Made by a program: the position numbers and the translations under genes. Below are positions 1-64,000 of a stretch of 64,000 bases of DNA, in pieces (position 1 is the stretch's first letter; each line of letters opens with the position of its first letter). The stretch is from Rhodopirellula sp. P2. Lineage in GTDB: Bacteria; Planctomycetota; Planctomycetia; Pirellulales; Pirellulaceae. The stretch lies in NCBI RefSeq assembly GCF_028768465.1, contig NZ_CP118225.1:1054001-1118000 (forward strand). The letters run 5' to 3'. The notes beneath the pieces are model-generated. The model had not been told where the DNA came from. It ran no database searches and saw nothing but the letters and a program-made list of their open reading frames with translations.

Positions 1-252
1 AATGTGGCTTGGGCCGCCAGACTGGAACAGGTAGATGACCCGTTTGGCTTTGGGGGCAAAGTGGGGCAAACCGGAGGTGAGATCGGTTTGAATCTGGCCG
101 CCGGAAGAAGCCGCATGAGGATTGGCTTCGGATGCCAACAGATTTCCGAGTGCCATTGCACCGAGGCCCGCCGCGGAGCCGCCGAACAGCGACCGGCGAG
201 TCATCATTTGCGATTGTCGCAATCCGAGTTCGTGAATCAAAGATTGGTTCAT
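1..252 (-). CDS. DUF1501 family protein, N-terminal part (cut by window edge)
   Basis: Only the first 84 codons are inside the window; the gene runs off the left edge. The start is the ATG at 252-250. Residues about 17-45 form a Tat-like leader ([20 protein letters not shown]), followed by a segment ending in [11 protein letters not shown], which is the characteristic beginning of the DUF1501 domain, a sulfatase-like fold exported by planctomycetes. It lies 66 nt downstream of the cytochrome c/PSD1 gene on the same strand, the standard pairing for these two families. The function of DUF1501 proteins is not firmly known; they are assumed to work outside the cytoplasm with their cytochrome partner. 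The family call rests on the N-terminus only. Confidence 0.8.
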
Positions 253-318
253 GGGAAGATGCGTTTCGAGGTGGTGTGCGTTGGATCGATGAATGGGTTG
301 GAGTCCTGAACGACTTGG

Positions 319-3300
319 TCAAAGTCGAGTCAGTGTTTCGCTTAGGTTCAGCAGCAACGTTGCGACTTGCATCCAGGCCGCGTGCTCGGCGGGTTCCAGT
401 GTTTCCGAGCCAGGTGATTCGCCTACCGAGACAGCCGCCAAAGCATCCTGGGGTGATTGAGCGAAGCGTTCCCGTTCGGTTTCCAACAGCGACAGCACGG
501 CTTCGCGTTCTTCCTCGGTGGGCGTTCGACCGACGACCATGGTGAAAGCCTGATCGATTCGTTCCGCGTCCGTGATCGAAGACCCACTCCGTCCCGGCTC
601 ATCCAGATCGGGCTCACTCAACCAACGTGCGGCCAACACTCGGGCGGCTTCGGCGAACTGGGGATCGTTCAATGTCACCAAGGCTTGGATGGGAGTGTTG
701 GTCACCCCGCGGTCCATCGTGCACAGTTCACGGCTGGGGGCATCGAAGGCGGCCATCGCAGGATGCGGGCTGGTTCGTTTGACAAACGTGTACAGGCTGC
801 GTCGATACAGCTTCTCACCGTGGTCTTGCACGAAGACTTGTTTGGTCGCGGGCGTGCTACCGAAGTGGCTGACTTCTTTCCAAAGGGCCGGTGGTTGGTA
901 CGGTTGCAAACTGGGGCCGCCAACACGCGGCACCAACAGATCGCTGACCGCGAGAGCTTGATCGCGAATGAATTCGGCTGGTAGACGGAACCGAGGCCCG
1001 CGTGCAAGCAAACGATTCTTGGGATCGAGTTCGATTTGTTCTGGTGTGGCCGAGGACTGTTGACGATAGGTCGCACTGCTCACCATTTTGCGGATCAGTT
1101 GTTGTTGATTCCAACCGCTTTCAATGAAATGCGTCGCCAGATAATCCAACAGTTCCGGATGGCTGGGGTATTCGCCTTGCGATCCAAAGTCGGCTGATGT
1201 TGCTACCAATCCCGTGCCGAAGAACAGCGACCAAATGCGATTGACCGCCACGCGTGATGTCAACGGATGCTGGGGATCAGTCAACCACCGGGCCAAGTCC
1301 AATCGGTTGGCCTTCTCCTGGGAGAGTTCTGAATCAGCAAGTTCTGGCAACACCTTGGGAGTGGTTGGGAAAACCCGATCGGTGGGCGAGTCATATTGGC
1401 CGCGGTCGAGCACAAATGTCTCGCGAGGTTTCGCGGCGGTGTTCATCACCATGGTTGAGAACGTGCCGGTCAACACCTCGCGACGTTCCTCCAGGTTGCT
1501 GATGCGAATTCGCAAAGGTTGGAGCTGATCGCTGGATTCGCGAAAAGTTTCCAGCACACGTTGCCGGGTTGGCTCGTCCCATTCGCTCGGCGAGGTTTGA
1601 ATCATTTGGGCGAGCGAAACATCCCAGCGGCTGTCGGTGTCATTGCCAGTGAAGGGTTGGATTTGCCACTTGTACGGCGTCGAGTTGCGTTGCCCAAACA
1701 CCACCAACACGCTGACAAAAGGAGTCACCTTGGGATCAATGGGTTGATCGAATGTCAGGGTCAGATGTTGTTCGGAGTGACCTTCGGCGGGTTGCCACCA
1801 TCGTTCGTTGCTTTCTTCGCGAATCGATCCCGCCGCATGCCCTTCCGCTTGACTGCTGGCAGTGATTTTTTGAAACGCCAATTGCCGGTGGTAATCGACT
1901 TGGTCAGCAGGTTGTTCGGTGGCGGAGACCAGAATCGTCGCGACTTTGGGAACCGCATCCGGGAAGGGTGTCAGCACCAGCGGCGGATCGCTTTTCGTTT
2001 GGTCGTCATCGTTTGGTTCTTGCTCGGAGGCTGGCTTCGCCGGGCCGGGCTGTGGAAGGAACGAAATGCGAACTCCTGTGATCGGCGATCCCTCCGCGAT
2101 TTGGCTGGTCGACAAACGCAACGAATGGCTCATCCCATTCAGGCCACCACTGGGTTGCCCGAGTTTGACGGTGCCATCGAGCTCAAACTCAATGGCACCG
2201 CGATGATTGGGAGAGGACACATCGAGCAGTTCAATGGGCACCAACGCAAACTGGTCACCTCGCGATGTTTCTTCCTGACGTTGCGATACCAACCACGATT
2301 CCAAGCCTTCGGTGGACTGGTTGAGTTGCTCGCGAAGTTGTTTCAATTCCGCTTCCAGTTGTGGAAGTTCATCGGTCCGCAGCACCGTTTTCGCGGTGAT
2401 GTTGGGAGCGGCGTTGCGGCCTCCGTCACCGTCCAGCCCGCGGTCTTGCAGTTCGTTGAAGAACGCAAAGAACTGATAGTATTCGTGCTGCGAGATCGGG
2501 TCGTATTTGTGGTCATGGCACTGGGCGCATCCCATCGTCAAACCGAGGAACACTTCACTGGTTGTTTTCACTCGATCGGCGACATAGTTCGTGAGGTTTT
2601 CCTCCGGGATCGTGCCACCCTCGTGAGTGATCATGTGGTTGCGATTGAAGCCCGTTGCGATCCGTTGCGACTCGGTCGGATTGGGCAGCAAATCACCTGC
2701 GAGTTGTTCAGTCAAAAACTGATCAAAAGGCAGGTTGTCGTTGTAGGCCTGAATCACCCAGTCACGCCACAGCCACATGTGACGACCACCATCGATCGAA
2801 TAGCCATTGGTGTCGGCGTAGCGAGCTTGGTCGAGCCAGGGGAGTGCCATCCGCTCGCCATGATGCGGCGAACTCAACAACCGCGTGATCATTTCTTGGT
2901 AGGCGGTTTCACCGTGCAGTTGATAGTCGCGGACGAATGCCTGGACCTCTTCGGGGGTTGGTGGCAAACCGGTCAAGTCAAAGCTCAGTCGACGGATCAA
3001 CGCTCTCGCTTCGGCTTCCGGTGAGGGTGCCAAACCGGCTTCGGCCAAACGTGCAGCCACAAAGAAATCGATTTCATTGCGAGCCCAGCTTTTGGTGGAT
3101 TCTTCCTCGGTGAAATCAACCGTTGGAATCTCCGGCACGCTGGGTGGAAGGAACGCCCAGTGGCCCTCGTAGGCGGCGCCTTCTTCGATCCAACGCTTTA
3201 GCAATGTCGTTTGCTCCTGCGTCAAAGCCAAGTGGGACTCGGGTGGCGGCATCCGCATGTCGGGATCGTCACTGAGGATGCGTTTCCAGGCCTCGCTGTC

Positions 3301-3993
3301 TTCCAGGTTGCCGGGCACGATCGGTTGGTAGCCGCCCAGATCGGTCGTGGCACCTTCCAACGTGTCGAGTCGCAGGTCAGCTCGACGCCCCTGTTCGTCT
3401 GGGCCGTGGCAGTGAAAGCAGGTTTCCGAGAGGATCGGACGGATGTCACGATTGAACTGCAGCTTGCGATCGGCCGCGGATTCCAATTCGGGAATCGACA
3501 CGGCGGTCAGCGCGGGGTGGTTCATCGAACCAGAGGAGTTGATCACCTTCCAAGGATTGGGGGGACGCCGATTGGAGGCGTTTTTTGCGTCGATGTGATT
3601 GGTGGCCTGTGTCGTTCTGCGATCCACCTCAGGGGCTGAGGTCACGGTTTCGTTGACCATCGCCAAGGCGGAATGATTCGATGCAGGCCATGTTTGCAAC
3701 CAAATCATGTTGCCAACGACCAACGCGCACGCAGCGGCGCACCACACGAGAAATGGACGCATGCTCGAGTGTTGGGATGTGATCGGCGAAGCCGCGAATG
3801 AGCTGTTCAATGCTGGCATGTTGACCCCTGTCTGCGAAATCAATGCCTCGTCCAGTTCACACAGATCGAGGTAGTGATCCAGGGCTTCGTTGTCGGACAT
3901 CAAGGTCTCGCGCAGTTCGCTGGCTTCCTCGGCCGTCAGTTCATTCGCTGAGTGAGCGGTCAGCAGTTGATCGATTCGTTCCCGGGAACTCAT
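319..3993 (-). CDS. Membrane-anchored planctomycete cytochrome c / DUF1549 / DUF1553 protein with anti-sigma-like N-terminus
   Basis: The protein has 1224 residues. Residues 1-75 are a charged helical segment (SSRERIDQLL, ELTAEEASELRE, YLDLCELDEALI) resembling the cytoplasmic part of planctomycete anti-sigma/FecR-like proteins. A single membrane helix follows at about 81-99. The exported part carries a PSCyt1 haem site, C192-F-H-C195-H196, with a possible axial Met in DMRMPP near 247. A DUF1549 domain follows (about 300-510, with a second CxxCH in CAQCHDHKYDP), and a C-terminal DUF1553 domain (about 930-1190). The ATG overlaps the stop of the ECF sigma gene by 4 nt, so the two are probably translationally coupled, and a DUF1501 gene follows. 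The domain calls are from family knowledge; an anti-sigma role is inferred from position and topology. Confidence 0.88.
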   Translation of the reverse strand: MSSRERIDQLLTAHSANELTAEEASELRETLMSDNEALDHYLDLCELDEALISQTGVNMPALNSSFAASPITSQHSSMRPFLVWCAAACALVVGNMIWLQTWPASNHSALAMVNETVTSAPEVDRRTTQATNHIDAKNASNRRPPNPWKVINSSGSMNHPALTAVSIPELESAADRKLQFNRDIRPILSETCFHCHGPDEQGRRADLRLDTLEGATTDLGGYQPIVPGNLEDSEAWKRILSDDPDMRMPPPESHLALTQEQTTLLKRWIEEGAAYEGHWAFLPPSVPEIPTVDFTEEESTKSWARNEIDFFVAARLAEAGLAPSPEAEARALIRRLSFDLTGLPPTPEEVQAFVRDYQLHGETAYQEMITRLLSSPHHGERMALPWLDQARYADTNGYSIDGGRHMWLWRDWVIQAYNDNLPFDQFLTEQLAGDLLPNPTESQRIATGFNRNHMITHEGGTIPEENLTNYVADRVKTTSEVFLGLTMGCAQCHDHKYDPISQHEYYQFFAFFNELQDRGLDGDGGRNAAPNITAKTVLRTDELPQLEAELKQLREQLNQSTEGLESWLVSQRQEETSRGDQFALVPIELLDVSSPNHRGAIEFELDGTVKLGQPSGGLNGMSHSLRLSTSQIAEGSPITGVRISFLPQPGPAKPASEQEPNDDDQTKSDPPLVLTPFPDAVPKVATILVSATEQPADQVDYHRQLAFQKITASSQAEGHAAGSIREESNERWWQPAEGHSEQHLTLTFDQPIDPKVTPFVSVLVVFGQRNSTPYKWQIQPFTGNDTDSRWDVSLAQMIQTSPSEWDEPTRQRVLETFRESSDQLQPLRIRISNLEERREVLTGTFSTMVMNTAAKPRETFVLDRGQYDSPTDRVFPTTPKVLPELADSELSQEKANRLDLARWLTDPQHPLTSRVAVNRIWSLFFGTGLVATSADFGSQGEYPSHPELLDYLATHFIESGWNQQQLIRKMVSSATYRQQSSATPEQIELDPKNRLLARGPRFRLPAEFIRDQALAVSDLLVPRVGGPSLQPYQPPALWKEVSHFGSTPATKQVFVQDHGEKLYRRSLYTFVKRTSPHPAMAAFDAPSRELCTMDRGVTNTPIQALVTLNDPQFAEAARVLAARWLSEPDLDEPGRSGSSITDAERIDQAFTMVVGRTPTEEEREAVLSLLETERERFAQSPQDALAAVSVGESPGSETLEPAEHAAWMQVATLLLNLSETLTRL

Positions 3994-4568
3994 TGGGTTT
4001 CCGCCGTTTGTTGAGAAAGGGGATGATCGGAGAGAAGCTCGGCGTCCGTGGAATCGCCTCTTTGTTGGACGCAGCGAACCAAGCGTTGGCGAGCTCGATG
4101 AAGGGCTTGGCCGATCGCATTGGCGTTGCGACCCGTCGTTTCAGCCAATTCATTCAATGTCTGGCCGTCCAAGTAAAAACGCTGGATCAGTTCTCGTTGG
4201 TGATCAGGGAGTTGATCCAAGCAGTGGCGCAGTCGTTGCCAATTGTTGTGTTGGCGATTTTGTTCGACTCGTTCGCGATGACGTCGTTCAATGACTTCGT
4301 GCAATTGATCGTCGACGAGTATCACGGAAGTGGAAGTGGCAAGTTTGCGGGCCTGATTGCGATGATGGTTGCAGGCGATCTGACTCAGCCAGGCGACGAA
4401 GTTCGTTCCTTCTTCAAACGCAGTTCGTTTTTCCATCGCGGTGACATTCGCTGATTGCAGCAAGTCCTGCGCAGCGTGGACCGATCCCGTGAGCCTGATC
4501 AAATGACCAAGCACGGGACGTTGGGCCTGCTGAAGCAGGTCTTCAAATGCCTTGCACGAACGAGTCAA
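3990..4568 (-). CDS. ECF-type RNA polymerase sigma factor
   Basis: The 192-residue protein has sigma region 2 at about 8-90 (LIRLTGSVHAAQDLLQSANV, then FVAWLSQIACNHHRNQARK) and region 4 at about 120-175 (LPDHQRELIQRFYLDGQTLN, then ANAIGQALHRARQRLVRCV). This is the two-domain layout of extracytoplasmic-function sigma factors, and the wording LxxSVHAAQDLLQ is typical of the planctomycete groups. It is the first gene of a minus-strand unit; its stop overlaps the start of the cytochrome/PSD1 gene (ATGA at 3990-3993), whose membrane-anchored N-terminus is the obvious candidate regulator. It should direct core polymerase to a small regulon, possibly its own operon; no target promoter could be identified. 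Confidence 0.92.
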   Translation of the reverse strand: MTRSCKAFEDLLQQAQRPVLGHLIRLTGSVHAAQDLLQSANVTAMEKRTAFEEGTNFVAWLSQIACNHHRNQARKLATSTSVILVDDQLHEVIERRHRERVEQNRQHNNWQRLRHCLDQLPDHQRELIQRFYLDGQTLNELAETTGRNANAIGQALHRARQRLVRCVQQRGDSTDAELLSDHPLSQQTAETQ

Positions 4569-4728
4569 ACCATTGGGTCTCCACTAAGTAATGTTGAGAG
4601 CACGCTTCGTTTTACTCGGAATGTTGGGAGATTTGTGAAAATCGTCACGATCCCAACCGGGGCGGTCCAGCGATTATGCTGCTGCTGACAATCCCACCTC
4701 CCATCCCTCCCATGGAGAAATTCCCACC

Positions 4729-6285
4729 ATGAAAACACCCCTCCCCACCCGGTTTTTACTAGCCGGAATCGCGATCGCGAGTTGTCTGATGAGCCTGCCA
4801 GGCTCGACCGCACAGGCGGAATTGATGATGCCAGCGATTTTCGGCGACTCGATGGTCGTGCAGCGAAACGAGCCCGTTCATATCTGGGGTTGGACCAAAC
4901 CCGGCCAAGAAGTCAGCGTTCAACTGGGCGATCGCGCCGCCAAAGGCAAAGCCAACGACGAAGGACGATTTGATGTCTCGGTCCCAGCCCTTCCCGCTGG
5001 TGGACCCTACGATTTGACGGTCAAGGCGGACGAAACCAAGACCTTCACCGATGTTCTGGTTGGCGAAGTCTGGATCTGCTCGGGGCAATCCAACATGGCT
5101 TGGGCAGTGCAAAGTGCCAACGATGGCGATCTGGAATCCCTGACGGCCAACTACCCGCAAATTCGTTTGATCTCCGTGCCAACTGTGGGCACGCAAGAAC
5201 CTCAGCGAGATTTCAAAGGCAGCTGGACCGCTGCGACACCAGACACCGTCAAAGGCTTTTCCGCGGTCGGTTACTTCTTTGGCCGCCAACTGCACCAAAC
5301 CTTGGACGTGCCAGTCGGATTGATCGACAACGCCTGGGGTGGATCCGCCGCAGAAGCTTGGATTCCTCGCGATGTGCTGGAAGCCGACGACAAGTACGAA
5401 TCCTTGCTCGCCGGCTGGGACAAGCGAATGGAAAACTACGACTACGACGCGCTGTTAAAATCGTGGGAAGAGAAGCATCGAAAATGGGTTGCCGACGGCC
5501 GCAAAGGCAACGCGCCTCGACGACCACGTGATGACTCCGCCGGAAATCATCGTCCTGCCAACATCTACAACGGTGTCTTGTTGCCAACGATCGGCTACAC
5601 GATTCGAGGTGCCATCTGGTACCAAGGCGAATCCAATGCCGGACGAGCCTACGAGTACCGCGACTTGTTCCCGCTGATGATTCAAACGTGGCGTGATAAA
5701 TGGGGCCAAGGTGACTTCCCGTTCTACTGGGTGCAACTGGCTGACTTCCGCTCGGAAGTCAAAGAGCCGACCGACAGCAGTTGGGCTGAACTTCGCGAAG
5801 CTCAAACGATGACGATGTCGCGATTGCCAAACTCTGGCGAAGCTGTGATTTTGAACTTGGGCGAATCGGCTGACATTCACCCAAAGAACAAACAGGACGT
5901 GGCCAAGCGACTGGCTCGATGGGCACTGGTCAAAGACTACGGCTACGACCTTCCTTACCGCAGCCCGACTTATCGCGAAGCGAAGTTCGAGGGCAACAAA
6001 GCGATCATCAAGTTCGATCACGTCGGTGGTGGCTTGGACACGTTTGATGTTCCCGAGCTGATTGGATTCACGATCGCTGGAGAAGATCAGAAGTTTGTTC
6101 ACGCCAAGGCCAAGATCGTTGGCAAGGACACGATTGAAGTGTCAGCGGATGCGGTCACAAATCCGGCTGCTGTCCGCTATGCGTGGGCCGACAACCCGGT
6201 CTGCAATGTGCAAAGCAAAGAAGGCCTGCCGATGACCCCTTTCCGAACCGATGACTGGCCAGGCATCACGCAGCCAAAGGAATGA
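4729..6285 (+). CDS. Secreted sialate O-acetylesterase family protein
   Basis: The 518-residue protein starts with a signal peptide (about 1-30, ending STAQA). An N-terminal beta domain follows (MMPAIFGDSMVVQR, HIWGW). The SASA/DUF303 hydrolase domain has the nucleophile motif CSGQSNM with Ser121, the conserved NNAWGGSAAEAW-like block near 197-210, IRGAIWYQGESNAG, and the catalytic pair Asp382/His384 in ADIHPKNK. The enzyme probably removes O-acetyl groups from sialic acids or other acetylated sugars or xylan outside the cytoplasm, fitting a polysaccharide degrader. It is a single-gene unit, followed by a strong terminator at 6321-6353. The natural substrate cannot be told from sequence. Confidence 0.92.
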   Translation: MKTPLPTRFLLAGIAIASCLMSLPGSTAQAELMMPAIFGDSMVVQRNEPVHIWGWTKPGQEVSVQLGDRAAKGKANDEGRFDVSVPALPAGGPYDLTVKADETKTFTDVLVGEVWICSGQSNMAWAVQSANDGDLESLTANYPQIRLISVPTVGTQEPQRDFKGSWTAATPDTVKGFSAVGYFFGRQLHQTLDVPVGLIDNAWGGSAAEAWIPRDVLEADDKYESLLAGWDKRMENYDYDALLKSWEEKHRKWVADGRKGNAPRRPRDDSAGNHRPANIYNGVLLPTIGYTIRGAIWYQGESNAGRAYEYRDLFPLMIQTWRDKWGQGDFPFYWVQLADFRSEVKEPTDSSWAELREAQTMTMSRLPNSGEAVILNLGESADIHPKNKQDVAKRLARWALVKDYGYDLPYRSPTYREAKFEGNKAIIKFDHVGGGLDTFDVPELIGFTIAGEDQKFVHAKAKIVGKDTIEVSADAVTNPAAVRYAWADNPVCNVQSKEGLPMTPFRTDDWPGITQPKE

Positions 6286-6320
6286 TCCAATCAGAAAACC
6301 CTGGACACTGATTCACGTCA

Positions 6321-6353
6321 CCCGTCCGAGCAGCTCGCTCGGGCGGGTTTTTT
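6321..6353 (+). terminator. Intrinsic terminator after the sialate O-acetylesterase gene
   Basis: An 11-bp GC-rich stem (CCCGTCCGAGC at 6321-6331 pairing with GCTCGGGCGGG at 6337-6347, one G-U pair) has a 5-nt loop and is followed directly by six T residues at 6348-6353. It lies 36 nt after the stop of the upstream gene, between two convergent genes, and works for the plus strand only. Confidence 0.9.
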
Positions 6354-6366
6354 CGTGCAAAGAACT

Positions 6367-7782
6367 TCAAACGCCTTCTCGCCGTTGCAGCCAATGACGC
6401 CAGTTGTTCGTGTACGCCTCAAGGAATTGATCGGTGGTGGCTGCGTCCCAGGCTTCACGATTCCAGGAGGCGGAGACGCAGATTTGACCCCAGTTGATAC
6501 AAATCCCCAATGAGACATTCGTCCCCTCGCGGGCTGGGGGCGATCCGAGCGCGTTGCGAAGAGTCGCGTCGCCGATCTGGAGCTGCCCATCGACCTCTGG
6601 AAAGAATTTTCTCATCCCTCGCGAAAGATCGCCGGTGTAGGTGAGGACGCTGGTCGTCATCTGCCGGCTGTGACCAATGACCCAGCGCATCAACCGGGGA
6701 TGCTGAACGGCAGCACTCAAGCCATCCAGGAAATCCATGTGCACGCGGGAATCTTTGATCGCCAGGACTTCCTCGGCGACCTCTTGAACCAACGCATCGA
6801 CATCACCGCATTGGTCCTTGCGGCGACCCAGGAAAGCAAAACTGAGCCGATTGGAGGCGGGCAAATCCAGGTCTTTTCGTGATCGCAAATCGACTGGCAT
6901 CATCACTCGGTAGCGGATCGCTTTTCCATCGCCATGCGTCTGTTCCCATTGCTCAAATGTTTGGAACAGCATCGCGATGGCGAGATCATTGACTCGGATC
7001 GAAGCGTCGCTGCAAGCTTTTTCAATGGTCGCAGATTCTTCCCTGCTGAACAGAATGTGCCGCAGAGGTTCGCCCAAAGAAGCCTCGTTCGAGACACCGC
7101 CTTGTTCCTTGACGGCGGTTGGGGGCTTGGAGAGAACGGCCGGGCGTTGGAAGTGGAAGTAATAGGCATTCCGAATTCGATCCCAGGTGGTCAATTGACG
7201 TTTGGGCGGCTTAGAAAGCAGTTCGGTAAAATCATACCTGTCACGAAGACGCTCCGGATTGGGTGCGGATCGCGATGATTTCCGAGACGTTTTTCCGCAG
7301 TCAGGATCACCCGTTGCACGCGCATAGCGAGTGAACGTGCCCAAGATCACCTGTCGAATTCCGACGCCGTCACTGCATGCATGATGCACCTGAACATACA
7401 AACGGCTGCCTGCTCCTTCGGGCACATACCAGAATCGACAACCTGATTCTTGAAACAGATCGAAGGGTTGTGGCTTGGGATTGCCAGCCGGTCCGGTGGT
7501 CAATGGCAGGTCGTCGTTGGTCAGCACTCGCGGTGTGAGATCAGGATCGAAGTGCCAGAACAACCGCTCGCCTTCGCGCACCAATTTGCAGGACAGCAGT
7601 GGGTGATCCAGGGCGGTTTCTTTCAGTGCGGTCTGAAGGATTGGCAGTTGCAAAGGCGTTGAAAACTGCAACTCGATGAAATTGACGATGGGACACGATT
7701 GCTGTTCGTCCAAGACGAAGAACGTTTCCAGTGGCGTCAGCGGCAATGGAAACAGCGGCTTGGCGGTGTCCTGGGAGGGCAT
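6367..7782 (-). CDS. Condensation-domain-like acyltransferase (HHxxxDG)
   Basis: The 471-residue protein begins with the PLTPLETFFVLDE segment typical of stand-alone condensation-fold proteins (alcohol acyltransferase, PapA-like, WS/DGAT-like). It carries the active-site motif HHACSDG with His133, His134, Asp138 and Gly139. A second conserved region includes MMPVDLRSRKDLDLPASNRL (about 294-313), equivalent to the DFG-side bridge region of the superfamily. No carrier-protein or adenylation domain is present, so this is a free-standing enzyme that should transfer an acyl group to an alcohol or amine. It lies 97 nt downstream of the BshB1-like deacetylase gene on the same strand and may share its transcript. 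Substrates are unknown. Confidence 0.8.
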   Translation of the reverse strand: MPSQDTAKPLFPLPLTPLETFFVLDEQQSCPIVNFIELQFSTPLQLPILQTALKETALDHPLLSCKLVREGERLFWHFDPDLTPRVLTNDDLPLTTGPAGNPKPQPFDLFQESGCRFWYVPEGAGSRLYVQVHHACSDGVGIRQVILGTFTRYARATGDPDCGKTSRKSSRSAPNPERLRDRYDFTELLSKPPKRQLTTWDRIRNAYYFHFQRPAVLSKPPTAVKEQGGVSNEASLGEPLRHILFSREESATIEKACSDASIRVNDLAIAMLFQTFEQWEQTHGDGKAIRYRVMMPVDLRSRKDLDLPASNRLSFAFLGRRKDQCGDVDALVQEVAEEVLAIKDSRVHMDFLDGLSAAVQHPRLMRWVIGHSRQMTTSVLTYTGDLSRGMRKFFPEVDGQLQIGDATLRNALGSPPAREGTNVSLGICINWGQICVSASWNREAWDAATTDQFLEAYTNNWRHWLQRREGV

Positions 7783-7879
7783 GTCGAAAACCGATGCGTC
7801 GAAGAAAAGGGAGCAAATCGCTCAGCAAAACAGGCTACTTCGGTCCCCACCAAATGCAATTTGCGAGTTGGGTTTCTGC

Positions 7880-8635
7880 TCAGAGCAAATCTCGCAAACT
7901 GGTCATTGCAAGCGGTTCCTTCGTTGCAAACGGTTCTCCATATTGTCGATCGATCAGGCGACCCCAGTGAGCGGCATCGTCCCGGAATCGGTCTGTCAGG
8001 CTGGGCGGTCCCGGGTCTCGAGCAATGATGAATTGGCTCTCGTAGGCACGGATGGATTCCAGTTTGCGGTCCCATTGTTCCGAAATGTCCACGATCCAGC
8101 TGGGTTGCACCGCCAACCGAAGGTGAATGCAGAAGTAGTAGTAGAGGCGTTCAGGATGGTGCCGCGGGCCGGGCATCGGCGTTTTGCTCAGCTTGGCATG
8201 AAAGCGAGCCGCTTCGACCAACTGAGTCGCAGCGACGTGGTCCGGGTGTGCGTCATGGAAGTAGGGGGCAAACAACCATCGCGGTCGCAGGCATCGAATG
8301 AAGGAGGCGATGTGCTCGCGAGCGGGCAGGGTGGCTTCGACCGCGCGGTTGGTTAACCCCGCGTTGCCCCGCCAAGTCAGCTTCATGATTTCCGATGCGC
8401 GAGCGGTTTCGCGGTGGCGAATTTCGAGACTGCCGTGCGGGGTGGGTTCGCCGCTGGTCAGGTCCAACACGCCGACACGCATGCCTTCATCGATCATTCG
8501 CATGATCGTTCCGCCCATCCCCAGTTCCGCATCATCGGGGTGAGGAGCAACCACGAGAAAATCCAATGGTTTGATCGTCTCGGGATCGGGGTAGGGATCC
8601 GAATTCACGAACTCAGATGAGGTCAGAGATGTCAT
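7880..8635 (-). CDS. bshB1: PIG-L family deacetylase, BshB1-like
   Basis: The 251-residue protein has the PIG-L/LmbE zinc motif PHPDDAELGMGG at 31-42 (His32, Asp34, Asp35) and the second metal motif FHDAHPDHVAA with His130 and His133. The wording HPDDAELGMGGTI and RPRWLFAPYFHDAHPDH matches BshB1, the deacetylase that converts GlcNAc-malate to GlcN-malate in bacillithiol synthesis. Its start overlaps the stop of the upstream PQQ-propeller gene by 4 nt (8632-8635). No bshA or bshC is in this window, so bacillithiol synthesis cannot be confirmed here; the enzyme could act on another N-acetylglucosamine conjugate. Naming follows family resemblance. Confidence 0.82.
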   Translation of the reverse strand: MTSLTSSEFVNSDPYPDPETIKPLDFLVVAPHPDDAELGMGGTIMRMIDEGMRVGVLDLTSGEPTPHGSLEIRHRETARASEIMKLTWRGNAGLTNRAVEATLPAREHIASFIRCLRPRWLFAPYFHDAHPDHVAATQLVEAARFHAKLSKTPMPGPRHHPERLYYYFCIHLRLAVQPSWIVDISEQWDRKLESIRAYESQFIIARDPGPPSLTDRFRDDAAHWGRLIDRQYGEPFATKEPLAMTSLRDLL

Positions 8636-10383
8636 TGAGGAAGCTCCAGTGCGATGGCTTGGTGTGCATTTCGAACAAGGATCAGGTTGTCGACCACGGT
8701 GGGAATGTTCCAGGTCTTGTGTTCCAGAGCAGGGATGCGAATCAGCTCGCGGTAGTCCTCGGGATCAGCAGCGACCAGCACCACTTCCCCGTCCTCGGCT
8801 TGAACGACCAAAATATCTTCAACCAAGATCGCTTGTCCTTGCCCAGAACGTTCGCGGCGGGATTGTTCCCACAGACGTTTGCCGGATTCGATTTCAACCG
8901 CTTGCAAGGCACCGTTGCTCAAGGCATACGCGATGCCGTTGTGGACCAAAGCGTGATTGAATTTGGTTTTCAGGATTCGCGATGAATGCCAGATTTCATT
9001 CACCACGAAGTCGGACGTTTCGGAAGAGGCCGTGTCAGCCGCGGATGGGGTGTCGGCACGCCTGACTTCGATCAACGAACTGCCGCCGCCATAGCCTTTG
9101 CCGATCAAGAACTGGTTCTTCCCGGCAGGAATCGCGGCGGCACAGTTCGCACCGGAGTTCGATTTGCCTTCCCAAGGGAACGACCACAGAACTTCGCCCG
9201 TGGCAATGTCGTGCCCCGTGATGTCGGCTTCGTTGACCGCGACGATCTGGCGTTTTTCGCCAAGGGTCATGACCATGGGCGACGCATAGCTGATTTGTTG
9301 TTCGCCGGCTCGCCAGCGTGTTTCCCCCGTGGCAGCATCCAGTGCAATCAGCGATCGGCCGGCATCCGATTCTGAATCGGGGCCGCCCAGTGGAATCAGG
9401 CAGAGGTCGTCGACGATCAGTGGTGATCCTGACCGGCCCCAGGAGATGGCTGCTTCCGAGTCCTCTTGGCTCCAACCCGCGATTTCCAAGAGGTCACGTT
9501 GCCAGAGGATTTCGCCGTCGGAGAGGTTCAAACACCAAACGGTTCCCGTGGCACCTTGGGCATAGACCTTTCCAGGGGACAGGTCAGTCGCGGGCATGAT
9601 GGATGGGGTGGATCGCGGGCCGCCTCCACCGAGTGCTTGAAAATGATTCGCTTCGTGCTCGACCAACCAAAGCAATTGGCCATCGGAAAGTCGATAGGCA
9701 GTGACGCATTCCAGCTCACCCCGTTGCTCGAGCGTCACCGCGATGCCATCAGCGACCGCAAACGAGGACCAGCCTTCCCCGATCCCAATGTCCCATCGGC
9801 GGGTCACTTGATTGGCGGAAGTGGGAATTGCGAACGGACGTTCCTCCAGAATCCCCGTTCGGTTGTTGCCCAAAAATTCTCGCCACGATCCTTGCGAATC
9901 AGACGGATTGGATTCCACCAACGCGTCCTCGGGATTGGCATCGGCCAAGGGGGTCGTTTTGAGGGCGGGTGTGTCCGAGTTTTTGAATCGCCAAGAGAAT
10001 CGGGGGACCATTTCACCCGAAAAGCTTTCGAATCGAAGGAGAGTGACCGCCGAGAGGATCAAGGCCAGGCAACCAGCCGGCACCCACCACGCTTTCCCCG
10101 CCGCCAAACTGGCACGCTGCAATTGGTACAAAACGACCAACAAAGTGATCCCGCCGGCTACCAAACTCTGCAGCAACGCTTTTTGGTAATCGGTTTCGGG
10201 GGCTCGTGACTGAATCAGTCCGATCACAATCGCACCTGCGATCAGGGCCACCAAGGCTTTCGAACTGTGTCGGACAACCCTGCCCGCGACGGTGGGCACG
10301 GCATTCGCGGTCTCGTACCCTGGAGAGGCCGATTCGTCAGTCGTTGGATCGGGGGGAGGAACGGTCATGGTTGACCAACCCAT
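8632..10383 (-). CDS. PQQ-like beta-propeller membrane protein
   Basis: The 583-residue protein has three predicted membrane helices in the first 115 residues (ALVALIAGAIVIGLI, LVAGGITLLVVLYQL, WWVPAGCLALILSAVTLL). An exported part follows, made of PQQ-like propeller blades: repeated aromatic-W motifs such as QLLWLVEHE, EILWQRDLL, ALDAATGETRWRAG, DIATGEVLWSFPW and SGKRLWEQS. The propeller belongs to the outer-membrane-lipoprotein/PQQ-like family rather than to true quinoprotein dehydrogenases; no PQQ or calcium site is evident. Its last codons overlap the bshB1-like start, suggesting coupled translation. The role is unknown; a scaffold or sensing part is plausible. Confidence 0.8.
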   Translation of the reverse strand: MGWSTMTVPPPDPTTDESASPGYETANAVPTVAGRVVRHSSKALVALIAGAIVIGLIQSRAPETDYQKALLQSLVAGGITLLVVLYQLQRASLAAGKAWWVPAGCLALILSAVTLLRFESFSGEMVPRFSWRFKNSDTPALKTTPLADANPEDALVESNPSDSQGSWREFLGNNRTGILEERPFAIPTSANQVTRRWDIGIGEGWSSFAVADGIAVTLEQRGELECVTAYRLSDGQLLWLVEHEANHFQALGGGGPRSTPSIMPATDLSPGKVYAQGATGTVWCLNLSDGEILWQRDLLEIAGWSQEDSEAAISWGRSGSPLIVDDLCLIPLGGPDSESDAGRSLIALDAATGETRWRAGEQQISYASPMVMTLGEKRQIVAVNEADITGHDIATGEVLWSFPWEGKSNSGANCAAAIPAGKNQFLIGKGYGGGSSLIEVRRADTPSAADTASSETSDFVVNEIWHSSRILKTKFNHALVHNGIAYALSNGALQAVEIESGKRLWEQSRRERSGQGQAILVEDILVVQAEDGEVVLVAADPEDYRELIRIPALEHKTWNIPTVVDNLILVRNAHQAIALELPQ

Positions 10384-10394
10384 GCGAGAGAGAA

Positions 10395-11306
10395 ATGTTG
10401 AAACGTAGAAAAAAACAGTTGTCAGAGCACGGTAACACGTCGCCCAGGTTGGCGGAATTAGTTCCCGATCCCGATCTCGCTGATCCCGTTCAGCTGGCGT
10501 TCATCTCTGATTTACACCTGTTCAGCTCGCGTTGCCACATCGAACGCCACCAGGCGACGATTCGGCGGGCCATCGAGGCCACCGACGTTTGTGTTTGGGG
10601 GGGCGATCTGTTTGATTTCTGCTGGAGTCGGCTCGGCGATGGAGATGTTTCGCGAACTGCCGCAATTGAATGGCTGGAAGCCTGGCGAGCCGAGTTTCCG
10701 GACAAGGTTTTCATCTATTTGAACGGCAATCACGATGCGCAAGCCTCGTTTCGCCAATCACTTCGGGAGTGGGCGTTGCCGTATCGGCAAGAGAGCGATC
10801 CACCACCGGTCTCCGATCCCGGCGGGGTGAACTCGGATTCAGCGGAGCCCGCTCCACATGTTCGCTTGCGATTGCAGCCCGGTGCCGTCCATGTGGATTG
10901 GGACGCGATTCGATTGGCGGATTTGTTGATGGTTCATGGGGACGTGATTGAGGGAGGGGGCCATTCCGCTGGTTTGGCCCACTATCGAAACCGGTGGGCA
11001 CACGAATCCGACAAGTCACCTGCGAATTTGAAGAATGGTTTTTACGATGCGGCGGTGACCGCGCGATTGCACTTGGCGGCAGCGGGCGTCGCTCATCGAC
11101 GCCGTTCGACGTGCTTGCGATTGCTGCACTGGGCGCGACAGCAGCCGACTTGGTTGCACCATGACATGCAGCGAGTTGTCTTTGGGCACACCCATCGATG
11201 TCTCCGCGGTGTCCATGTCGCTGGGATCGATTTCTACAACGGCGGTGCCGCGGTCAAACATGTGAAATTTGAACCCGTGGTTTTGTCGGTTTCAGGCGGT
11301 GTTTGA
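10395..11306 (+). CDS. Metallophosphoesterase, LpxH-like
   Basis: The start is the ATG at 10395, preceded by GCGAGAGAG; an upstream extension is open but overlaps the divergent PQQ gene. The 303-residue protein shows all calcineurin-type metal motifs in order: SDLH (Asp39, His41), GGDLFD (Asp71), LNGNHDA (Asn112, His113), MVHGD, and FGHTHR near the C-terminus. The arrangement resembles UDP-2,3-diacylglucosamine pyrophosphatases, but the long insert with a serine/proline-rich loop (about 130-160) is not typical. It probably hydrolyses a phosphodiester or nucleotide diphosphate. It precedes the ATP-grasp/alpha-E run on the same strand by about 250 nt, so a shared role is possible but unproven. 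Confidence 0.78.
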   Translation: MLKRRKKQLSEHGNTSPRLAELVPDPDLADPVQLAFISDLHLFSSRCHIERHQATIRRAIEATDVCVWGGDLFDFCWSRLGDGDVSRTAAIEWLEAWRAEFPDKVFIYLNGNHDAQASFRQSLREWALPYRQESDPPPVSDPGGVNSDSAEPAPHVRLRLQPGAVHVDWDAIRLADLLMVHGDVIEGGGHSAGLAHYRNRWAHESDKSPANLKNGFYDAAVTARLHLAAAGVAHRRRSTCLRLLHWARQQPTWLHHDMQRVVFGHTHRCLRGVHVAGIDFYNGGAAVKHVKFEPVVLSVSGGV

Positions 11307-11555
11307 GTGTCTGAAAGACGGGCTTATGGCATTCACCGCGCTGCTAATGCACCGCGGAGGGAAACTTGCCTTCTTTGGTGAAGGACGCTGGCAATTCATG
11401 TCATCGCCACCACCCATTGCGATACACTGCAGCGTAATCAGTCAGAGGCGGACTGACCGTGCACCCCAACCATTTCGACGGTGGTTGAGAGGGATGTGTG
11501 TCGTCGTGTTTACTCTGTTAACCGGTCTCGTGAACGCGGACTGGCAAATCGCTCC

Positions 11556-13169
11556 ATGCAAAATCAGCCGCAACAAACTCAGTCCCAGATGGCTCAGGCT
11601 CAGGCCGGTCAATCTCAAAACGGGCCGATGCAATCGCAATCGCAATCGCAGTCGCAGTCGCAGTCGCAGTCGCAGTCGCAGTCGCAGTCGCAGTCGGGAC
11701 CGGTGCCGCGTTTAGACGGTTACCAGACCGAGTCGTTCTTTGACGAAGTCGTTGATGAAAACGCTTATGCTCGGCCTGATTCGGTCGCATTGGTGGAATT
11801 GATCAACCGCTTGCCACCAGGCGAACTGAACCGTCGTCAGCTGGCGATTGAGCGTTCGCTGTATCAGATGGGCATCACGTTCACGGTTTACAGCGATTCC
11901 GCTGGCACCGAAAAGATCATGCCGTTCGACATTGTTCCCCGCATCATCGCACCGGATGTTTGGATTCACATCGACAGTGGATTGAAACAGCGTATTCGCG
12001 CGTTGAATCGTTTTTTGTCGGACATCTACAACGAACGAAAAATCATCGAAGACGGGATCATTCCCGCATCCATCGTCGATTCCTGCCCGGCCTACTTGCC
12101 TGAGTGCAGAGGCTTGCGTCCGCCGCACGATGTTTGGTGCCATATCACCGGGACCGATTTGGTCCGTGACGACGACGGCAACGTGTTTGTCCTGGAAGAC
12201 AACCTGCGGTGCCCTTCCGGTGTTTCGTATGTGTTGCAAAACCGTTCGGTGATGAAACGAAACTTCCCCCAAGCTTTTGCGGCCTCGATGGTCCGTCCGG
12301 TCAGTGATTATCCGGCTCGGCTGTACCAGATGCTTCGACGAATGGCGCCGAGCGCCGTTGCGGATCCAAATGTCGTTGTGTTGACACCCGGGGTCTACAA
12401 CAGCGCTTACTACGAACATTCCTATCTGGCTCATCAGATGGGCGTTGAATTGGTGGAAGGACGCGATTTGTTGGTCGAGGATGAACGCGTTTACATGCGA
12501 ACAACCGATGGTCTGCAAGCCGTGGACGTGATCTATCGACGCGTCGACGACACTTTCTTGGACCCCGAAGTGTTCAATCCCAAGTCGGTGTTGGGCGTCC
12601 CGGGTTTGATGTCGGCTTATCGGGCCGGCAATGTGGCCTTGGCCAACGCGCCGGGAACCGGCGTCGCGGATGACAAGGTGGTTTACGCTTATGTGCCGGA
12701 GATGATTCGGTACTACTTGGGCGAGGAACCGATCTTGTCGAACGTGCCAACCTATCTGTGCGATCGTGACGAGGATCGAGCCTACGTGCTGGATCACTTG
12801 GACGAGTTGGTGGTCAAAGCCGCTGGTGAATCGGGCGGCTACGGCATCTTGATTGGACCGCACGCCACGCCAGAAGAGCGTCAAGAATTCGCCGAGAAGA
12901 TCCTTGAGAATCCACGCAACTATATCGCTCAACCAACGCTGAGCTTGTCTCGGGTTCCGACCATGGTGGACGATCATCTGGAAGGGCGTCACGTTGACTT
13001 GCGGCCTTACATTCTTTGTGACGGTCCCGATGACGTGTGGGTTTTGCCTGGCGGCTTAACACGTGTGGCGCTCAAGAAGGGCTGTCTCGTTGTGAACTCA
13101 TCCCAAGGTGGCGGCAGCAAGGACACGTGGGTGGTGGCCCAAGCGGGTGAAACGGTCGCTCGGCCGTAA
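11556..13169 (+). CDS. Circularly permuted ATP-grasp protein (DUF404/DUF407 type)
   Basis: From the ATG at 11556 the protein has 537 residues; an in-frame ATG at 11481 would add 25. After a low-complexity Gln/Ser head comes the CP-ATP-grasp domain: IMPFDIVPRIIAPDVW, LKQRIRALNRFLSDIYNERKI-like text, the conserved block VFVLEDNLRCPSGVSYVLQN, VLTPGVYNSAYYEH, LVEGRDLLVEDERVYMRT, and the Gly-rich AAGESGGYGILIGPHA near the C-terminal third. These enzymes are predicted to make amide bonds between carboxylates and amines using ATP. The head contains eleven perfect hexamer units coding Gln-Ser (11631-11696). It is the first gene of a five-gene plus-strand run with alpha-E and transglutaminase-like partners. 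The chemistry is inferred from fold; the product is unknown. Confidence 0.88.
   Translation: MQNQPQQTQSQMAQAQAGQSQNGPMQSQSQSQSQSQSQSQSQSQSQSGPVPRLDGYQTESFFDEVVDENAYARPDSVALVELINRLPPGELNRRQLAIERSLYQMGITFTVYSDSAGTEKIMPFDIVPRIIAPDVWIHIDSGLKQRIRALNRFLSDIYNERKIIEDGIIPASIVDSCPAYLPECRGLRPPHDVWCHITGTDLVRDDDGNVFVLEDNLRCPSGVSYVLQNRSVMKRNFPQAFAASMVRPVSDYPARLYQMLRRMAPSAVADPNVVVLTPGVYNSAYYEHSYLAHQMGVELVEGRDLLVEDERVYMRTTDGLQAVDVIYRRVDDTFLDPEVFNPKSVLGVPGLMSAYRAGNVALANAPGTGVADDKVVYAYVPEMIRYYLGEEPILSNVPTYLCDRDEDRAYVLDHLDELVVKAAGESGGYGILIGPHATPEERQEFAEKILENPRNYIAQPTLSLSRVPTMVDDHLEGRHVDLRPYILCDGPDDVWVLPGGLTRVALKKGCLVVNSSQGGGSKDTWVVAQAGETVARP
11631..11696 (+). repeat. Hexanucleotide microsatellite (CARTCG)11 in the ATP-grasp gene
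   Basis: Three CAATCG units are followed by eight CAGTCG units without interruption, 66 nt in total, encoding eleven Gln-Ser dipeptides. The unit is a multiple of three, so gain or loss of units by slippage would change linker length without breaking the frame. Both ATG candidates for the gene (11481, 11556) lie upstream of it. Confidence 0.97.
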
Positions 13170-13288
13170 CGAACGGGCGGCCGGGTTCCATCCGCACGAT
13201 GGCTCCGCCGCCTTCCCCCGTATTGTTTGTCGCCGCTTCTGTCGCAATCTCACCGTCGCTTTTACTTTTCTTCGCTGACACCACTGAT

Positions 13289-14239
13289 ATGCTCTCACGC
13301 GTTGCTGAATCCGTTTACTGGATGAGTCGCCAAGTTGAACGTGCAGAAAACATCGCACGTTTCTTGGAGGTCACTCTGAATCTGATCTTGGATCAACCTG
13401 AGAACTTGGTTGATCCCTGGAGTCCGTTGGTGCAAGTCACCGCGGACGAAGAGTGGTTCGAGGAAAAGTACGGCAAGCCAAACAGTCGCAACGTGGTTCA
13501 GTTTTTGGCGTTTGACGACGAGTATCCCAACAGCATGGTTTCGTGCTTGCGTGCCGCTCGCGAAAATGCGAGGGGGGTTCGGGAAACGTTGTCGTCCGAA
13601 GCGTTTGAACAACTCAACCAGTTTTACCACTTCGTCGGCGAAGCCTCGTCCGCCGCGGCGATGGACCCGACCAGTCAGTTCTTTGACGATGTGCGGAAGC
13701 AGACGTTGCTATGGAGCGGCGTGTTTGCCAGCACCATGGCCCAGGACACTGGTTGGCATTTTGCGAACTTGGGTCGGATGCTGGAACGGGCTGACAAGAC
13801 GTCCCGGATCTTGGACGTGAAGTATTTCAACCTGTTGCCCAACCTGGCCGACGTGGGCACGGCGGTGGACGATTTGCAGTGGTCAGCCTTGTTGCTGGCG
13901 ATCAGTGGCATCGAAGCGTATCGCCGCGATCATCATCGAATTGAGATCGAAAAGGTCGTCGATTTCTTCTTGTTCAATCGCAGTTTTCCAAGGTCCATCC
14001 ACCACTGCATCGCCTCAGCCAATTGGTCACTCGGGGAAATCGAAGCAGCCTCGTCGAGCGAGATGACCCGCACCGCTGGTCCCATTCTCGACGCGCTGCA
14101 ACATCGATTGGCTCACACGCAAGTCGAAGAAGCCCTGGCGGGCGGTATGCATCAATTCGTTGATTCCGTGCAATCCGAGATCAACCGAATCGGTGAAGCT
14201 CTTGGTCAAGACTATTTTCAAATCTCGGTAAATTCATGA
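13289..14239 (+). CDS. Alpha-E domain protein (DUF403)
   Basis: The start is the ATG at 13289 (MLSRVAESVYWMSRQVERAE), which is the canonical first residue of this family; the open frame upstream is longer but not family-like. The 316-residue protein is nearly all helical, ending QSEINRIGEALGQDYFQI. It carries the signature RVAES-YWMSR-VERAENIARFLEV at the N-terminus and HFANLGRMLERADKTSRILDVKY-like text in the middle. Alpha-E proteins always accompany CP-ATP-grasp proteins and are thought to help the amide-ligase reaction; their exact job is not established. It lies 119 nt after the ATP-grasp gene and overlaps the next gene by 4 nt (ATGA at 14236-14239). Confidence 0.9.
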   Translation: MLSRVAESVYWMSRQVERAENIARFLEVTLNLILDQPENLVDPWSPLVQVTADEEWFEEKYGKPNSRNVVQFLAFDDEYPNSMVSCLRAARENARGVRETLSSEAFEQLNQFYHFVGEASSAAAMDPTSQFFDDVRKQTLLWSGVFASTMAQDTGWHFANLGRMLERADKTSRILDVKYFNLLPNLADVGTAVDDLQWSALLLAISGIEAYRRDHHRIEIEKVVDFFLFNRSFPRSIHHCIASANWSLGEIEAASSSEMTRTAGPILDALQHRLAHTQVEEALAGGMHQFVDSVQSEINRIGEALGQDYFQISVNS

Positions 14240-17200
14240 CGATCCGCGTCGCGCTCCATCACAAGACTTCGTACCACTACGAACGACCGATCATGGTCGG
14301 ACCTCAACAGGTTCGATTGCGTCCGGCCTATCACGGTCGGACCCCGATCGTGTCGTACAATTTGGCGATCTCGCCCGAGGACCACTTTTGCAATTGGCAA
14401 CAGGATCCGTTTGCGAACCCCGTTGCGCGGTTGGTATTCGAAAAGCCGACGGATCATTTGACGGTTTGTGTCGACCTGGTCGCCGACATGACGGTCATCA
14501 ATCCCTTCGAGTTCTTCGTGGATGATTCGGCTCAAGGATGGCCGTTCGAATACGATGCGCAAGCCAAGCGGCAACTGGCCAGCTATCTCGCGCCTGTCGA
14601 GATGACTTCCAAGTTTGCGAAGTGGTTGGAGACGCTTCCAAAGAAGTCCGAGCGGATCATTGACTTCCTGGTGGATGTCAATCGAGCTGCCCAAGAAAAG
14701 ATCGATTACAAAATTCGAATGGAACCGGGCGTTCAATCGCCCGAGGAAACCTTGACGTTGTGCAGTGGATCCTGCCGTGATTCGGCATGGTTGTTGGTCA
14801 ATGCGTTTCGGCACATGGGCATGGCATCGCGGTTTGTGTCGGGTTATCTGATTCAGCTGACCGCCGATCAAGAATCGTTGGATGGTCCCAATGGACCCAC
14901 CGAAGATTTCTGTGATTTGCACGCATGGACCGAGGTTTACTTGCCGGGCGCTGGATGGGTGGGATTGGATCCGACCAGTGGTTTGATGGCCGGCGAAGGT
15001 CACATTCCGTTGGCATGCACCCCCTCGTTCACGGATGCCGCACCGATTATCGGCGGGCATGAACCGTGTGAGGTGGAGTTCGAACACGAGATGACCGTCA
15101 CGCGGGTCCATGAGGACCCACGCGTGACAAAACCGTATGCAGATTCCACGTGGCAAGAGATCCTCCAGGCTGGGCGTGCGATCGATGAGCAACTGGAAGC
15201 CGCCGACGTGCGACTGACAATGGGCGGCGAACCCACGTTTGTCTCGATCGACAACATGGATGATCCGCAGTGGAACACCGATGCGGTCGGCGAAGAGAAA
15301 CGCGTGCTCAGCAACGTCTTGCTGACTCGGCTTCGTGAACGCTGGGCACCGGGCAGTTTGCTGCACTACGGGCAAGGCAAATGGTATCCCGGTGAGTCAT
15401 TGCCACGTTGGGCGTTGACCTGTTTGTGGCGTCGCGACGGGCAATCGATCTGGCACGACGATCAATGGATCGGTGACGAAGGGAAGGATTACGGGCACAC
15501 TCATCAGGACGCGGAACGCTTTGTCAAATCGCTCGCTCGAGAGCTGAATGTCAATGCCCGGATGGCATTCCCGGTCCACGAGGATGTCTTTCACTACTTG
15601 TGGAAAGAAAATCGGTTGCCGATCGATGTGGATCCTTCCGATCCGAAACTGGAGGACCCCAACGAACGTGCCATGATGATGCGGACGTTCAACGCGGGGC
15701 TGGGGTCACCGGTGGGGTTTGTGTTGCCTGTTCGACGAGCTTGGTGGCAAGCTCGTCCGGGTTGGATCAGTGGCCGATGGCCCGTTCGCAGTGAGCAGGT
15801 GTATTTGATCCCTGGTGATTCGCCCATTGGTTTGCGGTTGCCACTGGATCGATTGCCAGTCGCTTCGGCATCGGAAGCCCCGTTCTACACCACACCCATG
15901 GATCCCACTGCTCCGCATGGGCCTTTGCCAACTTCGAACATGCCGCGGGGCAACGAGCAGGATCCACGCGGCCAACACCGTGAAGATTCTCGAGAAGAAG
16001 GTCGGACACGGATTCATCCTCAGGTCTTGGATGAAGAAGACGATGACAATCTGCCGACCAGCGAAGACGTGGTGCAAACGGCGCTCTGTGTGGAATGCAG
16101 GTATGGGCGTTTGTACGTTTTCATGCCTCCGACACAGCGGATTGAAGACTACTTGGATTTGATCAGGGCGATCGAGCAAACCTGTGTGTCGACGCAATTG
16201 CCCGTCATCATCGAAGGCTATTTGCCGCCATCGGATGACCGAATTGAATTGTTCAAGGTCACGCCGGATCCCGGTGTGATTGAAGTCAACACACAACCCA
16301 CGGCATCGTGGGACGCTTTGGTTGAATTGACCGAATCGCTGTATCACGAAGCCCGTAAGTCGCGGTTGGGAACGGAGAAGTTTGACCTGGATGGTTATCA
16401 CACCGGGACCGGTGGCGGGAACCACATTGTGTTGGGCGGACGCTCCACCAACGAAAGCCCGTTCTTGCGACGACCGGATTTGTTGGCCAGTTTCATTCGT
16501 TTCTGGAACAACCACCCCTCGCTGTCCTACATGTTCAGCAGTCGGTTCATTGGTCCGACCAGCCAAGCACCTCGCATGGACGAGGCGCGACAAGACGCGG
16601 CCTATGAAATGGAGATCGCACTGAGTCAGTTGCCGCCAACGGAAACCGAGGTTCCACCGTGGTTGGTTGATCGATTGTTCCGTGACTTGATGGTCGATTT
16701 GACGGGCAACACGCACCGCGCGGAAATCTGCGTCGACAAACTGTATTCGCCCGATAGTTCGACCGGGCGTTTGGGCTTGCTTGAGCTGCGTGGTTTTGAA
16801 ATGCCACCCCACGAACAAATGAGTCTGGCTCAGTTGTTGTTGATCCGCTCGTGTGTCGCTGCGTTTTGGCAGCAACCCTACGACCGTCCGATTCAACACT
16901 GGGGCACACGTCTTCACGATCAATTTTTGTTGCCGCACTTTGCTTGGCAGGACATCACGCAATTGATTGGGGAACTCAATGCCAAGGGATCGCCGATGTC
17001 AGCGGATTGGTTCGCGGTGCATCACGAATTCCGATTCCCGTTGATTGGTGAGATTGTCCTGGACGGAATGCGAGTGGAACTCCGCAGTGCCATCGAACCG
17101 TGGTACGTGATGGGCGAAGAGCCGGGCTCGAGTGGAACGACTCGATTTGTCGATTCGTCACTGGAACGATTGCAGGTGTTGGTGGAAGGTTTGGAACCGG

Positions 17201-17583
17201 ATCGCCACGCGTTGATTGTGGCGGGACGGGAAGTTCCGCTGCATGCCACCGGAGTCGCTGGGCAATACGTCGCTGGCATCCGCTATCGAGCGTGGCAGCC
17301 GCCTCGCTGTTTGCACCCCACGATTGGTGTTCACACGCCGTTGCGATTTGATCTGGTGAATCGTTCGGCATGTCGTTCCATCGGGGGCTGCACCTATCAC
17401 ACGGTGCACCCGGGCGGACTCAGTCATGAACGGTTCCCTGTCAATTTGAAGGAAGCGGAGTCACGACGTGCCTCGCGGTTCCGTCCCTTCACGCTGACAG
17501 GTGGCGAAATCGTGATGCCTGGGTTGCCACCCCGAACGGGGTTCGAGCCGTTCCCGGTCACGATGGATTTGCGACGGAGTTAG
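14236..17583 (+). CDS. Transglutaminase-like / DUF2126 protein
   Basis: The 1115-residue protein starts with a bacterial transglutaminase N-domain (VALHHKTSYHYERPIMVGPQ). The transglutaminase core has a complete Cys-His-Asp triad: Cys180 in SGSCRDSAW, His229 in DLHAWTEVY and Asp245 in GLDPTSG. From about 310 to the end is the DUF2126 region, with LTMGGEPTFVSIDN, GVIEVNTQPTASWD (Glu683, Asn685), TGTGGGNHIVLGG (Asn729, His730) and THRAEICVDKLY. These look like the metal and nucleotide motifs of glutamine-synthetase/GCS-fold ligases, which is my inference. The gene is translationally coupled to the alpha-E gene by a 4-nt overlap. The length matches the family (about 1100). One molecule may therefore combine amide cleavage or exchange with amide formation. 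Confidence 0.88.
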   Translation: MTIRVALHHKTSYHYERPIMVGPQQVRLRPAYHGRTPIVSYNLAISPEDHFCNWQQDPFANPVARLVFEKPTDHLTVCVDLVADMTVINPFEFFVDDSAQGWPFEYDAQAKRQLASYLAPVEMTSKFAKWLETLPKKSERIIDFLVDVNRAAQEKIDYKIRMEPGVQSPEETLTLCSGSCRDSAWLLVNAFRHMGMASRFVSGYLIQLTADQESLDGPNGPTEDFCDLHAWTEVYLPGAGWVGLDPTSGLMAGEGHIPLACTPSFTDAAPIIGGHEPCEVEFEHEMTVTRVHEDPRVTKPYADSTWQEILQAGRAIDEQLEAADVRLTMGGEPTFVSIDNMDDPQWNTDAVGEEKRVLSNVLLTRLRERWAPGSLLHYGQGKWYPGESLPRWALTCLWRRDGQSIWHDDQWIGDEGKDYGHTHQDAERFVKSLARELNVNARMAFPVHEDVFHYLWKENRLPIDVDPSDPKLEDPNERAMMMRTFNAGLGSPVGFVLPVRRAWWQARPGWISGRWPVRSEQVYLIPGDSPIGLRLPLDRLPVASASEAPFYTTPMDPTAPHGPLPTSNMPRGNEQDPRGQHREDSREEGRTRIHPQVLDEEDDDNLPTSEDVVQTALCVECRYGRLYVFMPPTQRIEDYLDLIRAIEQTCVSTQLPVIIEGYLPPSDDRIELFKVTPDPGVIEVNTQPTASWDALVELTESLYHEARKSRLGTEKFDLDGYHTGTGGGNHIVLGGRSTNESPFLRRPDLLASFIRFWNNHPSLSYMFSSRFIGPTSQAPRMDEARQDAAYEMEIALSQLPPTETEVPPWLVDRLFRDLMVDLTGNTHRAEICVDKLYSPDSSTGRLGLLELRGFEMPPHEQMSLAQLLLIRSCVAAFWQQPYDRPIQHWGTRLHDQFLLPHFAWQDITQLIGELNAKGSPMSADWFAVHHEFRFPLIGEIVLDGMRVELRSAIEPWYVMGEEPGSSGTTRFVDSSLERLQVLVEGLEPDRHALIVAGREVPLHATGVAGQYVAGIRYRAWQPPRCLHPTIGVHTPLRFDLVNRSACRSIGGCTYHTVHPGGLSHERFPVNLKEAESRRASRFRPFTLTGGEIVMPGLPPRTGFEPFPVTMDLRRS

Positions 17584-17751
17584 AATTCCCTCGATGACCC
17601 ATCCCAGGGAGGGAGAAGTGGGCGGAAAAGGTGAATTGCATTTGCCGATCTGGTCATTCGTTGAATCCTTGGGCTCAGCTACAATTGCGCTTCAGTGCTC
17701 AACCGCGACGAAGAAGTTTGACCCCGTGGGAACATCCGCGGGTCGATACTG

Positions 17752-20403
17752 TTGCCAACTCCGATCGAATCACAGGTGAACGTGCCGACTCCCACCGCGA
17801 CAGCTCCGTCCAATGATTTGCCATCGGGATCCCCGCTTGGGCTGTCGTTGGCAAACTACACCTCAATGGCGGAACGCTTTGACGAGTGCCGCCTGCCCGA
17901 TGGTGCTTTGCGGCCGTGTTGGAAGAGCATCGCCGATGAAGTCATGGCACTTGGCTCGTCAGGGCTGAACGATCGTGAATCGCAAATTGAACAGCTGATT
18001 CGCGAAAACGGTTCGACGTTTCAAATCGACACCGGTGAAGGCACCCAGACGCGTCCTTGGCAATTGGGGACGGTTCCGATGGCCATCGCCGATCAAGATT
18101 GGAATCGGTTGGTGGTCGGATTGACGCAACGGACCCGAGTGCTGGAAGCCATTTTGGCCGACTTGCTCGGACCCCAACGTCTGGTTCGCGAGCGAGTTTT
18201 GCCACCGGAGTTGTTGTGGGACAACCCTCGGTTCCTGCGTGTCTATCACAACTTGCCCGTTTCGGCGGGGCATCGATTGCATTTGGTTGGTTTCGATGTG
18301 GCGCGTGCCAATGATGGTGGATGGTGGGTCACCGGCGATCGCACCCGGGCACCCAGTGGATTGGGGTATCTGCTTGAGAACCGAATTGTTCATGGACGTG
18401 TGTTCCCGCATTTGAGTCGCGCCGCGAATGTGCGCCGCTTGGCATCCTTCTTTGGATCGATGCGACGGCATTTTCGGTCGCTGGCACCACGTCAGGACGG
18501 CAACCCACGGGTCGCCTTGTTGACGCCAGGCCATGGCAGCTATCGCGATTTTGAAGATGCCTACCTCGCGCGTTACTTGGGATACACGTTGGTCCAAGGC
18601 CGCGACTTGGCAGTTCGTGGCGAACGCCTGCATTTGAAGACCTTGGGCGGTTTGCTTCCCATCGAAGTTCTATGGCGTCATGTCTCGGATCGGAAATGCG
18701 ACCCGCTGGAATTGGATCCGCATTCCACCGAAGGGGTGACGGGATTGTTGCGATGCAAACGCGGTGGGCAATTGGCCGTCGTCAACTCGATCGGAAGCGT
18801 GATCGCGGAGATGCCTGCTCTGATTCCGTTCTTGCCAGCGGCGGCGAAGTTGTTGTTGGGGGAAACACTTCAGCTTCCCAGCGTCGCAACGTATTGGTGT
18901 GGGGCAGAAAAGGAACGTCGCTATGTGCTGGAACATCTTGATGAACTGGTCATCCGGGATGCGTTTGCGGTCAGCGACACTCGACCGGTGATGCCGATCC
19001 GTTGCAGTGCGGAAGAGAATGAAGCCTTGGTTCGTCGCATCAAGACGCAACCCAATCGATTCGTCGGGCAACATCGGTTTTCACACAGCACCACTCCAGT
19101 GTGGCATCGCGATCGGTTCGAGCCTTGGCATGTGTCGCTACGAACGTTTGTTCTCCAGACCAAGACCAACATCGAAGTCTTGCCCGGTGCGTTGGCACGC
19201 GTCAGTCCGAAAGAAGATTTGCTGAGCAACTCACCGACGCAGGGTCAGTTGACACAAGATTGCTGGATTGTCAGTGACAAACCGGTGGACCATGAAACGA
19301 CGTTGTTGTCCCACGACGAAAGCACCATCGTGCTGCGACGCAGCGGGGCGGAATTGCCCAGCCGTGTGGCCGAGCATCTGTTTTGGTTGGGACGTTACGT
19401 CGAACGTTGTGAATCGATTGCCCGTTTGCTTCGAACCACCTTGGCACGTTTGGTTGGCGAAGATGAACTGAGCGATCTGCCTGAAATGTCGAGGTTGGTC
19501 GCGGCGTTGGCCGCGGTTGGTCAGCTCGAACCGGACTACGTGATCGAAGGTCTCGACGGCGCCATGCCGCAACTGGACAGCGTGTTGCCTTCCAGTGTGT
19601 TTGACACAGCCAATCCGAGAGCCCTGCAGATTTCGGTGGCCAGTGCTCTGCACAACGCGACCGCAGTCCGCGACCGGATTTCACTGGACGCCTATCGCAT
19701 CTTCCAAAGCATGCACTCGGACATCTCCGGTGCGAAACGATCCGTGGCACCCAACGTGTCGCGGGCAATGGAGCGACTCAATCGTTTGATCACTCATTTG
19801 ATGGCCTTCAGTGGTTTGACCGCGGAAAGCCTGACCCGAACACATGGTTGGCGGTTCGTTTTGCTCGGACGACGCTTGGAACGAGCGGACCAAACAGCGG
19901 AGTTGTTGCTGGCAACGATGACGCGTCCAATCGCTGATGAAGTCGGGCTCTGTGAGAGCATTCTTGATGCAACGGATAGTTTGATGACCTATCGTTCGCG
20001 GTACTTGTCATTGGTCCGTCCCGCGCCAGCAATCGATTTGATGGTCACGGACGAAACCAACCCGCGATCACTGCGTTTTCAGCTCAATGATATTCAGCAA
20101 CTGCTGAGTGATCTGCCGACGGAACCAGGGCGTGTGGCGCTGGGGGCAGATGAGCGTTTGGCCCGTGAACTTCAGCACCCGTTGTTGATCGCGGACGTTG
20201 CGACGCTGACCGAGGTCAACTCAGCCGGGACGCGGGTGGAACTGGAGCGATTGCTGGAATTGGTTCAAACGAAAATCCCACAACTGGCCAACGCGATCGC
20301 AGGGCGTTACCTCATTCACACCGCTCCCGAGCAGACTCTGACCGGAGATCGCGAACAAACGCTGGATGATTCGTTGATGCCCTCCGAAACGTCACCAAGG
20401 TGA
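17752..20403 (+). CDS. Fused circularly permuted ATP-grasp + alpha-E protein
   Basis: The start is uncertain: TTG at 17752, or GTG at 17776 or 17782 in the same frame; no ATG fits. The 883-residue protein has a CP-ATP-grasp domain in about residues 30-510 (APSGLGYLLENRIVHGRVFP, LLTPGHGSYRDFEDAYLARY, LVQGRDLAVRGERLHLKTLG). An alpha-E domain follows at about 535-850, beginning LPSRVAEHLFWLGRYVERCE, the equivalent of the stand-alone alpha-E protein's first residues. The Gly-rich AAGESGGYG stretch of the stand-alone ATP-grasp is replaced by VIRDAFAVSDTRPVMPIRCS, so this copy may be catalytically different or inactive. It follows the DUF2126 gene by 168 nt, and its stop overlaps a possible GTG start of the next gene. 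Confidence 0.88.
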   Translation: MPTPIESQVNVPTPTATAPSNDLPSGSPLGLSLANYTSMAERFDECRLPDGALRPCWKSIADEVMALGSSGLNDRESQIEQLIRENGSTFQIDTGEGTQTRPWQLGTVPMAIADQDWNRLVVGLTQRTRVLEAILADLLGPQRLVRERVLPPELLWDNPRFLRVYHNLPVSAGHRLHLVGFDVARANDGGWWVTGDRTRAPSGLGYLLENRIVHGRVFPHLSRAANVRRLASFFGSMRRHFRSLAPRQDGNPRVALLTPGHGSYRDFEDAYLARYLGYTLVQGRDLAVRGERLHLKTLGGLLPIEVLWRHVSDRKCDPLELDPHSTEGVTGLLRCKRGGQLAVVNSIGSVIAEMPALIPFLPAAAKLLLGETLQLPSVATYWCGAEKERRYVLEHLDELVIRDAFAVSDTRPVMPIRCSAEENEALVRRIKTQPNRFVGQHRFSHSTTPVWHRDRFEPWHVSLRTFVLQTKTNIEVLPGALARVSPKEDLLSNSPTQGQLTQDCWIVSDKPVDHETTLLSHDESTIVLRRSGAELPSRVAEHLFWLGRYVERCESIARLLRTTLARLVGEDELSDLPEMSRLVAALAAVGQLEPDYVIEGLDGAMPQLDSVLPSSVFDTANPRALQISVASALHNATAVRDRISLDAYRIFQSMHSDISGAKRSVAPNVSRAMERLNRLITHLMAFSGLTAESLTRTHGWRFVLLGRRLERADQTAELLLATMTRPIADEVGLCESILDATDSLMTYRSRYLSLVRPAPAIDLMVTDETNPRSLRFQLNDIQQLLSDLPTEPGRVALGADERLARELQHPLLIADVATLTEVNSAGTRVELERLLELVQTKIPQLANAIAGRYLIHTAPEQTLTGDREQTLDDSLMPSETSPR

Positions 20404-20408
20404 ATCCA

Positions 20409-21329
20409 ATGCCACGGTCGGTCACTTACGACATCGTCCATGAAACGAAGTACAGATACAGCGAACCGGTTGCGGTTTGTCTGAATCAACTTCGTATGCG
20501 CCCGCAGACGCGTCCGCCGTCGGTGGTGTGCAACCAGTGTTCGGTCACGATCGAACCGATGCCTGCCAAAATCGACACGCACCCGGACTACTTTGGCAAC
20601 GTTGTTGATTCGTTTGCCATTGAATCACCTCATGAGTCGTTGGTGGTCAAGGTCAACAGCCAAGTGCAGGTGACTGCGATCAACCCTTTCGAATCCCAAA
20701 ACATTCCGACCGTGGGCCAACTAACCAACGCAATCCGAACGGGCCAAGCACAACCGGATCTCCTCGCCAAGGAATATGTCTTCGCGTCGCCTCGGATTCC
20801 CCTGGCGGAACACTTTGCCGCGTACGCGAAAGCGGTCGTGAATGAGGACTCGTCCGTGTTGGATGCGGTGCTGAGTTTGACCAAGCACATTCATCAGGAT
20901 TTTCGATACGATTCCACCGCCACGGACGTTGCCACCACAACCGAAGCGGCGTTTGAGTTGAAGGCGGGAGTTTGCCAAGACTTCTCGCATGTCCAGATTG
21001 CCTGTCTGCGAAGTCTGGGTTTGCCCGCGCGGTACGTCAGCGGGTACTTGCGGACGCTGCCGCCTCCAGGGAAACCGCGATTGATCGGCAACGATGAGTC
21101 GCATGCTTGGATCAGTGTTTACGCCGGGGAAACGTTGGGTTGGATTGATTTTGATCCCACCAATTCGTGCCAGATCGGCGTCGACCACATTCCCGTCTGT
21201 GTGGGCCGCGACTACGACGATATCAGTCCCATGCGAGGCATCGTGCTCGGCGGCGGTGAAACCACTCTCTCCGTCAAAGTGGATGTGGCGCCGGTCGAAC
21301 TGCCGGCCGTGATCATCCCGCCTGCCTGA
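20409..21329 (+). CDS. Transglutaminase-like family protein
   Basis: The start is taken as ATG 20409; a GTG at 20400 overlapping the previous stop is possible. The 306-residue protein has a bacterial transglutaminase N-domain (TYDIVHETKYRYSEPVAVCL) and a transglutaminase core with Cys189 in KAGVCQDFSH, His232 in DESHAWISVY and the Asp in IDFDPTNSC, so the triad is complete. These thiol enzymes may cut, form or exchange amide bonds in peptides. It closes the five-gene ATP-grasp/alpha-E run and is directly adjacent to the fused ligase gene, suggesting coupled translation. No signal peptide is seen, so it is probably cytoplasmic. Confidence 0.9.
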   Translation: MPRSVTYDIVHETKYRYSEPVAVCLNQLRMRPQTRPPSVVCNQCSVTIEPMPAKIDTHPDYFGNVVDSFAIESPHESLVVKVNSQVQVTAINPFESQNIPTVGQLTNAIRTGQAQPDLLAKEYVFASPRIPLAEHFAAYAKAVVNEDSSVLDAVLSLTKHIHQDFRYDSTATDVATTTEAAFELKAGVCQDFSHVQIACLRSLGLPARYVSGYLRTLPPPGKPRLIGNDESHAWISVYAGETLGWIDFDPTNSCQIGVDHIPVCVGRDYDDISPMRGIVLGGGETTLSVKVDVAPVELPAVIIPPA

Positions 21330-21610
21330 GGCTGGTATTGGTTCGTTGCCGTATCGCGTCGCGTTCTCCGGTGCAGAAGGATGGTTAAACTACCTCCGTC
21401 CCCTTTTCGCGTCGTCCCCTTTTCGCGTCCCGCTGGATGGCGAAACCTCCCTTCGCCCCAGATGGGGCGATCGTCGGTAGCTCGGGGCGGAAGCCCCGAG
21501 ACCGATGACGGAACGCAGCAGGTCGCCCCGGACGGGGCCGTCGTGGGAACGAGTTGAGGCCCGAAGGGCCGGCAGAACTCCTGCCGGGGCCGTGAGGCCC
21601 CGGTCCACAC

Positions 21611-21820
21611 GATCACCCCGAGCCCAGCGGGGCGACGGAGCACAATCGTCTCTGTCACCCCTTCGGGGTTTTGTTTTTTTGTGGGCATTCTCTTCCGGGG
21701 CCTGAGGACCCCGGCAATGGCTCTGTCGACCCTTCGGGCCTTGTTGAGGCGAGCGATGGTGCCTGGTACCGGCTCCGCCGATCCGGTAGCGAGAATGCGA
21801 TCGAAGCTCTCCGGGGCAGA
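21611..21820 (+). repeat. 210-bp direct repeat, copy 1
   Basis: From GATCACCCCGAGCCCAGCGG onward this stretch matches 22491-22700 at a constant offset of 880 nt, with a few substitutions and no indel. It includes a terminator-like hairpin (21657-21680) and a CCGGGG...CCCCGG hairpin (21695-21714). With copy 2 it brackets the small membrane-protein gene at 21862-22251. Confidence 0.93.
21657..21680 (+). terminator. Terminator-like hairpin in repeat copy 1
   Basis: ACCCC pairs with GGGGT around a TTC loop and is followed by TTTGTTTTTTT. The same structure is duplicated at 22537-22560 in repeat copy 2. It is 328 nt past the last gene of the ATP-grasp operon and could end that transcript. Confidence 0.55.
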
Positions 21821-21861
21821 AGGATGGTTAAACTACCTCCGTCCCCTTTTCGAGCGCCGTG

Positions 21862-22251
21862 TCAGAACCGAGTCATCACGGCAAGCAACGCCACAACAAG
21901 GGCAACAGTTGGGAGGACAGACCATAGGCACCACCACGTCTGATCGAGGCGAGAGATACCAAGCCGGCATTTCCAGTAGACCCAGCCGGATACGAGCAGA
22001 ATCGGGAACGATAAGATCCAGGCGTACACCGGAGCCACGATCACTTCGTAAAGTTCCGGATTCTTGGTGTCGCCCGTGAGCAGGGCGAATGCACCAAGCG
22101 AGCCGAGCAGGCCAAGTGGTATTTGCAACAGCGAAATCGCACGTAGGACCCACACCAGAATGCGTGGATTGTCGAGTGGGTCACCATCGAACCCGGGCGA
22201 CGCTGGTTGGTCGAGCTCCGTAGTTGGTGGCAGGTAAGGGGACTTGTTCAA
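21862..22251 (-). CDS. Small multi-pass membrane protein, function unknown
   Basis: The frame is open to 22269 with a TTG. A TTG at 22251 would give a start reading NKSPYLPPTTE, similar to the NPYxPPT openings common in planctomycete membrane proteins; no ATG is available, so the start is uncertain. The protein of about 129 residues has three or four membrane helices (ILVWVLRAISLLQIPLGLLG, VIVAPVYAWILSFPILLVSG, LWSVLPTVALVVALLAVMT). I do not recognise a family. It lies alone between the two copies of the 210-bp direct repeat, on the opposite strand to its neighbours. Confidence 0.6.
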   Translation of the reverse strand: MNKSPYLPPTTELDQPASPGFDGDPLDNPRILVWVLRAISLLQIPLGLLGSLGAFALLTGDTKNPELYEVIVAPVYAWILSFPILLVSGWVYWKCRLGISRLDQTWWCLWSVLPTVALVVALLAVMTRF

Positions 22252-22490
22252 GCTTTGCCCAACGTTCAAGCAGTCACTTCAGTCGCATCGATTGTGCGTT
22301 GAATTTTGTCGCCGCACTGGGACGCGAGCAACCAAGCGACCGGGACGCCCCCCGGTCGCGAGATCGAGTCTACCAGATACGAACCTTGGTCGTCCGAGAC
22401 GGTTCCGCATCCTGGGAGCGCTGGCGGAACCAGGCGGGCTGGCTTGGGGCTCATTCCCTTTGCACTTTCGACCTGAGTTTCCACACCCAC

Positions 22491-22700
22491 GATCACCCCG
22501 AGCCCAGCGGGGCGACGGAGCACAATCGTCTCTGTCACCCCTTCGGGGTTTTGTTTTTTTGTGGGCATTCTCTTCCGGGGCCTGACGGCCCCGGCAATGG
22601 ATCTGTCGGCCCTTCGGGCCTTGTTGAGGCGAGCGATGGTGCCTGGTACCGGCTCCGCCGATCCAGTAGCCAGAATGCTGCCGAAGTTCTCCGGTGCAGA
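22491..22700 (+). repeat. 210-bp direct repeat, copy 2
   Basis: It is the second copy of the element at 21611-21820. Here the hairpin after the T-tract is perfect (CCGGGGCC-TGAC-GGCCCCGG at 22575-22594), whereas copy 1 has a mismatch, which hints that the folded form matters or that copy 1 has decayed. Confidence 0.93.
22537..22560 (+). terminator. Terminator-like hairpin in repeat copy 2
   Basis: It has the same ACCCC/GGGGT stem and T-tract as at 21657-21680. No plus-strand gene ends just upstream, so here it is more likely part of the repeat than a dedicated terminator. Confidence 0.4.
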
Positions 22701-22942
22701 AATGGGAAAGTTTGTTGGGTGGCACCAAACGGACGCTATGGTGTTGCAAGCGAATCCGCTGGGAGAAAACCAGCTGCATTTGTTTGTAAGACGCCAACTC
22801 ACTGGGATCGGCTGGCTTCCCGGTGGCCGGGCGGATTCGGTGGTGGTTGGGATTGGAACGAGCCACACGTTTCGTCATTGCGTTGCGTCATCGCTGGTAG
22901 ACTGTCGATTGGTCTTGATGTCTGTCTCCCTTGGAAAGAGCG

Positions 22943-24286
22943 ATGAATTCGTTTTCTCGACGAAATGTTTTGCGTGCCGCGGGTGTTTCGGTGGGCTTGC
23001 CGGCGTTTGCATCGCTGCCGGTCTCAAAGACTTCTGCGCAAGTGGTCCAAGGGGAATCCGCAGGGGCCAGTTCGACGAAAGCCAAGCGACGCATGGTCTG
23101 CATCGGCAACATGCTGGGGTTCTATCCCGACGCCTTTTGGCCCCAGCAGCCAGCTGAAAATTTGTCCTCGTCCAGCAAGCGGTTGAGCAACGGTTTGATC
23201 GAACACCGGCAAATGCGGTTTGGTGAATCCAGCCAGTCGCTCGCCGAAATCGAAGATCAGTTGACCGTGATCTCGGGTTTGGACCATGGGCTCAAAGGCG
23301 GCCACTTCGCGATCCACGCGTTCTTGTCAGGTGTTCGCCAGATCGATGCGCATACGATGCCGTTGGCCAACATCACGCTCGATCAATTTGCGGCCCAATC
23401 CATCTCAGGTCAAACGCGATTCCCGACGCTGACGATTGGAAGTGAATCGGGGATTCACGGCGGATGCCAGCTTTCTTGGACGCGCAGTGGAACGCGAGTC
23501 CCACCGATCCCCGGACCACAGCAGTTGTTTGAAACGCTGTTCGTGGGGACGGACCCGAAGCAGAAACAAGCCGCCGCCGACCGCATTGGACTTCAAAATT
23601 CGATCTTGGACTTGGTTCACGGAAGTGCCAAAGAAATTGAGAAGCAACTCGACCGGCAGGATCAGCAGAAGCTCGATGAATACCTGACGTCGGTTCGTGA
23701 CGTGGAGCAACGACTTGCCCTGCGAAGGAGTTGGTTCGATGTGCCGAAGCCTGATGCTCCGTTCGACCAGCCCAAGAATCGCAATCTCGTGGAGGATTTG
23801 CCGTTGCTGTACGACCTGATCGTGTTGGCTTTGCAAACCGATTCCACTCGCATCGCGACGCTCGAGATCGGTGGTGATTTCAATCCCAACGATCTGGGAA
23901 TCAAAGGTGGCTACCACGCATTGTCGCATCATGGAAAGCGCCAAGAGAACATCGACAAACTGATTGCAATCGAACGCTATCAAGTCGAACAGTTCACTCG
24001 CTTCATCGACAAACTTGCCAACACCAACGATGAACATGGGCCGTTGCTCGATCAAACCTCGGTTCTGTTTGGAAGCGGGATGGGCAATGCCAACTCGCAC
24101 ACCAACAGCAATTTGCCGCTCGTGATGGCCGGCGGTGGCGGAAAGCAGGGGCGGTGGCTCGCGTTTGATGAACAGGCGAACGATCGTCCACCGCTGACCA
24201 ATCTGTACGTCTCCCTGTTGCAGGATTTTGGTGTCGAAACGGATTCGTTCGCGACCAGCACCGGGACACTCCGAGGTTGGGCCTGA
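22943..24286 (+). CDS. DUF1552 family exported protein
   Basis: The start is ATG 22943, supported by GGAAAGAG immediately upstream; a TTG at 22931 is less likely. The 447-residue protein opens with a Tat-like leader (FSRRNVLRAAGVSVGLPAFA). It carries DUF1552 landmarks: NMLGFYPDAFWP, ISGLDHGLKGGHFAIHAFLSG, ESGIHGGCQLSWTRSG, GYHALSHHGK and LLDQTSVLFGSGMGNANSH. DUF1552 proteins pair with DUF1592-type cytochrome proteins in planctomycetes; their activity is unknown. Its TGA overlaps the ATG of the next gene by one base (TGATG), so the pair is co-translated. A paralogue lies at 52016-53374. Confidence 0.9.
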   Translation: MNSFSRRNVLRAAGVSVGLPAFASLPVSKTSAQVVQGESAGASSTKAKRRMVCIGNMLGFYPDAFWPQQPAENLSSSSKRLSNGLIEHRQMRFGESSQSLAEIEDQLTVISGLDHGLKGGHFAIHAFLSGVRQIDAHTMPLANITLDQFAAQSISGQTRFPTLTIGSESGIHGGCQLSWTRSGTRVPPIPGPQQLFETLFVGTDPKQKQAAADRIGLQNSILDLVHGSAKEIEKQLDRQDQQKLDEYLTSVRDVEQRLALRRSWFDVPKPDAPFDQPKNRNLVEDLPLLYDLIVLALQTDSTRIATLEIGGDFNPNDLGIKGGYHALSHHGKRQENIDKLIAIERYQVEQFTRFIDKLANTNDEHGPLLDQTSVLFGSGMGNANSHTNSNLPLVMAGGGGKQGRWLAFDEQANDRPPLTNLYVSLLQDFGVETDSFATSTGTLRGWA

Positions 24287-26799
24287 TGTTGTCTCCGCAC
24301 CTGTTTCGATGGTTGATCGCCTGCGCTCTGCTGCATTCCTGGTGCGGAGTCCAGGCGGAGGGAGCACAACGGATCGACCCGGTAGGTTTCCTGGAAAGCT
24401 ACTGCATTGATTGTCACACCACCGACGATCCAGCCGGGGAACGAGACTTGGAATCGTTGAACCTTGGCGAATCAGATTTCGACACTCAGTTGTTGTTGCA
24501 GGAAGCGATCGATGAGCTGACGCTTCGTTCGATGCCGCCTGAGGATGGGGACCAACCATCCCAGGAAGAACGCTTGGCAGCGATCGACGCGTTGACACAG
24601 CGTTTGACTCAGATGCGACAGGAGGTGACCAGCACGAACGGCCGCACGGTCTTGCGACGGCTCACTCGCCGCGAATACCGCGAGACGGTGGCGAATCTTT
24701 TGAACATCGACATGACCATGTTTGATCCGACCTTGGAGTTTCCAGCGGACAATCTGTCGGCGCACTTTGACAACGTGGGTGACACGTTGGTGATGTCGGG
24801 GCATCTGTTGGAACGGTACCTCGATGCGGCGGACCAGTGCGTCACCAAAGCGATGGGGCCCAGCGAGCGTCCCGCTGTGAGTGAATGGTCGTTTCGTGGG
24901 AAGTTCCCGCAGCAAGCGGAATTGAGGTCCGCACATCGTCGCGCCTTCAACGATCGATTTTTGTGTCTCTACGACCATCCGTTCAATGACAAAACCGAGG
25001 GTGGTTACGGCCACATCGAGTCTTTCTCCAAGGGCGTTCCGGTTGATGGCACCTATGAAGTTTTGGTGCGGGTCAAAGCGATGCACCGCGACACGCCGTA
25101 CAGTGATCAAGCGGTCAAGATTGATTTGGAGGAACCATTCCGCCTGGGCATCCGGCCGGGCGACACGCGAATTGGTGACCTGCCTCACCGGCAACCGATT
25201 CAGCCTTTGCTAGCCGAATCGGTGGTGCCCGACGACGATTTTGAGTGGATCCGATTCGAAGTCCCGCTCGATCGCGGGTTTGTGCCACGCTTCACCTTTG
25301 AAAATGGCATGCATGATGTGCGTGGTTCTTACGCTCGGATCTACCGGATGCACCGCGATTTGTTGCCAGAGAAGATTCGCAACACCGCCGGTATCTTTCT
25401 ACAGCGCATCGCGCTGATCAGCGAGGGAAAGATCCCACACCTGCGTCTCGAAGAGGTCAAAATTCGCGGGCCGATCGACCGTTCATGGCCCACGGCGAGT
25501 CAGCAGGCGTTGTTCGGTCTCGAGGCGTTCGGGGAAGAATCTTGGGGCGAAGCGAAGGTGCGAGATCGGATTCAAGCCTTCGCCACGCGAGCCTATCGAC
25601 GTCCCGTCACTGAAACCGAGGTCGCGGAATTGATGGCGTTCTACGATTCACGCCAGGCGTTGGGGCTTTCGTCTCGGTTGGCTTACGCTGACACCGTCAA
25701 AGCGATGTTGTGCAGCGCTGCGTTCTTGTACTTTCAAACACCGGACGCCGAGAGCGGGCAACTGTCCGAGTATGCGTTGGCGGAACGATTGGCGTACTTT
25801 CTGACATCGAGCATGCCCGATGCAACGCTTCGTCGATTGGCGGACGAGGCCAAACTGAACGATCCTGAAACGCTGCGTCAACAAACGCGACGGCTGTTGG
25901 CTGCCGAGGAATCCGATGCGTTTGTCGCCGACTTCCTGGACAACTGGTTGGATCTTCGCTCGCTTGGATCCATGCCGCCTGACCCCCGTGAGTTCGCGTT
26001 CTTCTACGCGGGTGATCTGCAAGTTGACATGAAACGTGAGACGCGGATGTTCTTCCGTGACCTGATCGACCGAGACGATTCGTTGACCGAATTGCTCACC
26101 GCGTCGCACTCGTTTCTCAACCGTGATCTGGCAAAACTGTACGGGGTCGTTGATGCGTTTCCGAGCGAACAGGCGACCGAATTTCGTCGTTTTGATTTCG
26201 AGAAGTCGTCTGGTCAGGGACCATTGGGGCGAGGTGGTTTGTTGGGCCAAGCCAGCATCCTGACGGTCTCGGCCAATGGGATTGAAACGTCACCGGTGAC
26301 GCGAGGGGTGTGGTTGCTAGAAAACATTCTTGGGACGCCCACTCCACCACCGCCCGACGATGTGCCAACGATCGAACCGGACACGCGAGGAGCCAAGACG
26401 ATCCGTGATCAACTGTTGAAGCATCGCGAGAATGCGACTTGCTTTCAGTGTCACCGGAAGATCGACCCGCTTGGATTTGCAATGGAGGGCTTCGACGCGA
26501 TTGGTCAGTCACGGAAGGTTTACAACACCAAGCCGCGACGCCCGATCGACATCTCTGGCGAACTGCCGGGCGGAGCCAAGTTTGAGGGGGTCGAAGGTTT
26601 GAAGCGGCAACTGATCGAGCGGCAGGACTTCGTCGCCCGGACGGTGACGGAACGCTTGCTGATGCACGCCTTGGGCAGGCGAATCGAACCATCCGACCGA
26701 GCGGCGGTCGACGCGATTCTGATGCCCCTCAAAGAGGAGGGCTATCCAATGGCTCAGCTGATCGAATCCATCGTGACCAGCGATCTGTTTCGTCGCTGA
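24286..26799 (+). CDS. DUF1592/DUF1588/DUF1585 planctomycete cytochrome-like protein
   Basis: The start is the ATG at 24286, overlapping the DUF1552 stop by one nucleotide. The 837-residue protein has a signal peptide (about 1-27) and a haem-type motif Cys40-Ile-Asp-Cys43-His44. It then has a DUF1587 segment (RLTRREYRETVANLLNI), a beta-rich insert at about 240-370, DUF1595, DUF1592 (YALAERLAYFLTSSMPD), DUF1588 (RGGLLGQASILTVSANG, SPVTRGVWLLENILG, CFQCHRKIDPLGFAMEGFDAIG with a second CxxCH) and DUF1585 at the C-terminus. It is exported and probably haem-binding, with unknown electron partners. It ends back-to-back with the convergent cold-shock-like gene: the two stop codons are adjacent, without any intergenic base. 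Confidence 0.9.
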   Translation: MLSPHLFRWLIACALLHSWCGVQAEGAQRIDPVGFLESYCIDCHTTDDPAGERDLESLNLGESDFDTQLLLQEAIDELTLRSMPPEDGDQPSQEERLAAIDALTQRLTQMRQEVTSTNGRTVLRRLTRREYRETVANLLNIDMTMFDPTLEFPADNLSAHFDNVGDTLVMSGHLLERYLDAADQCVTKAMGPSERPAVSEWSFRGKFPQQAELRSAHRRAFNDRFLCLYDHPFNDKTEGGYGHIESFSKGVPVDGTYEVLVRVKAMHRDTPYSDQAVKIDLEEPFRLGIRPGDTRIGDLPHRQPIQPLLAESVVPDDDFEWIRFEVPLDRGFVPRFTFENGMHDVRGSYARIYRMHRDLLPEKIRNTAGIFLQRIALISEGKIPHLRLEEVKIRGPIDRSWPTASQQALFGLEAFGEESWGEAKVRDRIQAFATRAYRRPVTETEVAELMAFYDSRQALGLSSRLAYADTVKAMLCSAAFLYFQTPDAESGQLSEYALAERLAYFLTSSMPDATLRRLADEAKLNDPETLRQQTRRLLAAEESDAFVADFLDNWLDLRSLGSMPPDPREFAFFYAGDLQVDMKRETRMFFRDLIDRDDSLTELLTASHSFLNRDLAKLYGVVDAFPSEQATEFRRFDFEKSSGQGPLGRGGLLGQASILTVSANGIETSPVTRGVWLLENILGTPTPPPPDDVPTIEPDTRGAKTIRDQLLKHRENATCFQCHRKIDPLGFAMEGFDAIGQSRKVYNTKPRRPIDISGELPGGAKFEGVEGLKRQLIERQDFVARTVTERLLMHALGRRIEPSDRAAVDAILMPLKEEGYPMAQLIESIVTSDLFRR

Positions 26800-27183
26800 T
26801 CAGGACTGGTTGTCACGCCAAGTCGGGCGTCGCCGGCGAGCTTTGGGGTGGTGGAACACCAGATCGAACGTCGCGTCGCGGGCGGACAGTTTTTTGCCGT
26901 CGGGACGATCCGTCGGTCGGAAGACTTTGGCACGCAGACGTTTGGTGTCATCGAATTGGTCATCGTCCAGTTCGAATTCGACGTAGGAGTCGACGTCGAA
27001 GGTCTCGCCGTTGCTGGCTTCCCACGCTTTGAAGTGGAAGAAGACATCTTCCCGGAAGTCGTCGGAATCGATGAAGCCATATTCGCCCTCGGGCTTGATG
27101 ACTTTGATTCGGCCCAAGCGGCGTTTCTGGATGCGAAACGGCTTTTCAGTGTCGTCGGAGTGGTCTGTTCGAGGTCGGTTCAT
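26800..27183 (-). CDS. Cold-shock-domain-like protein
   Basis: The 127-residue protein has a CSD-like stretch at about 22-90: LGRIKVIKPEGEYGFIDSDD followed by DVFFHFKAWE, corresponding to the RNP1/RNP2 motifs of cold-shock proteins (KGYGFI and VFVHF). A basic tail (HHPKARRRRPTWR) follows. It probably binds single-stranded RNA or DNA. It starts 4 nt after the AlgH-like gene's stop, so the two are likely one transcript. The domain is divergent, with an acidic N-terminus and an extended linker, so it may not be a classic cold-induced chaperone. Confidence 0.75.
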   Translation of the reverse strand: MNRPRTDHSDDTEKPFRIQKRRLGRIKVIKPEGEYGFIDSDDFREDVFFHFKAWEASNGETFDVDSYVEFELDDDQFDDTKRLRAKVFRPTDRPDGKKLSARDATFDLVFHHPKARRRRPTWRDNQS

Positions 27184-27187
27184 ACGC

Positions 27188-27913
27188 TCAGTTTAACTCG
27201 GCCGATCCAGGAACGTCAGTCGTATCCAGCCAACGAGCGACTGAATTTGCCGTGGCTCGACGGATCATGCGGGGCCACATCGTCGCATCATCGGCGTTCA
27301 GCACGTCCGAAGTGGCAGGAATTCGGTGCCAAATGCCCTGCTCAATCTCGTTTTCGAGTTGTTCAGCAGTCCAACCCAGGTGCCCCACGATCAAGCGGTA
27401 GGGAAGTTGATCGGACTTCAGCAACGCCTCCAGGTTTTCACGTTGTGCGGCGACGAAGATGCCCTCGCCCGTTTCGGCTTCTGCCAATTCACGGGTGGAG
27501 TGCACCGCGACAATCGGCCCTGAAAGCGGGCCGCCAAAGTGCAGCGGCGATCCATTGGAGAGCTTTCCCGCGATGAGTTGCTGGGTCAGTTGGTCCTTTT
27601 GATCGCCCGGAATCATCACCGCAGACGCCTCCGGATCGGGGATTTCGGGTGCATCCGGTTGCTGATCGACGACAGCATCCAGTTCGAGAGCCTCGCCCTT
27701 CTCTTCCGACTTCCACCGCGGAATTTTCGGCGTTTCACTGTCTTGGGCTTGGACCGCGATGGCACCCGCCATCGCTTGCATGGGGCGGTTGAGCATCAAC
27801 CCGATCGCGTGTTCCACATCTTCATGGACCAACAGGCAAACCGCTTGGTTGAGCGCGGTGCCATCGACCAATGTCGAGCTGACCAGCAAATCACCCGTTT
27901 GCACGTTTTGCAT
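27188..27913 (-). CDS. YqgE/AlgH family protein (DUF179)
   Basis: The chosen start is ATG 27913 (MQNVQTGDLLVSSTLVDGTA), which matches the usual beginning of the family; an upstream ATG at 28018 would add 35 unlikely residues. The 241-residue protein shows the DUF179 hallmarks: GDLLVSSTLVDG, AVCLLVHEDVEHAIGLMLNRP, LHFGGPLSGPIVAVHS, GIFVA, and RLIVGHLGWTAEQLENEIEQGIW near the C-terminus. An acidic insert at about 60-100 is longer than in E. coli YqgE. The family's molecular role is not established despite the AlgH name. It is probably co-transcribed with the downstream cold-shock-like gene. Confidence 0.9.
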   Translation of the reverse strand: MQNVQTGDLLVSSTLVDGTALNQAVCLLVHEDVEHAIGLMLNRPMQAMAGAIAVQAQDSETPKIPRWKSEEKGEALELDAVVDQQPDAPEIPDPEASAVMIPGDQKDQLTQQLIAGKLSNGSPLHFGGPLSGPIVAVHSTRELAEAETGEGIFVAAQRENLEALLKSDQLPYRLIVGHLGWTAEQLENEIEQGIWHRIPATSDVLNADDATMWPRMIRRATANSVARWLDTTDVPGSAELN

Positions 27914-28063
27914 TTGAATTCCGATTGGACAGGGAAGAGGGTGGTTGCCAAAAAGACAGTCACCCGTGAAGACTGCTAAGGAAATAGGCAAGCGGCGCGC
28001 CAAACGCGTTGTTGTCATCGCCTGAGTTCTCTAAAAGCCCCTGATTTCCGGTCTCAAACAGTT

Positions 28064-28735
28064 ATGAGCGATTTCATCCCACCCGCGATGGACCAGATGC
28101 GAAAAAACTATTCCTTGGGGGGGCTGCATGAAAAAGACGCCAAACGTGACCCCTTGGTTCAGTTTCAATGCTGGTTTGAAGAGGCTCTGGAGGATGTGCC
28201 CAGCTGGTTCGAACCCAACGCGATGACTTTGTCGACAAGCGATTCAGACGGCGAAATCACCAGCCGGATCGTTCTTTTGAAGGGCGTGGAGGAGAAAAAG
28301 TTCCTCTTCTACACCAATTACGACTCGACCAAGGGAACGCAAATGCGAGCCAACCCGCGAGTTTCGCTGTGCCTGTTCTGGCCACATTGCCAGCGTCAGG
28401 TCCGAATCCAAGGAACGGTGGACAAGGTTTCGCGAGAAATGTCGGAGAAGTACTTTCATTCCCGCCCCCGCGACAGCCAGCTTGGTGCGCACGTGAGTCA
28501 GCAGTCGGCGACCATCGAATCTCGCGACGCCTTGGAAGCCACACTGGACGAGCTGAAGGCTCGCTTTCCCGAGGGCACCCAGATCCCATTGCCCGAGAAC
28601 TGGGGCGGTTACGCGGTGACGCCAATGTCCTTTGAGTTCTGGCAAGGACGACCCAGTCGACTGCACGATCGGTTGGTTTACCAACGCGAAAACGCAGCCT
28701 CCGACGAATGGACGATCAAGCGTCTCTCGCCCTGA
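28064..28735 (+). CDS. pdxH: Pyridoxamine 5'-phosphate oxidase
   Basis: The 223-residue protein matches PdxH along its full length: MRKNYSLGGLHEKDAKRDPL at the N-terminus, NAMTLSTSDSDGEITSRIVL, FYTNYDSTKGTQMRANP, RQVRIQGTVDKVSREMSEKY, FHSRPRDSQLGAHVSQQS, and the C-terminal MSFEFWQGRPSRLHDRLVYQ, which binds FMN and substrate. The enzyme uses FMN and oxygen to convert pyridoxine or pyridoxamine 5'-phosphate to pyridoxal 5'-phosphate. It stands alone on the plus strand between minus-strand neighbours, 150 nt from the divergent algH-like start. Confidence 0.97.
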   Translation: MSDFIPPAMDQMRKNYSLGGLHEKDAKRDPLVQFQCWFEEALEDVPSWFEPNAMTLSTSDSDGEITSRIVLLKGVEEKKFLFYTNYDSTKGTQMRANPRVSLCLFWPHCQRQVRIQGTVDKVSREMSEKYFHSRPRDSQLGAHVSQQSATIESRDALEATLDELKARFPEGTQIPLPENWGGYAVTPMSFEFWQGRPSRLHDRLVYQRENAASDEWTIKRLSP

Positions 28736-28783
28736 GGCAAGCGAATTCTGGCGAATCCGGCTACTAGGAAGTCGAATGGCTGA

Positions 28784-29017
28784 TCATTGCTGACTCGACT
28801 GAGCCTGCTGGATTTGCAGAGTCGATGTCGCGTCTTCTGGAGCATCGTTCGGAGCGGGGGCACGAACGGTGATCGAAAGGTTGATCGATCGGTAAGTGCG
28901 GTTGAACTCTTCCACAAACGATTCGCGATGCGTTGGCGGCATCAGCAAGGGACCCTCGGCATGGTCGCCCAAGTACAGGATCGCATCGCCGGGAAGAGTC
29001 GCTCGCCAACTGCTCAT
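28784..29017 (-). CDS. Small hypothetical protein
   Basis: A 77-residue frame starts with ATG at 29017, overlapping the stop of the D-2-hydroxyacid dehydrogenase gene by 4 nt (ATGA). The sequence reads like a real soluble protein (AILYLGDHAEGPLLMPPTHR, FVEEFNRTYRSINLSITVRA) with a Gln/Ser-rich tail. I do not recognise a family. The translational-coupling arrangement is the main reason to accept it; length and lack of homology recognition keep confidence moderate. Confidence 0.5.
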   Translation of the reverse strand: MSSWRATLPGDAILYLGDHAEGPLLMPPTHRESFVEEFNRTYRSINLSITVRAPAPNDAPEDATSTLQIQQAQSSQQ

Positions 29018-30093
29018 GATTGCGATCGAACCCAGGCGGCGTGCGAGTCATGGGGATGAGGGAATCCGAGGTTCTTGTCGACTCGGTTGATGATCGTTTC
29101 GCCGTGAAAGTAACGTCGCAGATTGACGCAAGCCAGATCGTTGGAGTCATCCACTCGGCGAGCGGATTGAGCGCCGACGTGCGGCGTGATCAACACGTTC
29201 GGGTCGTCCCACAACGGGCTGTCTTCGGGCAACGGTTCGGTGTAGGTCACATCGACACCCGCACCCGCCAAGTGGCCGCTTTGCAGCGCGTTGACCAAGG
29301 CATCTTCGTCGAGCACTTGACCGCGAGCGACGTTGATCAGGTAGCCACCCGGTTTCATCGCGGCAATCTGTTCGGCGCCGATCCACTTGCGAGTCGATGA
29401 GTTCAATGGCAGCGTCAGGATCACGATGTCGCAAGCGGCGAACAAGTCATTGACGCGTTCGGCTGGCCACAGCGTTTCCACTTCGGGTGGGCAATCTTCG
29501 GGGTAGTAATCGGTCGCGATCAGACGAACGTCCCACGGTGCAAGCTTGGCGGCGATGGCGCGTCCGTTGCCGCCCAGTCCAACGATGCCGACGGTTTTGC
29601 CACGCAGGTCATCGGTGGGAAGCCGAATGAATTCGCGTTTCGGACGGGCTCGTTCAAACAGCCCGATGCGACGTAAAACGCCGAACAATAGCGCAAAGGT
29701 CTGCTCGGCGACTTGGGGTGCAAACAGCCCCGACGCACTGCTGACCATGATGTTCGGATTCGCGATCACGCCGGGAACAAGGCAGTGATCCAGCCCAGCG
29801 GCGCTGGATTGAATCCATCCCAAACGACCCGCCGCCAAGACGCGATCCCAATCCACCGGGACCTTGGCGTGCCCGATGAAGATGTCTGCGGTGGGAAGCA
29901 GTTCGTCGATGCGTTCCTGCCCTGCGTCCACGACTTCGACGTCGTGGTTCAGTTGGCAGTTCGGGTCCGCCTTCAAATCCGCGAGCGTTGCTTCGAGTTG
30001 CTCGATGTGTCGCGGCAGGGCGGGGTAGCACAAGACGACTCGGCGAACCGAGTCGATCTCATTGAGCGGCAATCGTTCACGCGGATGCGACAT
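29014..30093 (-). CDS. D-2-hydroxyacid dehydrogenase
   Basis: The 359-residue protein has the D-isomer dehydrogenase layout: a split catalytic domain and a central NAD-binding domain with [17 protein letters not shown] at about 172-188 and Asp202 binding the cosubstrate ribose. The substrate Arg is in [20 protein letters not shown], the Glu in [20 protein letters not shown] and the His in TPHVGAQS. It reduces 2-keto acids or oxidises 2-hydroxyacids; substrate is not deducible. The gene overlaps the end of the glucose-dehydrogenase-like gene by 17 nt, so the two are in one operon, followed by the small 77-residue frame. Confidence 0.9.
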
Positions 30094-31180
30094 TGACGAA
30101 CACCTTCAAGGCATCTTTGTCTTCGACCAACAAACGCATCATCTCTTGGAAGTTGTCCAGGCCTTCGACCGGATTGGTCAGGATCTTTTCCAGTACACCA
30201 GGGAACATCATGTCGCCAAGTGCCAAGTCACGGATGCCCATTTCGAAGTGGCCGCGGTTGGCGTTGACGCTGCCGAGCAGAAGCTTGTTGCCGAGCACCC
30301 ATTCGATGTTGATCTTGTCCGAAGGAACTTCGGTCTTGCGTTCGCCACCGGTGATGCCGGTCCAAACCACAACGCCGTTGTGACCGATGTGTTCCATCGC
30401 TTCGAACGCCAGCGGGCTGAAGCCCGTTGCATCGACGATCAAATCGGGGCGACCGGTCTTGGCGACCAACTCCGACATGGATGTTTGCGCGGTGCTGACG
30501 TAGGTCGATTCCATTCCTTCGACAATTTCAGCTTTCAGGTTGGGAGCTTCTCCGCGGGCGAGCGTGAAGACTTCCAGTCCGCGAAGCTTCAGCACCAACG
30601 TGGTCAGCAAACCGATTTGTCCGGCACCCAGGACGTAAGCGACCTTGGGGTTCCAGACTTTCATCCGGCGTTGAGCTTCGTAGGCTTGGTGAACCGCTTT
30701 GGCGGCGCAGCTCATTGGTTCTTGCAACACGTGCAGGTGCTGCAGACCTTGTGGCACGCGAACGATGTATTCCTCTTCGTCGACGAAGTACTCGGTCAAG
30801 AAACCATGACGCAGATTGATCCCACGCTCGTAGTAGGTTTCTTCGCTGGTCATGTCGTTGGTGCCGATCAAGTCATAGATCGAATTCCCAGGACGGCGAA
30901 CCGTGGCGGTCACGAAGTCGCCCGGTTTGACTCGTTTGACGTTTTCGCCAACGGCTTCGACGACGCCAAAGCACTCGTGGCCGATGACCAAGTAATCGTC
31001 GCCATCGGGAGCGTTGCCGTACAACGCGTCATTGATTTCCCGGTCCGTCGCGTCGACGCCAACCTTCAAGACTTTGACCAGCACACCCAGGCCGTCGGCG
31101 ACTTGGTCGACCGATGGGCGAGCGATCTCTTGCATGTGAACACTGTTGGGAGTCCCTGGCCTGACCGCGACGGCTTTCAT
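30077..31180 (-). CDS. Zinc-dependent glucose dehydrogenase-like MDR protein
   Basis: The start is ATG 31180 ([11 protein letters not shown]); a GTG at 31192 would add four residues. The 367-residue medium-chain dehydrogenase has its first metal motif as GVDATDREI, with Asp43 where most alcohol dehydrogenases have Cys, then GHE (His68, Glu69), and [13 protein letters not shown]. The Rossmann motif is [20 protein letters not shown]. Asp in the first zinc position is, as I recall it, a feature of the Haloferax-type glucose dehydrogenase, so oxidation of glucose or another aldose to a lactone with NAD(P) is likely. It is the first gene of the unit with the D-2-hydroxyacid dehydrogenase, which starts inside its 3' end. 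Confidence 0.85.
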
Positions 31181-31332
31181 CAAAAAATCCACTCATCTGG
31201 GGGTGTCGAAGAAAAATCGGAGGTCGGTTTCGACCCCACAATGGGTTTCGAAGACGAAATCGTCCCGAAACCGCCCAGATCGTAACGAGACGGCGAATTT
31301 CCTGTGAGGGGGTTCTCAATCTATTTTTCACA

Positions 31333-31343
31333 ACAACGGTTGT
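31333..31343. promoter_or_regulatory. Candidate SufR operator upstream of sufR
   Basis: ACAAC-G-GTTGT is a perfect 5-1-5 palindrome 31 nt before the sufR start; shifted by two bases it also reads CAAC-N4-GTTG. The published cyanobacterial SufR site is, as I recall, CAAC-N6-GTTG, so the half-sites agree but the spacing does not. The right half overlaps a possible -35 element (TTGTCA at 31340-31345), which would suit auto-repression. Confidence 0.4.
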
Positions 31344-31367
31344 CAAAAATCAAAGGATTGGAATACT
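31340..31367 (+). promoter_or_regulatory. Possible promoter of the suf operon
   Basis: TTGTCA at 31340-31345 and AATACT at 31362-31367 are spaced by 16 nt. Initiation about 7 nt downstream would fall on the ATG of sufR at 31374, so the transcript would be leaderless. The -10 match is only 4 of 6. Confidence 0.3.
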
Positions 31368-31373
31368 GGGTGT

Positions 31374-32219
31374 ATGGCAACGTCTTCTTCCACCTCTGAA
31401 TCGACTTCCGACCCGACGGGCGAGCGTCCTATTTCGGTGGTGACATCGCGGGCCCAAACGGCGGTCAACGCGGCGGTGGTTCGGAGTGTGGATCGGGAGT
31501 TGTTGCTGTGTCTTCGCAGTGGTGAACCGAAGGCGATTGGTGATTTGACAAAGCAATTGGGCGTGACCGCGACGGCGGTTCGACAACGTGTCGAACGGTT
31601 GCTCGAGGTTGGGTTGATCGCCCGAGAGAAAGTCGTCGCTGGTCGTGGTCGGCCGACCTACCACTACGTGTTGACGCCCGCTGGTTATCGCCGAGCGGGT
31701 GCTGACGCGACCGAATTGGCGGAGGCCATGTGGGCGGAGATCGTTGCAATTTCCGAAGAGGACACTCGCGAAAAATTGATTTCTGCGATCGCTTCTCGAT
31801 TGGGGCGTCAATTTGCCGCGGCATTGCAAGGCGATGTCGATGGTGTGGCGGTTCACGACGAAAACAAACCGGCGTGTTCCTGTCAGAAAAATGGCGGCGA
31901 CGAAGATACGTTCCAAGAACGAATGCAGCGATTGACGTCGATGCTGCAAACGAAGGAGATTTCCGCCTCCCTGATCGAGGTGACGTCTCAACTCGACGGT
32001 GTCCTTCCTGTTTTGGACATCGAGGCATGTCCGTATCCGAGTTTGACCGCTGCGGCGGGCGACCGGTCGATGTGCCGACTCGAAGAACAAATGTTGTCCG
32101 AAGCTTTGGGCGAAGACGTTCATCTGAGCAGTTGCCGGATGGATGGCGACTCGTGTTGCCAATTTTCGACCAAATCCGACAACGACACCAATTCAACCTC
32201 CAATTCCGAACCGGGTTGA
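31374..32219 (+). CDS. sufR: SufR-like transcriptional regulator
   Basis: The 281-residue protein has a winged-helix N-terminal domain (AIGDLTKQLGVTATAVRQRV, then GRGRPTYHYVLTPAGY) at about 58-105. A C-terminal half carries clustered cysteines: EACPYP, SMCRLEEQM, and SSCRMDGDSCCQF near the end. In SufR these cysteines hold an iron-sulfur cluster that controls repression of suf genes, and this gene lies 64 nt upstream of sufC on the same strand. An extra Cys-rich insert (ACSCQKNG, about 163-170) is not a known part of the family. It should repress the suf operon when clusters are plentiful. Confidence 0.88.
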   Translation: MATSSSTSESTSDPTGERPISVVTSRAQTAVNAAVVRSVDRELLLCLRSGEPKAIGDLTKQLGVTATAVRQRVERLLEVGLIAREKVVAGRGRPTYHYVLTPAGYRRAGADATELAEAMWAEIVAISEEDTREKLISAIASRLGRQFAAALQGDVDGVAVHDENKPACSCQKNGGDEDTFQERMQRLTSMLQTKEISASLIEVTSQLDGVLPVLDIEACPYPSLTAAAGDRSMCRLEEQMLSEALGEDVHLSSCRMDGDSCCQFSTKSDNDTNSTSNSEPG

Positions 32220-32283
32220 GAGCGCGTCTCTCACCGATCTCGCTATACGACCAACTGTTTTTCTCTTGAAGGCTTCTCTTGCC

Positions 32284-33099
32284 ATGAATCACATCCTGAA
32301 AATCGAAAACCTGCACGTTTCCGTCGGCGACAAACCGATTCTGCGTGGCGTGAACCTGACGATCAATCACGGCGAGACACACGCCTTGATGGGCCCCAAC
32401 GGCAGCGGCAAAAGCACGCTGGGTTTGGCGATCATGGGTCACCCCGGTTACACCGTGACCGACGGCAGCATCACGTTGGACGGCGAAGATGTCTTGGCGA
32501 TGGCACCCGACGAGCGTGCTCGGGCTGGCATCTTCATGGCGTTCCAACGCCCGATGGCGATCCCCGGCGTGAAGATGGCTGACTTCCTTCGGCACGCAAC
32601 GACCAACGTTCGCAACCCAGACCGCAAGGAAGGCGAAGAGCTGATTCCGATGCGAGAGTTCCGCAAGGAACTGAAGGAAAAGATGGCTCACCTGCGAATG
32701 GATGTCGAGTTCGCCCGCCGGTATGTCAACGATGGTTTTTCTGGCGGCGAAATGAAGCGAGCTGAGATCCTTCAACTCGCCATGCTGCAACCCAAATTCG
32801 CGGTCCTCGATGAAACGGACTCGGGCTTGGATGCCGACGCGGTGCGTTTGGCCAGCGAATCGATCGCTGACATCGGTCGCGAAAAGATGGGACTGTTGAT
32901 CATCACGCACCACGACAAGTTGTTGGTGCACAACCCACCGGAATACACGCACGTGATGCTCGGTGGCCGCCTGGTTGAAACTGGCGGCAAAGAATTGGCC
33001 GTGGAATTGCACGAGCATGGTTACGACCGAATTCGCAAGTCGTACCCCGAAGCCGAAGCCGTCAACCAAGAAATGTTGGCCGAAGAAACCGCGGTCTGA
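32284..33099 (+). CDS. sufC: Fe-S assembly ATPase SufC
   Basis: The start is ATG 32284 (MNHILKIENLHVSVGDKPIL). The 271-residue ABC ATPase has Walker A GPNGSGKS at about 39-46, the Q-loop in IFMAFQRPMAIPG, the signature FSGGEMKRAEILQLAML, Walker B FAVLDETDSGLDADAV and the switch His in IITHHDKLL. This is SufC, which powers the SufBCD scaffold that builds iron-sulfur clusters in the cytoplasm. It is the second gene of a sufR-sufC-sufB-sufD operon, 58 nt before sufB. Confidence 0.97.
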   Translation: MNHILKIENLHVSVGDKPILRGVNLTINHGETHALMGPNGSGKSTLGLAIMGHPGYTVTDGSITLDGEDVLAMAPDERARAGIFMAFQRPMAIPGVKMADFLRHATTNVRNPDRKEGEELIPMREFRKELKEKMAHLRMDVEFARRYVNDGFSGGEMKRAEILQLAMLQPKFAVLDETDSGLDADAVRLASESIADIGREKMGLLIITHHDKLLVHNPPEYTHVMLGGRLVETGGKELAVELHEHGYDRIRKSYPEAEAVNQEMLAEETAV

Positions 33100-33157
33100 T
33101 TGCCCGCGACGATTCCTACCAAGACAGATTCCACACCACGCCCACTGAGCTTTTACC

Positions 33158-34564
33158 ATGGCGACCGACGTCACTGAAAACGACCAAATCGGCGAAATCA
33201 ACAAGTACAACTTCCGCACCGAAACCACCGGTGTCTTCAAGGCCCAAAAAGGCCTGAACGCGGATGTTGTCAATCAAATTTCGGACATCAAGAACGAACC
33301 TGACTGGATGCGGGAATTCCGCTTGAAGTCATTGGCGGAGTTCGAATCACGCCCCATGCCCAAATGGGGTGGTGCGCTCGACTTGGATTTCCAAGACATC
33401 TACTACTATCTCAAGCCGACCGGACAGTCCGAGAAGTCTTGGGACGATGTTCCCCAAGAGATCAAAGACACTTTCGACAAGCTGGGCATTCCTGAAGCCG
33501 AGAAGAAATTCTTGGCCGGGGTGAAGGCTCAGTTCGAAAGCGAAGTCGTCTACGGTTCGTTGCAAGAAGACCTCGCCAAGCAAGGCGTGTTGTTCACCGA
33601 CACCGACGCTGCGGTTCGCGAACACCCCGAGCTGTTGCGAGAGTACTTCGGCAAGATCATTCCGCCGACCGACAACAAATTTGCCGCCCTCAACAGCGCG
33701 GTTTGGTCGGGCGGTTCATTCATCTATGTGCCACCTGGCGTGCAGATTGAATTCCCCTTGCAAGCGTATTTCCGTATCAATGCGGAAAGCATGGGCCAGT
33801 TCGAACGAACACTGATCATCGTCGATGAAGGTGCCAGCATTCACTACGTTGAGGGCTGCACCGCTCCGATGTACACCACCGAATCGTTGCACAGTGCGGT
33901 CGTGGAAGTGATCGTCAAAAAGGACGCTCGTTGTCGCTACACGACGATCCAAAACTGGGCCAACAACATCTACAACCTGGTCACCAAACGCGCTTATGCG
34001 TACCAGGACGCGACGATGGAGTGGGTCGACGGGAACCTCGGCAGCAAGCTGACGATGAAATACCCCGCCGTTCACATGATGGAACCCGGTGCTCGTGGCG
34101 AGATCCTTTCGATCGCCTTCTCATCGGCCGGTCAACACCAAGACGCGGGTGCCAAGTTGGTGCATGCGGCTCCGAACACGACGGGCCAGATCATCAGCAA
34201 ATCGATCAGCAAGAACGGCGGGCGCAGCAGCTACCGCGGTTTGGTTCGCGTTGAACCAGGGGCTCACAACAGCAAGAACAGCGTTGTCTGTGACGCGTTG
34301 ATCCTGGATCCCGAAAGCCGCAGCGACACGTACCCGTACATCGAAGTGGCGGAGCAAGATGTCCAGATCGGTCACGAAGCCAGCGTTTCGCGGATTGGCG
34401 AAGAGCAAATGTTTTATCTGCTCAGCCGTGGTCTGACCGAATCGGAAGCCAGCACCATGATCGTCAACGGCTTCATTGAGCCGCTCGTGAAAGAGCTGCC
34501 GATGGAATACGCCGTTGAGATGAATCGATTGATTCAACTGCAAATGGAAGGCAGCGTCGGCTGA
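33158..34564 (+). CDS. sufB: Fe-S assembly scaffold protein SufB
   Basis: The 468-residue protein matches SufB over its length: [96 protein letters not shown], the beta-helix core, then [15 protein letters not shown] containing the conserved Cys, [20 protein letters not shown] and [11 protein letters not shown]. SufB receives sulfur and, with SufC and SufD, forms the nascent Fe-S cluster. It follows sufC and precedes sufD; the 243-nt gap to sufD contains palindromic repeat B1. Confidence 0.98.
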
Positions 34565-34633
34565 TTCATCGCCGACCCGCCAACACTCGCCGCTCGCGAC
34601 TTTACTTGGTCGCACTTGAAAACGGCGCATTGA

Positions 34634-34690
34634 TAGCGGAAGGGCGCGAGCCCTCCGGTGACGCACCGGGCGGCTTGCGCCGCTCCGCTA
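34634..34690. repeat. Nested palindrome family B, copy B1
   Basis: An outer stem TAGCGGA (34634-34640) pairs with TCCGCTA (34684-34690). Inside lie two hairpins: AGGGC-GCGA-GCCCT and GCGGC-TTGC-GCCGC. Copy B2 at 38774-38833 is the same element inverted. It lies between sufB and sufD, 70 nt after the sufB stop. Confidence 0.88.
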
Positions 34691-34807
34691 AGACGATTTG
34701 TTGTACACCACACAACCTGTTGCTCGGCGGTGCCCTATCAAGAGCGTTTTCACCGAGCGACATTCCGTTTTTCAGCTACCGCAAAACACTCTTTTCATTT
34801 TTTCTCC

Positions 34808-36118
34808 ATGACCACCACCTCGACCCTCACTTTCGATGCCGCAGGCTTCGAAGCCTTTCTCGCATCGCGGAAAGATGAACCGCAATGGTTGACCGATCTG
34901 CGCCGAGAATCGTTTTCGCATGCAGATGCGATGGATTGGCCCGCTCGTCGTAGCGAAGAATGGATCCGCACGGACATTCGAACGTTCCAGATCAAAAAGT
35001 TCGCTCCGCCCGTGGAAGTTCCCGCTGGCGAAGTTCCCTCGGTTCACCAACTTCGCGATGGAGTCGAACCGGGCGGCGTTTTGGAAACGTTTGACAGCCA
35101 AGTGATATCCGAATCGCTCGACGAAGAACTGGCCGCCAAAGGTGTCATCTTTGGCAGCTTGGAACGTCTTTGCCGCGAGCAACCTGAGAAGGTTCGCCCG
35201 TTCCTGTACACGGTCGTTGATCCCGACCACGACAAGTTCGCTGCACTGCATGCGGCGTTCTGGTCCGGTGGTCAGTTCCTGTATGTGCCTCGCGGCGTTG
35301 TGATCGAAAAACCGATTTACCTCGGTTCGACCTTGAGCGACGGCGGAACCGACACGGCTCACACCTTGATCGTGTTGGAAGACGGCGCCGAAGCGACGGT
35401 TCTGCACGAGTGCAACAGCGTCAATTCAGAAGCCGCCGGTTTGCACATGGGTGCGGTCGAGTTGATCCAGAAACCCGGTTCGCATCTGCGGTACGTCAAC
35501 GTCCAAGAATGGGGCCACAAGACGTATCACTTCGCGCACCAACAAGCCACGATCGATCGCGATTCGCAGCTTCAATGGACCATCGCCGCGATGGGTTCCG
35601 GATTGTCCAAGGTCAACCAATCGGTCGACATGGTGGGTGCCGGAGCCAACTGCCAAGTCAACGGCGTGATGTTCACCGAAGGCCGCCAGCACTTGGCCTA
35701 CCACACCCAGCAATACCACCGGGCGCCAAACTGCCACAGCGACTTCTTGTACAAGTCCGCTCAGCAGGACAAGAGCCGCACGGTGTGGCGTGGGATGATC
35801 AAGGTCGACAAGATCGCTCAGAAGACCGACGGTTACCAACGCAACGACAACTTGGTCCTGTCGCATCACTCGCGAGCCGATTCGATTCCTGGACTGGAGA
35901 TCGAAGCCGATGACGTGCGTTGCACCCACGGCAGCACAACGGCGAAGGTTGACGAAGAACAAATCTTCTACGCTCGTTGCCGCGGCTTCACCCAGAAGGA
36001 AGCCACTCGCATGATCGTCAGCGGATTCTTCCAGCAGATCTTCGACCGGATCACGATCGAAAGCGTCCGCGACGCACTGGCCGCCGCGATCGCACGCCAA
36101 GTCCGCGAATACGAGTGA
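34808..36118 (+). CDS. sufD: Fe-S assembly protein SufD
   Basis: The start is ATG 34808 (MTTTSTLTFDAAGFEAFLAS). The frame is open another 150 nt upstream but that part covers the repeat-containing gap. The 436-residue protein shows SufD features: ARRSEEWIRTDIRTFQIKKF, FWSGGQFLYVPRGVVIEKPI, ATVLHECNSVNSEAAGLHMG, KSRTVWRGMIKVDKIAQKTD, LVLSHHSRADSIPGLEIEAD, DVRCTHGSTTAKVDEEQIFY. The His in CTHGST is the conserved cluster-assembly residue. It partners SufB and SufC. No sufS or sufU/E follows; the desulfurase must be elsewhere. Confidence 0.97.
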   Translation: MTTTSTLTFDAAGFEAFLASRKDEPQWLTDLRRESFSHADAMDWPARRSEEWIRTDIRTFQIKKFAPPVEVPAGEVPSVHQLRDGVEPGGVLETFDSQVISESLDEELAAKGVIFGSLERLCREQPEKVRPFLYTVVDPDHDKFAALHAAFWSGGQFLYVPRGVVIEKPIYLGSTLSDGGTDTAHTLIVLEDGAEATVLHECNSVNSEAAGLHMGAVELIQKPGSHLRYVNVQEWGHKTYHFAHQQATIDRDSQLQWTIAAMGSGLSKVNQSVDMVGAGANCQVNGVMFTEGRQHLAYHTQQYHRAPNCHSDFLYKSAQQDKSRTVWRGMIKVDKIAQKTDGYQRNDNLVLSHHSRADSIPGLEIEADDVRCTHGSTTAKVDEEQIFYARCRGFTQKEATRMIVSGFFQQIFDRITIESVRDALAAAIARQVREYE

Positions 36119-36167
36119 TCTCGTATTCAGAGTCAACTCGATTTGCGATTGAGACCGACGCGGTCTT

Positions 36168-36298
36168 TGACAGCTCAATTTCAGGTTTATCACCGTAGCG
36201 AAAGTCATCAAGACTTTCGGGATATCGTCAAGCAAGTCGAAGGCTCTTGACGAATTCCGCTACCCGAACAATGAGCTGTCCCAGACCACGAGGACCGC
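36168..36298. repeat. Nested palindrome family A, copy A1
   Basis: The core is 36195-36264: GTAGCG at the left end pairs with CGCTAC at the right. Inside are CGAAAGTC-ATCAA-GACTTTCG and a second, decayed hairpin (CTCTTGACGAATTC). A tail after the core (CCCGAACAATGAGCTGTCCC) matches the tails of copies A3 and A4 in the other orientation. It sits 76 nt after the sufD stop. Confidence 0.85.
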
Positions 36299-37207
36299 AT
36301 GGCACCAACCCAACGAATCGTGCGACTGCAGTGGCTGGCCTTCGGGTTGATCGCCCTCGGCGCTGTGATTCAGTTTGTCGGCAATGGATCTGTCACGGAG
36401 GTGGTGTCCAGTTTGGTGATGATGACCGGGTTCATGTGGTTCATCACTTGGTCAGCGATTCAGAGCGTTCTTTGCCCAGGGCGAATCTGGGTCAGTGTTC
36501 TGAAGACGTGGCTGATGTTGCACACACTTGTGCTGCTGTTGATGACGGTGCAATTGTTGAATCTGTGGTTTCAGGGGCACACGACACGCTTGTCGAACTG
36601 GGCGAATCATTGGTCGGTGGTTTCTGGGGTCTCATTCGCGACGATCATCTCACTGCTGGCGACGATGTTCTGGGTGGGCGGATGGAAATGGTTTCGGATT
36701 CGCCTGCGTGATCGTTTGAGCGGCGACCCAATCACGTCTGCGAAGGTATCGTTGGTCGATCTGATGCTGTTGACGACGGTCGTTGCGATCTACATCACGG
36801 TTGCTCGTCTGCAACAGAAATGGGTTTTCGAACCGAATGAAGGATTCTTGGGGCCTGCTTTTGCTTTCTTCATCGTTCTGATGGTGTGTTTGACGGCGGG
36901 CTTCATGGGATGGCTCGTCGTGTTGTTGCCAACTTGGGTCTCGATGGCTCGGCATTGGAGCGTTCTTCGCCGTCGCGTCGTCTGGAAGGCGTTTTATCTC
37001 GCATGGGCGGTGTTGGCAGCGATTGCTTGGATTGGGAACTGGACGGAACCCAATTTCTGGATCACGTTCTTGGTGACCGCGGGCTGGATCGTGTGCAATC
37101 TTTTGTTGGTGCATTGGTTGGTCGTCAAACATCTAACTTTCATTGGGCTCGAGTGGTATCGCTTGCCGAAGGTTCGGTCCGAAAAGGTGACTGATCCGCT
37201 CCGGTGA
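36299..37207 (+). CDS. Multi-pass membrane protein, function unknown
   Basis: The 302-residue protein has about eight membrane helices (LQWLAFGLIALGAVIQFVG, VVSSLVMMTGFMWFITW, TWLMLHTLVLLLMTVQLLNL, GVSFATIISLLATMFWVGG, LVDLMLLTTVVAIYITVARL, GPAFAFFIVLMVCLTAGFMG, AFYLAWAVLAAIAWIGNW, ITFLVTAGWIVCNLLLVHWL). The segment SLVDLMLLTTVVAIYI resembles a helix often seen in planctomycete membrane proteins of unknown role. No catalytic motif is visible. It stands alone after repeat A1. Confidence 0.75.
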   Translation: MAPTQRIVRLQWLAFGLIALGAVIQFVGNGSVTEVVSSLVMMTGFMWFITWSAIQSVLCPGRIWVSVLKTWLMLHTLVLLLMTVQLLNLWFQGHTTRLSNWANHWSVVSGVSFATIISLLATMFWVGGWKWFRIRLRDRLSGDPITSAKVSLVDLMLLTTVVAIYITVARLQQKWVFEPNEGFLGPAFAFFIVLMVCLTAGFMGWLVVLLPTWVSMARHWSVLRRRVVWKAFYLAWAVLAAIAWIGNWTEPNFWITFLVTAGWIVCNLLLVHWLVVKHLTFIGLEWYRLPKVRSEKVTDPLR

Positions 37208-37258
37208 CATCGTTCAGAACCTCGTGACACCGGCCGGCTTATTTTGCGAGCATTCAGG

Positions 37259-37264
37259 TATAAT
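37259..37264 (+). promoter_or_regulatory. Possible -10 element before the 78-residue ORF
   Basis: There is a perfect TATAAT about 63 nt before the ATG at 37327. No convincing -35 was found at the expected distance, so the call rests on the -10 alone. Confidence 0.35.
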
Positions 37265-37326
37265 TGAATAACGGTTTTCCGATCGTCAATTCACGCAGTC
37301 AAAATCAGTTTTCAGTAGCGAAGAGT

Positions 37327-37563
37327 ATGAGTTCTTCCTCTCGTTTCGATCCGTTGCGTTCCCGCGTGGCTCAGGCGGCCAGCACGTCGCGAGAGCAACG
37401 CGTGCTAGTGGGATTGGAACATTCGGAACTGGCGATCCGCGTGGTGGAAGATGGGATTCGCGAGCGTGATCTACCTGCCGATGAAGCGACGGTCAAGCGA
37501 TTGTTGTTCGAGCGGATTGAGTTGATGCGTCGCATGCAGAATAGGACCTTGTCGGAGCAGTGA
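37327..37563 (+). CDS. Small conserved-looking hypothetical protein
   Basis: The start is ATG 37327, preceded by AGCGAAGAG; a TTG at 37264 would lie on top of the TATAAT. The 78-residue, charged, mostly helical protein (REQRVLVGLEHSELAIRVVE, ATVKRLLFERIELMRRMQNR) has no membrane segment. I do not recognise it. It lies 196 nt before manA and has its own candidate promoter. Confidence 0.6.
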   Translation: MSSSSRFDPLRSRVAQAASTSREQRVLVGLEHSELAIRVVEDGIRERDLPADEATVKRLLFERIELMRRMQNRTLSEQ

Positions 37564-37759
37564 ATCTTCAACAATCGGTTTCGAGAATCATCGCCGCTCT
37601 CAATGAGGCTGGACTGGGTGACATGCTCGTCGGATCGTTCTCCAGCATGTACTAACGCATGGGCGTTGGCGATTGAGTCAGTGAAATGAACGAAGGCGTT
37701 GAGAATAAAATCAGGTTCTTGCTTACGACACACTTTGCTGGAAACAAACGGACACTTTC

Positions 37760-38740
37760 ATGACTTCGACACCACTGCGTTTTTGCCCCCTGCTGAAACA
37801 AACCATTTGGGGCGGACGCCGATTGGGCGAGATGCTTCATAAGCCCATCGGTGAGGCCGATGACTACGCCGAGAGCTGGGAGATTGTCGATCATGGTGAC
37901 GACCAAAGTGTCGTCACCGATGGCGAACTGGCGGGGCAATCGTTGGGGGAACTGTTTGCCAACCGTCGCCAGTGGTTGATGGGCAAGGACTGGGTGGAGG
38001 CCAACCCCAATGCGAAAACGTTTCCTTTGCTTCTAAAGTTCCTGGATTGCAACCGTGTGTTGTCGGTGCAGGTGCACCCGGACGATGCCTACGGTGCGAC
38101 GATGCAACCGCCGGATCTGGGCAAGACCGAGGCTTGGGTGATTCTGCACAGCGAACCCGACAGTGTGATTTACTCGGGGCTGAAGGCTGGCGTTGATCGC
38201 GAATCTTTGCGAGAGATGATGTTGGCGGGTGAGACCGATCGTGCATTGCACTCGTATCATCCCGAAGTGGGAGATTGCGTCTTCATTCCTGCGGGAACGG
38301 TGCACGCTTTGGGCGGTGGGTTGGTGGTCGCGGAGATTCAACAATCCAGCAACACCACGTTTCGGTTGTTCGATTGGAATCGCGTGGATGCGTCGGGCAA
38401 ATCCCGACCGCTGCACATCGAATCATCGCTGGAAGTGTCGGACTACGAACGCGGGCCGGTGGATCCCATTCGAAAGCCGATTCAGAGTGGAACGGAAACG
38501 TTGGTGGAGTGCGACAAGTTCGTGCTGCGACGCGTGCACGACACCAATCAAACGATCGCCGGTGATGATCGTTGTCACTTGGTGACCGTGATCTCAGGGG
38601 AGGCGGTTCTGTCGAGCGGAAACAACACCACCAAATTGGCGACGGGCGAGAGCGTGTTATTGCCCGCCGCGTGCGACCAGATGGAATTGCAGGCCGGAGA
38701 ATCCACCGTGCTGTGGATGTCACCACCGACCAGCATTTGA
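37760..38740 (+). CDS. manA: Mannose-6-phosphate isomerase, class I
   Basis: The 326-residue protein has the short type I phosphomannose isomerase pattern: TIWGGRRLGEMLHKPI, ESWEIVDHGDDQSVV, LLLKFLDCNRVLSVQVHPDD (zinc ligands Gln and His in QVHPDD), GKTEAWVIL with the Glu ligand, FIPAGTVHALGGGLVVAEIQ with the His ligand, and SSNTTFRLFDWNRVD. It interconverts mannose-6-phosphate and fructose-6-phosphate, feeding GDP-mannose and glycan synthesis. It is followed by palindromic repeat B2 and a convergent oxidoreductase gene. Confidence 0.95.
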   Translation: MTSTPLRFCPLLKQTIWGGRRLGEMLHKPIGEADDYAESWEIVDHGDDQSVVTDGELAGQSLGELFANRRQWLMGKDWVEANPNAKTFPLLLKFLDCNRVLSVQVHPDDAYGATMQPPDLGKTEAWVILHSEPDSVIYSGLKAGVDRESLREMMLAGETDRALHSYHPEVGDCVFIPAGTVHALGGGLVVAEIQQSSNTTFRLFDWNRVDASGKSRPLHIESSLEVSDYERGPVDPIRKPIQSGTETLVECDKFVLRRVHDTNQTIAGDDRCHLVTVISGEAVLSSGNNTTKLATGESVLLPAACDQMELQAGESTVLWMSPPTSI

Positions 38741-38773
38741 TTCGAAAACTGTACCGAAAGAGCATTCTTTTTC

Positions 38774-38833
38774 TAGCGGAGCGGCGCAAGCCGCCCGGTG
38801 CCTCGATACCGGAGGGCTCGCGCCCTTCCGCTA
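38774..38833. repeat. Nested palindrome family B, copy B2
   Basis: The same element as B1 in the opposite orientation: outer TAGCGGA/TCCGCTA, inner GCGGC-GCAA-GCCGC and AGGGC-TCGC-GCCCT. It lies 33 nt after the manA stop, between convergent genes, where it could act as a transcript end or stability element. Confidence 0.88.
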
Positions 38834-38868
38834 CAAAGGGAACCGGGAGGTCGTCCTGCAACAGCTCT

Positions 38869-40050
38869 CTAGAAACGCGAAAGCGGGTTGTCGCGGTGCT
38901 TCAATGGAAACTGCACCACGGCGCCGTTTTGACGGTGTGATTCGAGAACGGCACAAACCATCTCGACGGTCGTTCGTCCCTGACTCGCATTGCAGAGCGG
39001 CTGGCGATCTTCGCGAATCGCGGCGACCAAATCGCGAGCGGGGAAGCCATGGTGTTCGACCATTTGCCTCAGGTCATCTCGCGGTTCGGGTTGGCCGACT
39101 CCCGCGGCCGTGATGGGGATCCAGGCACTTGGTTCGGTGGGCGTGTGGAATGGATTACCGGGCAACAGATACGCCAGCGGACTCTTGTCGATGTGAATCG
39201 CGATCGTGCCTTTGCTTCCAATCAATCGCAAGCCAAACCCTGCGTTCTCGGTGCCATCGCTGGCAATGGAATCAAGCGTCGCGACGATGCCGCTTTTCAT
39301 CTGATAGCGAGCGTGCACGGCGTTGCCGGCCATCAACCCCAGACCTTCGCGGCCTTCTCGGACGTCGGATGGTTTGACCAAACGGCCGTCTTGCATCAGG
39401 GATGCGGAGCAAGAGACCGGGTCGCCGGCCAAGAAATGCGTCAGGTTCAGGACGTGGGTTCCCAACACCCACAGATCTTCGACGCCACCGCGATGATCGC
39501 TTTTGCCCCGACCGCGAATTTCGAGAAGACGTCCGATTTCACCGGCCTCGATCAGCTCGCGCAGGAGGGGCAGTGTGGGGTGGTATCGGTTTCGATGAGC
39601 GATCGCGATTTTCGCGTTGTGTTGTTTGCTCGCGGCAATCAGCGAGTCGGCTTCTGCGGGTGTCGGGACGAACGGCTTTTCGAGGTACACACCACGGGCA
39701 CCGGACTGGATCGCTGCCAGCGCCATGTCGTGATGTTGGTCCACGTGTCGTGGGCACACCGCCACGATGTCGGGGCGAATTTCATCCAGCATCACGCGGT
39801 AATCGTCATAGCCCCGGTCCACCTTCAGACGCTGTTGGGCTCGTTTCAGCCCGTCCGGATTGGCATCGGCGATGGCAACCAGTTCAGTGTCGGGCAATCG
39901 TTGCCAGATGCTATCGAGTCCATGACCAAAGTCGCCACGACCCGTGTGCCCGATCGCGACTGCTCGCAGCGAGTCCGAGTTGGCTTGGGCCAGGGCAGGT
40001 GCCGCGAGGCTGGCGGCGGCAGTGGCGGCGAGAAAGTGTCGTCGTTGCAT
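38869..40050 (-). CDS. Gfo/Idh/MocA family oxidoreductase, exported
   Basis: The 393-residue protein begins with a Tat-like leader (MQRRHFLAATAAASLAAPAL). The nucleotide-binding domain has VAIGHTGRGDFGHG, ELVAIADANPDGLKRA, DIVAVCPRHVDQHHDM and the hallmark YLEKPF (Lys of the EKP motif). The C-terminal domain contains KSDHRGGVEDLWVLGTHVLN. Members oxidise or reduce sugars and related compounds with a tightly bound NAD(P). A Tat leader on such an enzyme is common in planctomycetes and means the cofactor is loaded before export. It is convergent with manA; substrate unknown. Confidence 0.88.
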   Translation of the reverse strand: MQRRHFLAATAAASLAAPALAQANSDSLRAVAIGHTGRGDFGHGLDSIWQRLPDTELVAIADANPDGLKRAQQRLKVDRGYDDYRVMLDEIRPDIVAVCPRHVDQHHDMALAAIQSGARGVYLEKPFVPTPAEADSLIAASKQHNAKIAIAHRNRYHPTLPLLRELIEAGEIGRLLEIRGRGKSDHRGGVEDLWVLGTHVLNLTHFLAGDPVSCSASLMQDGRLVKPSDVREGREGLGLMAGNAVHARYQMKSGIVATLDSIASDGTENAGFGLRLIGSKGTIAIHIDKSPLAYLLPGNPFHTPTEPSAWIPITAAGVGQPEPRDDLRQMVEHHGFPARDLVAAIREDRQPLCNASQGRTTVEMVCAVLESHRQNGAVVQFPLKHRDNPLSRF

Positions 40051-40205
40051 GATCGATCACTCAGAAGGTGGGGAGTGTTGAGGGAGAGCGGCGGGGGCTC
40101 GATCATAACTGGAAATCGAGCGTGCTGTTTGATGGGAGGGCATTGCACACCGCTTCTCATGCCCGGCCCTCACCCTCGCGTACGCCTGAACGGCGTTGCT
40201 CGACG

Positions 40206-40230
40206 TCTCCCCAAACTTCGTTTCGGGAGA
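40206..40230. repeat. Isolated hairpin in the 40051-40334 intergenic region
   Basis: TCTCCC-C-AAAC pairs with GTTT-C-GGGAGA around a TTC loop: 11 positions with one C-C mismatch. The neighbouring GCCCGGCCCTCACCCTCGCG resembles dispersed intergenic repeats. No T-tract follows, so it is not called a terminator. The rest of this 284-bp gap shows nothing. Confidence 0.4.
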
Positions 40231-40334
40231 GGTTGTTGTAGAAGGAAGAGACGTCACCCATCGGTTTGGCCAACGGCCATGATCAACCTGACACGAAGAG
40301 TTGAAAAAGGCCTTTGGCCATCGAGTGGGGAACG

Positions 40335-42242
40335 CTACTTCTCGCCCAAGCCGACGATCTCGAGCAGTCGCAGGGCGTTGGTGGTGGGGGACACGCCGTC
40401 GCGCATCTTGTAATCGAACGTCATTCGTTCATCACCGCTGGCGTCGGGCGTGATCGTTTCACGGAAGTGAACGGTGTGGGCGAGCTTCATCAGTTCGGGA
40501 TCATCGGCGAGTTCCAAATCGTGCGTCGTGATGGCTCCGATCGCACCCGCGTCGACCAAGAACCGCAGTACACGAGCGACGGCGATCTGACGTTCGCGAC
40601 TGTTGGTTCCCTGCAGGATTTCGTCGAGCAAGAAGAACTGAATTCGATTGGTGGAGCCAGCGGCACGTTGCTCGGCCAGCTTGCGGGCATGCGTGACAAC
40701 GGCGGACAGACGATTCAGTTCTGCCATGTAGTACGAGACGCCTTGGCTGAGGTCATCGCTGACTCGGATACTGGTTCCCATCTCGACGGGCGGCAAACTC
40801 ATGTGTCGACAACACACGGGTCCGCCGGCCATGGCGAGGGCCACGTTCAGGCCGGCGCTCCGCAGCATCGTGCTCTTGCCCGACATGTTGCTGCCGGTGA
40901 CCAGCAGCAGCGTTCCGGTCGGGCCAATCGTGACATCGTTGGTGACGCGGGCCTGTTCGGGCAACAGCGGATGCCCCAATCCTTGCAGGGTGATGGTGGA
41001 TTCGCCTTCGAGCCATTCAGGCGACGACCATTCCGGCGAATCGTGTTGCAGAGCAGCGATTGACATCAAGGCTTCGAGTTCGCCGAGGGCATCAAACCAC
41101 TCGGGGATCTGGCTGGCGTAACGCGACTTCCAGCCTTCCAGTCGGCGCAGCACGCGAACATCCCACAACCAGAACGCTTGCAGAGGCAGATACAGCAGGA
41201 ACGTGGACGCGGCTTGTTTGAGGCCGCCCATCCGAGCGATCTTGGCTAACTCACGCATGCCCTGAGAAGCCGATTGCGAACCCTCGTCAACGCTGAGCAA
41301 CGTCCGGCGAATGTGAGCGGTGGGGCCTGCGGGATCAGCAGGTGATTCCGGCAACCAAGTCGCCGCGTCGAACAGTTCGGCGTAGTCGTTGACGCTGCGC
41401 CGGGATGCCATCGCGATTTGAAAGATGGCCGCGACGGGGCCGAGCAAGAACGAGCCGATGGCGAGGTTCAGCACCGCGATTCCGATCAGCCCGTACATCC
41501 CCATTCGGACCCAATCGCCCTGATCCGTGATCGCACCCAAGATCATGCCAAGAAGGATGGCGATGGCAACAACCGCAGTGAAGTTGCCCCAGGGGATCAA
41601 CCATCGATGCGGTGGCAACCAATTGGGTTCCTTGGCCCACTCGACGAACGACACCGGGTCGCCGGTGCTGCCGCCGATGTCGCGGGCGAGCACATAAAAT
41701 CGCAATCGGTTTTCAGGTTGGTCTGCCAGATGTTTGACCGAGGCATGTCGGTCTGTTGCGAGTGGTGGATCAACGGGGCTGCACAACCAATTCGCCAAGG
41801 TGCGAACACCAGGTGTGGTGGCGGCCATGGAGGTCAATTGGAACAGCGACGCGTCGCCGACCAAGTCCAGGTCACCCGCCAAGGCTTGCTGCTCGGGCGT
41901 GAGTTGGATCTCCGATGCACGGATGCCGACACTGTCGCGGGCCAGTGATTTCCAATCGCGATTTTGGCGAGCTTGCAATCGATGCAAGGTTCGCGAATGG
42001 TTGCGAAGCAGTTCCATCCGTTCGCGAATGGTTTCGTTGCGAACAACCGTCACCAGGAATGCGATCAGGGACCCAGCCGCCACGCAAATCCAGATCACGT
42101 GTTGGGTTGCAAGTGAAAAACCAATGCCCAAAACCAATCCGACAAAGAACACCATTCGCCAAACGGCAAATCGTGAGTCGGAAGCTTCAAGGTCCTTCAA
42201 GTCGTGATCGATGGTCTCGATCTGGGAAGCGTAATCGGACAT
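40335..42242 (-). CDS. Membrane-associated MutS-family ATPase
   Basis: The 635-residue protein has two membrane helices near 27-65 (VWRMVFFVGLVLGIGFSLAT, VIWICVAAGSLIAFLVTVV) and two more at about 225-285. A MutS-type helical core and ATPase follow. Walker A is GSNMSGKS at 450-457, followed by LNVALAMAGGPVCCRHM, the SDDLSQGVSYYMAELNRL segment, Walker B FFLLDEILQGTNSRER and TTHDLELAD. There is no mismatch-recognition domain (MutS I) and no Smr domain. It is therefore not a mismatch-repair MutS but one of the membrane-bound MutS paralogues of unknown role. It is 5 nt downstream of the membrane-protein gene at 42248-43756. Confidence 0.88.
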   Translation of the reverse strand: MSDYASQIETIDHDLKDLEASDSRFAVWRMVFFVGLVLGIGFSLATQHVIWICVAAGSLIAFLVTVVRNETIRERMELLRNHSRTLHRLQARQNRDWKSLARDSVGIRASEIQLTPEQQALAGDLDLVGDASLFQLTSMAATTPGVRTLANWLCSPVDPPLATDRHASVKHLADQPENRLRFYVLARDIGGSTGDPVSFVEWAKEPNWLPPHRWLIPWGNFTAVVAIAILLGMILGAITDQGDWVRMGMYGLIGIAVLNLAIGSFLLGPVAAIFQIAMASRRSVNDYAELFDAATWLPESPADPAGPTAHIRRTLLSVDEGSQSASQGMRELAKIARMGGLKQAASTFLLYLPLQAFWLWDVRVLRRLEGWKSRYASQIPEWFDALGELEALMSIAALQHDSPEWSSPEWLEGESTITLQGLGHPLLPEQARVTNDVTIGPTGTLLLVTGSNMSGKSTMLRSAGLNVALAMAGGPVCCRHMSLPPVEMGTSIRVSDDLSQGVSYYMAELNRLSAVVTHARKLAEQRAAGSTNRIQFFLLDEILQGTNSRERQIAVARVLRFLVDAGAIGAITTHDLELADDPELMKLAHTVHFRETITPDASGDERMTFDYKMRDGVSPTTNALRLLEIVGLGEK

Positions 42243-42247
42243 CCGTA

Positions 42248-43756
42248 TCAGGCTGCATCCAAAGCGGTGGAGGACCGGCGTGAGGGACGCGAACGTCCAT
42301 CAATGACTTTCGTCGCCACGCGGTCTTGAAGGTTGGGTCGAAAAATGGTCAGCAACAACAGTGGCAAGAACCAAGCCATGTACAGTCCACCGCCGTAGCC
42401 ATGCCAGAACTGAGCCGCGACCATCAGAGCGGCGGAGCAACTGATCAGAATGCCCAAGTTCTTTTGCCCGGGCCAAACCGCGAAAAAGAAGCTCAGGATC
42501 ACGTAGCCGACGATCACTGGCAAACGCCAAATGGGATTCCAACCCAGTTCCCAGATCCCGGTCAGTTCATGGGGGCCTTTGTTGGGATTGAGCACCCCAA
42601 ACATCCGCTGGACATGAGTCAGGAAGGGTTCCCCACCGGCGAACGCAAGCAACGCCATCAACACCGTCAGCGCGACCAACACGGCGCCCGCGAATCGCCC
42701 GACACCGCGTTGCCAATAGAAACTGCACCACAGTGGCAACAGGAACAGCGGGTAGTACAACAACCCAGCCGCGGCACCAATGAACAATCCCGCGATCAGA
42801 GGTTTGCGATACATCAGCACCGCCCAGAGAATCAGGGCCGCGGGGACCACGTGATCGACTCGGCCGGTCATCTGAGCGGTGTAGGGCATCAGCAGATACA
42901 GCGTCGCACAACCGGCACCGGCGCGGAGGTTTCCGAAGTGTCGGTTGCCGATCAATAAGATGCCGATCAGGACAGCGGACTGAGCCAAGATCGCAATGAT
43001 CTTGGCAACCATGGTTCGGCGTTGTTCAGCGGCGGTCAACTCGGCCATCGTGGGAGGCTCCGCACCGGCAATCGCTTCGCTGATCGGCCGCGTGGGAATG
43101 GCTGGCAACATGTTGATCAGCGCGTACCCGGGCCCCAATTTGGGACCTTGTTCCTGTTGGATCTCGGGGGTGCTGGCAACGACATTGGCCATCATGAAGA
43201 TGAACAGCGAGATTCCCAGAAAGTTCAATCCGCCGGTCGTGAGATTGGGATCCAGGAGCGGTCGCCGCACCATCAAGGGATCCAGCAACATTCGCACGAG
43301 CACCAGAAACTGGATGCAAAACAACGTGATGAAACCGGTCCGCTGCAACTGCGCCGCCCGTTGGTAGGCATCGGACCCCTGCAGTGTCGTCAATTCTTCC
43401 GAGGTCAGTTCACGCAGTGCTGGCGGTGATTCGGGTTCGGCCGGTGCTTCGGGGAGGGCTTCGTTGTTCGGTGATAATTCGGTGGGCGCAGCATCCTCGC
43501 GTTCCGCTTCCACGGGAATGGAGTTGGCGGCGGCACTGATTTCTGCCGAAGCCAATCGGGCCAGACGTGTTTGCCGGCGGTAGCCTTCGTTGACCATCAA
43601 CAATCCGGGAGCCAGCAAGATCAACAGCACGATGTCGAGGTTGCGGATGCTCCAGAACCGACGGAAGACGAAGAACAGTCCAATCGTCAAAAACGACGAC
43701 AAATACACCCACGTCGTTGGGTCAGGGCGTCGGTAATAGAGGAGGAATTCGCTCAT
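42248..43756 (-). CDS. Multi-pass membrane protein, possible glycosyltransferase-like
   Basis: The start is ATG 43756 (MSEFLLYYRRPDPTTWVYLS); the frame stays open further upstream but without family-like sequence. The 502-residue protein has about ten membrane helices and an acidic, proline-rich loop at about 80-125 (NNEALPEAPAEPESPPALRE). Segments such as CATLYLLMPYTAQMTGRVDH, VVPAALILWAVLMYRKPLIA and AAAGLLYYPLFLLPLWCSFY recall the DUF2029/ArnT-like membrane transferases, but no catalytic signature is certain. It is transcribed with the downstream MutS-like gene (5-nt gap). Confidence 0.7.
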   Translation of the reverse strand: MSEFLLYYRRPDPTTWVYLSSFLTIGLFFVFRRFWSIRNLDIVLLILLAPGLLMVNEGYRRQTRLARLASAEISAAANSIPVEAEREDAAPTELSPNNEALPEAPAEPESPPALRELTSEELTTLQGSDAYQRAAQLQRTGFITLFCIQFLVLVRMLLDPLMVRRPLLDPNLTTGGLNFLGISLFIFMMANVVASTPEIQQEQGPKLGPGYALINMLPAIPTRPISEAIAGAEPPTMAELTAAEQRRTMVAKIIAILAQSAVLIGILLIGNRHFGNLRAGAGCATLYLLMPYTAQMTGRVDHVVPAALILWAVLMYRKPLIAGLFIGAAAGLLYYPLFLLPLWCSFYWQRGVGRFAGAVLVALTVLMALLAFAGGEPFLTHVQRMFGVLNPNKGPHELTGIWELGWNPIWRLPVIVGYVILSFFFAVWPGQKNLGILISCSAALMVAAQFWHGYGGGLYMAWFLPLLLLTIFRPNLQDRVATKVIDGRSRPSRRSSTALDAA

Positions 43757-43960
43757 GGTCGTAGGATAAACGTCTGAACCAACGGCGGATATAGCGGGCG
43801 GTGCAGTTCCGCCCAGAACGCGGGCTCCGTTGGCTTGCATTTTTCCCGCAAAACGGACGTTTGGCTCACAAAGCGGTGGCTGCCTCGCTCGCCCGGGCGA
43901 CCAAGTGCAGCTCCACCACCATTGCGAACCCTGGTCGCTCCGAAAGAATTCGCGCGGGCA

Positions 43961-44016
43961 AAACAGAAAAAGCCGCCAAGGTCCCTGCGAATCAAATCGC
44001 GGGAATCTTGGCGGCT
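43961..44016 (-). terminator. Intrinsic terminator after the Gfo/Idh/MocA gene (minus strand)
   Basis: Read on the minus strand, AGCCGCCAAG (44016-44007) pairs with CTTGGCGGCT (43980-43971). The loop contains an extra CCCGCG/CGCAGGG stem, and TTTTTCTGTTTT follows. It lies 34 nt past the stop at 44050. Confidence 0.85.
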
Positions 44017-44049
44017 CCGCATGGTGGGGTTGGTTGGCGGGACCCAGCC

Positions 44050-45420
<1,371 letters not shown>

Positions 45421-45844
45421 GGGGGGAGCCTCAAAGGAGGAAAGTGGGCTGGCAAGGAAGGCGAGGTGGTCGCCGCTGGCGGTCGATGAGGCGGATCGTT
45501 GCCTCGGCAGACGCCGCTTCTTCGTGCAGTCGATTCGTGCAGTATACTCGAATGAGTCGACCAAAATCGAGCCAACATGAATTCCGACGCCCTCAATGGA
45601 TGCCGCAAAAGGGCTCCTTTTCCCACTCGGGACCCGCTGGAGGACTGGTTTCGCTTCGGCGGCGTGAGCCAGGATTGCTTCGCCATTAAGATGAGACGGC
45701 ACTGAGCTCCCCCAGCCGAAGCTCCCCCAGCCGAAATAAGCTGAGTTGTGAGTGGGACTCGGACAATGAGCCTGGACTTTTGACAACGAATTTGGTCGCC
45801 TGAAAGGCACCGAAGATTCAACGCCCCAATTGATTGAGATACCG
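45421..45844. other. Intergenic region between divergent genes
   Basis: This 424-bp stretch has no credible gene. It holds a 15-bp tandem duplication (GCTCCCCCAGCCGAA twice, 45706-45735) and a TATACT at 45543-45548 that could be a -10, without a clear -35. It must contain the promoters of both flanking units. Confidence 0.6.
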
Positions 45845-47131
45845 ATGTACCTCCGCATGGCCAAACGATTCGCGATGGAAACCGACAAACGGTTGCTCGC
45901 CAAAGCCGTCTGGGCACTTGGCGTGAAAGGGTTGCGAAGCGTTCACCGACACAAACGTCGGCTTAAACGAGGCGAGTTCTTTCCGCCGTTTTTGTATCTG
46001 TCGGTGATCAACAGCTGCAACCTGCGTTGCCAAGGTTGCTGGGTCGATGTCGCGGCGAAGCAGCAGAAGATTGAATTGGAGGCTGCCAATCGAACGATCG
46101 AGCAAGCCAAGGCGATGGGCAACAGCTTCTTTGGCATCTTGGGCGGCGAGCCGTTCATGCACAAAGAACTCTTGGATTTGTTTGAAGCTCATCCGGATGT
46201 CTATTTCCAGGTCTTCACCAATGGGCACTTCATCACCGACGAAGTCGCGGCTCGACTTCGCAAATGTGGCAACGTCACGCCCCTGATCAGTGTGGAAGGA
46301 TCGGAGATCATCAGCGACACTCGGCGAGGCCGCGATGGGGTTTTGAATCAAACCATCGCCGGCATCGAAGCCGCAGTTCGAAACAAATTGCTGGTCGGTG
46401 TTTGCACCAGCGTTTGCAAATCCAACATCGACGATTTGGTCCGCGACAAATGGGTCGATCGATTGATCGAGATGGGGGTGATGTACACCTGGTTCCACAT
46501 TTACCGACCGGTTGGCCCCGAGCCCAACCCGCAGTTGGCACTGTCCAGCGAAGAGCAACGCCGTGTGCGTCAGTTCGTGGTCGACACACGAGCGACCAAG
46601 CCGATCATCGTCATCGATGCTTATCACGACGATGCCGGCAACGCGTTGTGTCCCGCGGTCACTGGGTTCACGCATCACGTGGGGCCTTGGGGTGACATCG
46701 AACCCTGTCCCGTGATTCAGTTGGCCACGGAATCGATTCACGACAGCAAACCGCTCAAAGAGACGTTCAACGAGTCCGGCTTCCTGCGTGACTTCCGTGA
46801 ACTGACGGCTCAGAACACTCGCGGATGTGTGATCATGGAACGTCCCGATTTGTTGCTCGATCTGGCGGAGAAGCACGGGGCCCGTGACACGACGGCTCGC
46901 GGGAATGTGTTGGATGAACTTCGCAACGTGGAACCGCGACGCAGTCAGTATCAACCGGGCGATGAGATCCCGGAACGCAGCTTCGTTTATCGTTGGGCCA
47001 AGAAGTACGCGTTCAATGACTTCGGAACGTACGGCAAACATTATCAAGAGAGCCAGTATCGCGATCCAGACCAACAGCCACCGACGTCATCGGTGGAAAA
47101 GCCCGATTCGCAATTGCCGGTGCTCAACTGA
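45845..47131 (+). CDS. Radical SAM protein
   Basis: The start is ATG 45845; a TTG at 45830 is also open. The 428-residue protein has the radical SAM cluster motif Cys58-NLR-Cys62-QG-Cys65, then GNSFFGILGGEPFMHKELLD, VFTNGHFITDEVA and VEGSEIISDTRRGRDGVL, as in the HpnH/SPASM-related group. A later Cys-containing block (CPAVTGFTHHVGPWGDIEPC) may bind a second cluster or substrate. The N-terminal helix (ALGVKGLRSVHRHKRRLKRG) is basic and could touch membrane. The next gene starts 3 nt after its stop and encodes a membrane protein, so the two probably work together. Reaction unknown. Confidence 0.85.
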   Translation: MYLRMAKRFAMETDKRLLAKAVWALGVKGLRSVHRHKRRLKRGEFFPPFLYLSVINSCNLRCQGCWVDVAAKQQKIELEAANRTIEQAKAMGNSFFGILGGEPFMHKELLDLFEAHPDVYFQVFTNGHFITDEVAARLRKCGNVTPLISVEGSEIISDTRRGRDGVLNQTIAGIEAAVRNKLLVGVCTSVCKSNIDDLVRDKWVDRLIEMGVMYTWFHIYRPVGPEPNPQLALSSEEQRRVRQFVVDTRATKPIIVIDAYHDDAGNALCPAVTGFTHHVGPWGDIEPCPVIQLATESIHDSKPLKETFNESGFLRDFRELTAQNTRGCVIMERPDLLLDLAEKHGARDTTARGNVLDELRNVEPRRSQYQPGDEIPERSFVYRWAKKYAFNDFGTYGKHYQESQYRDPDQQPPTSSVEKPDSQLPVLN

Positions 47132-47134
47132 TCG

Positions 47135-48112
47135 ATGATTGTTCCGGAGCATTGGGCGGAGGCGAGCGATCGCATTGACGGGGCAAAGACCAAGCGGTTG
47201 GTCAAGCGATTTGGCTGGTCCGACGTCAGCGTGGAAGAGGCTCAGCGGCACGCCAATCAACGTGTTGCCGATGCCATTGCGGAAATGCAACGCGGCGAGA
47301 TGTTGCCGTTCACCGAGCCCAAGGTGGCTTACAACGGTGCTGACGGATTGCCGATTCGCGAGGAGATCATTGACCGTCGCGGCGACGCCGTTCTGACTCG
47401 CAATGGCTATGGGGCGTTGTGTTTGAACACGCCCGACGTCCTGTTTGCCGATGTGGATGTGCCGCATTCCAGCGGCTGCATGGTGTACCTGGGAACGTTT
47501 GTTGTCAGCGTTGTGGGGTTGTTCTTGGTGGCCCACCAACTGGACATCACGAACCCGATTTTCCTGGTGTTGTTTCTTTCCATGCTGTCGGCTGCGATCT
47601 TTGGCAGCTTGATCGAAACGGTTCGCCGCCGAGTCAGCGGCACGCCTCACACGATTGCACGCAAACGCATCGCGTCCTTCGCGAAATCGCATCCCCAGTG
47701 GAAGTTACGTCTCTACGAGACGCCCATGGGTTTTCGTGTGTTGGTGACCCACGCCACGTTTGATCCACGAGGAGCCGAAGCGTTGGACTTCTTTGATCGG
47801 ATCCAAGCCGATCCGGTTTATGTGCGGATGTGCTTCAACCAGAATTGCTTCCGCGCTCGGGTGTCACCGAAGCCGTGGCGGATCGGGATGAGCGAACACA
47901 TGAAGCCACGCCCGGGCGTGTGGCCGATCGCACCGGAGAGGCTGCCAGTTCGGGAGGCTTGGGTGAAGCAATACGACCGAGCTCGCCAGCAACACGCGGC
48001 GTGTCGCTACGTGGATTCGTTTGGCAACGGGCGGCCTTGCCGGGAAGCCAATGAAGTCCAGCGATGGCACGATGAGTTGTCAGCCGCCAATCAAGCTTGG
48101 CCAATCGCCTAG
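47135..48112 (+). CDS. Membrane protein of unknown function, partner of radical SAM gene
   Basis: The 325-residue protein has soluble ends and a double membrane hairpin at about 115-165 (SGCMVYLGTFVVSVVGLFLV, FLVLFLSMLSAAIFGSLIE). The C-terminal half has conserved-looking cysteines and a FRVLVTHATFDPRGAEALDF segment, then RMCFNQNCFRARVSPKPWRI. I do not recognise a family. It starts 3 nt after the radical SAM gene, and its stop codon touches palindromic repeat A2. Confidence 0.75.
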   Translation: MIVPEHWAEASDRIDGAKTKRLVKRFGWSDVSVEEAQRHANQRVADAIAEMQRGEMLPFTEPKVAYNGADGLPIREEIIDRRGDAVLTRNGYGALCLNTPDVLFADVDVPHSSGCMVYLGTFVVSVVGLFLVAHQLDITNPIFLVLFLSMLSAAIFGSLIETVRRRVSGTPHTIARKRIASFAKSHPQWKLRLYETPMGFRVLVTHATFDPRGAEALDFFDRIQADPVYVRMCFNQNCFRARVSPKPWRIGMSEHMKPRPGVWPIAPERLPVREAWVKQYDRARQQHAACRYVDSFGNGRPCREANEVQRWHDELSAANQAWPIA

Positions 48113-48179
48113 TAGCGAAAGTCGTCAAGACTTTCGGTTTTCCCGCAACCAACGAAACTCTTGACGAGTTTCGCTACCC
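48112..48179. repeat. Nested palindrome family A, copy A2
   Basis: The best-preserved copy: outer GTAGCG/CGCTAC, inner hairpins CGAAAGTC-GTCAA-GACTTTCG and CGAAACTC-TTGAC-GAGTTTCG, both with 8-bp stems. The two 5-nt loops are reverse complements of each other. It begins inside the stop codon of the previous gene and lies between convergent genes. Confidence 0.92.
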
Positions 48180-48208
48180 TGAGCAGGTGAGCCTGAGCGT
48201 GCTCGGCT

Positions 48209-49186
48209 CTACTGACGGCGAGCTTCGTTTTCGCCTTCGGCCACTTGAGGTGGTCCGTTGTAGTTGTCCCGGAAGACTTTCCAGTCCGACGGTGGTTCTT
48301 GATCAATGAAGTTCTGCAAGAACATTCCGAAGCTGGCTTTGATCGAGTTGCGTTTGACGTTGGTGAACTCGTAGTGGTCCCACTTCGGTTGCGTCTTTTG
48401 GTTGAAGTTGGGAGCGTACATGATCAACGCTTGCGGCAAGAACGTTTTGGCATCCAAAGCGATCTGCACGACTTTGTACTGAGCGCGATCGGCTTGGTGC
48501 TTCGGGTACGCCGCAATCAGGATCAATTCCGGTTTGGGTGACTGCATTGGTTGGACCCAGTACCGTTGCTTGATTTGCTTGGCGTCTGCGTTGAACACAA
48601 ACGGTAGCGGGCTTTCAATGATGTGCTGCCCCTGCATGTGAGGTGGCAACTGTTGGATCTTGCACTGCTTGGTTGCATGATCGAACTCTTTCAGCTCGGT
48701 GCCGGTGCAAACCCAGTGTTCGCCGTGCAGACCTTGTTTGGCGGAATACTTCGGTTGTCCCTTGTCGTCTTTGCCGTCGTAGCTGACGACTGCTTTGACT
48801 TGAAACAATCCTTTGTCCGGGTTGGCGTATTTGATGACGCCTTCGGCTTTGTTCGCGTAGATGCCAGCGGGTGCTGCAAAGAGGTCAAAGTGCCAACGTT
48901 TGAAGTCGCACTCAAGTGTCTTGGTGCCTTTGCTTTGTTGTTCCCAGGCCGCCAGGATTTGGTCGAGGCGTTGTTGTTCGGCGGCGCTAAGCGGTGGGAA
49001 AGGAGCCGCGTTGGGCTGTCCTTGTGCCGCGTTTTGCTGTGGCTGAGCGGGTGCGGCAGCTCGGCCTTGCCCCATCGCTGGGGGGGGCGTTGTGACCACG
49101 AAGCCAGCAACGCCCATCAAAACCGCGAGGAACGCTGCACGTGTGGAGAACGGACGGCAAAACACCGAGAAATTCAAACGCATCAT
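48209..49186 (-). CDS. TIGR03009 family exported protein
   Basis: The start is ATG 49186 (MMRLNFSVFCRPF); a TTG at 49204 is open. The 325-residue protein has a signal peptide (about 1-42), then a Gln/Ala-rich linker, then the planctomycete TIGR03009 domain: LDQILAAWEQQSKGTKTLEC, FKRWHFDLFA, LFQVKAVVSYDGKD, EHWVCTGTELKEFDHATKQC and SPLPFVFNADAKQIKQRYWV. The shape of the domain recalls LolA-type lipoprotein carriers. Function is unknown; it is a single-gene unit convergent with the membrane-protein gene. Confidence 0.85.
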   Translation of the reverse strand: MMRLNFSVFCRPFSTRAAFLAVLMGVAGFVVTTPPPAMGQGRAAAPAQPQQNAAQGQPNAAPFPPLSAAEQQRLDQILAAWEQQSKGTKTLECDFKRWHFDLFAAPAGIYANKAEGVIKYANPDKGLFQVKAVVSYDGKDDKGQPKYSAKQGLHGEHWVCTGTELKEFDHATKQCKIQQLPPHMQGQHIIESPLPFVFNADAKQIKQRYWVQPMQSPKPELILIAAYPKHQADRAQYKVVQIALDAKTFLPQALIMYAPNFNQKTQPKWDHYEFTNVKRNSIKASFGMFLQNFIDQEPPSDWKVFRDNYNGPPQVAEGENEARRQ

Positions 49187-49204
49187 CCTTGACGCTCGTA
49201 TCAA

Positions 49205-49524
49205 ATAGGGAGGCGGACCATCGGGTCAATCGGATGGCCCGTCCAATTGGACAGGGACCGACTGGATCGGGGGAATCCGATTCGCCGAGCCTATCTGAAT
49301 GAACCACACGGTTGAAAGGCCGAAAAACAGTGTTTTCAGCATCCGCGAGAAGCGAAAACGTGCTGTTTCGAGATGAATTGGGGGACGACACCCGCAAAAT
49401 GAAGCTTTTCGGGGTGTTTCGTCCGCCTAAGTCGCCTAAAATGCAAAGTCCTGCCTTGGTGAATCCCACGTCAGTTTTCTGACACCCACCCCGGGTTCAC
49501 ATCCTTTCCCATCCCACTGAAATC
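49205..49524. other. Intergenic region without gene
   Basis: These 320 bp, between divergent genes, contain no gene, RNA or repeat that I recognise. Promoters for both flanking genes must lie here, but no strong -35/-10 pair stands out. Confidence 0.6.
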
Positions 49525-52014
49525 ATGCGACGCATTCCAAAATTGGTACGCGCCTCCGACTTCTCCTGCTCTGGCACTTTGGCTGGGCTGGGGAGAAGAC
49601 CTTGGATTGGTTCGGCTGCAACGTTCGCAGTGCTTGCTTGGATGGCGCTGCCGATTTCGGCCGCTGAGAGCAACTCACCTGATTCTGTGATCGCGGAAAA
49701 TCCGATTTTATCCGCGGGGCTGAAGATTTACACCGAACAGTGTTTGCAGTGTCATGGCGAAAAGGGTTCCGGAACGGAGGATTACTACCCGGATCCTTTG
49801 GTGGGCGATGGCTCGATCGGTGAGTTGACCGCAATCATTGTCGACACGATGCCGGAAGAAGATCCCGACCTTTGTGTTGGCGACGACGCGGCTGCCGTGG
49901 CCGCTTACATCCACCATGCGTTCTACAGCGAAGCGGCCCAGATTCGGAATCGTCCGCCACGTCAGTCGTTGCAGCGTTTGACCGGGACGCAGTTCCGTCA
50001 AAGCCTGTCGGATTTGTACGCCCAATTCGCGGGTTTGCGGGAAACGACCTGGGAACGGCACCAGTCTGAACGCGGGCTGTCGGTCTCGATTTACTCAGGC
50101 AAGGGCTGGAAGAAGGAAGACCGAAAGATTGAACGCACTGACCCGGTCGTCGATTTCGAATTTGGCAACGAAGGTCCTGGCGACGGTGTTCCGTGGGACG
50201 AGTTCCATGCCCACTGGGACGGTGGATTGCGTGTCGAGCAAACCGGTCGCTATGAGATCGTTGTTCGCAGCAAGACTTCCTTCACAATGGACTTTGGTCA
50301 CGATTCCAAGCAATTGATTGACAACCATGTTCAGTCGGAAGGTCGCGATGAGTTTCGTCGCCCGCTGATGTTGACGGGGGGGCGCATCTATCCCTTGAAG
50401 ATCGATCTCAATCAACGCAAGCGAAAAGGCGAAACGCCACCGGCCAGCATTTCGTTGTCTTGGGTCCCGCCCGGCGGAGTGGAAGCGATCATTCCTTCCT
50501 CGGCGCTTGTGCCCGGTTGGAATCCGCCTGCATTTCAGTTGTCCACCACGATGCCGCCCGATGACAGCAGCTATGGGTTTGAGCGAGGGATCTCGGTTGA
50601 TGTGGCTTGGGATACCGCCGTCACCGCGGGTGCGATTGAGTTCGCAGTCGCGATGCGAGACCAGCTGTGGAGCGACTATCTCCAGAAACACCGCAAGGAC
50701 AAAGGTTCACGGGAAGAAAAACTGAAGAGCTTCCTGACGAACTTTGTCACCGTTGCTCACCGGGGAAGCGAAGAGGAAGTCCAGCCCGAACGCATCGTGG
50801 TGCCTGCCATCGAGGCGTTTGAAGACGAAACCGACATCATCAAGTCCGTCGTGTTGATGACACTGAAGTCACCTCGCTTCCTGTACCCGAGCCTCGATGC
50901 GGATCGAACGGTTTCGCAACAAGTGGCCAATCGATTGGCTCTGGTTTTGCACGACTCGCTGCCAGCGGATGGTTGGTTGCAGGTCCGAATCGACAAGGAT
51001 CACTTGCAGGACGAACAAGCGATTCGTCTGGCTGCGGAGCGGATGGTCGATGACGCTCGGACTCGCGTGAAGCTGAAGCAAATGCTTCATCACTGGATGG
51101 AGCTGGGGCCCGAGGACGATCTTCGCAAGGATGACGAGAAGTACCCCGGTTTCAGCGAAGAGTTGATCGCGGATCTGCGGACGTCACTTGATCGGTTCTT
51201 GGACGAAACGATCTGGAGTGAAACCAGTGATTTCCGTCAGCTGTTAGCGGCCGATTGGGCGTTCACGAATCCGCGTTTGGCAGGTTTTTACGGGGACGCC
51301 TGGAAACCAGCCGAATCAAACGACGAACACGCGGATCAGAAAGAGGGAGCTGCTGAGTGGACCCGATCTGTTCGCGACCCGAACATTCATGTGGGTGTGC
51401 TGACGCATCCGTTGGTGATGGCTCGACTGTCTTACCACGCGGCGACGTCGCCGATTCACCGCGGCGTGTTTTTGATTCGCCACGTGATGGGACGAACCTT
51501 GCGACCGCCCAACGAAGCCTTCTCGCCACTCAGCCCTGATTTGCATCCGGATTTGACGACCCGTGAACGCGTGGCGTTGCAAACCAGTCCTGAAAGCTGC
51601 CAGATTTGCCATTCGCGAATCAACCCGCTCGGGTTTGCACTTGAGCAATTCGATGCGGTGGGCAGGTTTCGCGAAAAGGACATGAACAAAAACGTCAATG
51701 CGGCGGGCAGTTATCTGACTCGCGATGACGAACGAATCGAATTCGAAGGGGCTCGTGGGTTGGCCGAAGTGGCCATCGCGAATCCGGACACACACCGAGC
51801 CTTTGTGACTCGGATGTTCCAGTACTTCGTCAAGCAACCGGTGGCGTCTTACGGTGCCGATCGCTTGGATCAATTGACCGAATCCTTTCGGCAATCGGAC
51901 TACAACGTCCGAAAGCTGTTGGTCGAAATTGCCGTGATTGCGGCGAGTGATGCGTTGCCTGATTCAGGGCAGAAGAAGAAAACACCCAAGAACAACCAAA
52001 CGGCGGGAGCTTGA
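49525..52014 (+). CDS. DUF1592/DUF1588/DUF1585 cytochrome-like protein with PA14-like insert
   Basis: The 829-residue protein has a signal-like N-terminus (hydrophobic at about 28-50). A cytochrome c domain follows with CLQCHGEKG and a later [10 protein letters not shown]1587 text comes next ([20 protein letters not shown]), then a PA14-like beta module at about 225-335 ([45 protein letters not shown]). DUF1592 and DUF1588 ([34 protein letters not shown]) and the C-terminal DUF1585 complete it. It is exported and probably haem-binding; the PA14 module suggests carbohydrate contact. The DUF1552 partner gene starts one base after its stop; the order is the reverse of that in the 22943-26799 pair. 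Confidence 0.9.
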
Positions 52015-52015
52015 A

Positions 52016-53374
52016 ATGAATATGGAACCCACTGCACCACGCAAACCATCGAAACGTCTTTCGCGTCGTCGGTTCTTGCAACGCACCGGCATCAGTGCCG
52101 CGGCGTTGAACTTCACGATGAACCTGCCCAGTTTGGCTTTGGCGGCCGATGCGACGCCACGTCAACGGTTGATCATCGTCTTCAGCCCCAACGGCGTGAT
52201 TCCAGATCACTTCTGGCCGAAAGGTGATGAAGAGAAGTTGGAATTCAAACGCATTCTCAAACCGTTGGAACCGTTCGCGGACCAGACGCTGACGATCAAG
52301 GGTTTGTGCAACCAAATCAAAGGCGACGGTGACGGTCACATGCGCGGCATGGGATGTTTGCTGACCGGAATCGAGTTGTTCCCCGGGGACATCCAAGGCG
52401 GCAGCGACACGCCCGCGGGTTGGTCGATGGGCATCAGCATCGATCAATTCCTCAAGAATCAACTGCAAGCCGATCCATCGACGCGAACTCGTTTTGGTTC
52501 GTTGGAATTTGGTGTGATGGTTCCCGATCGTGCTGACACTTGGACTCGCATGTCTTATGCCGGAGCCAACCAACCGGTCGCACCGATCGACGACCCGTAC
52601 AAGATGTTCGACAAACTCTACGGCCAAGCCAAAAACCGTGAGTTGCTGGCGAGTGTCTTGGACGATTTGACCGACGATTTCAAGAAAATTGAATCGATGG
52701 TCAGCATGGAAGATCGGCACTTGTTGCAGCAGCACGTGGAACTGGTTCGCAAGGTCGAAAAGGACCTGAAGATTGAACTGGAAGCCAGCACCAAATCGGT
52801 CGGTCACGCGGTTCCCGAGTTGACGCCCAACGTCGAAGTCCAGAACGACAACATGCCCGAGATCACTCGGATGCAAATGGAGTTGTTGGTCAGTTCGATG
52901 GCGGCCGACTTCGCTCGCGTCGCGACGTTCCAAATCACGAACAGTGTCGGCCAACCGCGGATGCGTTGGTTGGACATCGATGAAGGGCATCACGGTCTAT
53001 CGCACGAGCCCGATTCGAATGAGGACGCGTACGAGAAACTGATTCGGATCAACACGTGGTACTGCGAGCAAATCGCTCACCTGGCAAAACGTTTGCAGGA
53101 CACGCCTGAGCCCGGTGGCAGCGGATCGATGCTGGACAACACCACGATTATCTGGACGAACGAGCTGGGCAAAGGCAACTCGCACACCCGCAACGACATT
53201 CCGTTTGTGTGTGTCGGCGGTGGCCTGGGGCTGCGGACGGGACGCGCCAAAGATTACGGCAAGGTGTCTCACAACCGATTCCTGCTGACGATTGCGGAGC
53301 AGATGGGATTCGCTCAGAAATCGTTCGGGAACCCCGACTTCTGTGGTGATGGGGCGCTGACCGGACTCGTGTAG
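52016..53374 (+). CDS. DUF1552 family exported protein
   Basis: The start is ATG 52016, one base after the stop of the previous gene. The 452-residue protein has a Tat-like leader ([20 protein letters not shown]). DUF1552 segments include [60 protein letters not shown] and [14 protein letters not shown]. It is paralogous to the 22943-24286 product but clearly diverged. It likely works with the cytochrome-like DUF1592 protein encoded just upstream; activity unknown. Confidence 0.9.
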
Positions 53375-53424
53375 AGTCGTCTGGGTTCGTTGTTCTGCAT
53401 CACTCCATCAGCCGGATCTCACTC

Positions 53425-53521
53425 GTAGTCTGTGGCGGCGAATTGTTCGGGTAGCGAGACTCGTCAAGAGTTTCGACTTGCTGGACGAGCCCCCCGAAAG
53501 TCTTGACGACTTTCGCTACGG
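53425..53521. repeat. Nested palindrome family A, copy A3
   Basis: The core (53450-53521) runs GTAGCGAGACTCGTCAAGAG...CGCTAC, in the opposite orientation to A1 and A2. The preceding 25 nt (CTGTGGCGGCGAATTGTTCGG) match the flank of A4 and, inverted, the tail of A1, so the element is about 97 bp. It ends 24 nt before the selO start. Confidence 0.9.
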
Positions 53522-53545
53522 TGAGAACTTCCATGAGATATTCGC

Positions 53546-55168
53546 GTGACATTTGATCTGACGTTTGACAATCGATTCACGCGAGATTTGCCGGCGGATC
53601 CGGAGCCGCGAAATTTCACCCGCCAAGTCCACCAGGCGGGTTTTTCGCGAGTGACGCCGACACCGGTTTCGGCTCCGAAATGGGTGGCAGGTTCCAAAGA
53701 GGTCGCCGAGCTGATCGGTTTGGATCCGAAGTGGTTGGGATCGGCTGAGCTGACCGAGGTGTTGGCGGGCAATGCACTCGCCGACGGCATGGATCCCTTT
53801 GCGATGTGCTACGGCGGTCACCAGTTTGGAAACTGGGCCGGGCAGTTGGGCGACGGCCGGGCGATCAATCTCGGTGAAGTTGTGACCGCGGACGAGAAGC
53901 ACTGGACATTGCAGCTCAAAGGGGCTGGGCTGACGCCGTACTCTCGAACCGCGGACGGGTTGGCGGTTCTGCGATCGAGCGTTCGCGAATTTCTTTGCAG
54001 CGAAGCGATGCATCACTTGGGAGTGCCAACCACGCGGGCGCTGAGTTTGACGCTGACGGGTGAGCAGGTGCTTCGTGACATGTTCTACGACGGGCATCCG
54101 GAGCATGAACTGGGCGCGGTTGTATGCCGTGTGGCACCCTCGTTCATTCGGTTTGGCAACTTCGAAATTTTTGCCTCGCGGGAAGACACCGAGACCTTGC
54201 AAACGTTGGTGGAACACACGATTCGATCGGAGTTTTCTCACTTGCTATCGGGGCCAGATACCGAGATTGGGCCCGACGTGATCGCAGCGATGTTCGAGGA
54301 AGTCTGCCGATCGACCGCGGAGATGGTGGTGCACTGGATGCGAGTTGGTTTTGTCCACGGTGTGATGAACACCGACAACATGTCAATTCTCGGGCTGACG
54401 ATTGACTACGGCCCGTACGGTTGGCTGGAGGATTACGACCCTGATTGGACCCCCAACACCACCGACGCGCAGGGCAAACGTTATCGGTACGCGCATCAGC
54501 CTCAGATCGCGCAGTGGAACTTGGTGGCTTTAGCGAATGCCTTGGTTCCGTTGGTCAAAGAAGCGGAGCCACTTCAGCGTGGGATCGCTGTTTATGTGGA
54601 AGAGTTCCAACAGAGCTGGCACGCGATGGTGGCTGGCAAGCTGGGGCTGTCGAAGTACGAGAGCGAAACTGACGACGAGTTGGTCGACTCGTTGTTGACG
54701 CTGTTGCAATTGGCCGAAACCGACATGACGATTTTCTATCGCCAATTGGCGGACGTTGAATTGGGAACACCCGAGGCACCGAGGGCACTGGAGCTGGCAT
54801 CCGTGCTCAGCCATCTTTCGGAAGCTCACTACGTTGCCGACGAGATCACCGAGGAATACCAGCAGGCGTTGATGGATTGGATACGTTCCTATCAATCGCG
54901 AGTTTTGGCGGACGACGGTTTTCCGGCGGACGACTCGCAGCGTCGAGAACGGATGAATTCGGTCAATCCGAAGTATGTACTGCGGAACTACTTGGCTCAG
55001 TTGGCGATTGATGCGTGTGACAAAGGCGATCACTCATTGGTGGCAGAATTGTTGGAAGTGCTGCGGCATCCGTACGATGATCAACCTGGCAAAGAACGCT
55101 TTGCCGAGAAGCGACCGGAGTGGGCGCGTCACCGTCCGGGTTGTTCGATGCTGTCGTGCAGTTCATAA
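53546..55168 (+). CDS. selO: Protein adenylyltransferase SelO (YdiU family)
   Basis: The start is GTG 53546; the nearer ATG at 53533 hits a stop after five codons. The 540-residue protein matches SelO: CYGGHQFGNWAGQLGDGRAI, LQLKGAGLTPYSRTADGLAV with the conserved Lys and Arg, LRSSVREFLCSEAMHHLGVP, FIRFGNFEIFA, VGFVHGVMNTDNMSILGLTI (catalytic Asp-Asn of the pseudokinase-like fold), IDYGPYGWLEDYDPDWTPNT, and a Cys-rich end CSMLSCSS. SelO transfers AMP from ATP to protein Ser, Thr or Tyr and is linked to redox control. It lies between two family A repeats. Confidence 0.95.
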   Translation: MTFDLTFDNRFTRDLPADPEPRNFTRQVHQAGFSRVTPTPVSAPKWVAGSKEVAELIGLDPKWLGSAELTEVLAGNALADGMDPFAMCYGGHQFGNWAGQLGDGRAINLGEVVTADEKHWTLQLKGAGLTPYSRTADGLAVLRSSVREFLCSEAMHHLGVPTTRALSLTLTGEQVLRDMFYDGHPEHELGAVVCRVAPSFIRFGNFEIFASREDTETLQTLVEHTIRSEFSHLLSGPDTEIGPDVIAAMFEEVCRSTAEMVVHWMRVGFVHGVMNTDNMSILGLTIDYGPYGWLEDYDPDWTPNTTDAQGKRYRYAHQPQIAQWNLVALANALVPLVKEAEPLQRGIAVYVEEFQQSWHAMVAGKLGLSKYESETDDELVDSLLTLLQLAETDMTIFYRQLADVELGTPEAPRALELASVLSHLSEAHYVADEITEEYQQALMDWIRSYQSRVLADDGFPADDSQRRERMNSVNPKYVLRNYLAQLAIDACDKGDHSLVAELLEVLRHPYDDQPGKERFAEKRPEWARHRPGCSMLSCSS

Positions 55169-55170
55169 CC

Positions 55171-55268
55171 TAGTGCTCTGTGACAGCGAATTGATCGGGT
55201 AGCGAAACTCGTCAAGAGTTTCGACTTGCTTGGCGTCATCCCGAAAGTCTTGACGACTTTCGCTACGG
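55171..55268. repeat. Nested palindrome family A, copy A4
   Basis: The same orientation and extent as A3, including the GCGAATTGATCGG flank; the core is 55198-55268. It begins 3 nt after the selO stop and ends 75 nt before surE, so selO is bracketed by A3 and A4. Confidence 0.9.
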
Positions 55269-55343
55269 TGATGCCTTCCTCTTTTTGCTGTCCCGAGTCT
55301 CTGGATTGGTTCGAGCCGCGCACATCGATGGACAATTCTTCTC

Positions 55344-56105
55344 ATGCGAATTCTGTTAACGAATGATGATGGCGTTCATGCCCCAGGTTTGGCGGCACTG
55401 CGTCAACAACTGCGTCACTTGGGCGAAGTCATCACGGTGGCTCCGGCAACCGAGCAAAGCGGTGTCGGCCATTCAATCACTTATTTGACACCGTTGGTTC
55501 CAAAATCCATTCACCGCGATGGCGTCCATTGGGCGTGGGCGGTCGAAGGTTCACCGGCTGATTGTGTGAAGCTCTCGCTCGCAGAATTGTTTGCTGACGA
55601 GCCCATCGATTTGGTGGTCAGCGGCATCAACAACGGCTTGAACGCGGGCATCAATGTTCTGTACTCCGGCACCGTTGCGGCTGCGATTGAAGGTGCGTTC
55701 TTTGGCGTGACCAGTGTCGCCGTGTCGCTGGAGAATTCGGACGACAACGACTTCGATGCGGCGGCTGTGATCGCTCGCAACGTCATCGGTGAAATCGTTC
55801 GGCATGAAAAGTCACAAGGCGGGCTGTTCAATTTGAATGTGCCCACGGCGGCAACGGAATCGGCAAGTGAAGTGAAGGTGGTGCCGATGGGATTGGCTCA
55901 ATATGGACGTCGCTATGAAAAGCGTCAGGATCCCGGTGGGCGTGATTACTATTGGGCATTGTGGACGCAGCCCAACAAACCGCCTGCGGAAATGACGGAC
56001 GTGACCCAGCTTCGAGAGGGGTACGTGACGTTGACCCCCCTGTGTTTCAACTTGACGCGTGATGATCTGCTGGGCGAGATGAAGGAGTGGAATCTGCGTC
56101 CGTGA
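55344..56105 (+). CDS. surE: 5'/3'-nucleotidase SurE
   Basis: The 253-residue protein has the SurE start MRILLTNDDGVHAPGLAAL with metal ligands Asp8 and Asp9, ATEQSGVGHSIT with the conserved Ser, SGTPADC-like text (VEGSPADCVKLSLAELF), VVSGINNGLNAGINVLYSGT with the Asn ligand, and VAAAIEGAFFGVTSVAVSLE. It dephosphorylates nucleoside 5'- and 3'-monophosphates and may act on polyphosphate. It is a single gene following repeat A4. Confidence 0.97.
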   Translation: MRILLTNDDGVHAPGLAALRQQLRHLGEVITVAPATEQSGVGHSITYLTPLVPKSIHRDGVHWAWAVEGSPADCVKLSLAELFADEPIDLVVSGINNGLNAGINVLYSGTVAAAIEGAFFGVTSVAVSLENSDDNDFDAAAVIARNVIGEIVRHEKSQGGLFNLNVPTAATESASEVKVVPMGLAQYGRRYEKRQDPGGRDYYWALWTQPNKPPAEMTDVTQLREGYVTLTPLCFNLTRDDLLGEMKEWNLRP

Positions 56106-56218
56106 TTCCACTCAATTCGATTTGCGCGTCTCGCTTCGAGTTTGCCGGCCCGTAGAATGCCTCTGCGTGGCGGACCAAGACTGGACCGACACGCTGCTTT
56201 TCTAATCGAGCCGGATGC

Positions 56219-58381
56219 ATGCAGAACTCTTCCCGACGCCTTCGCGTTGAAAACCTCGAACATCGACGCCTGTTGGCTGCCGATTCGATGATTGGTCCTC
56301 AGCACCCTGATGCTTGGGGCGAAGTTTCGGTGGAGCTCGATCCGTCAGCAGGGGAGTCTGGTTCCACCCGAGAGGTTTCGGGGCGCGAAGCGGAAGGCGA
56401 AAGTGTCCTCCAAGTCCGACTGGATTTCTCGTTGGACAGCAGCAACTTTTTCACGACTCGGTACCCGCAAGCCAAAGCGGTGATGCAGGAAGTTGTGAAC
56501 CAAGTGGTCGATCGATTCAACGACACGTTGGCCGCGGTCAATCCACCGAGCCGATCTCAGATTCAGTGGCAGCCCGCGGTTCTCGATCCGCGGACGGGCG
56601 CGCTGACCTCGTTGCCGCAATCGTTTCGAGCCGCGGCCAACGAGATCGTCGTCTACGTTCGCGGGAACAACCTGACCGGGCTGACTCGCGGATTGGGCGG
56701 CTACAACTCCTTTGGGGTTGGTTACAACTGCCCCGATCAAGCCTGCGTCAATCAAGCCAACGCATTCATCAGCAATCTGACCACTCGAGGCGAGACCGGT
56801 GCGGCGGCATCGACGCCCAGTGACTTCGCACCGGTGGTGGGCGCGATCACGATCGACACGCGAAGCGAAGTGGATTGGAATTTCGGAGCGGTTGATACGG
56901 GCGAATCCGGTCAATCGGACTTCCGTGCGGTGGTGGCGCATGAGTTCGCTCACGTGTTGGGTTTTGGAACGGCACCCTCGTTCAATCGTTATGTTTCCGG
57001 CGGCCGATTTGCTGGCCCCAAGGCGAATGCGATTTACCCGGGTTCTGCGAATATTCCAATGAATGGCAGCAGCCACTTGGCCAGTTCCGTTCGCGATGTG
57101 GTGCCGACGACGATGACCAATCATTTCGACGGAATGCTGAGTGATCTGGACTACGCGATCTTGGATGACATCGGTTGGGAACTGACGCCGGACACCCGCC
57201 CGACGGTTCAGATCACCACAACGGAGCAAACCGTTCCGGAATCGGCAGGCACGGTGGCGATCGTTGCGACGTTGTCCGCCGCACCCTCTCAGAGCATTTC
57301 GGTTCCGGTGGTGATCTCGGGAACGGCGCTGGCGGGTTCGGACTACACGGTCACCCCGGCGGCGTTCAACTTCGCAGTGGGCCAACGCACCGCGACGATG
57401 ACCGTGAACGTGATCGACGACACGACCAACGAAGGCATGGAAGCGTTGACGATTCGGTTGGCGGATTCGAGTGTCGCCAAACTGGGCGCCGACACAGAAG
57501 CGTTGGTCACGATCCTCGACGACGATGGATCACCGGTCGGCCAAACACAATTGAACTCGGCTGATTTCAGTGGCACGCCGATCACGGTTCCTGGAAACAA
57601 CCAACCGGTTGCCTATCTGTTTCGTGCGTCCGCGAAGACGACGCTGCGAGTGACCAAGGTTGGGGCGACGGCATCATCGGAAGCGTTCTTTGTGCTCGAT
57701 GAGAATTTGCAGCCAATCGGCCAATACAGCGGCAGTGGCGATTTGTCGGTGACTCTGTCTGCCTACCAAAATTACGTGTTGCGTTTCGAAGCTCGTGCGT
57801 CCGCCGAACAATATCAAATCGCTTCGACCGCTGGCTTTCAGAGCATCAGCAACGACAGTCCCACCAATCTTTTGCAACCATCGGACGTATCGGGTGATGG
57901 CGAAGTCTCGGCCTTGGATGCGTTGCGGGTGATCAACGCTTTGAATGCAGCGGGCGCTTCTGAAATCAACATCGGAAACGAAGCGTTGGAACAGGGCAAT
58001 TACTACGACGTCACCGGTGACGGGAAGGTGACTTCGTTGGATGCACTTCGAGTCATCAACTCCTTGTCGAGTTCGTCCACCGCGAATGCGGAGTCTGGTT
58101 TGGCGAGTTCATCGGAGGTGGCATTCGCAGCGGGGAAAGCGAGCTCAAGCTCGACGGACGCGCAGGTTTCGGATGGCTTGGAACTGAATGGATTTGTGCC
58201 TGCGGTGGTGTCCGTTCGTTTGTTGGATCACGATCACTCGCATGTCGCGGAGGATCACGACGACCAGTCGGGGCACGATGACACGCATCATGAAGAACAC
58301 GCGGGAACTTCATCAAGCGTTCTCGCACCAGCTTTGGTTGATTCGTTCTTCGTTGAGTTCGGGGCGAGCTGCTTGGCTTGA
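56219..58381 (+). CDS. Secreted metalloprotease-like protein with Calx-beta and dockerin modules
   Basis: The 720-residue protein opens with RLRVENLEHRRLLAADS, the N-terminal motif of many large planctomycete surface proteins. A metzincin-like protease domain follows: HEFAHVLGFG at 241-250 (His241, Glu242, His245), a possible third ligand His286 in NGSSHLASS and a Met-turn at Met299 in PTTMTNHFDGML. The classic third His at 251 is Thr, so it resembles the M8-like layout with a longer insert. A Calx-beta domain follows at about 330-440, then a paired dockerin region (DVSGDGEVSALDALRVINAL, DVTGDGKVTSLDALRVINSL), then a His/Asp-rich tail (DHDHSHVAEDHDDQSGHDD). Dockerin pairs bind calcium. It is probably extracellular or surface-bound. 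Confidence 0.85.
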   Translation: MQNSSRRLRVENLEHRRLLAADSMIGPQHPDAWGEVSVELDPSAGESGSTREVSGREAEGESVLQVRLDFSLDSSNFFTTRYPQAKAVMQEVVNQVVDRFNDTLAAVNPPSRSQIQWQPAVLDPRTGALTSLPQSFRAAANEIVVYVRGNNLTGLTRGLGGYNSFGVGYNCPDQACVNQANAFISNLTTRGETGAAASTPSDFAPVVGAITIDTRSEVDWNFGAVDTGESGQSDFRAVVAHEFAHVLGFGTAPSFNRYVSGGRFAGPKANAIYPGSANIPMNGSSHLASSVRDVVPTTMTNHFDGMLSDLDYAILDDIGWELTPDTRPTVQITTTEQTVPESAGTVAIVATLSAAPSQSISVPVVISGTALAGSDYTVTPAAFNFAVGQRTATMTVNVIDDTTNEGMEALTIRLADSSVAKLGADTEALVTILDDDGSPVGQTQLNSADFSGTPITVPGNNQPVAYLFRASAKTTLRVTKVGATASSEAFFVLDENLQPIGQYSGSGDLSVTLSAYQNYVLRFEARASAEQYQIASTAGFQSISNDSPTNLLQPSDVSGDGEVSALDALRVINALNAAGASEINIGNEALEQGNYYDVTGDGKVTSLDALRVINSLSSSSTANAESGLASSSEVAFAAGKASSSSTDAQVSDGLELNGFVPAVVSVRLLDHDHSHVAEDHDDQSGHDDTHHEEHAGTSSSVLAPALVDSFFVEFGASCLA

Positions 58382-58506
58382 GCTGCGGTTTCGAGACGTG
58401 TGGGATGCGTTAGACTCACCCGGTCGGCTCGCTGGATTTCTTTTCGATTCAATCCAGCCTTGTCCAGTTCGGAGAGCCCACTCCCATTCAAACAAGGGTG
58501 ATTGCG

Positions 58507-58998
58507 GTGCAGGTCAAAGATGCGATTCGGTCGACGATGAATTTGAGCGACATGGTTTTTCGTGGTTATCTCGGCGACCTCGAGGACGCCGACCTGATGC
58601 GTCGACCCGGAAAGGGTTGCAACCATCTGGCATGGCAAATCGGACACTTGGTTGTCGCAGAAGTTGGGATGCTGGGCGGGATGTTTCCTGAGTTCAAAAC
58701 GGAGTTGCCCGAAGGCTTTGAAGAAGCCCACCACAAAGACAAAGTGGATTGCGATGACGCATCGAAGTTCAACACGCTGGCGGAATACTTGGAACTGATG
58801 ACCAAGGTTCGTGCCAACACGTTGGCGGCGCTCGAGGCGATGGATGAGTCCAAGCTCGATGATCCAGCGCCGGAACAGATGCGAGCTTTTTGCCCGACCG
58901 TTGGCGACATGATGATTTTGATCGGGACACACCCGATGATGCACGCTGGTCAGATCGTTCCTGTTCGCCGCGAATGTGGCAAACCAGTGATGTTCTGA
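58507..58998 (+). CDS. DinB family protein
   Basis: The start is GTG 58507 (VQVKDAIRSTMNLSD), chosen because AAGG at 58494-58497 is 9 nt upstream; a GTG at 58498 is also open. The 163-residue helical-bundle protein has the DinB pattern with metal-site histidines: CNHLAWQIGHLVVAEVGML near 40-58 and TVGDMMILIGTHPMMHAGQI near the end. DinB-fold proteins are often thiol-dependent metal enzymes (for example bacillithiol transferases), which would fit the BshB1-like gene at 7880-8635, but that link is only an inference. Single gene. Confidence 0.88.
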   Translation: MQVKDAIRSTMNLSDMVFRGYLGDLEDADLMRRPGKGCNHLAWQIGHLVVAEVGMLGGMFPEFKTELPEGFEEAHHKDKVDCDDASKFNTLAEYLELMTKVRANTLAALEAMDESKLDDPAPEQMRAFCPTVGDMMILIGTHPMMHAGQIVPVRRECGKPVMF

Positions 58999-59022
58999 GC
59001 GTCGGTTCGAACGCCCAGGCGG

Positions 59023-59151
59023 CTAAGCAGGTCGGCTGGAATGATCGGGCACAACCATGTGAGCCGTTTGGGCGTTAGCCTGGCCTGCGCGTGAAAACCG
59101 TGGCTAACGCCAACGGCTCACATACCCGATGACACCTGCGTACCTGCTTAG
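59023..59151. repeat. Nested inverted repeat family C
   Basis: Outer arms CTAAGCAGGT (59023-59032) and ACCTGCTTAG (59142-59151) enclose inner arms TGTGAGCCGTTTGGGCGTTA (from 59058) and the near-complement GGCTAACGCCAACGGCTCAC (from 59102). It lies between convergent genes and has no coding frame of note. Confidence 0.85.
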
Positions 59152-59184
59152 GAGATGTAACCCAATCGTTCCTGGGCTGCCTGC

Positions 59185-60138
59185 TCACTTCTTCTTGCGA
59201 GGTTTCTTGGGGTCCAGGTTTTGATCCAATTGTTCCTTGCTGACCGTGGATTGGATGCCGTCTTCGGGAATGTTGCCTTTGGCGGTCCAGACCAACGCGT
59301 TGAGCACGACTTTGCGATAGTCCTCGATGCCCCAGTTGTCGTGGAAGTGACCGCCGGTGAATCCAAATCCGCGACCACCATCGGGACGTTCGACCACCCA
59401 CATCATGGCCTCCGCGCGACCGCCTGATGCTTGGATGTGAGCGTAGGGACCTTGGGGGTAAACGTAAGGGCCATCGCGAACATCGTCCGATGGTTTGGCC
59501 AACAAGATCGGCTGGAATTGAAGCCCATCGATTTCCTTGGCCTCGTTGCCGGCCATCCCGGACAAAAACCGCATGTTGAAGTACCACTCGTCGTTGGCTT
59601 GGAACGGTTGCACGCCGTTGGTGACGGGGTGATCGGGGAAGACCGCGAAGGTGGGTTCCCAGATTGGGTTGCATGAAAACTGATTTTCGTAGTGACCGCC
59701 GATCCAACGAGTCATTTCCTGGCCAGCTTGATCGGTCACGACTTCCACGCCGTAGTGCATGAAACCAAGTCCAACGCCGTTCTTGACCCACTCGTCGATC
59801 ATCTTGAGTCGACGGCCCTCTTCTTGGACGATTTCATGGCGTCCGCCACCGTCCATGTAAAAGACAACGGCATCCGCGTTTTTGAAGATGGATTCGTCTT
59901 GGGGCCATCCGTTCAGGACCACTTCGACGTCCAGGTCCTCGACGTCTTTCAGGGAATCCGCCAGTAGTTGCACACCCGCATTGAACTCGTGCATCCGAGG
60001 TGGGTGGGAGGGTTTGCCGGCAACCAAGACGAGTTTTTGAGTTTCTGCCAGGCTGGTCTGGGGAGCAATCGCTGCAGCGATGAACAGCAGGATCAGGGCA
60101 GGGACGAGATGCAAACGACGGACGTTCAAGGTGTTCAC
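59185..60138 (-). CDS. Exported ThuA-like domain protein
   Basis: The 317-residue protein has a signal peptide (about 1-31), then a ThuA/GATase-like domain: LVLVAGKPSHPPRMHEFNAG, DAVVFYMDGGGRHEIVQEEG, GVGLGFMHYGVEVV, MTRWIGGHYENQFSCNP, FPDHPVTNGVQPF, EWYFNMRF and RGFGFTGGHFHDNWGIEDYR. A lysine-rich tail follows. ThuA-like proteins in planctomycetes usually sit near sugar-oxidoreductase genes; a role in sugar metabolism is assumed, with no catalytic Cys visible. Confidence 0.88.
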   Translation of the reverse strand: MNTLNVRRLHLVPALILLFIAAAIAPQTSLAETQKLVLVAGKPSHPPRMHEFNAGVQLLADSLKDVEDLDVEVVLNGWPQDESIFKNADAVVFYMDGGGRHEIVQEEGRRLKMIDEWVKNGVGLGFMHYGVEVVTDQAGQEMTRWIGGHYENQFSCNPIWEPTFAVFPDHPVTNGVQPFQANDEWYFNMRFLSGMAGNEAKEIDGLQFQPILLAKPSDDVRDGPYVYPQGPYAHIQASGGRAEAMMWVVERPDGGRGFGFTGGHFHDNWGIEDYRKVVLNALVWTAKGNIPEDGIQSTVSKEQLDQNLDPKKPRKKK

Positions 60139-60225
60139 TCGGAGTGCGGGAGGGGCGAAAGGTAGGAACCCACAGTATAACTCACCGTCCGTTTCGGCGT
60201 CGTCAGGCCTGACACCCTCGTTGGT

Positions 60226-61524
60226 TCAGAGCATCATGCCGGCAATGGCTCCGGTCATGCAGCAGGCCAGCAGCCCACCGAACATCGCTCGGAGCCCCAA
60301 GGAAGCCAGGTCCGATTTTCGTTCGGGGACCAATCCGCCGATCCCGCCGACTTGGATTCCAATCGCAGCGAAATTGCTGAAACCGGCCAGGGCATACGTC
60401 AACACCGTCGCGGTGCGTGCACTGATGGCGGGCTCTTCCGCCTGAACGAGTTGACCCAGTTGTTGATAGGCGATGAATTCGTTGGCGACGGTTTTCAGTC
60501 CGATCAGTTCGCCCGCCGCGCGGCACTCCGATGCCGGGATCCCCAGCAACCAGGCCAGCGGCCAACAGGCGTAGCCCAGGATCACGCCCAACGTGATTTG
60601 GGGAGCATTGTTCGAGTCGATCCAGCCGAACGTCGTGCACATGCCGCCGAGCAGCAAATCGATCAGGGCAATCAGCGCCAGGAACGCGATCAACATCGCG
60701 CCCACGTTGAGTGCCAGTTTCAATCCATCGCTGGCACCTTCGACCGCGGCTGCAATCGCGTTCACGTGAGTCCGTTCGATCTTCAGTGTCATCGTGTCGT
60801 CAGCGAGGTTTCGGTTGCGAGCCGATCGCTTGGCATCCAGTTCATGGGGCGTGTCCGGCACCATGACTTTCGCGATCAAGAGCGCTGCGGGAGCACTGAT
60901 GATCGATGCGGTCAGAAGGTGGCTGATGTCCACACCCATCTTTGCATACGCACCCAGCAAGCCTCCCGTGACGGTTGCGAATCCGCCTGTCATCATCGCA
61001 CACAGTTCGCTGCGACTCATTTTGGCCAGGTACGGGCGGACGACCAAGGGAGCCTCGGTATGACCGACAAAAACGTTTGCCGCGGCAGCCAACGTTTCCG
61101 GCCCGCTGGTTTGGAGTGAGAATCTCATCACCCAGGCCATCGCCCAGACGATTCGTTGCATCACACCCAAGTGATACAGAACGCTCATCAAAGAGGAAAA
61201 GAAAATCACGGTTGGCAGCACCCCAAACGCGAAGGTTGCCAGCAAGGAATCACCCAGTGGATTGTCGGGGCCGGTTGCAAACAGAAAACCCGATCCAGCA
61301 TCGACGGTGCTCATCAGTGTTTGAAAGCCATCGCCAATGTGTTTGAATGTTTTGCGGCCCAGGTTGGTTTGCAACACCAACACGGCCAGCGTGAATTGCA
61401 GCAGCAGGCCGCCGATCACAATCCGCCAGGGAAAACGCCGGCGATCGGTGCTGATCGACCATGCCAAGGTCACAAACACCACGATGCCCAGACCGCACAC
61501 CAATCGTGGAAGGATCTCGTTCAA
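60226..61524 (-). CDS. Concentrative nucleoside transporter (CNT/NupC family)
   Basis: The 432-residue protein has about ten membrane helices. CNT signatures are VFVGHTEAPLVVRPYLAKMS, MTGGFATVTGGLLGAYAKMG, ASIISAPAALLIAKVMVPDT, the helical N-gate region LLGIPASECRAAGELIGLKT and the conserved end FSNFAAIGIQVGGIGGLVPE. It should import nucleosides with sodium or protons, feeding salvage. It is transcribed on the minus strand, 87 nt upstream of the ThuA-like gene in the same direction. Confidence 0.95.
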   Translation of the reverse strand: MNEILPRLVCGLGIVVFVTLAWSISTDRRRFPWRIVIGGLLLQFTLAVLVLQTNLGRKTFKHIGDGFQTLMSTVDAGSGFLFATGPDNPLGDSLLATFAFGVLPTVIFFSSLMSVLYHLGVMQRIVWAMAWVMRFSLQTSGPETLAAAANVFVGHTEAPLVVRPYLAKMSRSELCAMMTGGFATVTGGLLGAYAKMGVDISHLLTASIISAPAALLIAKVMVPDTPHELDAKRSARNRNLADDTMTLKIERTHVNAIAAAVEGASDGLKLALNVGAMLIAFLALIALIDLLLGGMCTTFGWIDSNNAPQITLGVILGYACWPLAWLLGIPASECRAAGELIGLKTVANEFIAYQQLGQLVQAEEPAISARTATVLTYALAGFSNFAAIGIQVGGIGGLVPERKSDLASLGLRAMFGGLLACCMTGAIAGMML

Positions 61525-61667
61525 CGGTGGCCCCTGAATCAGAAAGCGTGGTCTGCGATCAACGTCGCCCGTGATAAACTTCGCCGCCGATCATATCATC
61601 AAGATAGCTGGTTCAAGGGGCGAAAGATTCAGAGTCCGCCCTGTCACTCCCTCCGATTGCAACGTTG

Positions 61668-63170
61668 ATGACCAACTACGACGACCTCCCGTATCCCGAT
61701 TTCATTCACCCGGCCACTCATCCGGGCAACATGGCCGCGATTGCTCGGCTGCATGGAGTGAATGCACCACCGCCGGAATCGTGCCGCGTCTTGGAACTTG
61801 CCTGTGGGCCCGGCGGCAACTTGATCTCGTTGGCGACGTTGCTTCCCAGCAGTCACTTTGAAGGAGTCGACTTTGCCGCCGGCCATGTGAAGACGGGCAA
61901 CGCGATGATCGGCAAACTTGGGCTCACCAACATCGAATTGCATCACGCCAAGATCGAAGACTGGGTGACGCATCCCGAGAGCGAACAGGACCGATTCGAT
62001 TACATCATCGCTCACGGGGTGTATTCCTGGGTGCCGGAAGAAGTTCGGCAATCGATCCTCGCGATCTGTCAGATGCGATTGTCAACCAATGGAATCGCTC
62101 TGATCAGTTACAACACCTACCCGGGTTGGCATCAACGCCAGATGGCTCGCGACATGATGCGCTACCACGCCGATGGGATCGAAGACCCGCATCAACGACT
62201 GAGGCATGGCAAAGCCCTGTTGAGTTCGGTCGCGCAGAATGTCCCACCAGGGTCGGCGTACCGCGTGGCTTTGGAGGAGGAACTCAAGGCACTCGACCAA
62301 GCCAACGAAGCGTACATCTCTCACGAGCAATTCGAAGACACCAACCGGCCGTGTTACTTCCACGAATTTGCGGCTGAAGCCGGGGCCCAATGCCTGCAGG
62401 TCATCGCCGAAGCGGATTGGGGGGACTCCACCTACGAACAGGTTCGTCCCGATGTGGCCGCGGCATTGGCCTCGTTGCCAAAGATTCGCCGCGGCCAAAC
62501 CCTGGACTTCTTTCGACGACGAACGTTTCGGCAAACGTTGATGTGTCACGAATCCGTTGCGGTCAGTGAGCAGAGGCAAGCTGCCGCGATGCAGTCGATG
62601 CACTTTGTGACCTCCTCGAATCTGCAGGGGGATCAGATCACCGGTACCAATGGGCTGAGCGGGACGGTCGATCATCCCGCGACTCAGCAAGCGCTGGAGT
62701 GTTTGGTCGCTGAGTATCCCGCTTCGATGAGTTACCAAGAGTTGTGTGCGGTGGTTGAGACGGACGAGCCCAGTTCGTTGGCAACCTTGCAGGCGGACCT
62801 GTTCAACCTCGTTTGCGTGGGATTGGTGTCCGTCAGTGCATCGCCCACGGACGTTTGCCGAGACGTGTCCTCGCACCCGCGAGCCACGGCTCTGGCTCGC
62901 GAGCAAGTCTTGCTAGGAGAGACAGTCACGAACCTTCGTCACCAACCCATTCGGTTGGATGACACGACGGCGCACTTGATTCGTTGCTGCGATGGAGAAA
63001 CGGATCACGCGGGGTTGGTCGAACGCATGGTCGCTTACTCGGCGGCCAATGGCGGTCTGGTGGAAGGAGACCAAGTCGTCACCGGGGAAGAGAGCTTGCG
63101 GCCCTTGGTGACTGCCAAGATGACGTCCAATCTGCAGCGACTCGCCGCGATGGCGTTGCTGGTCAGTTGA
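61668..63170 (+). CDS. SAM-dependent methyltransferase with methyltransferase regulatory domain
   Basis: The start is ATG 61668 (MTNYDDLPYPDFIHPATHPG); a TTG three bases earlier is also open. The 500-residue protein has a class I methyltransferase domain, with the SAM motif VLELACGPGGNLISLA at about 44-58, HFEGVDFAAGHVKTG and DYIIAHGVYSWVPEEVRQSI. A methyltransferase regulatory domain follows at about 220-310 (YISHEQFEDTNRPCYFHEFA), then a C-terminal region with ALAREQVLLGETVTNLRHQP. Substrate unknown; such proteins are often found singly in proteobacteria and planctomycetes. Confidence 0.88.
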   Translation: MTNYDDLPYPDFIHPATHPGNMAAIARLHGVNAPPPESCRVLELACGPGGNLISLATLLPSSHFEGVDFAAGHVKTGNAMIGKLGLTNIELHHAKIEDWVTHPESEQDRFDYIIAHGVYSWVPEEVRQSILAICQMRLSTNGIALISYNTYPGWHQRQMARDMMRYHADGIEDPHQRLRHGKALLSSVAQNVPPGSAYRVALEEELKALDQANEAYISHEQFEDTNRPCYFHEFAAEAGAQCLQVIAEADWGDSTYEQVRPDVAAALASLPKIRRGQTLDFFRRRTFRQTLMCHESVAVSEQRQAAAMQSMHFVTSSNLQGDQITGTNGLSGTVDHPATQQALECLVAEYPASMSYQELCAVVETDEPSSLATLQADLFNLVCVGLVSVSASPTDVCRDVSSHPRATALAREQVLLGETVTNLRHQPIRLDDTTAHLIRCCDGETDHAGLVERMVAYSAANGGLVEGDQVVTGEESLRPLVTAKMTSNLQRLAAMALLVS

Positions 63171-63211
63171 TGTGGACGCGTGTTTTGCTAGACGGTCTGG
63201 CGAGGGACGGA

Positions 63212-64000
63212 TCAGTTGGCCGGTGGGGTGGACGCTGGCGAGACGGCTGGGGAAATCCGTCGTTCGAGCGAGGGGCGATAGAAGATTGCCACGGGCAGGA
63301 ACAGCACCGCCATCGCGCCGAACACGGTGCTTCGCGGCAGATCAGCGGAGGTCAGAACCGTGTTGAGGATTTGATACAGCACGCCTGACATCACGATCGC
63401 GAAAAAGTTGGCTTGGTTCATGACCGCGATCATGCGGCCTTTGAGTTCCTCGGGCGGACGGGCTTGCAAGAACACCTGAATCGGAATGGCGAAGAAGGCG
63501 GCGGAGGCACCCAACAGCATCAGGACTGGGATCGAACCGCCAAAGCCGAGCAAGTGTCGACCGCCGGGCAGCGAAATCGCCAGCACGACGCAGAAGGCAA
63601 CGACGCCCCACATGCCGATTTGAATCACGACTTTGTCCGATAGCTTTCGGCTCAAGGAACCTGCGGCGGCACCGCCGGCGGCGATGCCAACGCTGATCAG
63701 GGACACCATCAAGCTGGTCTTGGTGTCAGAGATCTCCAGCTGGGTTTTGCCGAGTGAATTGACCGCTTGGATCGTCAGCCCCGCGATCAACCAAAACACG
63801 CACGACGCCAACAGGGCGAGCAACAAGGGCGTGTCGGTCTTCAGCAACGTTCGCATCGGTCGCGGGACGGCCAAGTATTCGGCCTTGAGCTTCAGGGTCG
63901 GATCGGCGGCGGGCAGACGGATGATCAAGAGGCTGGTGATGGTTCCCACAATGGCGATTCCGACGCACACCAGCGAACCGATCCATAAGCCGGAAGCGGC
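63212..64000 (-). CDS. MFS transporter, LplT-like (cut by window edge)
   Basis: The frame is open to the right edge, so the N-terminal half is missing. The visible 262 residues hold about seven membrane helices (LLALLASCVFWLIAGLTIQA, SLISVGIAAGGAAAGSLSRK, IPVLMLLGASAAFFAIPIQV). The text FLQARPPEELKGRMIAVMNQ resembles the lysophospholipid-transporter LplT / Aas-associated MFS proteins. It probably moves lysophospholipids or another amphipathic solute. Whether an acyltransferase domain or gene follows cannot be seen. Confidence 0.8.
   Translation of the reverse strand, partial: AASGLWIGSLVCVGIAIVGTITSLLIIRLPAADPTLKLKAEYLAVPRPMRTLLKTDTPLLLALLASCVFWLIAGLTIQAVNSLGKTQLEISDTKTSLMVSLISVGIAAGGAAAGSLSRKLSDKVVIQIGMWGVVAFCVVLAISLPGGRHLLGFGGSIPVLMLLGASAAFFAIPIQVFLQARPPEELKGRMIAVMNQANFFAIVMSGVLYQILNTVLTSADLPRSTVFGAMAVLFLPVAIFYRPSLERRISPAVSPASTPPAN

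Follow-up and report, generated by a model that had tools for sequence, protein, structure and literature searches.

It was found that five co-directional ORFs lie on the plus strand of the window (the whole stretch of 64,000 nucleotides analysed here, from a Rhodopirellula-type planctomycete) in the order A-B-C-D-E. Gene A (positions 11556-13169, 537 aa) encodes a stand-alone circularly permuted (CP) ATP-grasp protein that is predicted to be catalytic; it matches PF14403 (CP_ATPgrasp_2) with 568 bits and has 3n6x as a homologue (E 8.8e-163). Its first 60 residues (11556-11735, plus strand) form a Gln/Ser-rich tail with 22 Q and 14 S. Gene B (13199-14239, 346 aa) encodes a stand-alone alpha-E protein (PF04168, 318 bits), and gene C (14236-17583, 1115 aa) a transglutaminase fused to DUF2126, a putative amidoligase of glutamine synthetase (GS) fold (Bact_transglu_N 83, Transglut_core 57, and DUF2126 1267 bits). 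Gene D (17752-20403, 883 aa from a TTG codon) is a CP-ATP-grasp and alpha-E fusion (CP_ATPgrasp_2 434 bits and Alpha-E 246 bits) and a predicted pseudo-ligase. Gene E (20400-21329, 309 aa from a GTG codon) encodes a stand-alone transglutaminase (Bact_transglu_N 82 and Transglut_core 73 bits). The original prediction had described this five-gene layout and assigned it to families of amide-bond chemistry; all of the ORFs were found on the plus strand, and their clear Pfam domains bear out the families. NCBIfam gave zero matches for any of the five proteins. The 7.29-Mb genome contains two matches to each of the CP-ATP-grasp and alpha-E families, all within this run, and the single DUF2126 match is gene C.

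The predicted 4-nt overlap of genes B and C is real (ATGA, 14236-14239), while that of genes D and E (GTGA, 20400-20403) holds if gene E starts with the GTG at 20400 and is lost if it starts with the in-frame ATG at 20409. It is unclear whether gene D starts with the TTG at 17752 or near the in-frame ATG at 17866, where the part conserved between phyla begins in an alignment of 41 chosen loci. A 1-nt indel lies upstream of the ATG of gene A (11556) in two of five close relatives, which supports this codon as the start. The gap between genes C and D is 168-282 bases in length and could be a promoter site, which would count against reading the run as a single unit. Scans for promoters and terminators performed no better than chance or close to it: sigma-70-like sites numbered 0 against 3.7 expected, sigma-54-like sites 102 against 121, and terminator-like sites 11 against 11.8. 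Rfam and tRNA scans of the whole window were empty. The flanking genes have almost no families in common, the commonest occurring in two of the 67 ORFs scanned (from 97 listed).

Is the grouping of the five genes common in other genomes? The CP-ATP-grasp, alpha-E, and transglutaminase families are widespread, and the gene-neighbourhood comparison that the original prediction had called for showed that 30 of 50 loci hold the complete set of five genes, which occurs in four arrangements, although the genomes are related and the loci not independent. These loci occur in planctomycetes, proteobacteria, a Desulfobulbaceae, and an actinobacterium. This recurrence suggests that the grouping is beyond chance and rules out a peculiarity of this strain or organism. 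Fifteen loci stand outside the count: L067-L072, which are contigs already covered by others; L086, L088, L093, L100, and L103, which are near copies of gammaproteobacterial C-D-E-A-B loci; L066, a paralogue cluster; and L081, L082, and L098, which have gene C alone and whose inclusion gives 30 of 53. In nine of the 50 loci, a contig end lies within 200 bases.

Gene A was present in all of the 45 D-bearing genomes found, and ten genomes have gene A without gene D. Score and frame length served to distinguish A from D, and matches below the family cut-off were not counted. In these searches, gene D is in two pieces in three genomes (G001, G010, and G012), and a stop codon lies inside the frame of gene A in another (G104). 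The D profile matches 7448 of 7999 scored candidates, among which A-type proteins may be included. Gene D occurs without gene C in two of 29 relatives. A Myxococcota genome (G047) has genes C and A and no D match; thus, gene D is dispensable in some genomes. It might be that two independent small pathways, A-B and C-D-E, adjoin by accident. Genes A and B are indeed apart from gene C or from genes D and E in several genomes, they are also found with another transglutaminase or with Anbu, and Nocardioides has C-D-E in one place and an A-type match on a different contig. However, gene D was not found without gene A in the genomes searched, nor gene C without gene A in 27 relatives and in nine further genomes where both were sought, and the five genes are joined in four different arrangements. 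An accidental neighbourhood seems improbable.

The original prediction spoke of both split and fused versions. A reading of these as two versions of one ligase is not supported, since the fused D lacks the presumed metal/ATP residues in all sequences checked. Protein A has both the CP-ATP-grasp ligase profile (PF14403/PF04174) and these residues, E214, N216, and K374, in 47 of 47 sequences; E214-D215-N216 (12195-12203, plus strand) is the presumed Mg-binding E-x-N motif. The metal/ATP roles are presumed by analogy with E. coli Gss, in which the equivalent motif reads E330-Y-N332 and has a role in metal binding. A profile comparison of A with YgiC likewise placed E-x-N on E-x-N, at only 0.3% probability. 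D conforms to the family in profile and fold, but G195-D196-R197 (18334-18342, plus strand) stands in place of the E-x-N motif. The E-x-N pair is absent from 49 of 49 D sequences, as is K374 (Pro instead in 43), the Gly loop is missing in nearly all of them, and K421 is kept in eight. Neither E nor N stands at these positions in any of 240 database homologues, which are partly the same proteins as the 49. They comprise the 120 top-ranking matches to each of two queries, with the window's own protein among them as P0005, so that near relatives dominate. In a tree, A and D form two families parted by one branch with a support of 100/100 (the near copies or fragments L060, L062, L076, L078, L089, and L090 were omitted).

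The loss of the motif suggests that catalysis has been lost in D. A decaying gene is ruled out, since a dS-based comparison revealed strong purifying selection on gene D (dS was obtained for all but the E gene of L055). Gene D is broken into two frames in L064, which shares its contig with L069, and in L103, where gene C is broken likewise. Judging from the sequences, D is most likely a pseudo-ligase that acts together with A; with the presumed residues missing, it would probably play a helping role instead of being a second enzyme. The run would thus comprise one CP-ATP-grasp that is likely active, one GS-fold ligase domain, two transglutaminases, and one pseudo-ligase. A partnership with A would also explain why D was never found without A in the genomes searched. 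One may ask whether D has remained a ligase, or uses ATP in some other reaction, with a rebuilt active site (Arg for Asn and Pro for Lys) that performs a new chemistry. The replacement residues are conserved (Arg216, in place of the Asn, in 239 of the 240 homologues, and R483 and D523 in all 240), and the purifying selection and the K421 retained in 8/49 would fit as well. On the other hand, the loss of the E-x-N pair and K374 is complete, that of the Gly loop nearly so, and D diverges more than A between phyla (29% against 54% identity to the Shewanella proteins), which makes a rebuilt enzyme unlikely.

Both B and the C-terminal half of D have the alpha-E (PF04168) profile and the ER motif: E196-R197 is conserved in 35 of 35 B sequences, and of 39 D sequences of more than 700 aa (two shorter ones were set aside), all have the E and 38 the R. 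The transglutaminase-like domains (PF01841) of C and E retain the Cys-His-Asp residues, presumably the catalytic triad, in 42/42 and 37/37 sequences, respectively (C192-H235-D252 in E). The predicted model of the DUF2126 part of C folds like glutamine synthetase, and E332, E683, H730, E850, and R852, candidates for its metal and nucleotide residues, are invariant in 22 of 22 sequences. A structural likeness is claimed for the DUF2126 part only, because the model is of low quality in its transglutaminase part, with blocks in which pLDDT is near 30-40. As a single sequence, C had no PDB match at E up to 0.1, and its profile matched the transglutaminase part only (3isr, E 9.3e-5; 6g49, E 0.0013), apart from weak rows.

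According to passages of PMC5666114, PMC6376114, and PMC3597751 that cite Iyer et al. 2009, a role in peptide synthesis or modification had been predicted for CP-ATP-grasp/alpha-E/transglutaminase systems. The run has the same families and belongs to this already predicted kind of amide-making or amide-editing system. The citing passages are silent on a fused protein without an active site or its pairing with A, although the 2009 paper itself may describe it. The original prediction held the product to be undescribed and named known chemistry as its refuter; no product or chemistry assigned to the families or the gene set was named among the matches listed or in these passages, and the passages of PMC12239564, PMC8407117, PMC10945688, and PMC10318531 hold nothing bearing on the function of the set. 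The Anbu operon (ATP-grasp, alpha-E, transglutaminase, and Anbu) shares A, B, and a transglutaminase with the run, but the run has no Anbu, and the one reported PF00227 match in the genome lies about 2.06 Mb away beside another transglutaminase. C is much larger than the members of the glutamine synthetase/GmaS/YbdK/Dop superfamily, is fused to a transglutaminase, and has 8-15% identity over the match. E. coli GspSA (Gss) and the peptide-spermidine ligases YgiC and YjfC have about 10% identity over the structural match. The amidase domain of GspSA is of the CHAP type, whereas the run has a transglutaminase-type domain.

I consider it somewhat more probable than not (roughly 0.55) that the run functions as a single unit to make and remodel an amide-linked molecule, peptide-like or peptide-amine, with A as a ligase, C as a GS-fold ligase, the transglutaminases, and D as a pseudo-ligase partner. 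The activities, the partnership of D with A, the amine and carboxylate substrates, and a role in nitrogen limitation are what I infer. Like its structural relatives, A would convert a carboxylate into an acyl phosphate and then couple it to an amine, and the GS-fold domain of C may be a second ATP-dependent ligase. The papain-like transglutaminase domains of C and E would act on amides, by cleavage or exchange, via the Cys-His-Asp triad, while B and the C-terminal half of D may serve as alpha-E partner domains. The ATP-grasp half of D, which keeps its fold and a constrained pocket, would most likely assist A (and C/E) as a partner, by holding the substrate or by regulation. The overall layout may resemble the ligase-plus-amidase logic of GspSA distributed over five proteins, and the best model by analogy is a peptide–amine ligase/transamidase with GspSA-like logic. 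The system possibly serves nitrogen limitation, a link drawn in proteobacteria; in P. putida, the genes concerned lie close to an Anbu gene. For reconstitution, A would be taken with B as the enzyme and D as the partner. There is a small chance that the run is instead a protein-tagging system, in which A and C attach a peptide or an amine to proteins and the transglutaminases remove or cross-link the tag.

Among the A sequences with a recognised core motif, a Gln/Ser tail was found in 22 proteins including that of the window, and it is conceivable that the tail is a transglutaminase substrate. A slim possibility is that the ligase is controlled by covalent self-modification: D would bind A or the substrate of A, and the paired transglutaminases would use the tail as a glutamine donor, either to attach an amine or to cross-link A into an assembly. 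If so, the amide ligase would carry, in its Gln-repeat tail, its own handle for transglutaminases; the tail offers a concrete and cheap route to what the transglutaminases act on. A DNA pattern for four repeats of the Q-S/T type has eight overlapping matches in the genome, all of which fall in the A tail. A mere DNA microsatellite is ruled out by the mixed CAA/CAG and TCN/AGY codons in relatives. The tail of the window contains an array of 11 hexamers (11630-11696), which looks like a recent slippage expansion.

The five genes lie on the + strand at 11556-21329 of the window. A encodes a stand-alone CP-ATP-grasp protein, B a stand-alone alpha-E protein, C a transglutaminase-DUF2126 protein, D a CP-ATP-grasp domain fused to alpha-E, and E a transglutaminase. 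ORF and domain scans of the window bore out these genes and domains as originally predicted. The predicted B/C overlap (ATGA) is present, and the D/E overlap (GTGA) exists on condition that E starts at GTG. A ends 29 bases before B, while the C-D spacer is 168 bases with a TTG start for D (17752) or 282 bases with an ATG start (17866). In the host genome, a single contig of 7.29 Mb, family searches found two CP-ATP-grasp and two alpha-E matches, all within the run, and one DUF2126 match.

Is this gene set common? DUF2126 loci were taken from 40 related genomes including that of the window, 27 of which have the domain, and from a species-level genome collection (38 loci). The neighborhood comparison proposed earlier found all five genes together in 30 of the 50 C-bearing loci kept, in four arrangements. 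The order A-B-C-D-E occurs in 22 loci, including a Desulfobulbaceae, and in one more with D in two frames. A D gene broken into two frames is seen in the Rhodopirellula sallentina record (L064, 5571-8499; same contig as L069). C-D-E-A-B was found in five loci (Shewanella, Psychromonas, Pseudocolwellia, Colwellia, and one planctomycete), divergent B-A / C-D-E in an Oxalobacteraceae, and A-B-D-E-C in an Ilumatobacter. Since membership is kept while the order changes, the five genes are argued to share a function. Hardly any of the flanking genes recur. The run is a real, conserved kind of system, and one predicted previously: a role in peptide synthesis or modification is attributed to Iyer 2009 in PMC5666114, PMC6376114, and PMC3597751. 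The closest C among the named loci is that of Rhodopirellula europaea (L067, 94% identity). One relative carries an additional cluster (L066, 6487-19707; G008:C149) that encodes a pair of very large transglutaminase-DUF2126 proteins, one smaller DUF2126 protein, and a transglutaminase. A peptide-binding transport protein (SBP_bac_5) is encoded nearby, and A, B, and D were not found in the stretch examined.

The run had been described as carrying both split and fused versions. Both forms are present, but the reading of fused D as a second version of the A ligase is not supported. CP-ATP-grasp domains from 41 A and 43 D proteins (84 in all) were placed in a midpoint-rooted tree, where a number of D rows sit on long branches and an Akkermansia-labelled row comes from a MAG. 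One branch of this tree separates A from D (support 100/100, found in 100% of 200 bootstrap trees), which assigns D to another family by sequence. Residues were compared in 34 A and 41 D aligned proteins, to which 13 A and 8 D proteins from a phylum sample were added. In A, D201, E214, N216, K374, K421, G427, G428, and G430 (A numbering) are kept in 47/47 and D481 in 46/47, the remaining row being cut short. Protein D never has E214 (0/49; G 21, A 15, S 6, R 3, N 2, V 1, K 1), N216 (0/49; R 38, H 7, L 2, Q 1, Y 1), K374 (0/49; P in 43), or D481 (0/49), and has K421 in 8/49; D201 is retained in 41/49. A D profile and a Nocardioides D, each used as query in a database search, listed 240 proteins, among which E214 and N216 occur in 0/240 and R483 and D523 in 240/240. 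The alpha-E half of D retains its ER motif. In E. coli Gss, the residues D318, E330, and N332 are presumably magnesium-binding; the Asp-to-Glu spacing is 12 residues in Gss versus 13 in A. Thus, by sequence, D is most likely a pseudo-ligase, lacking the presumed metal/ATP residues of A, the predicted working ligase, which corrects the first reading of the run. None of the literature matches listed calls the fused protein a pseudo-enzyme or states a product of the system, in line with the original prediction on the latter, although Iyer 2009 or subscription papers may do so for either.

D is nevertheless maintained. Its dN/dS against five relatives is 0.029-0.050, like that of A (0.034-0.054), by simple Nei-Gojobori counts with dS of D above 1 in four of the five comparisons. 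Between phyla, divergence is larger in D than in A: window and Shewanella proteins share 54% identity for A, 54% for C, 30% for B, and 38% for E, and 29 and 27% for the two halves of D. D is also tied to A by co-occurrence. Among the 40 relatives, A is found in 32, D in 29, and C in 27; every D genome has A and every C genome has both, while a C match is missing in 2 of the 29 D genomes. Matches above the cut-off occur in 15 of 119 phylum genomes (window genome included): nine with D, all also with A, and six with A without D. Nine genomes of other phyla, picked for C, have A in nine and D in eight. Combined, with the window genome counted once, A is present in 45/45 D genomes and ten genomes have A without D, these being related genomes and not independent counts.

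Anbu is a proteasome-family protein known from an operon with ATP-grasp, alpha-E, and transglutaminase genes. One proteasome-family (PF00227) match was reported for the host genome, 2.06 Mb from the run and adjoining a separate transglutaminase (L039, 6967-8726; G000:C1, about 3.137 Mb); it matches Anbu proteins of known structure (5loy, E 1.4e-37; 5nyj, E 3.3e-32). An Anbu-like gene adjoins A or A-B in three of the relatives, G028, G031, and G038. Thus, A-B can pair with either Anbu or C-D-E. According to the literature on the Anbu operon, its ATP-grasp protein frees phosphate from ATP, the substrate of that protein was not identified, and no specific interaction was detected among the operon proteins. 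As for nitrogen, published sources place BCAM1233-1236 in the NtrC regulon and report PP_2685 and PP_2688 as up on nitrate. DUF2126 is not mentioned among the literature matches listed.

A starts with MQNQPQQTQSQ, and its first 60 residues include 22 Q and 14 S. A four-repeat Q-S/T-type DNA pattern matched the genome eight times, at overlapping positions that all lie in this tail, and its backward control gave 0 forward and 4 reverse matches. By inspection, Q-S-Q or Q-T-Q stands close to the N terminus of 22 A proteins, that of the window among them. Of these, 18 belong to five-gene loci, two to A-B-C-D loci ending at a contig end (L059, L076), one to an A-B-C-D locus with E absent from the stretch examined (L060), and one to a D-E-A-B fragment (L118). 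Such a tail was not found in the second A of G001 (L123), the gammaproteobacterial A proteins, L077, L080, or several other relatives (L043, L046, L110, L111, L115, L117). The tail is a curious lineage feature; a role as transglutaminase substrate is speculative.

Upstream of A, a metallophosphoesterase gene (10206-11306) precedes A in five close relatives and was not seen there in more distant ones, and a short block at about 11420-11455 is conserved among six sequences. Downstream of E, a pair of similar stretches within 21212-22940, spaced by about 880 bases, yields short ORFs that resemble each other (for example, at 21681 and 22561) and looks like an intergenic repeat.
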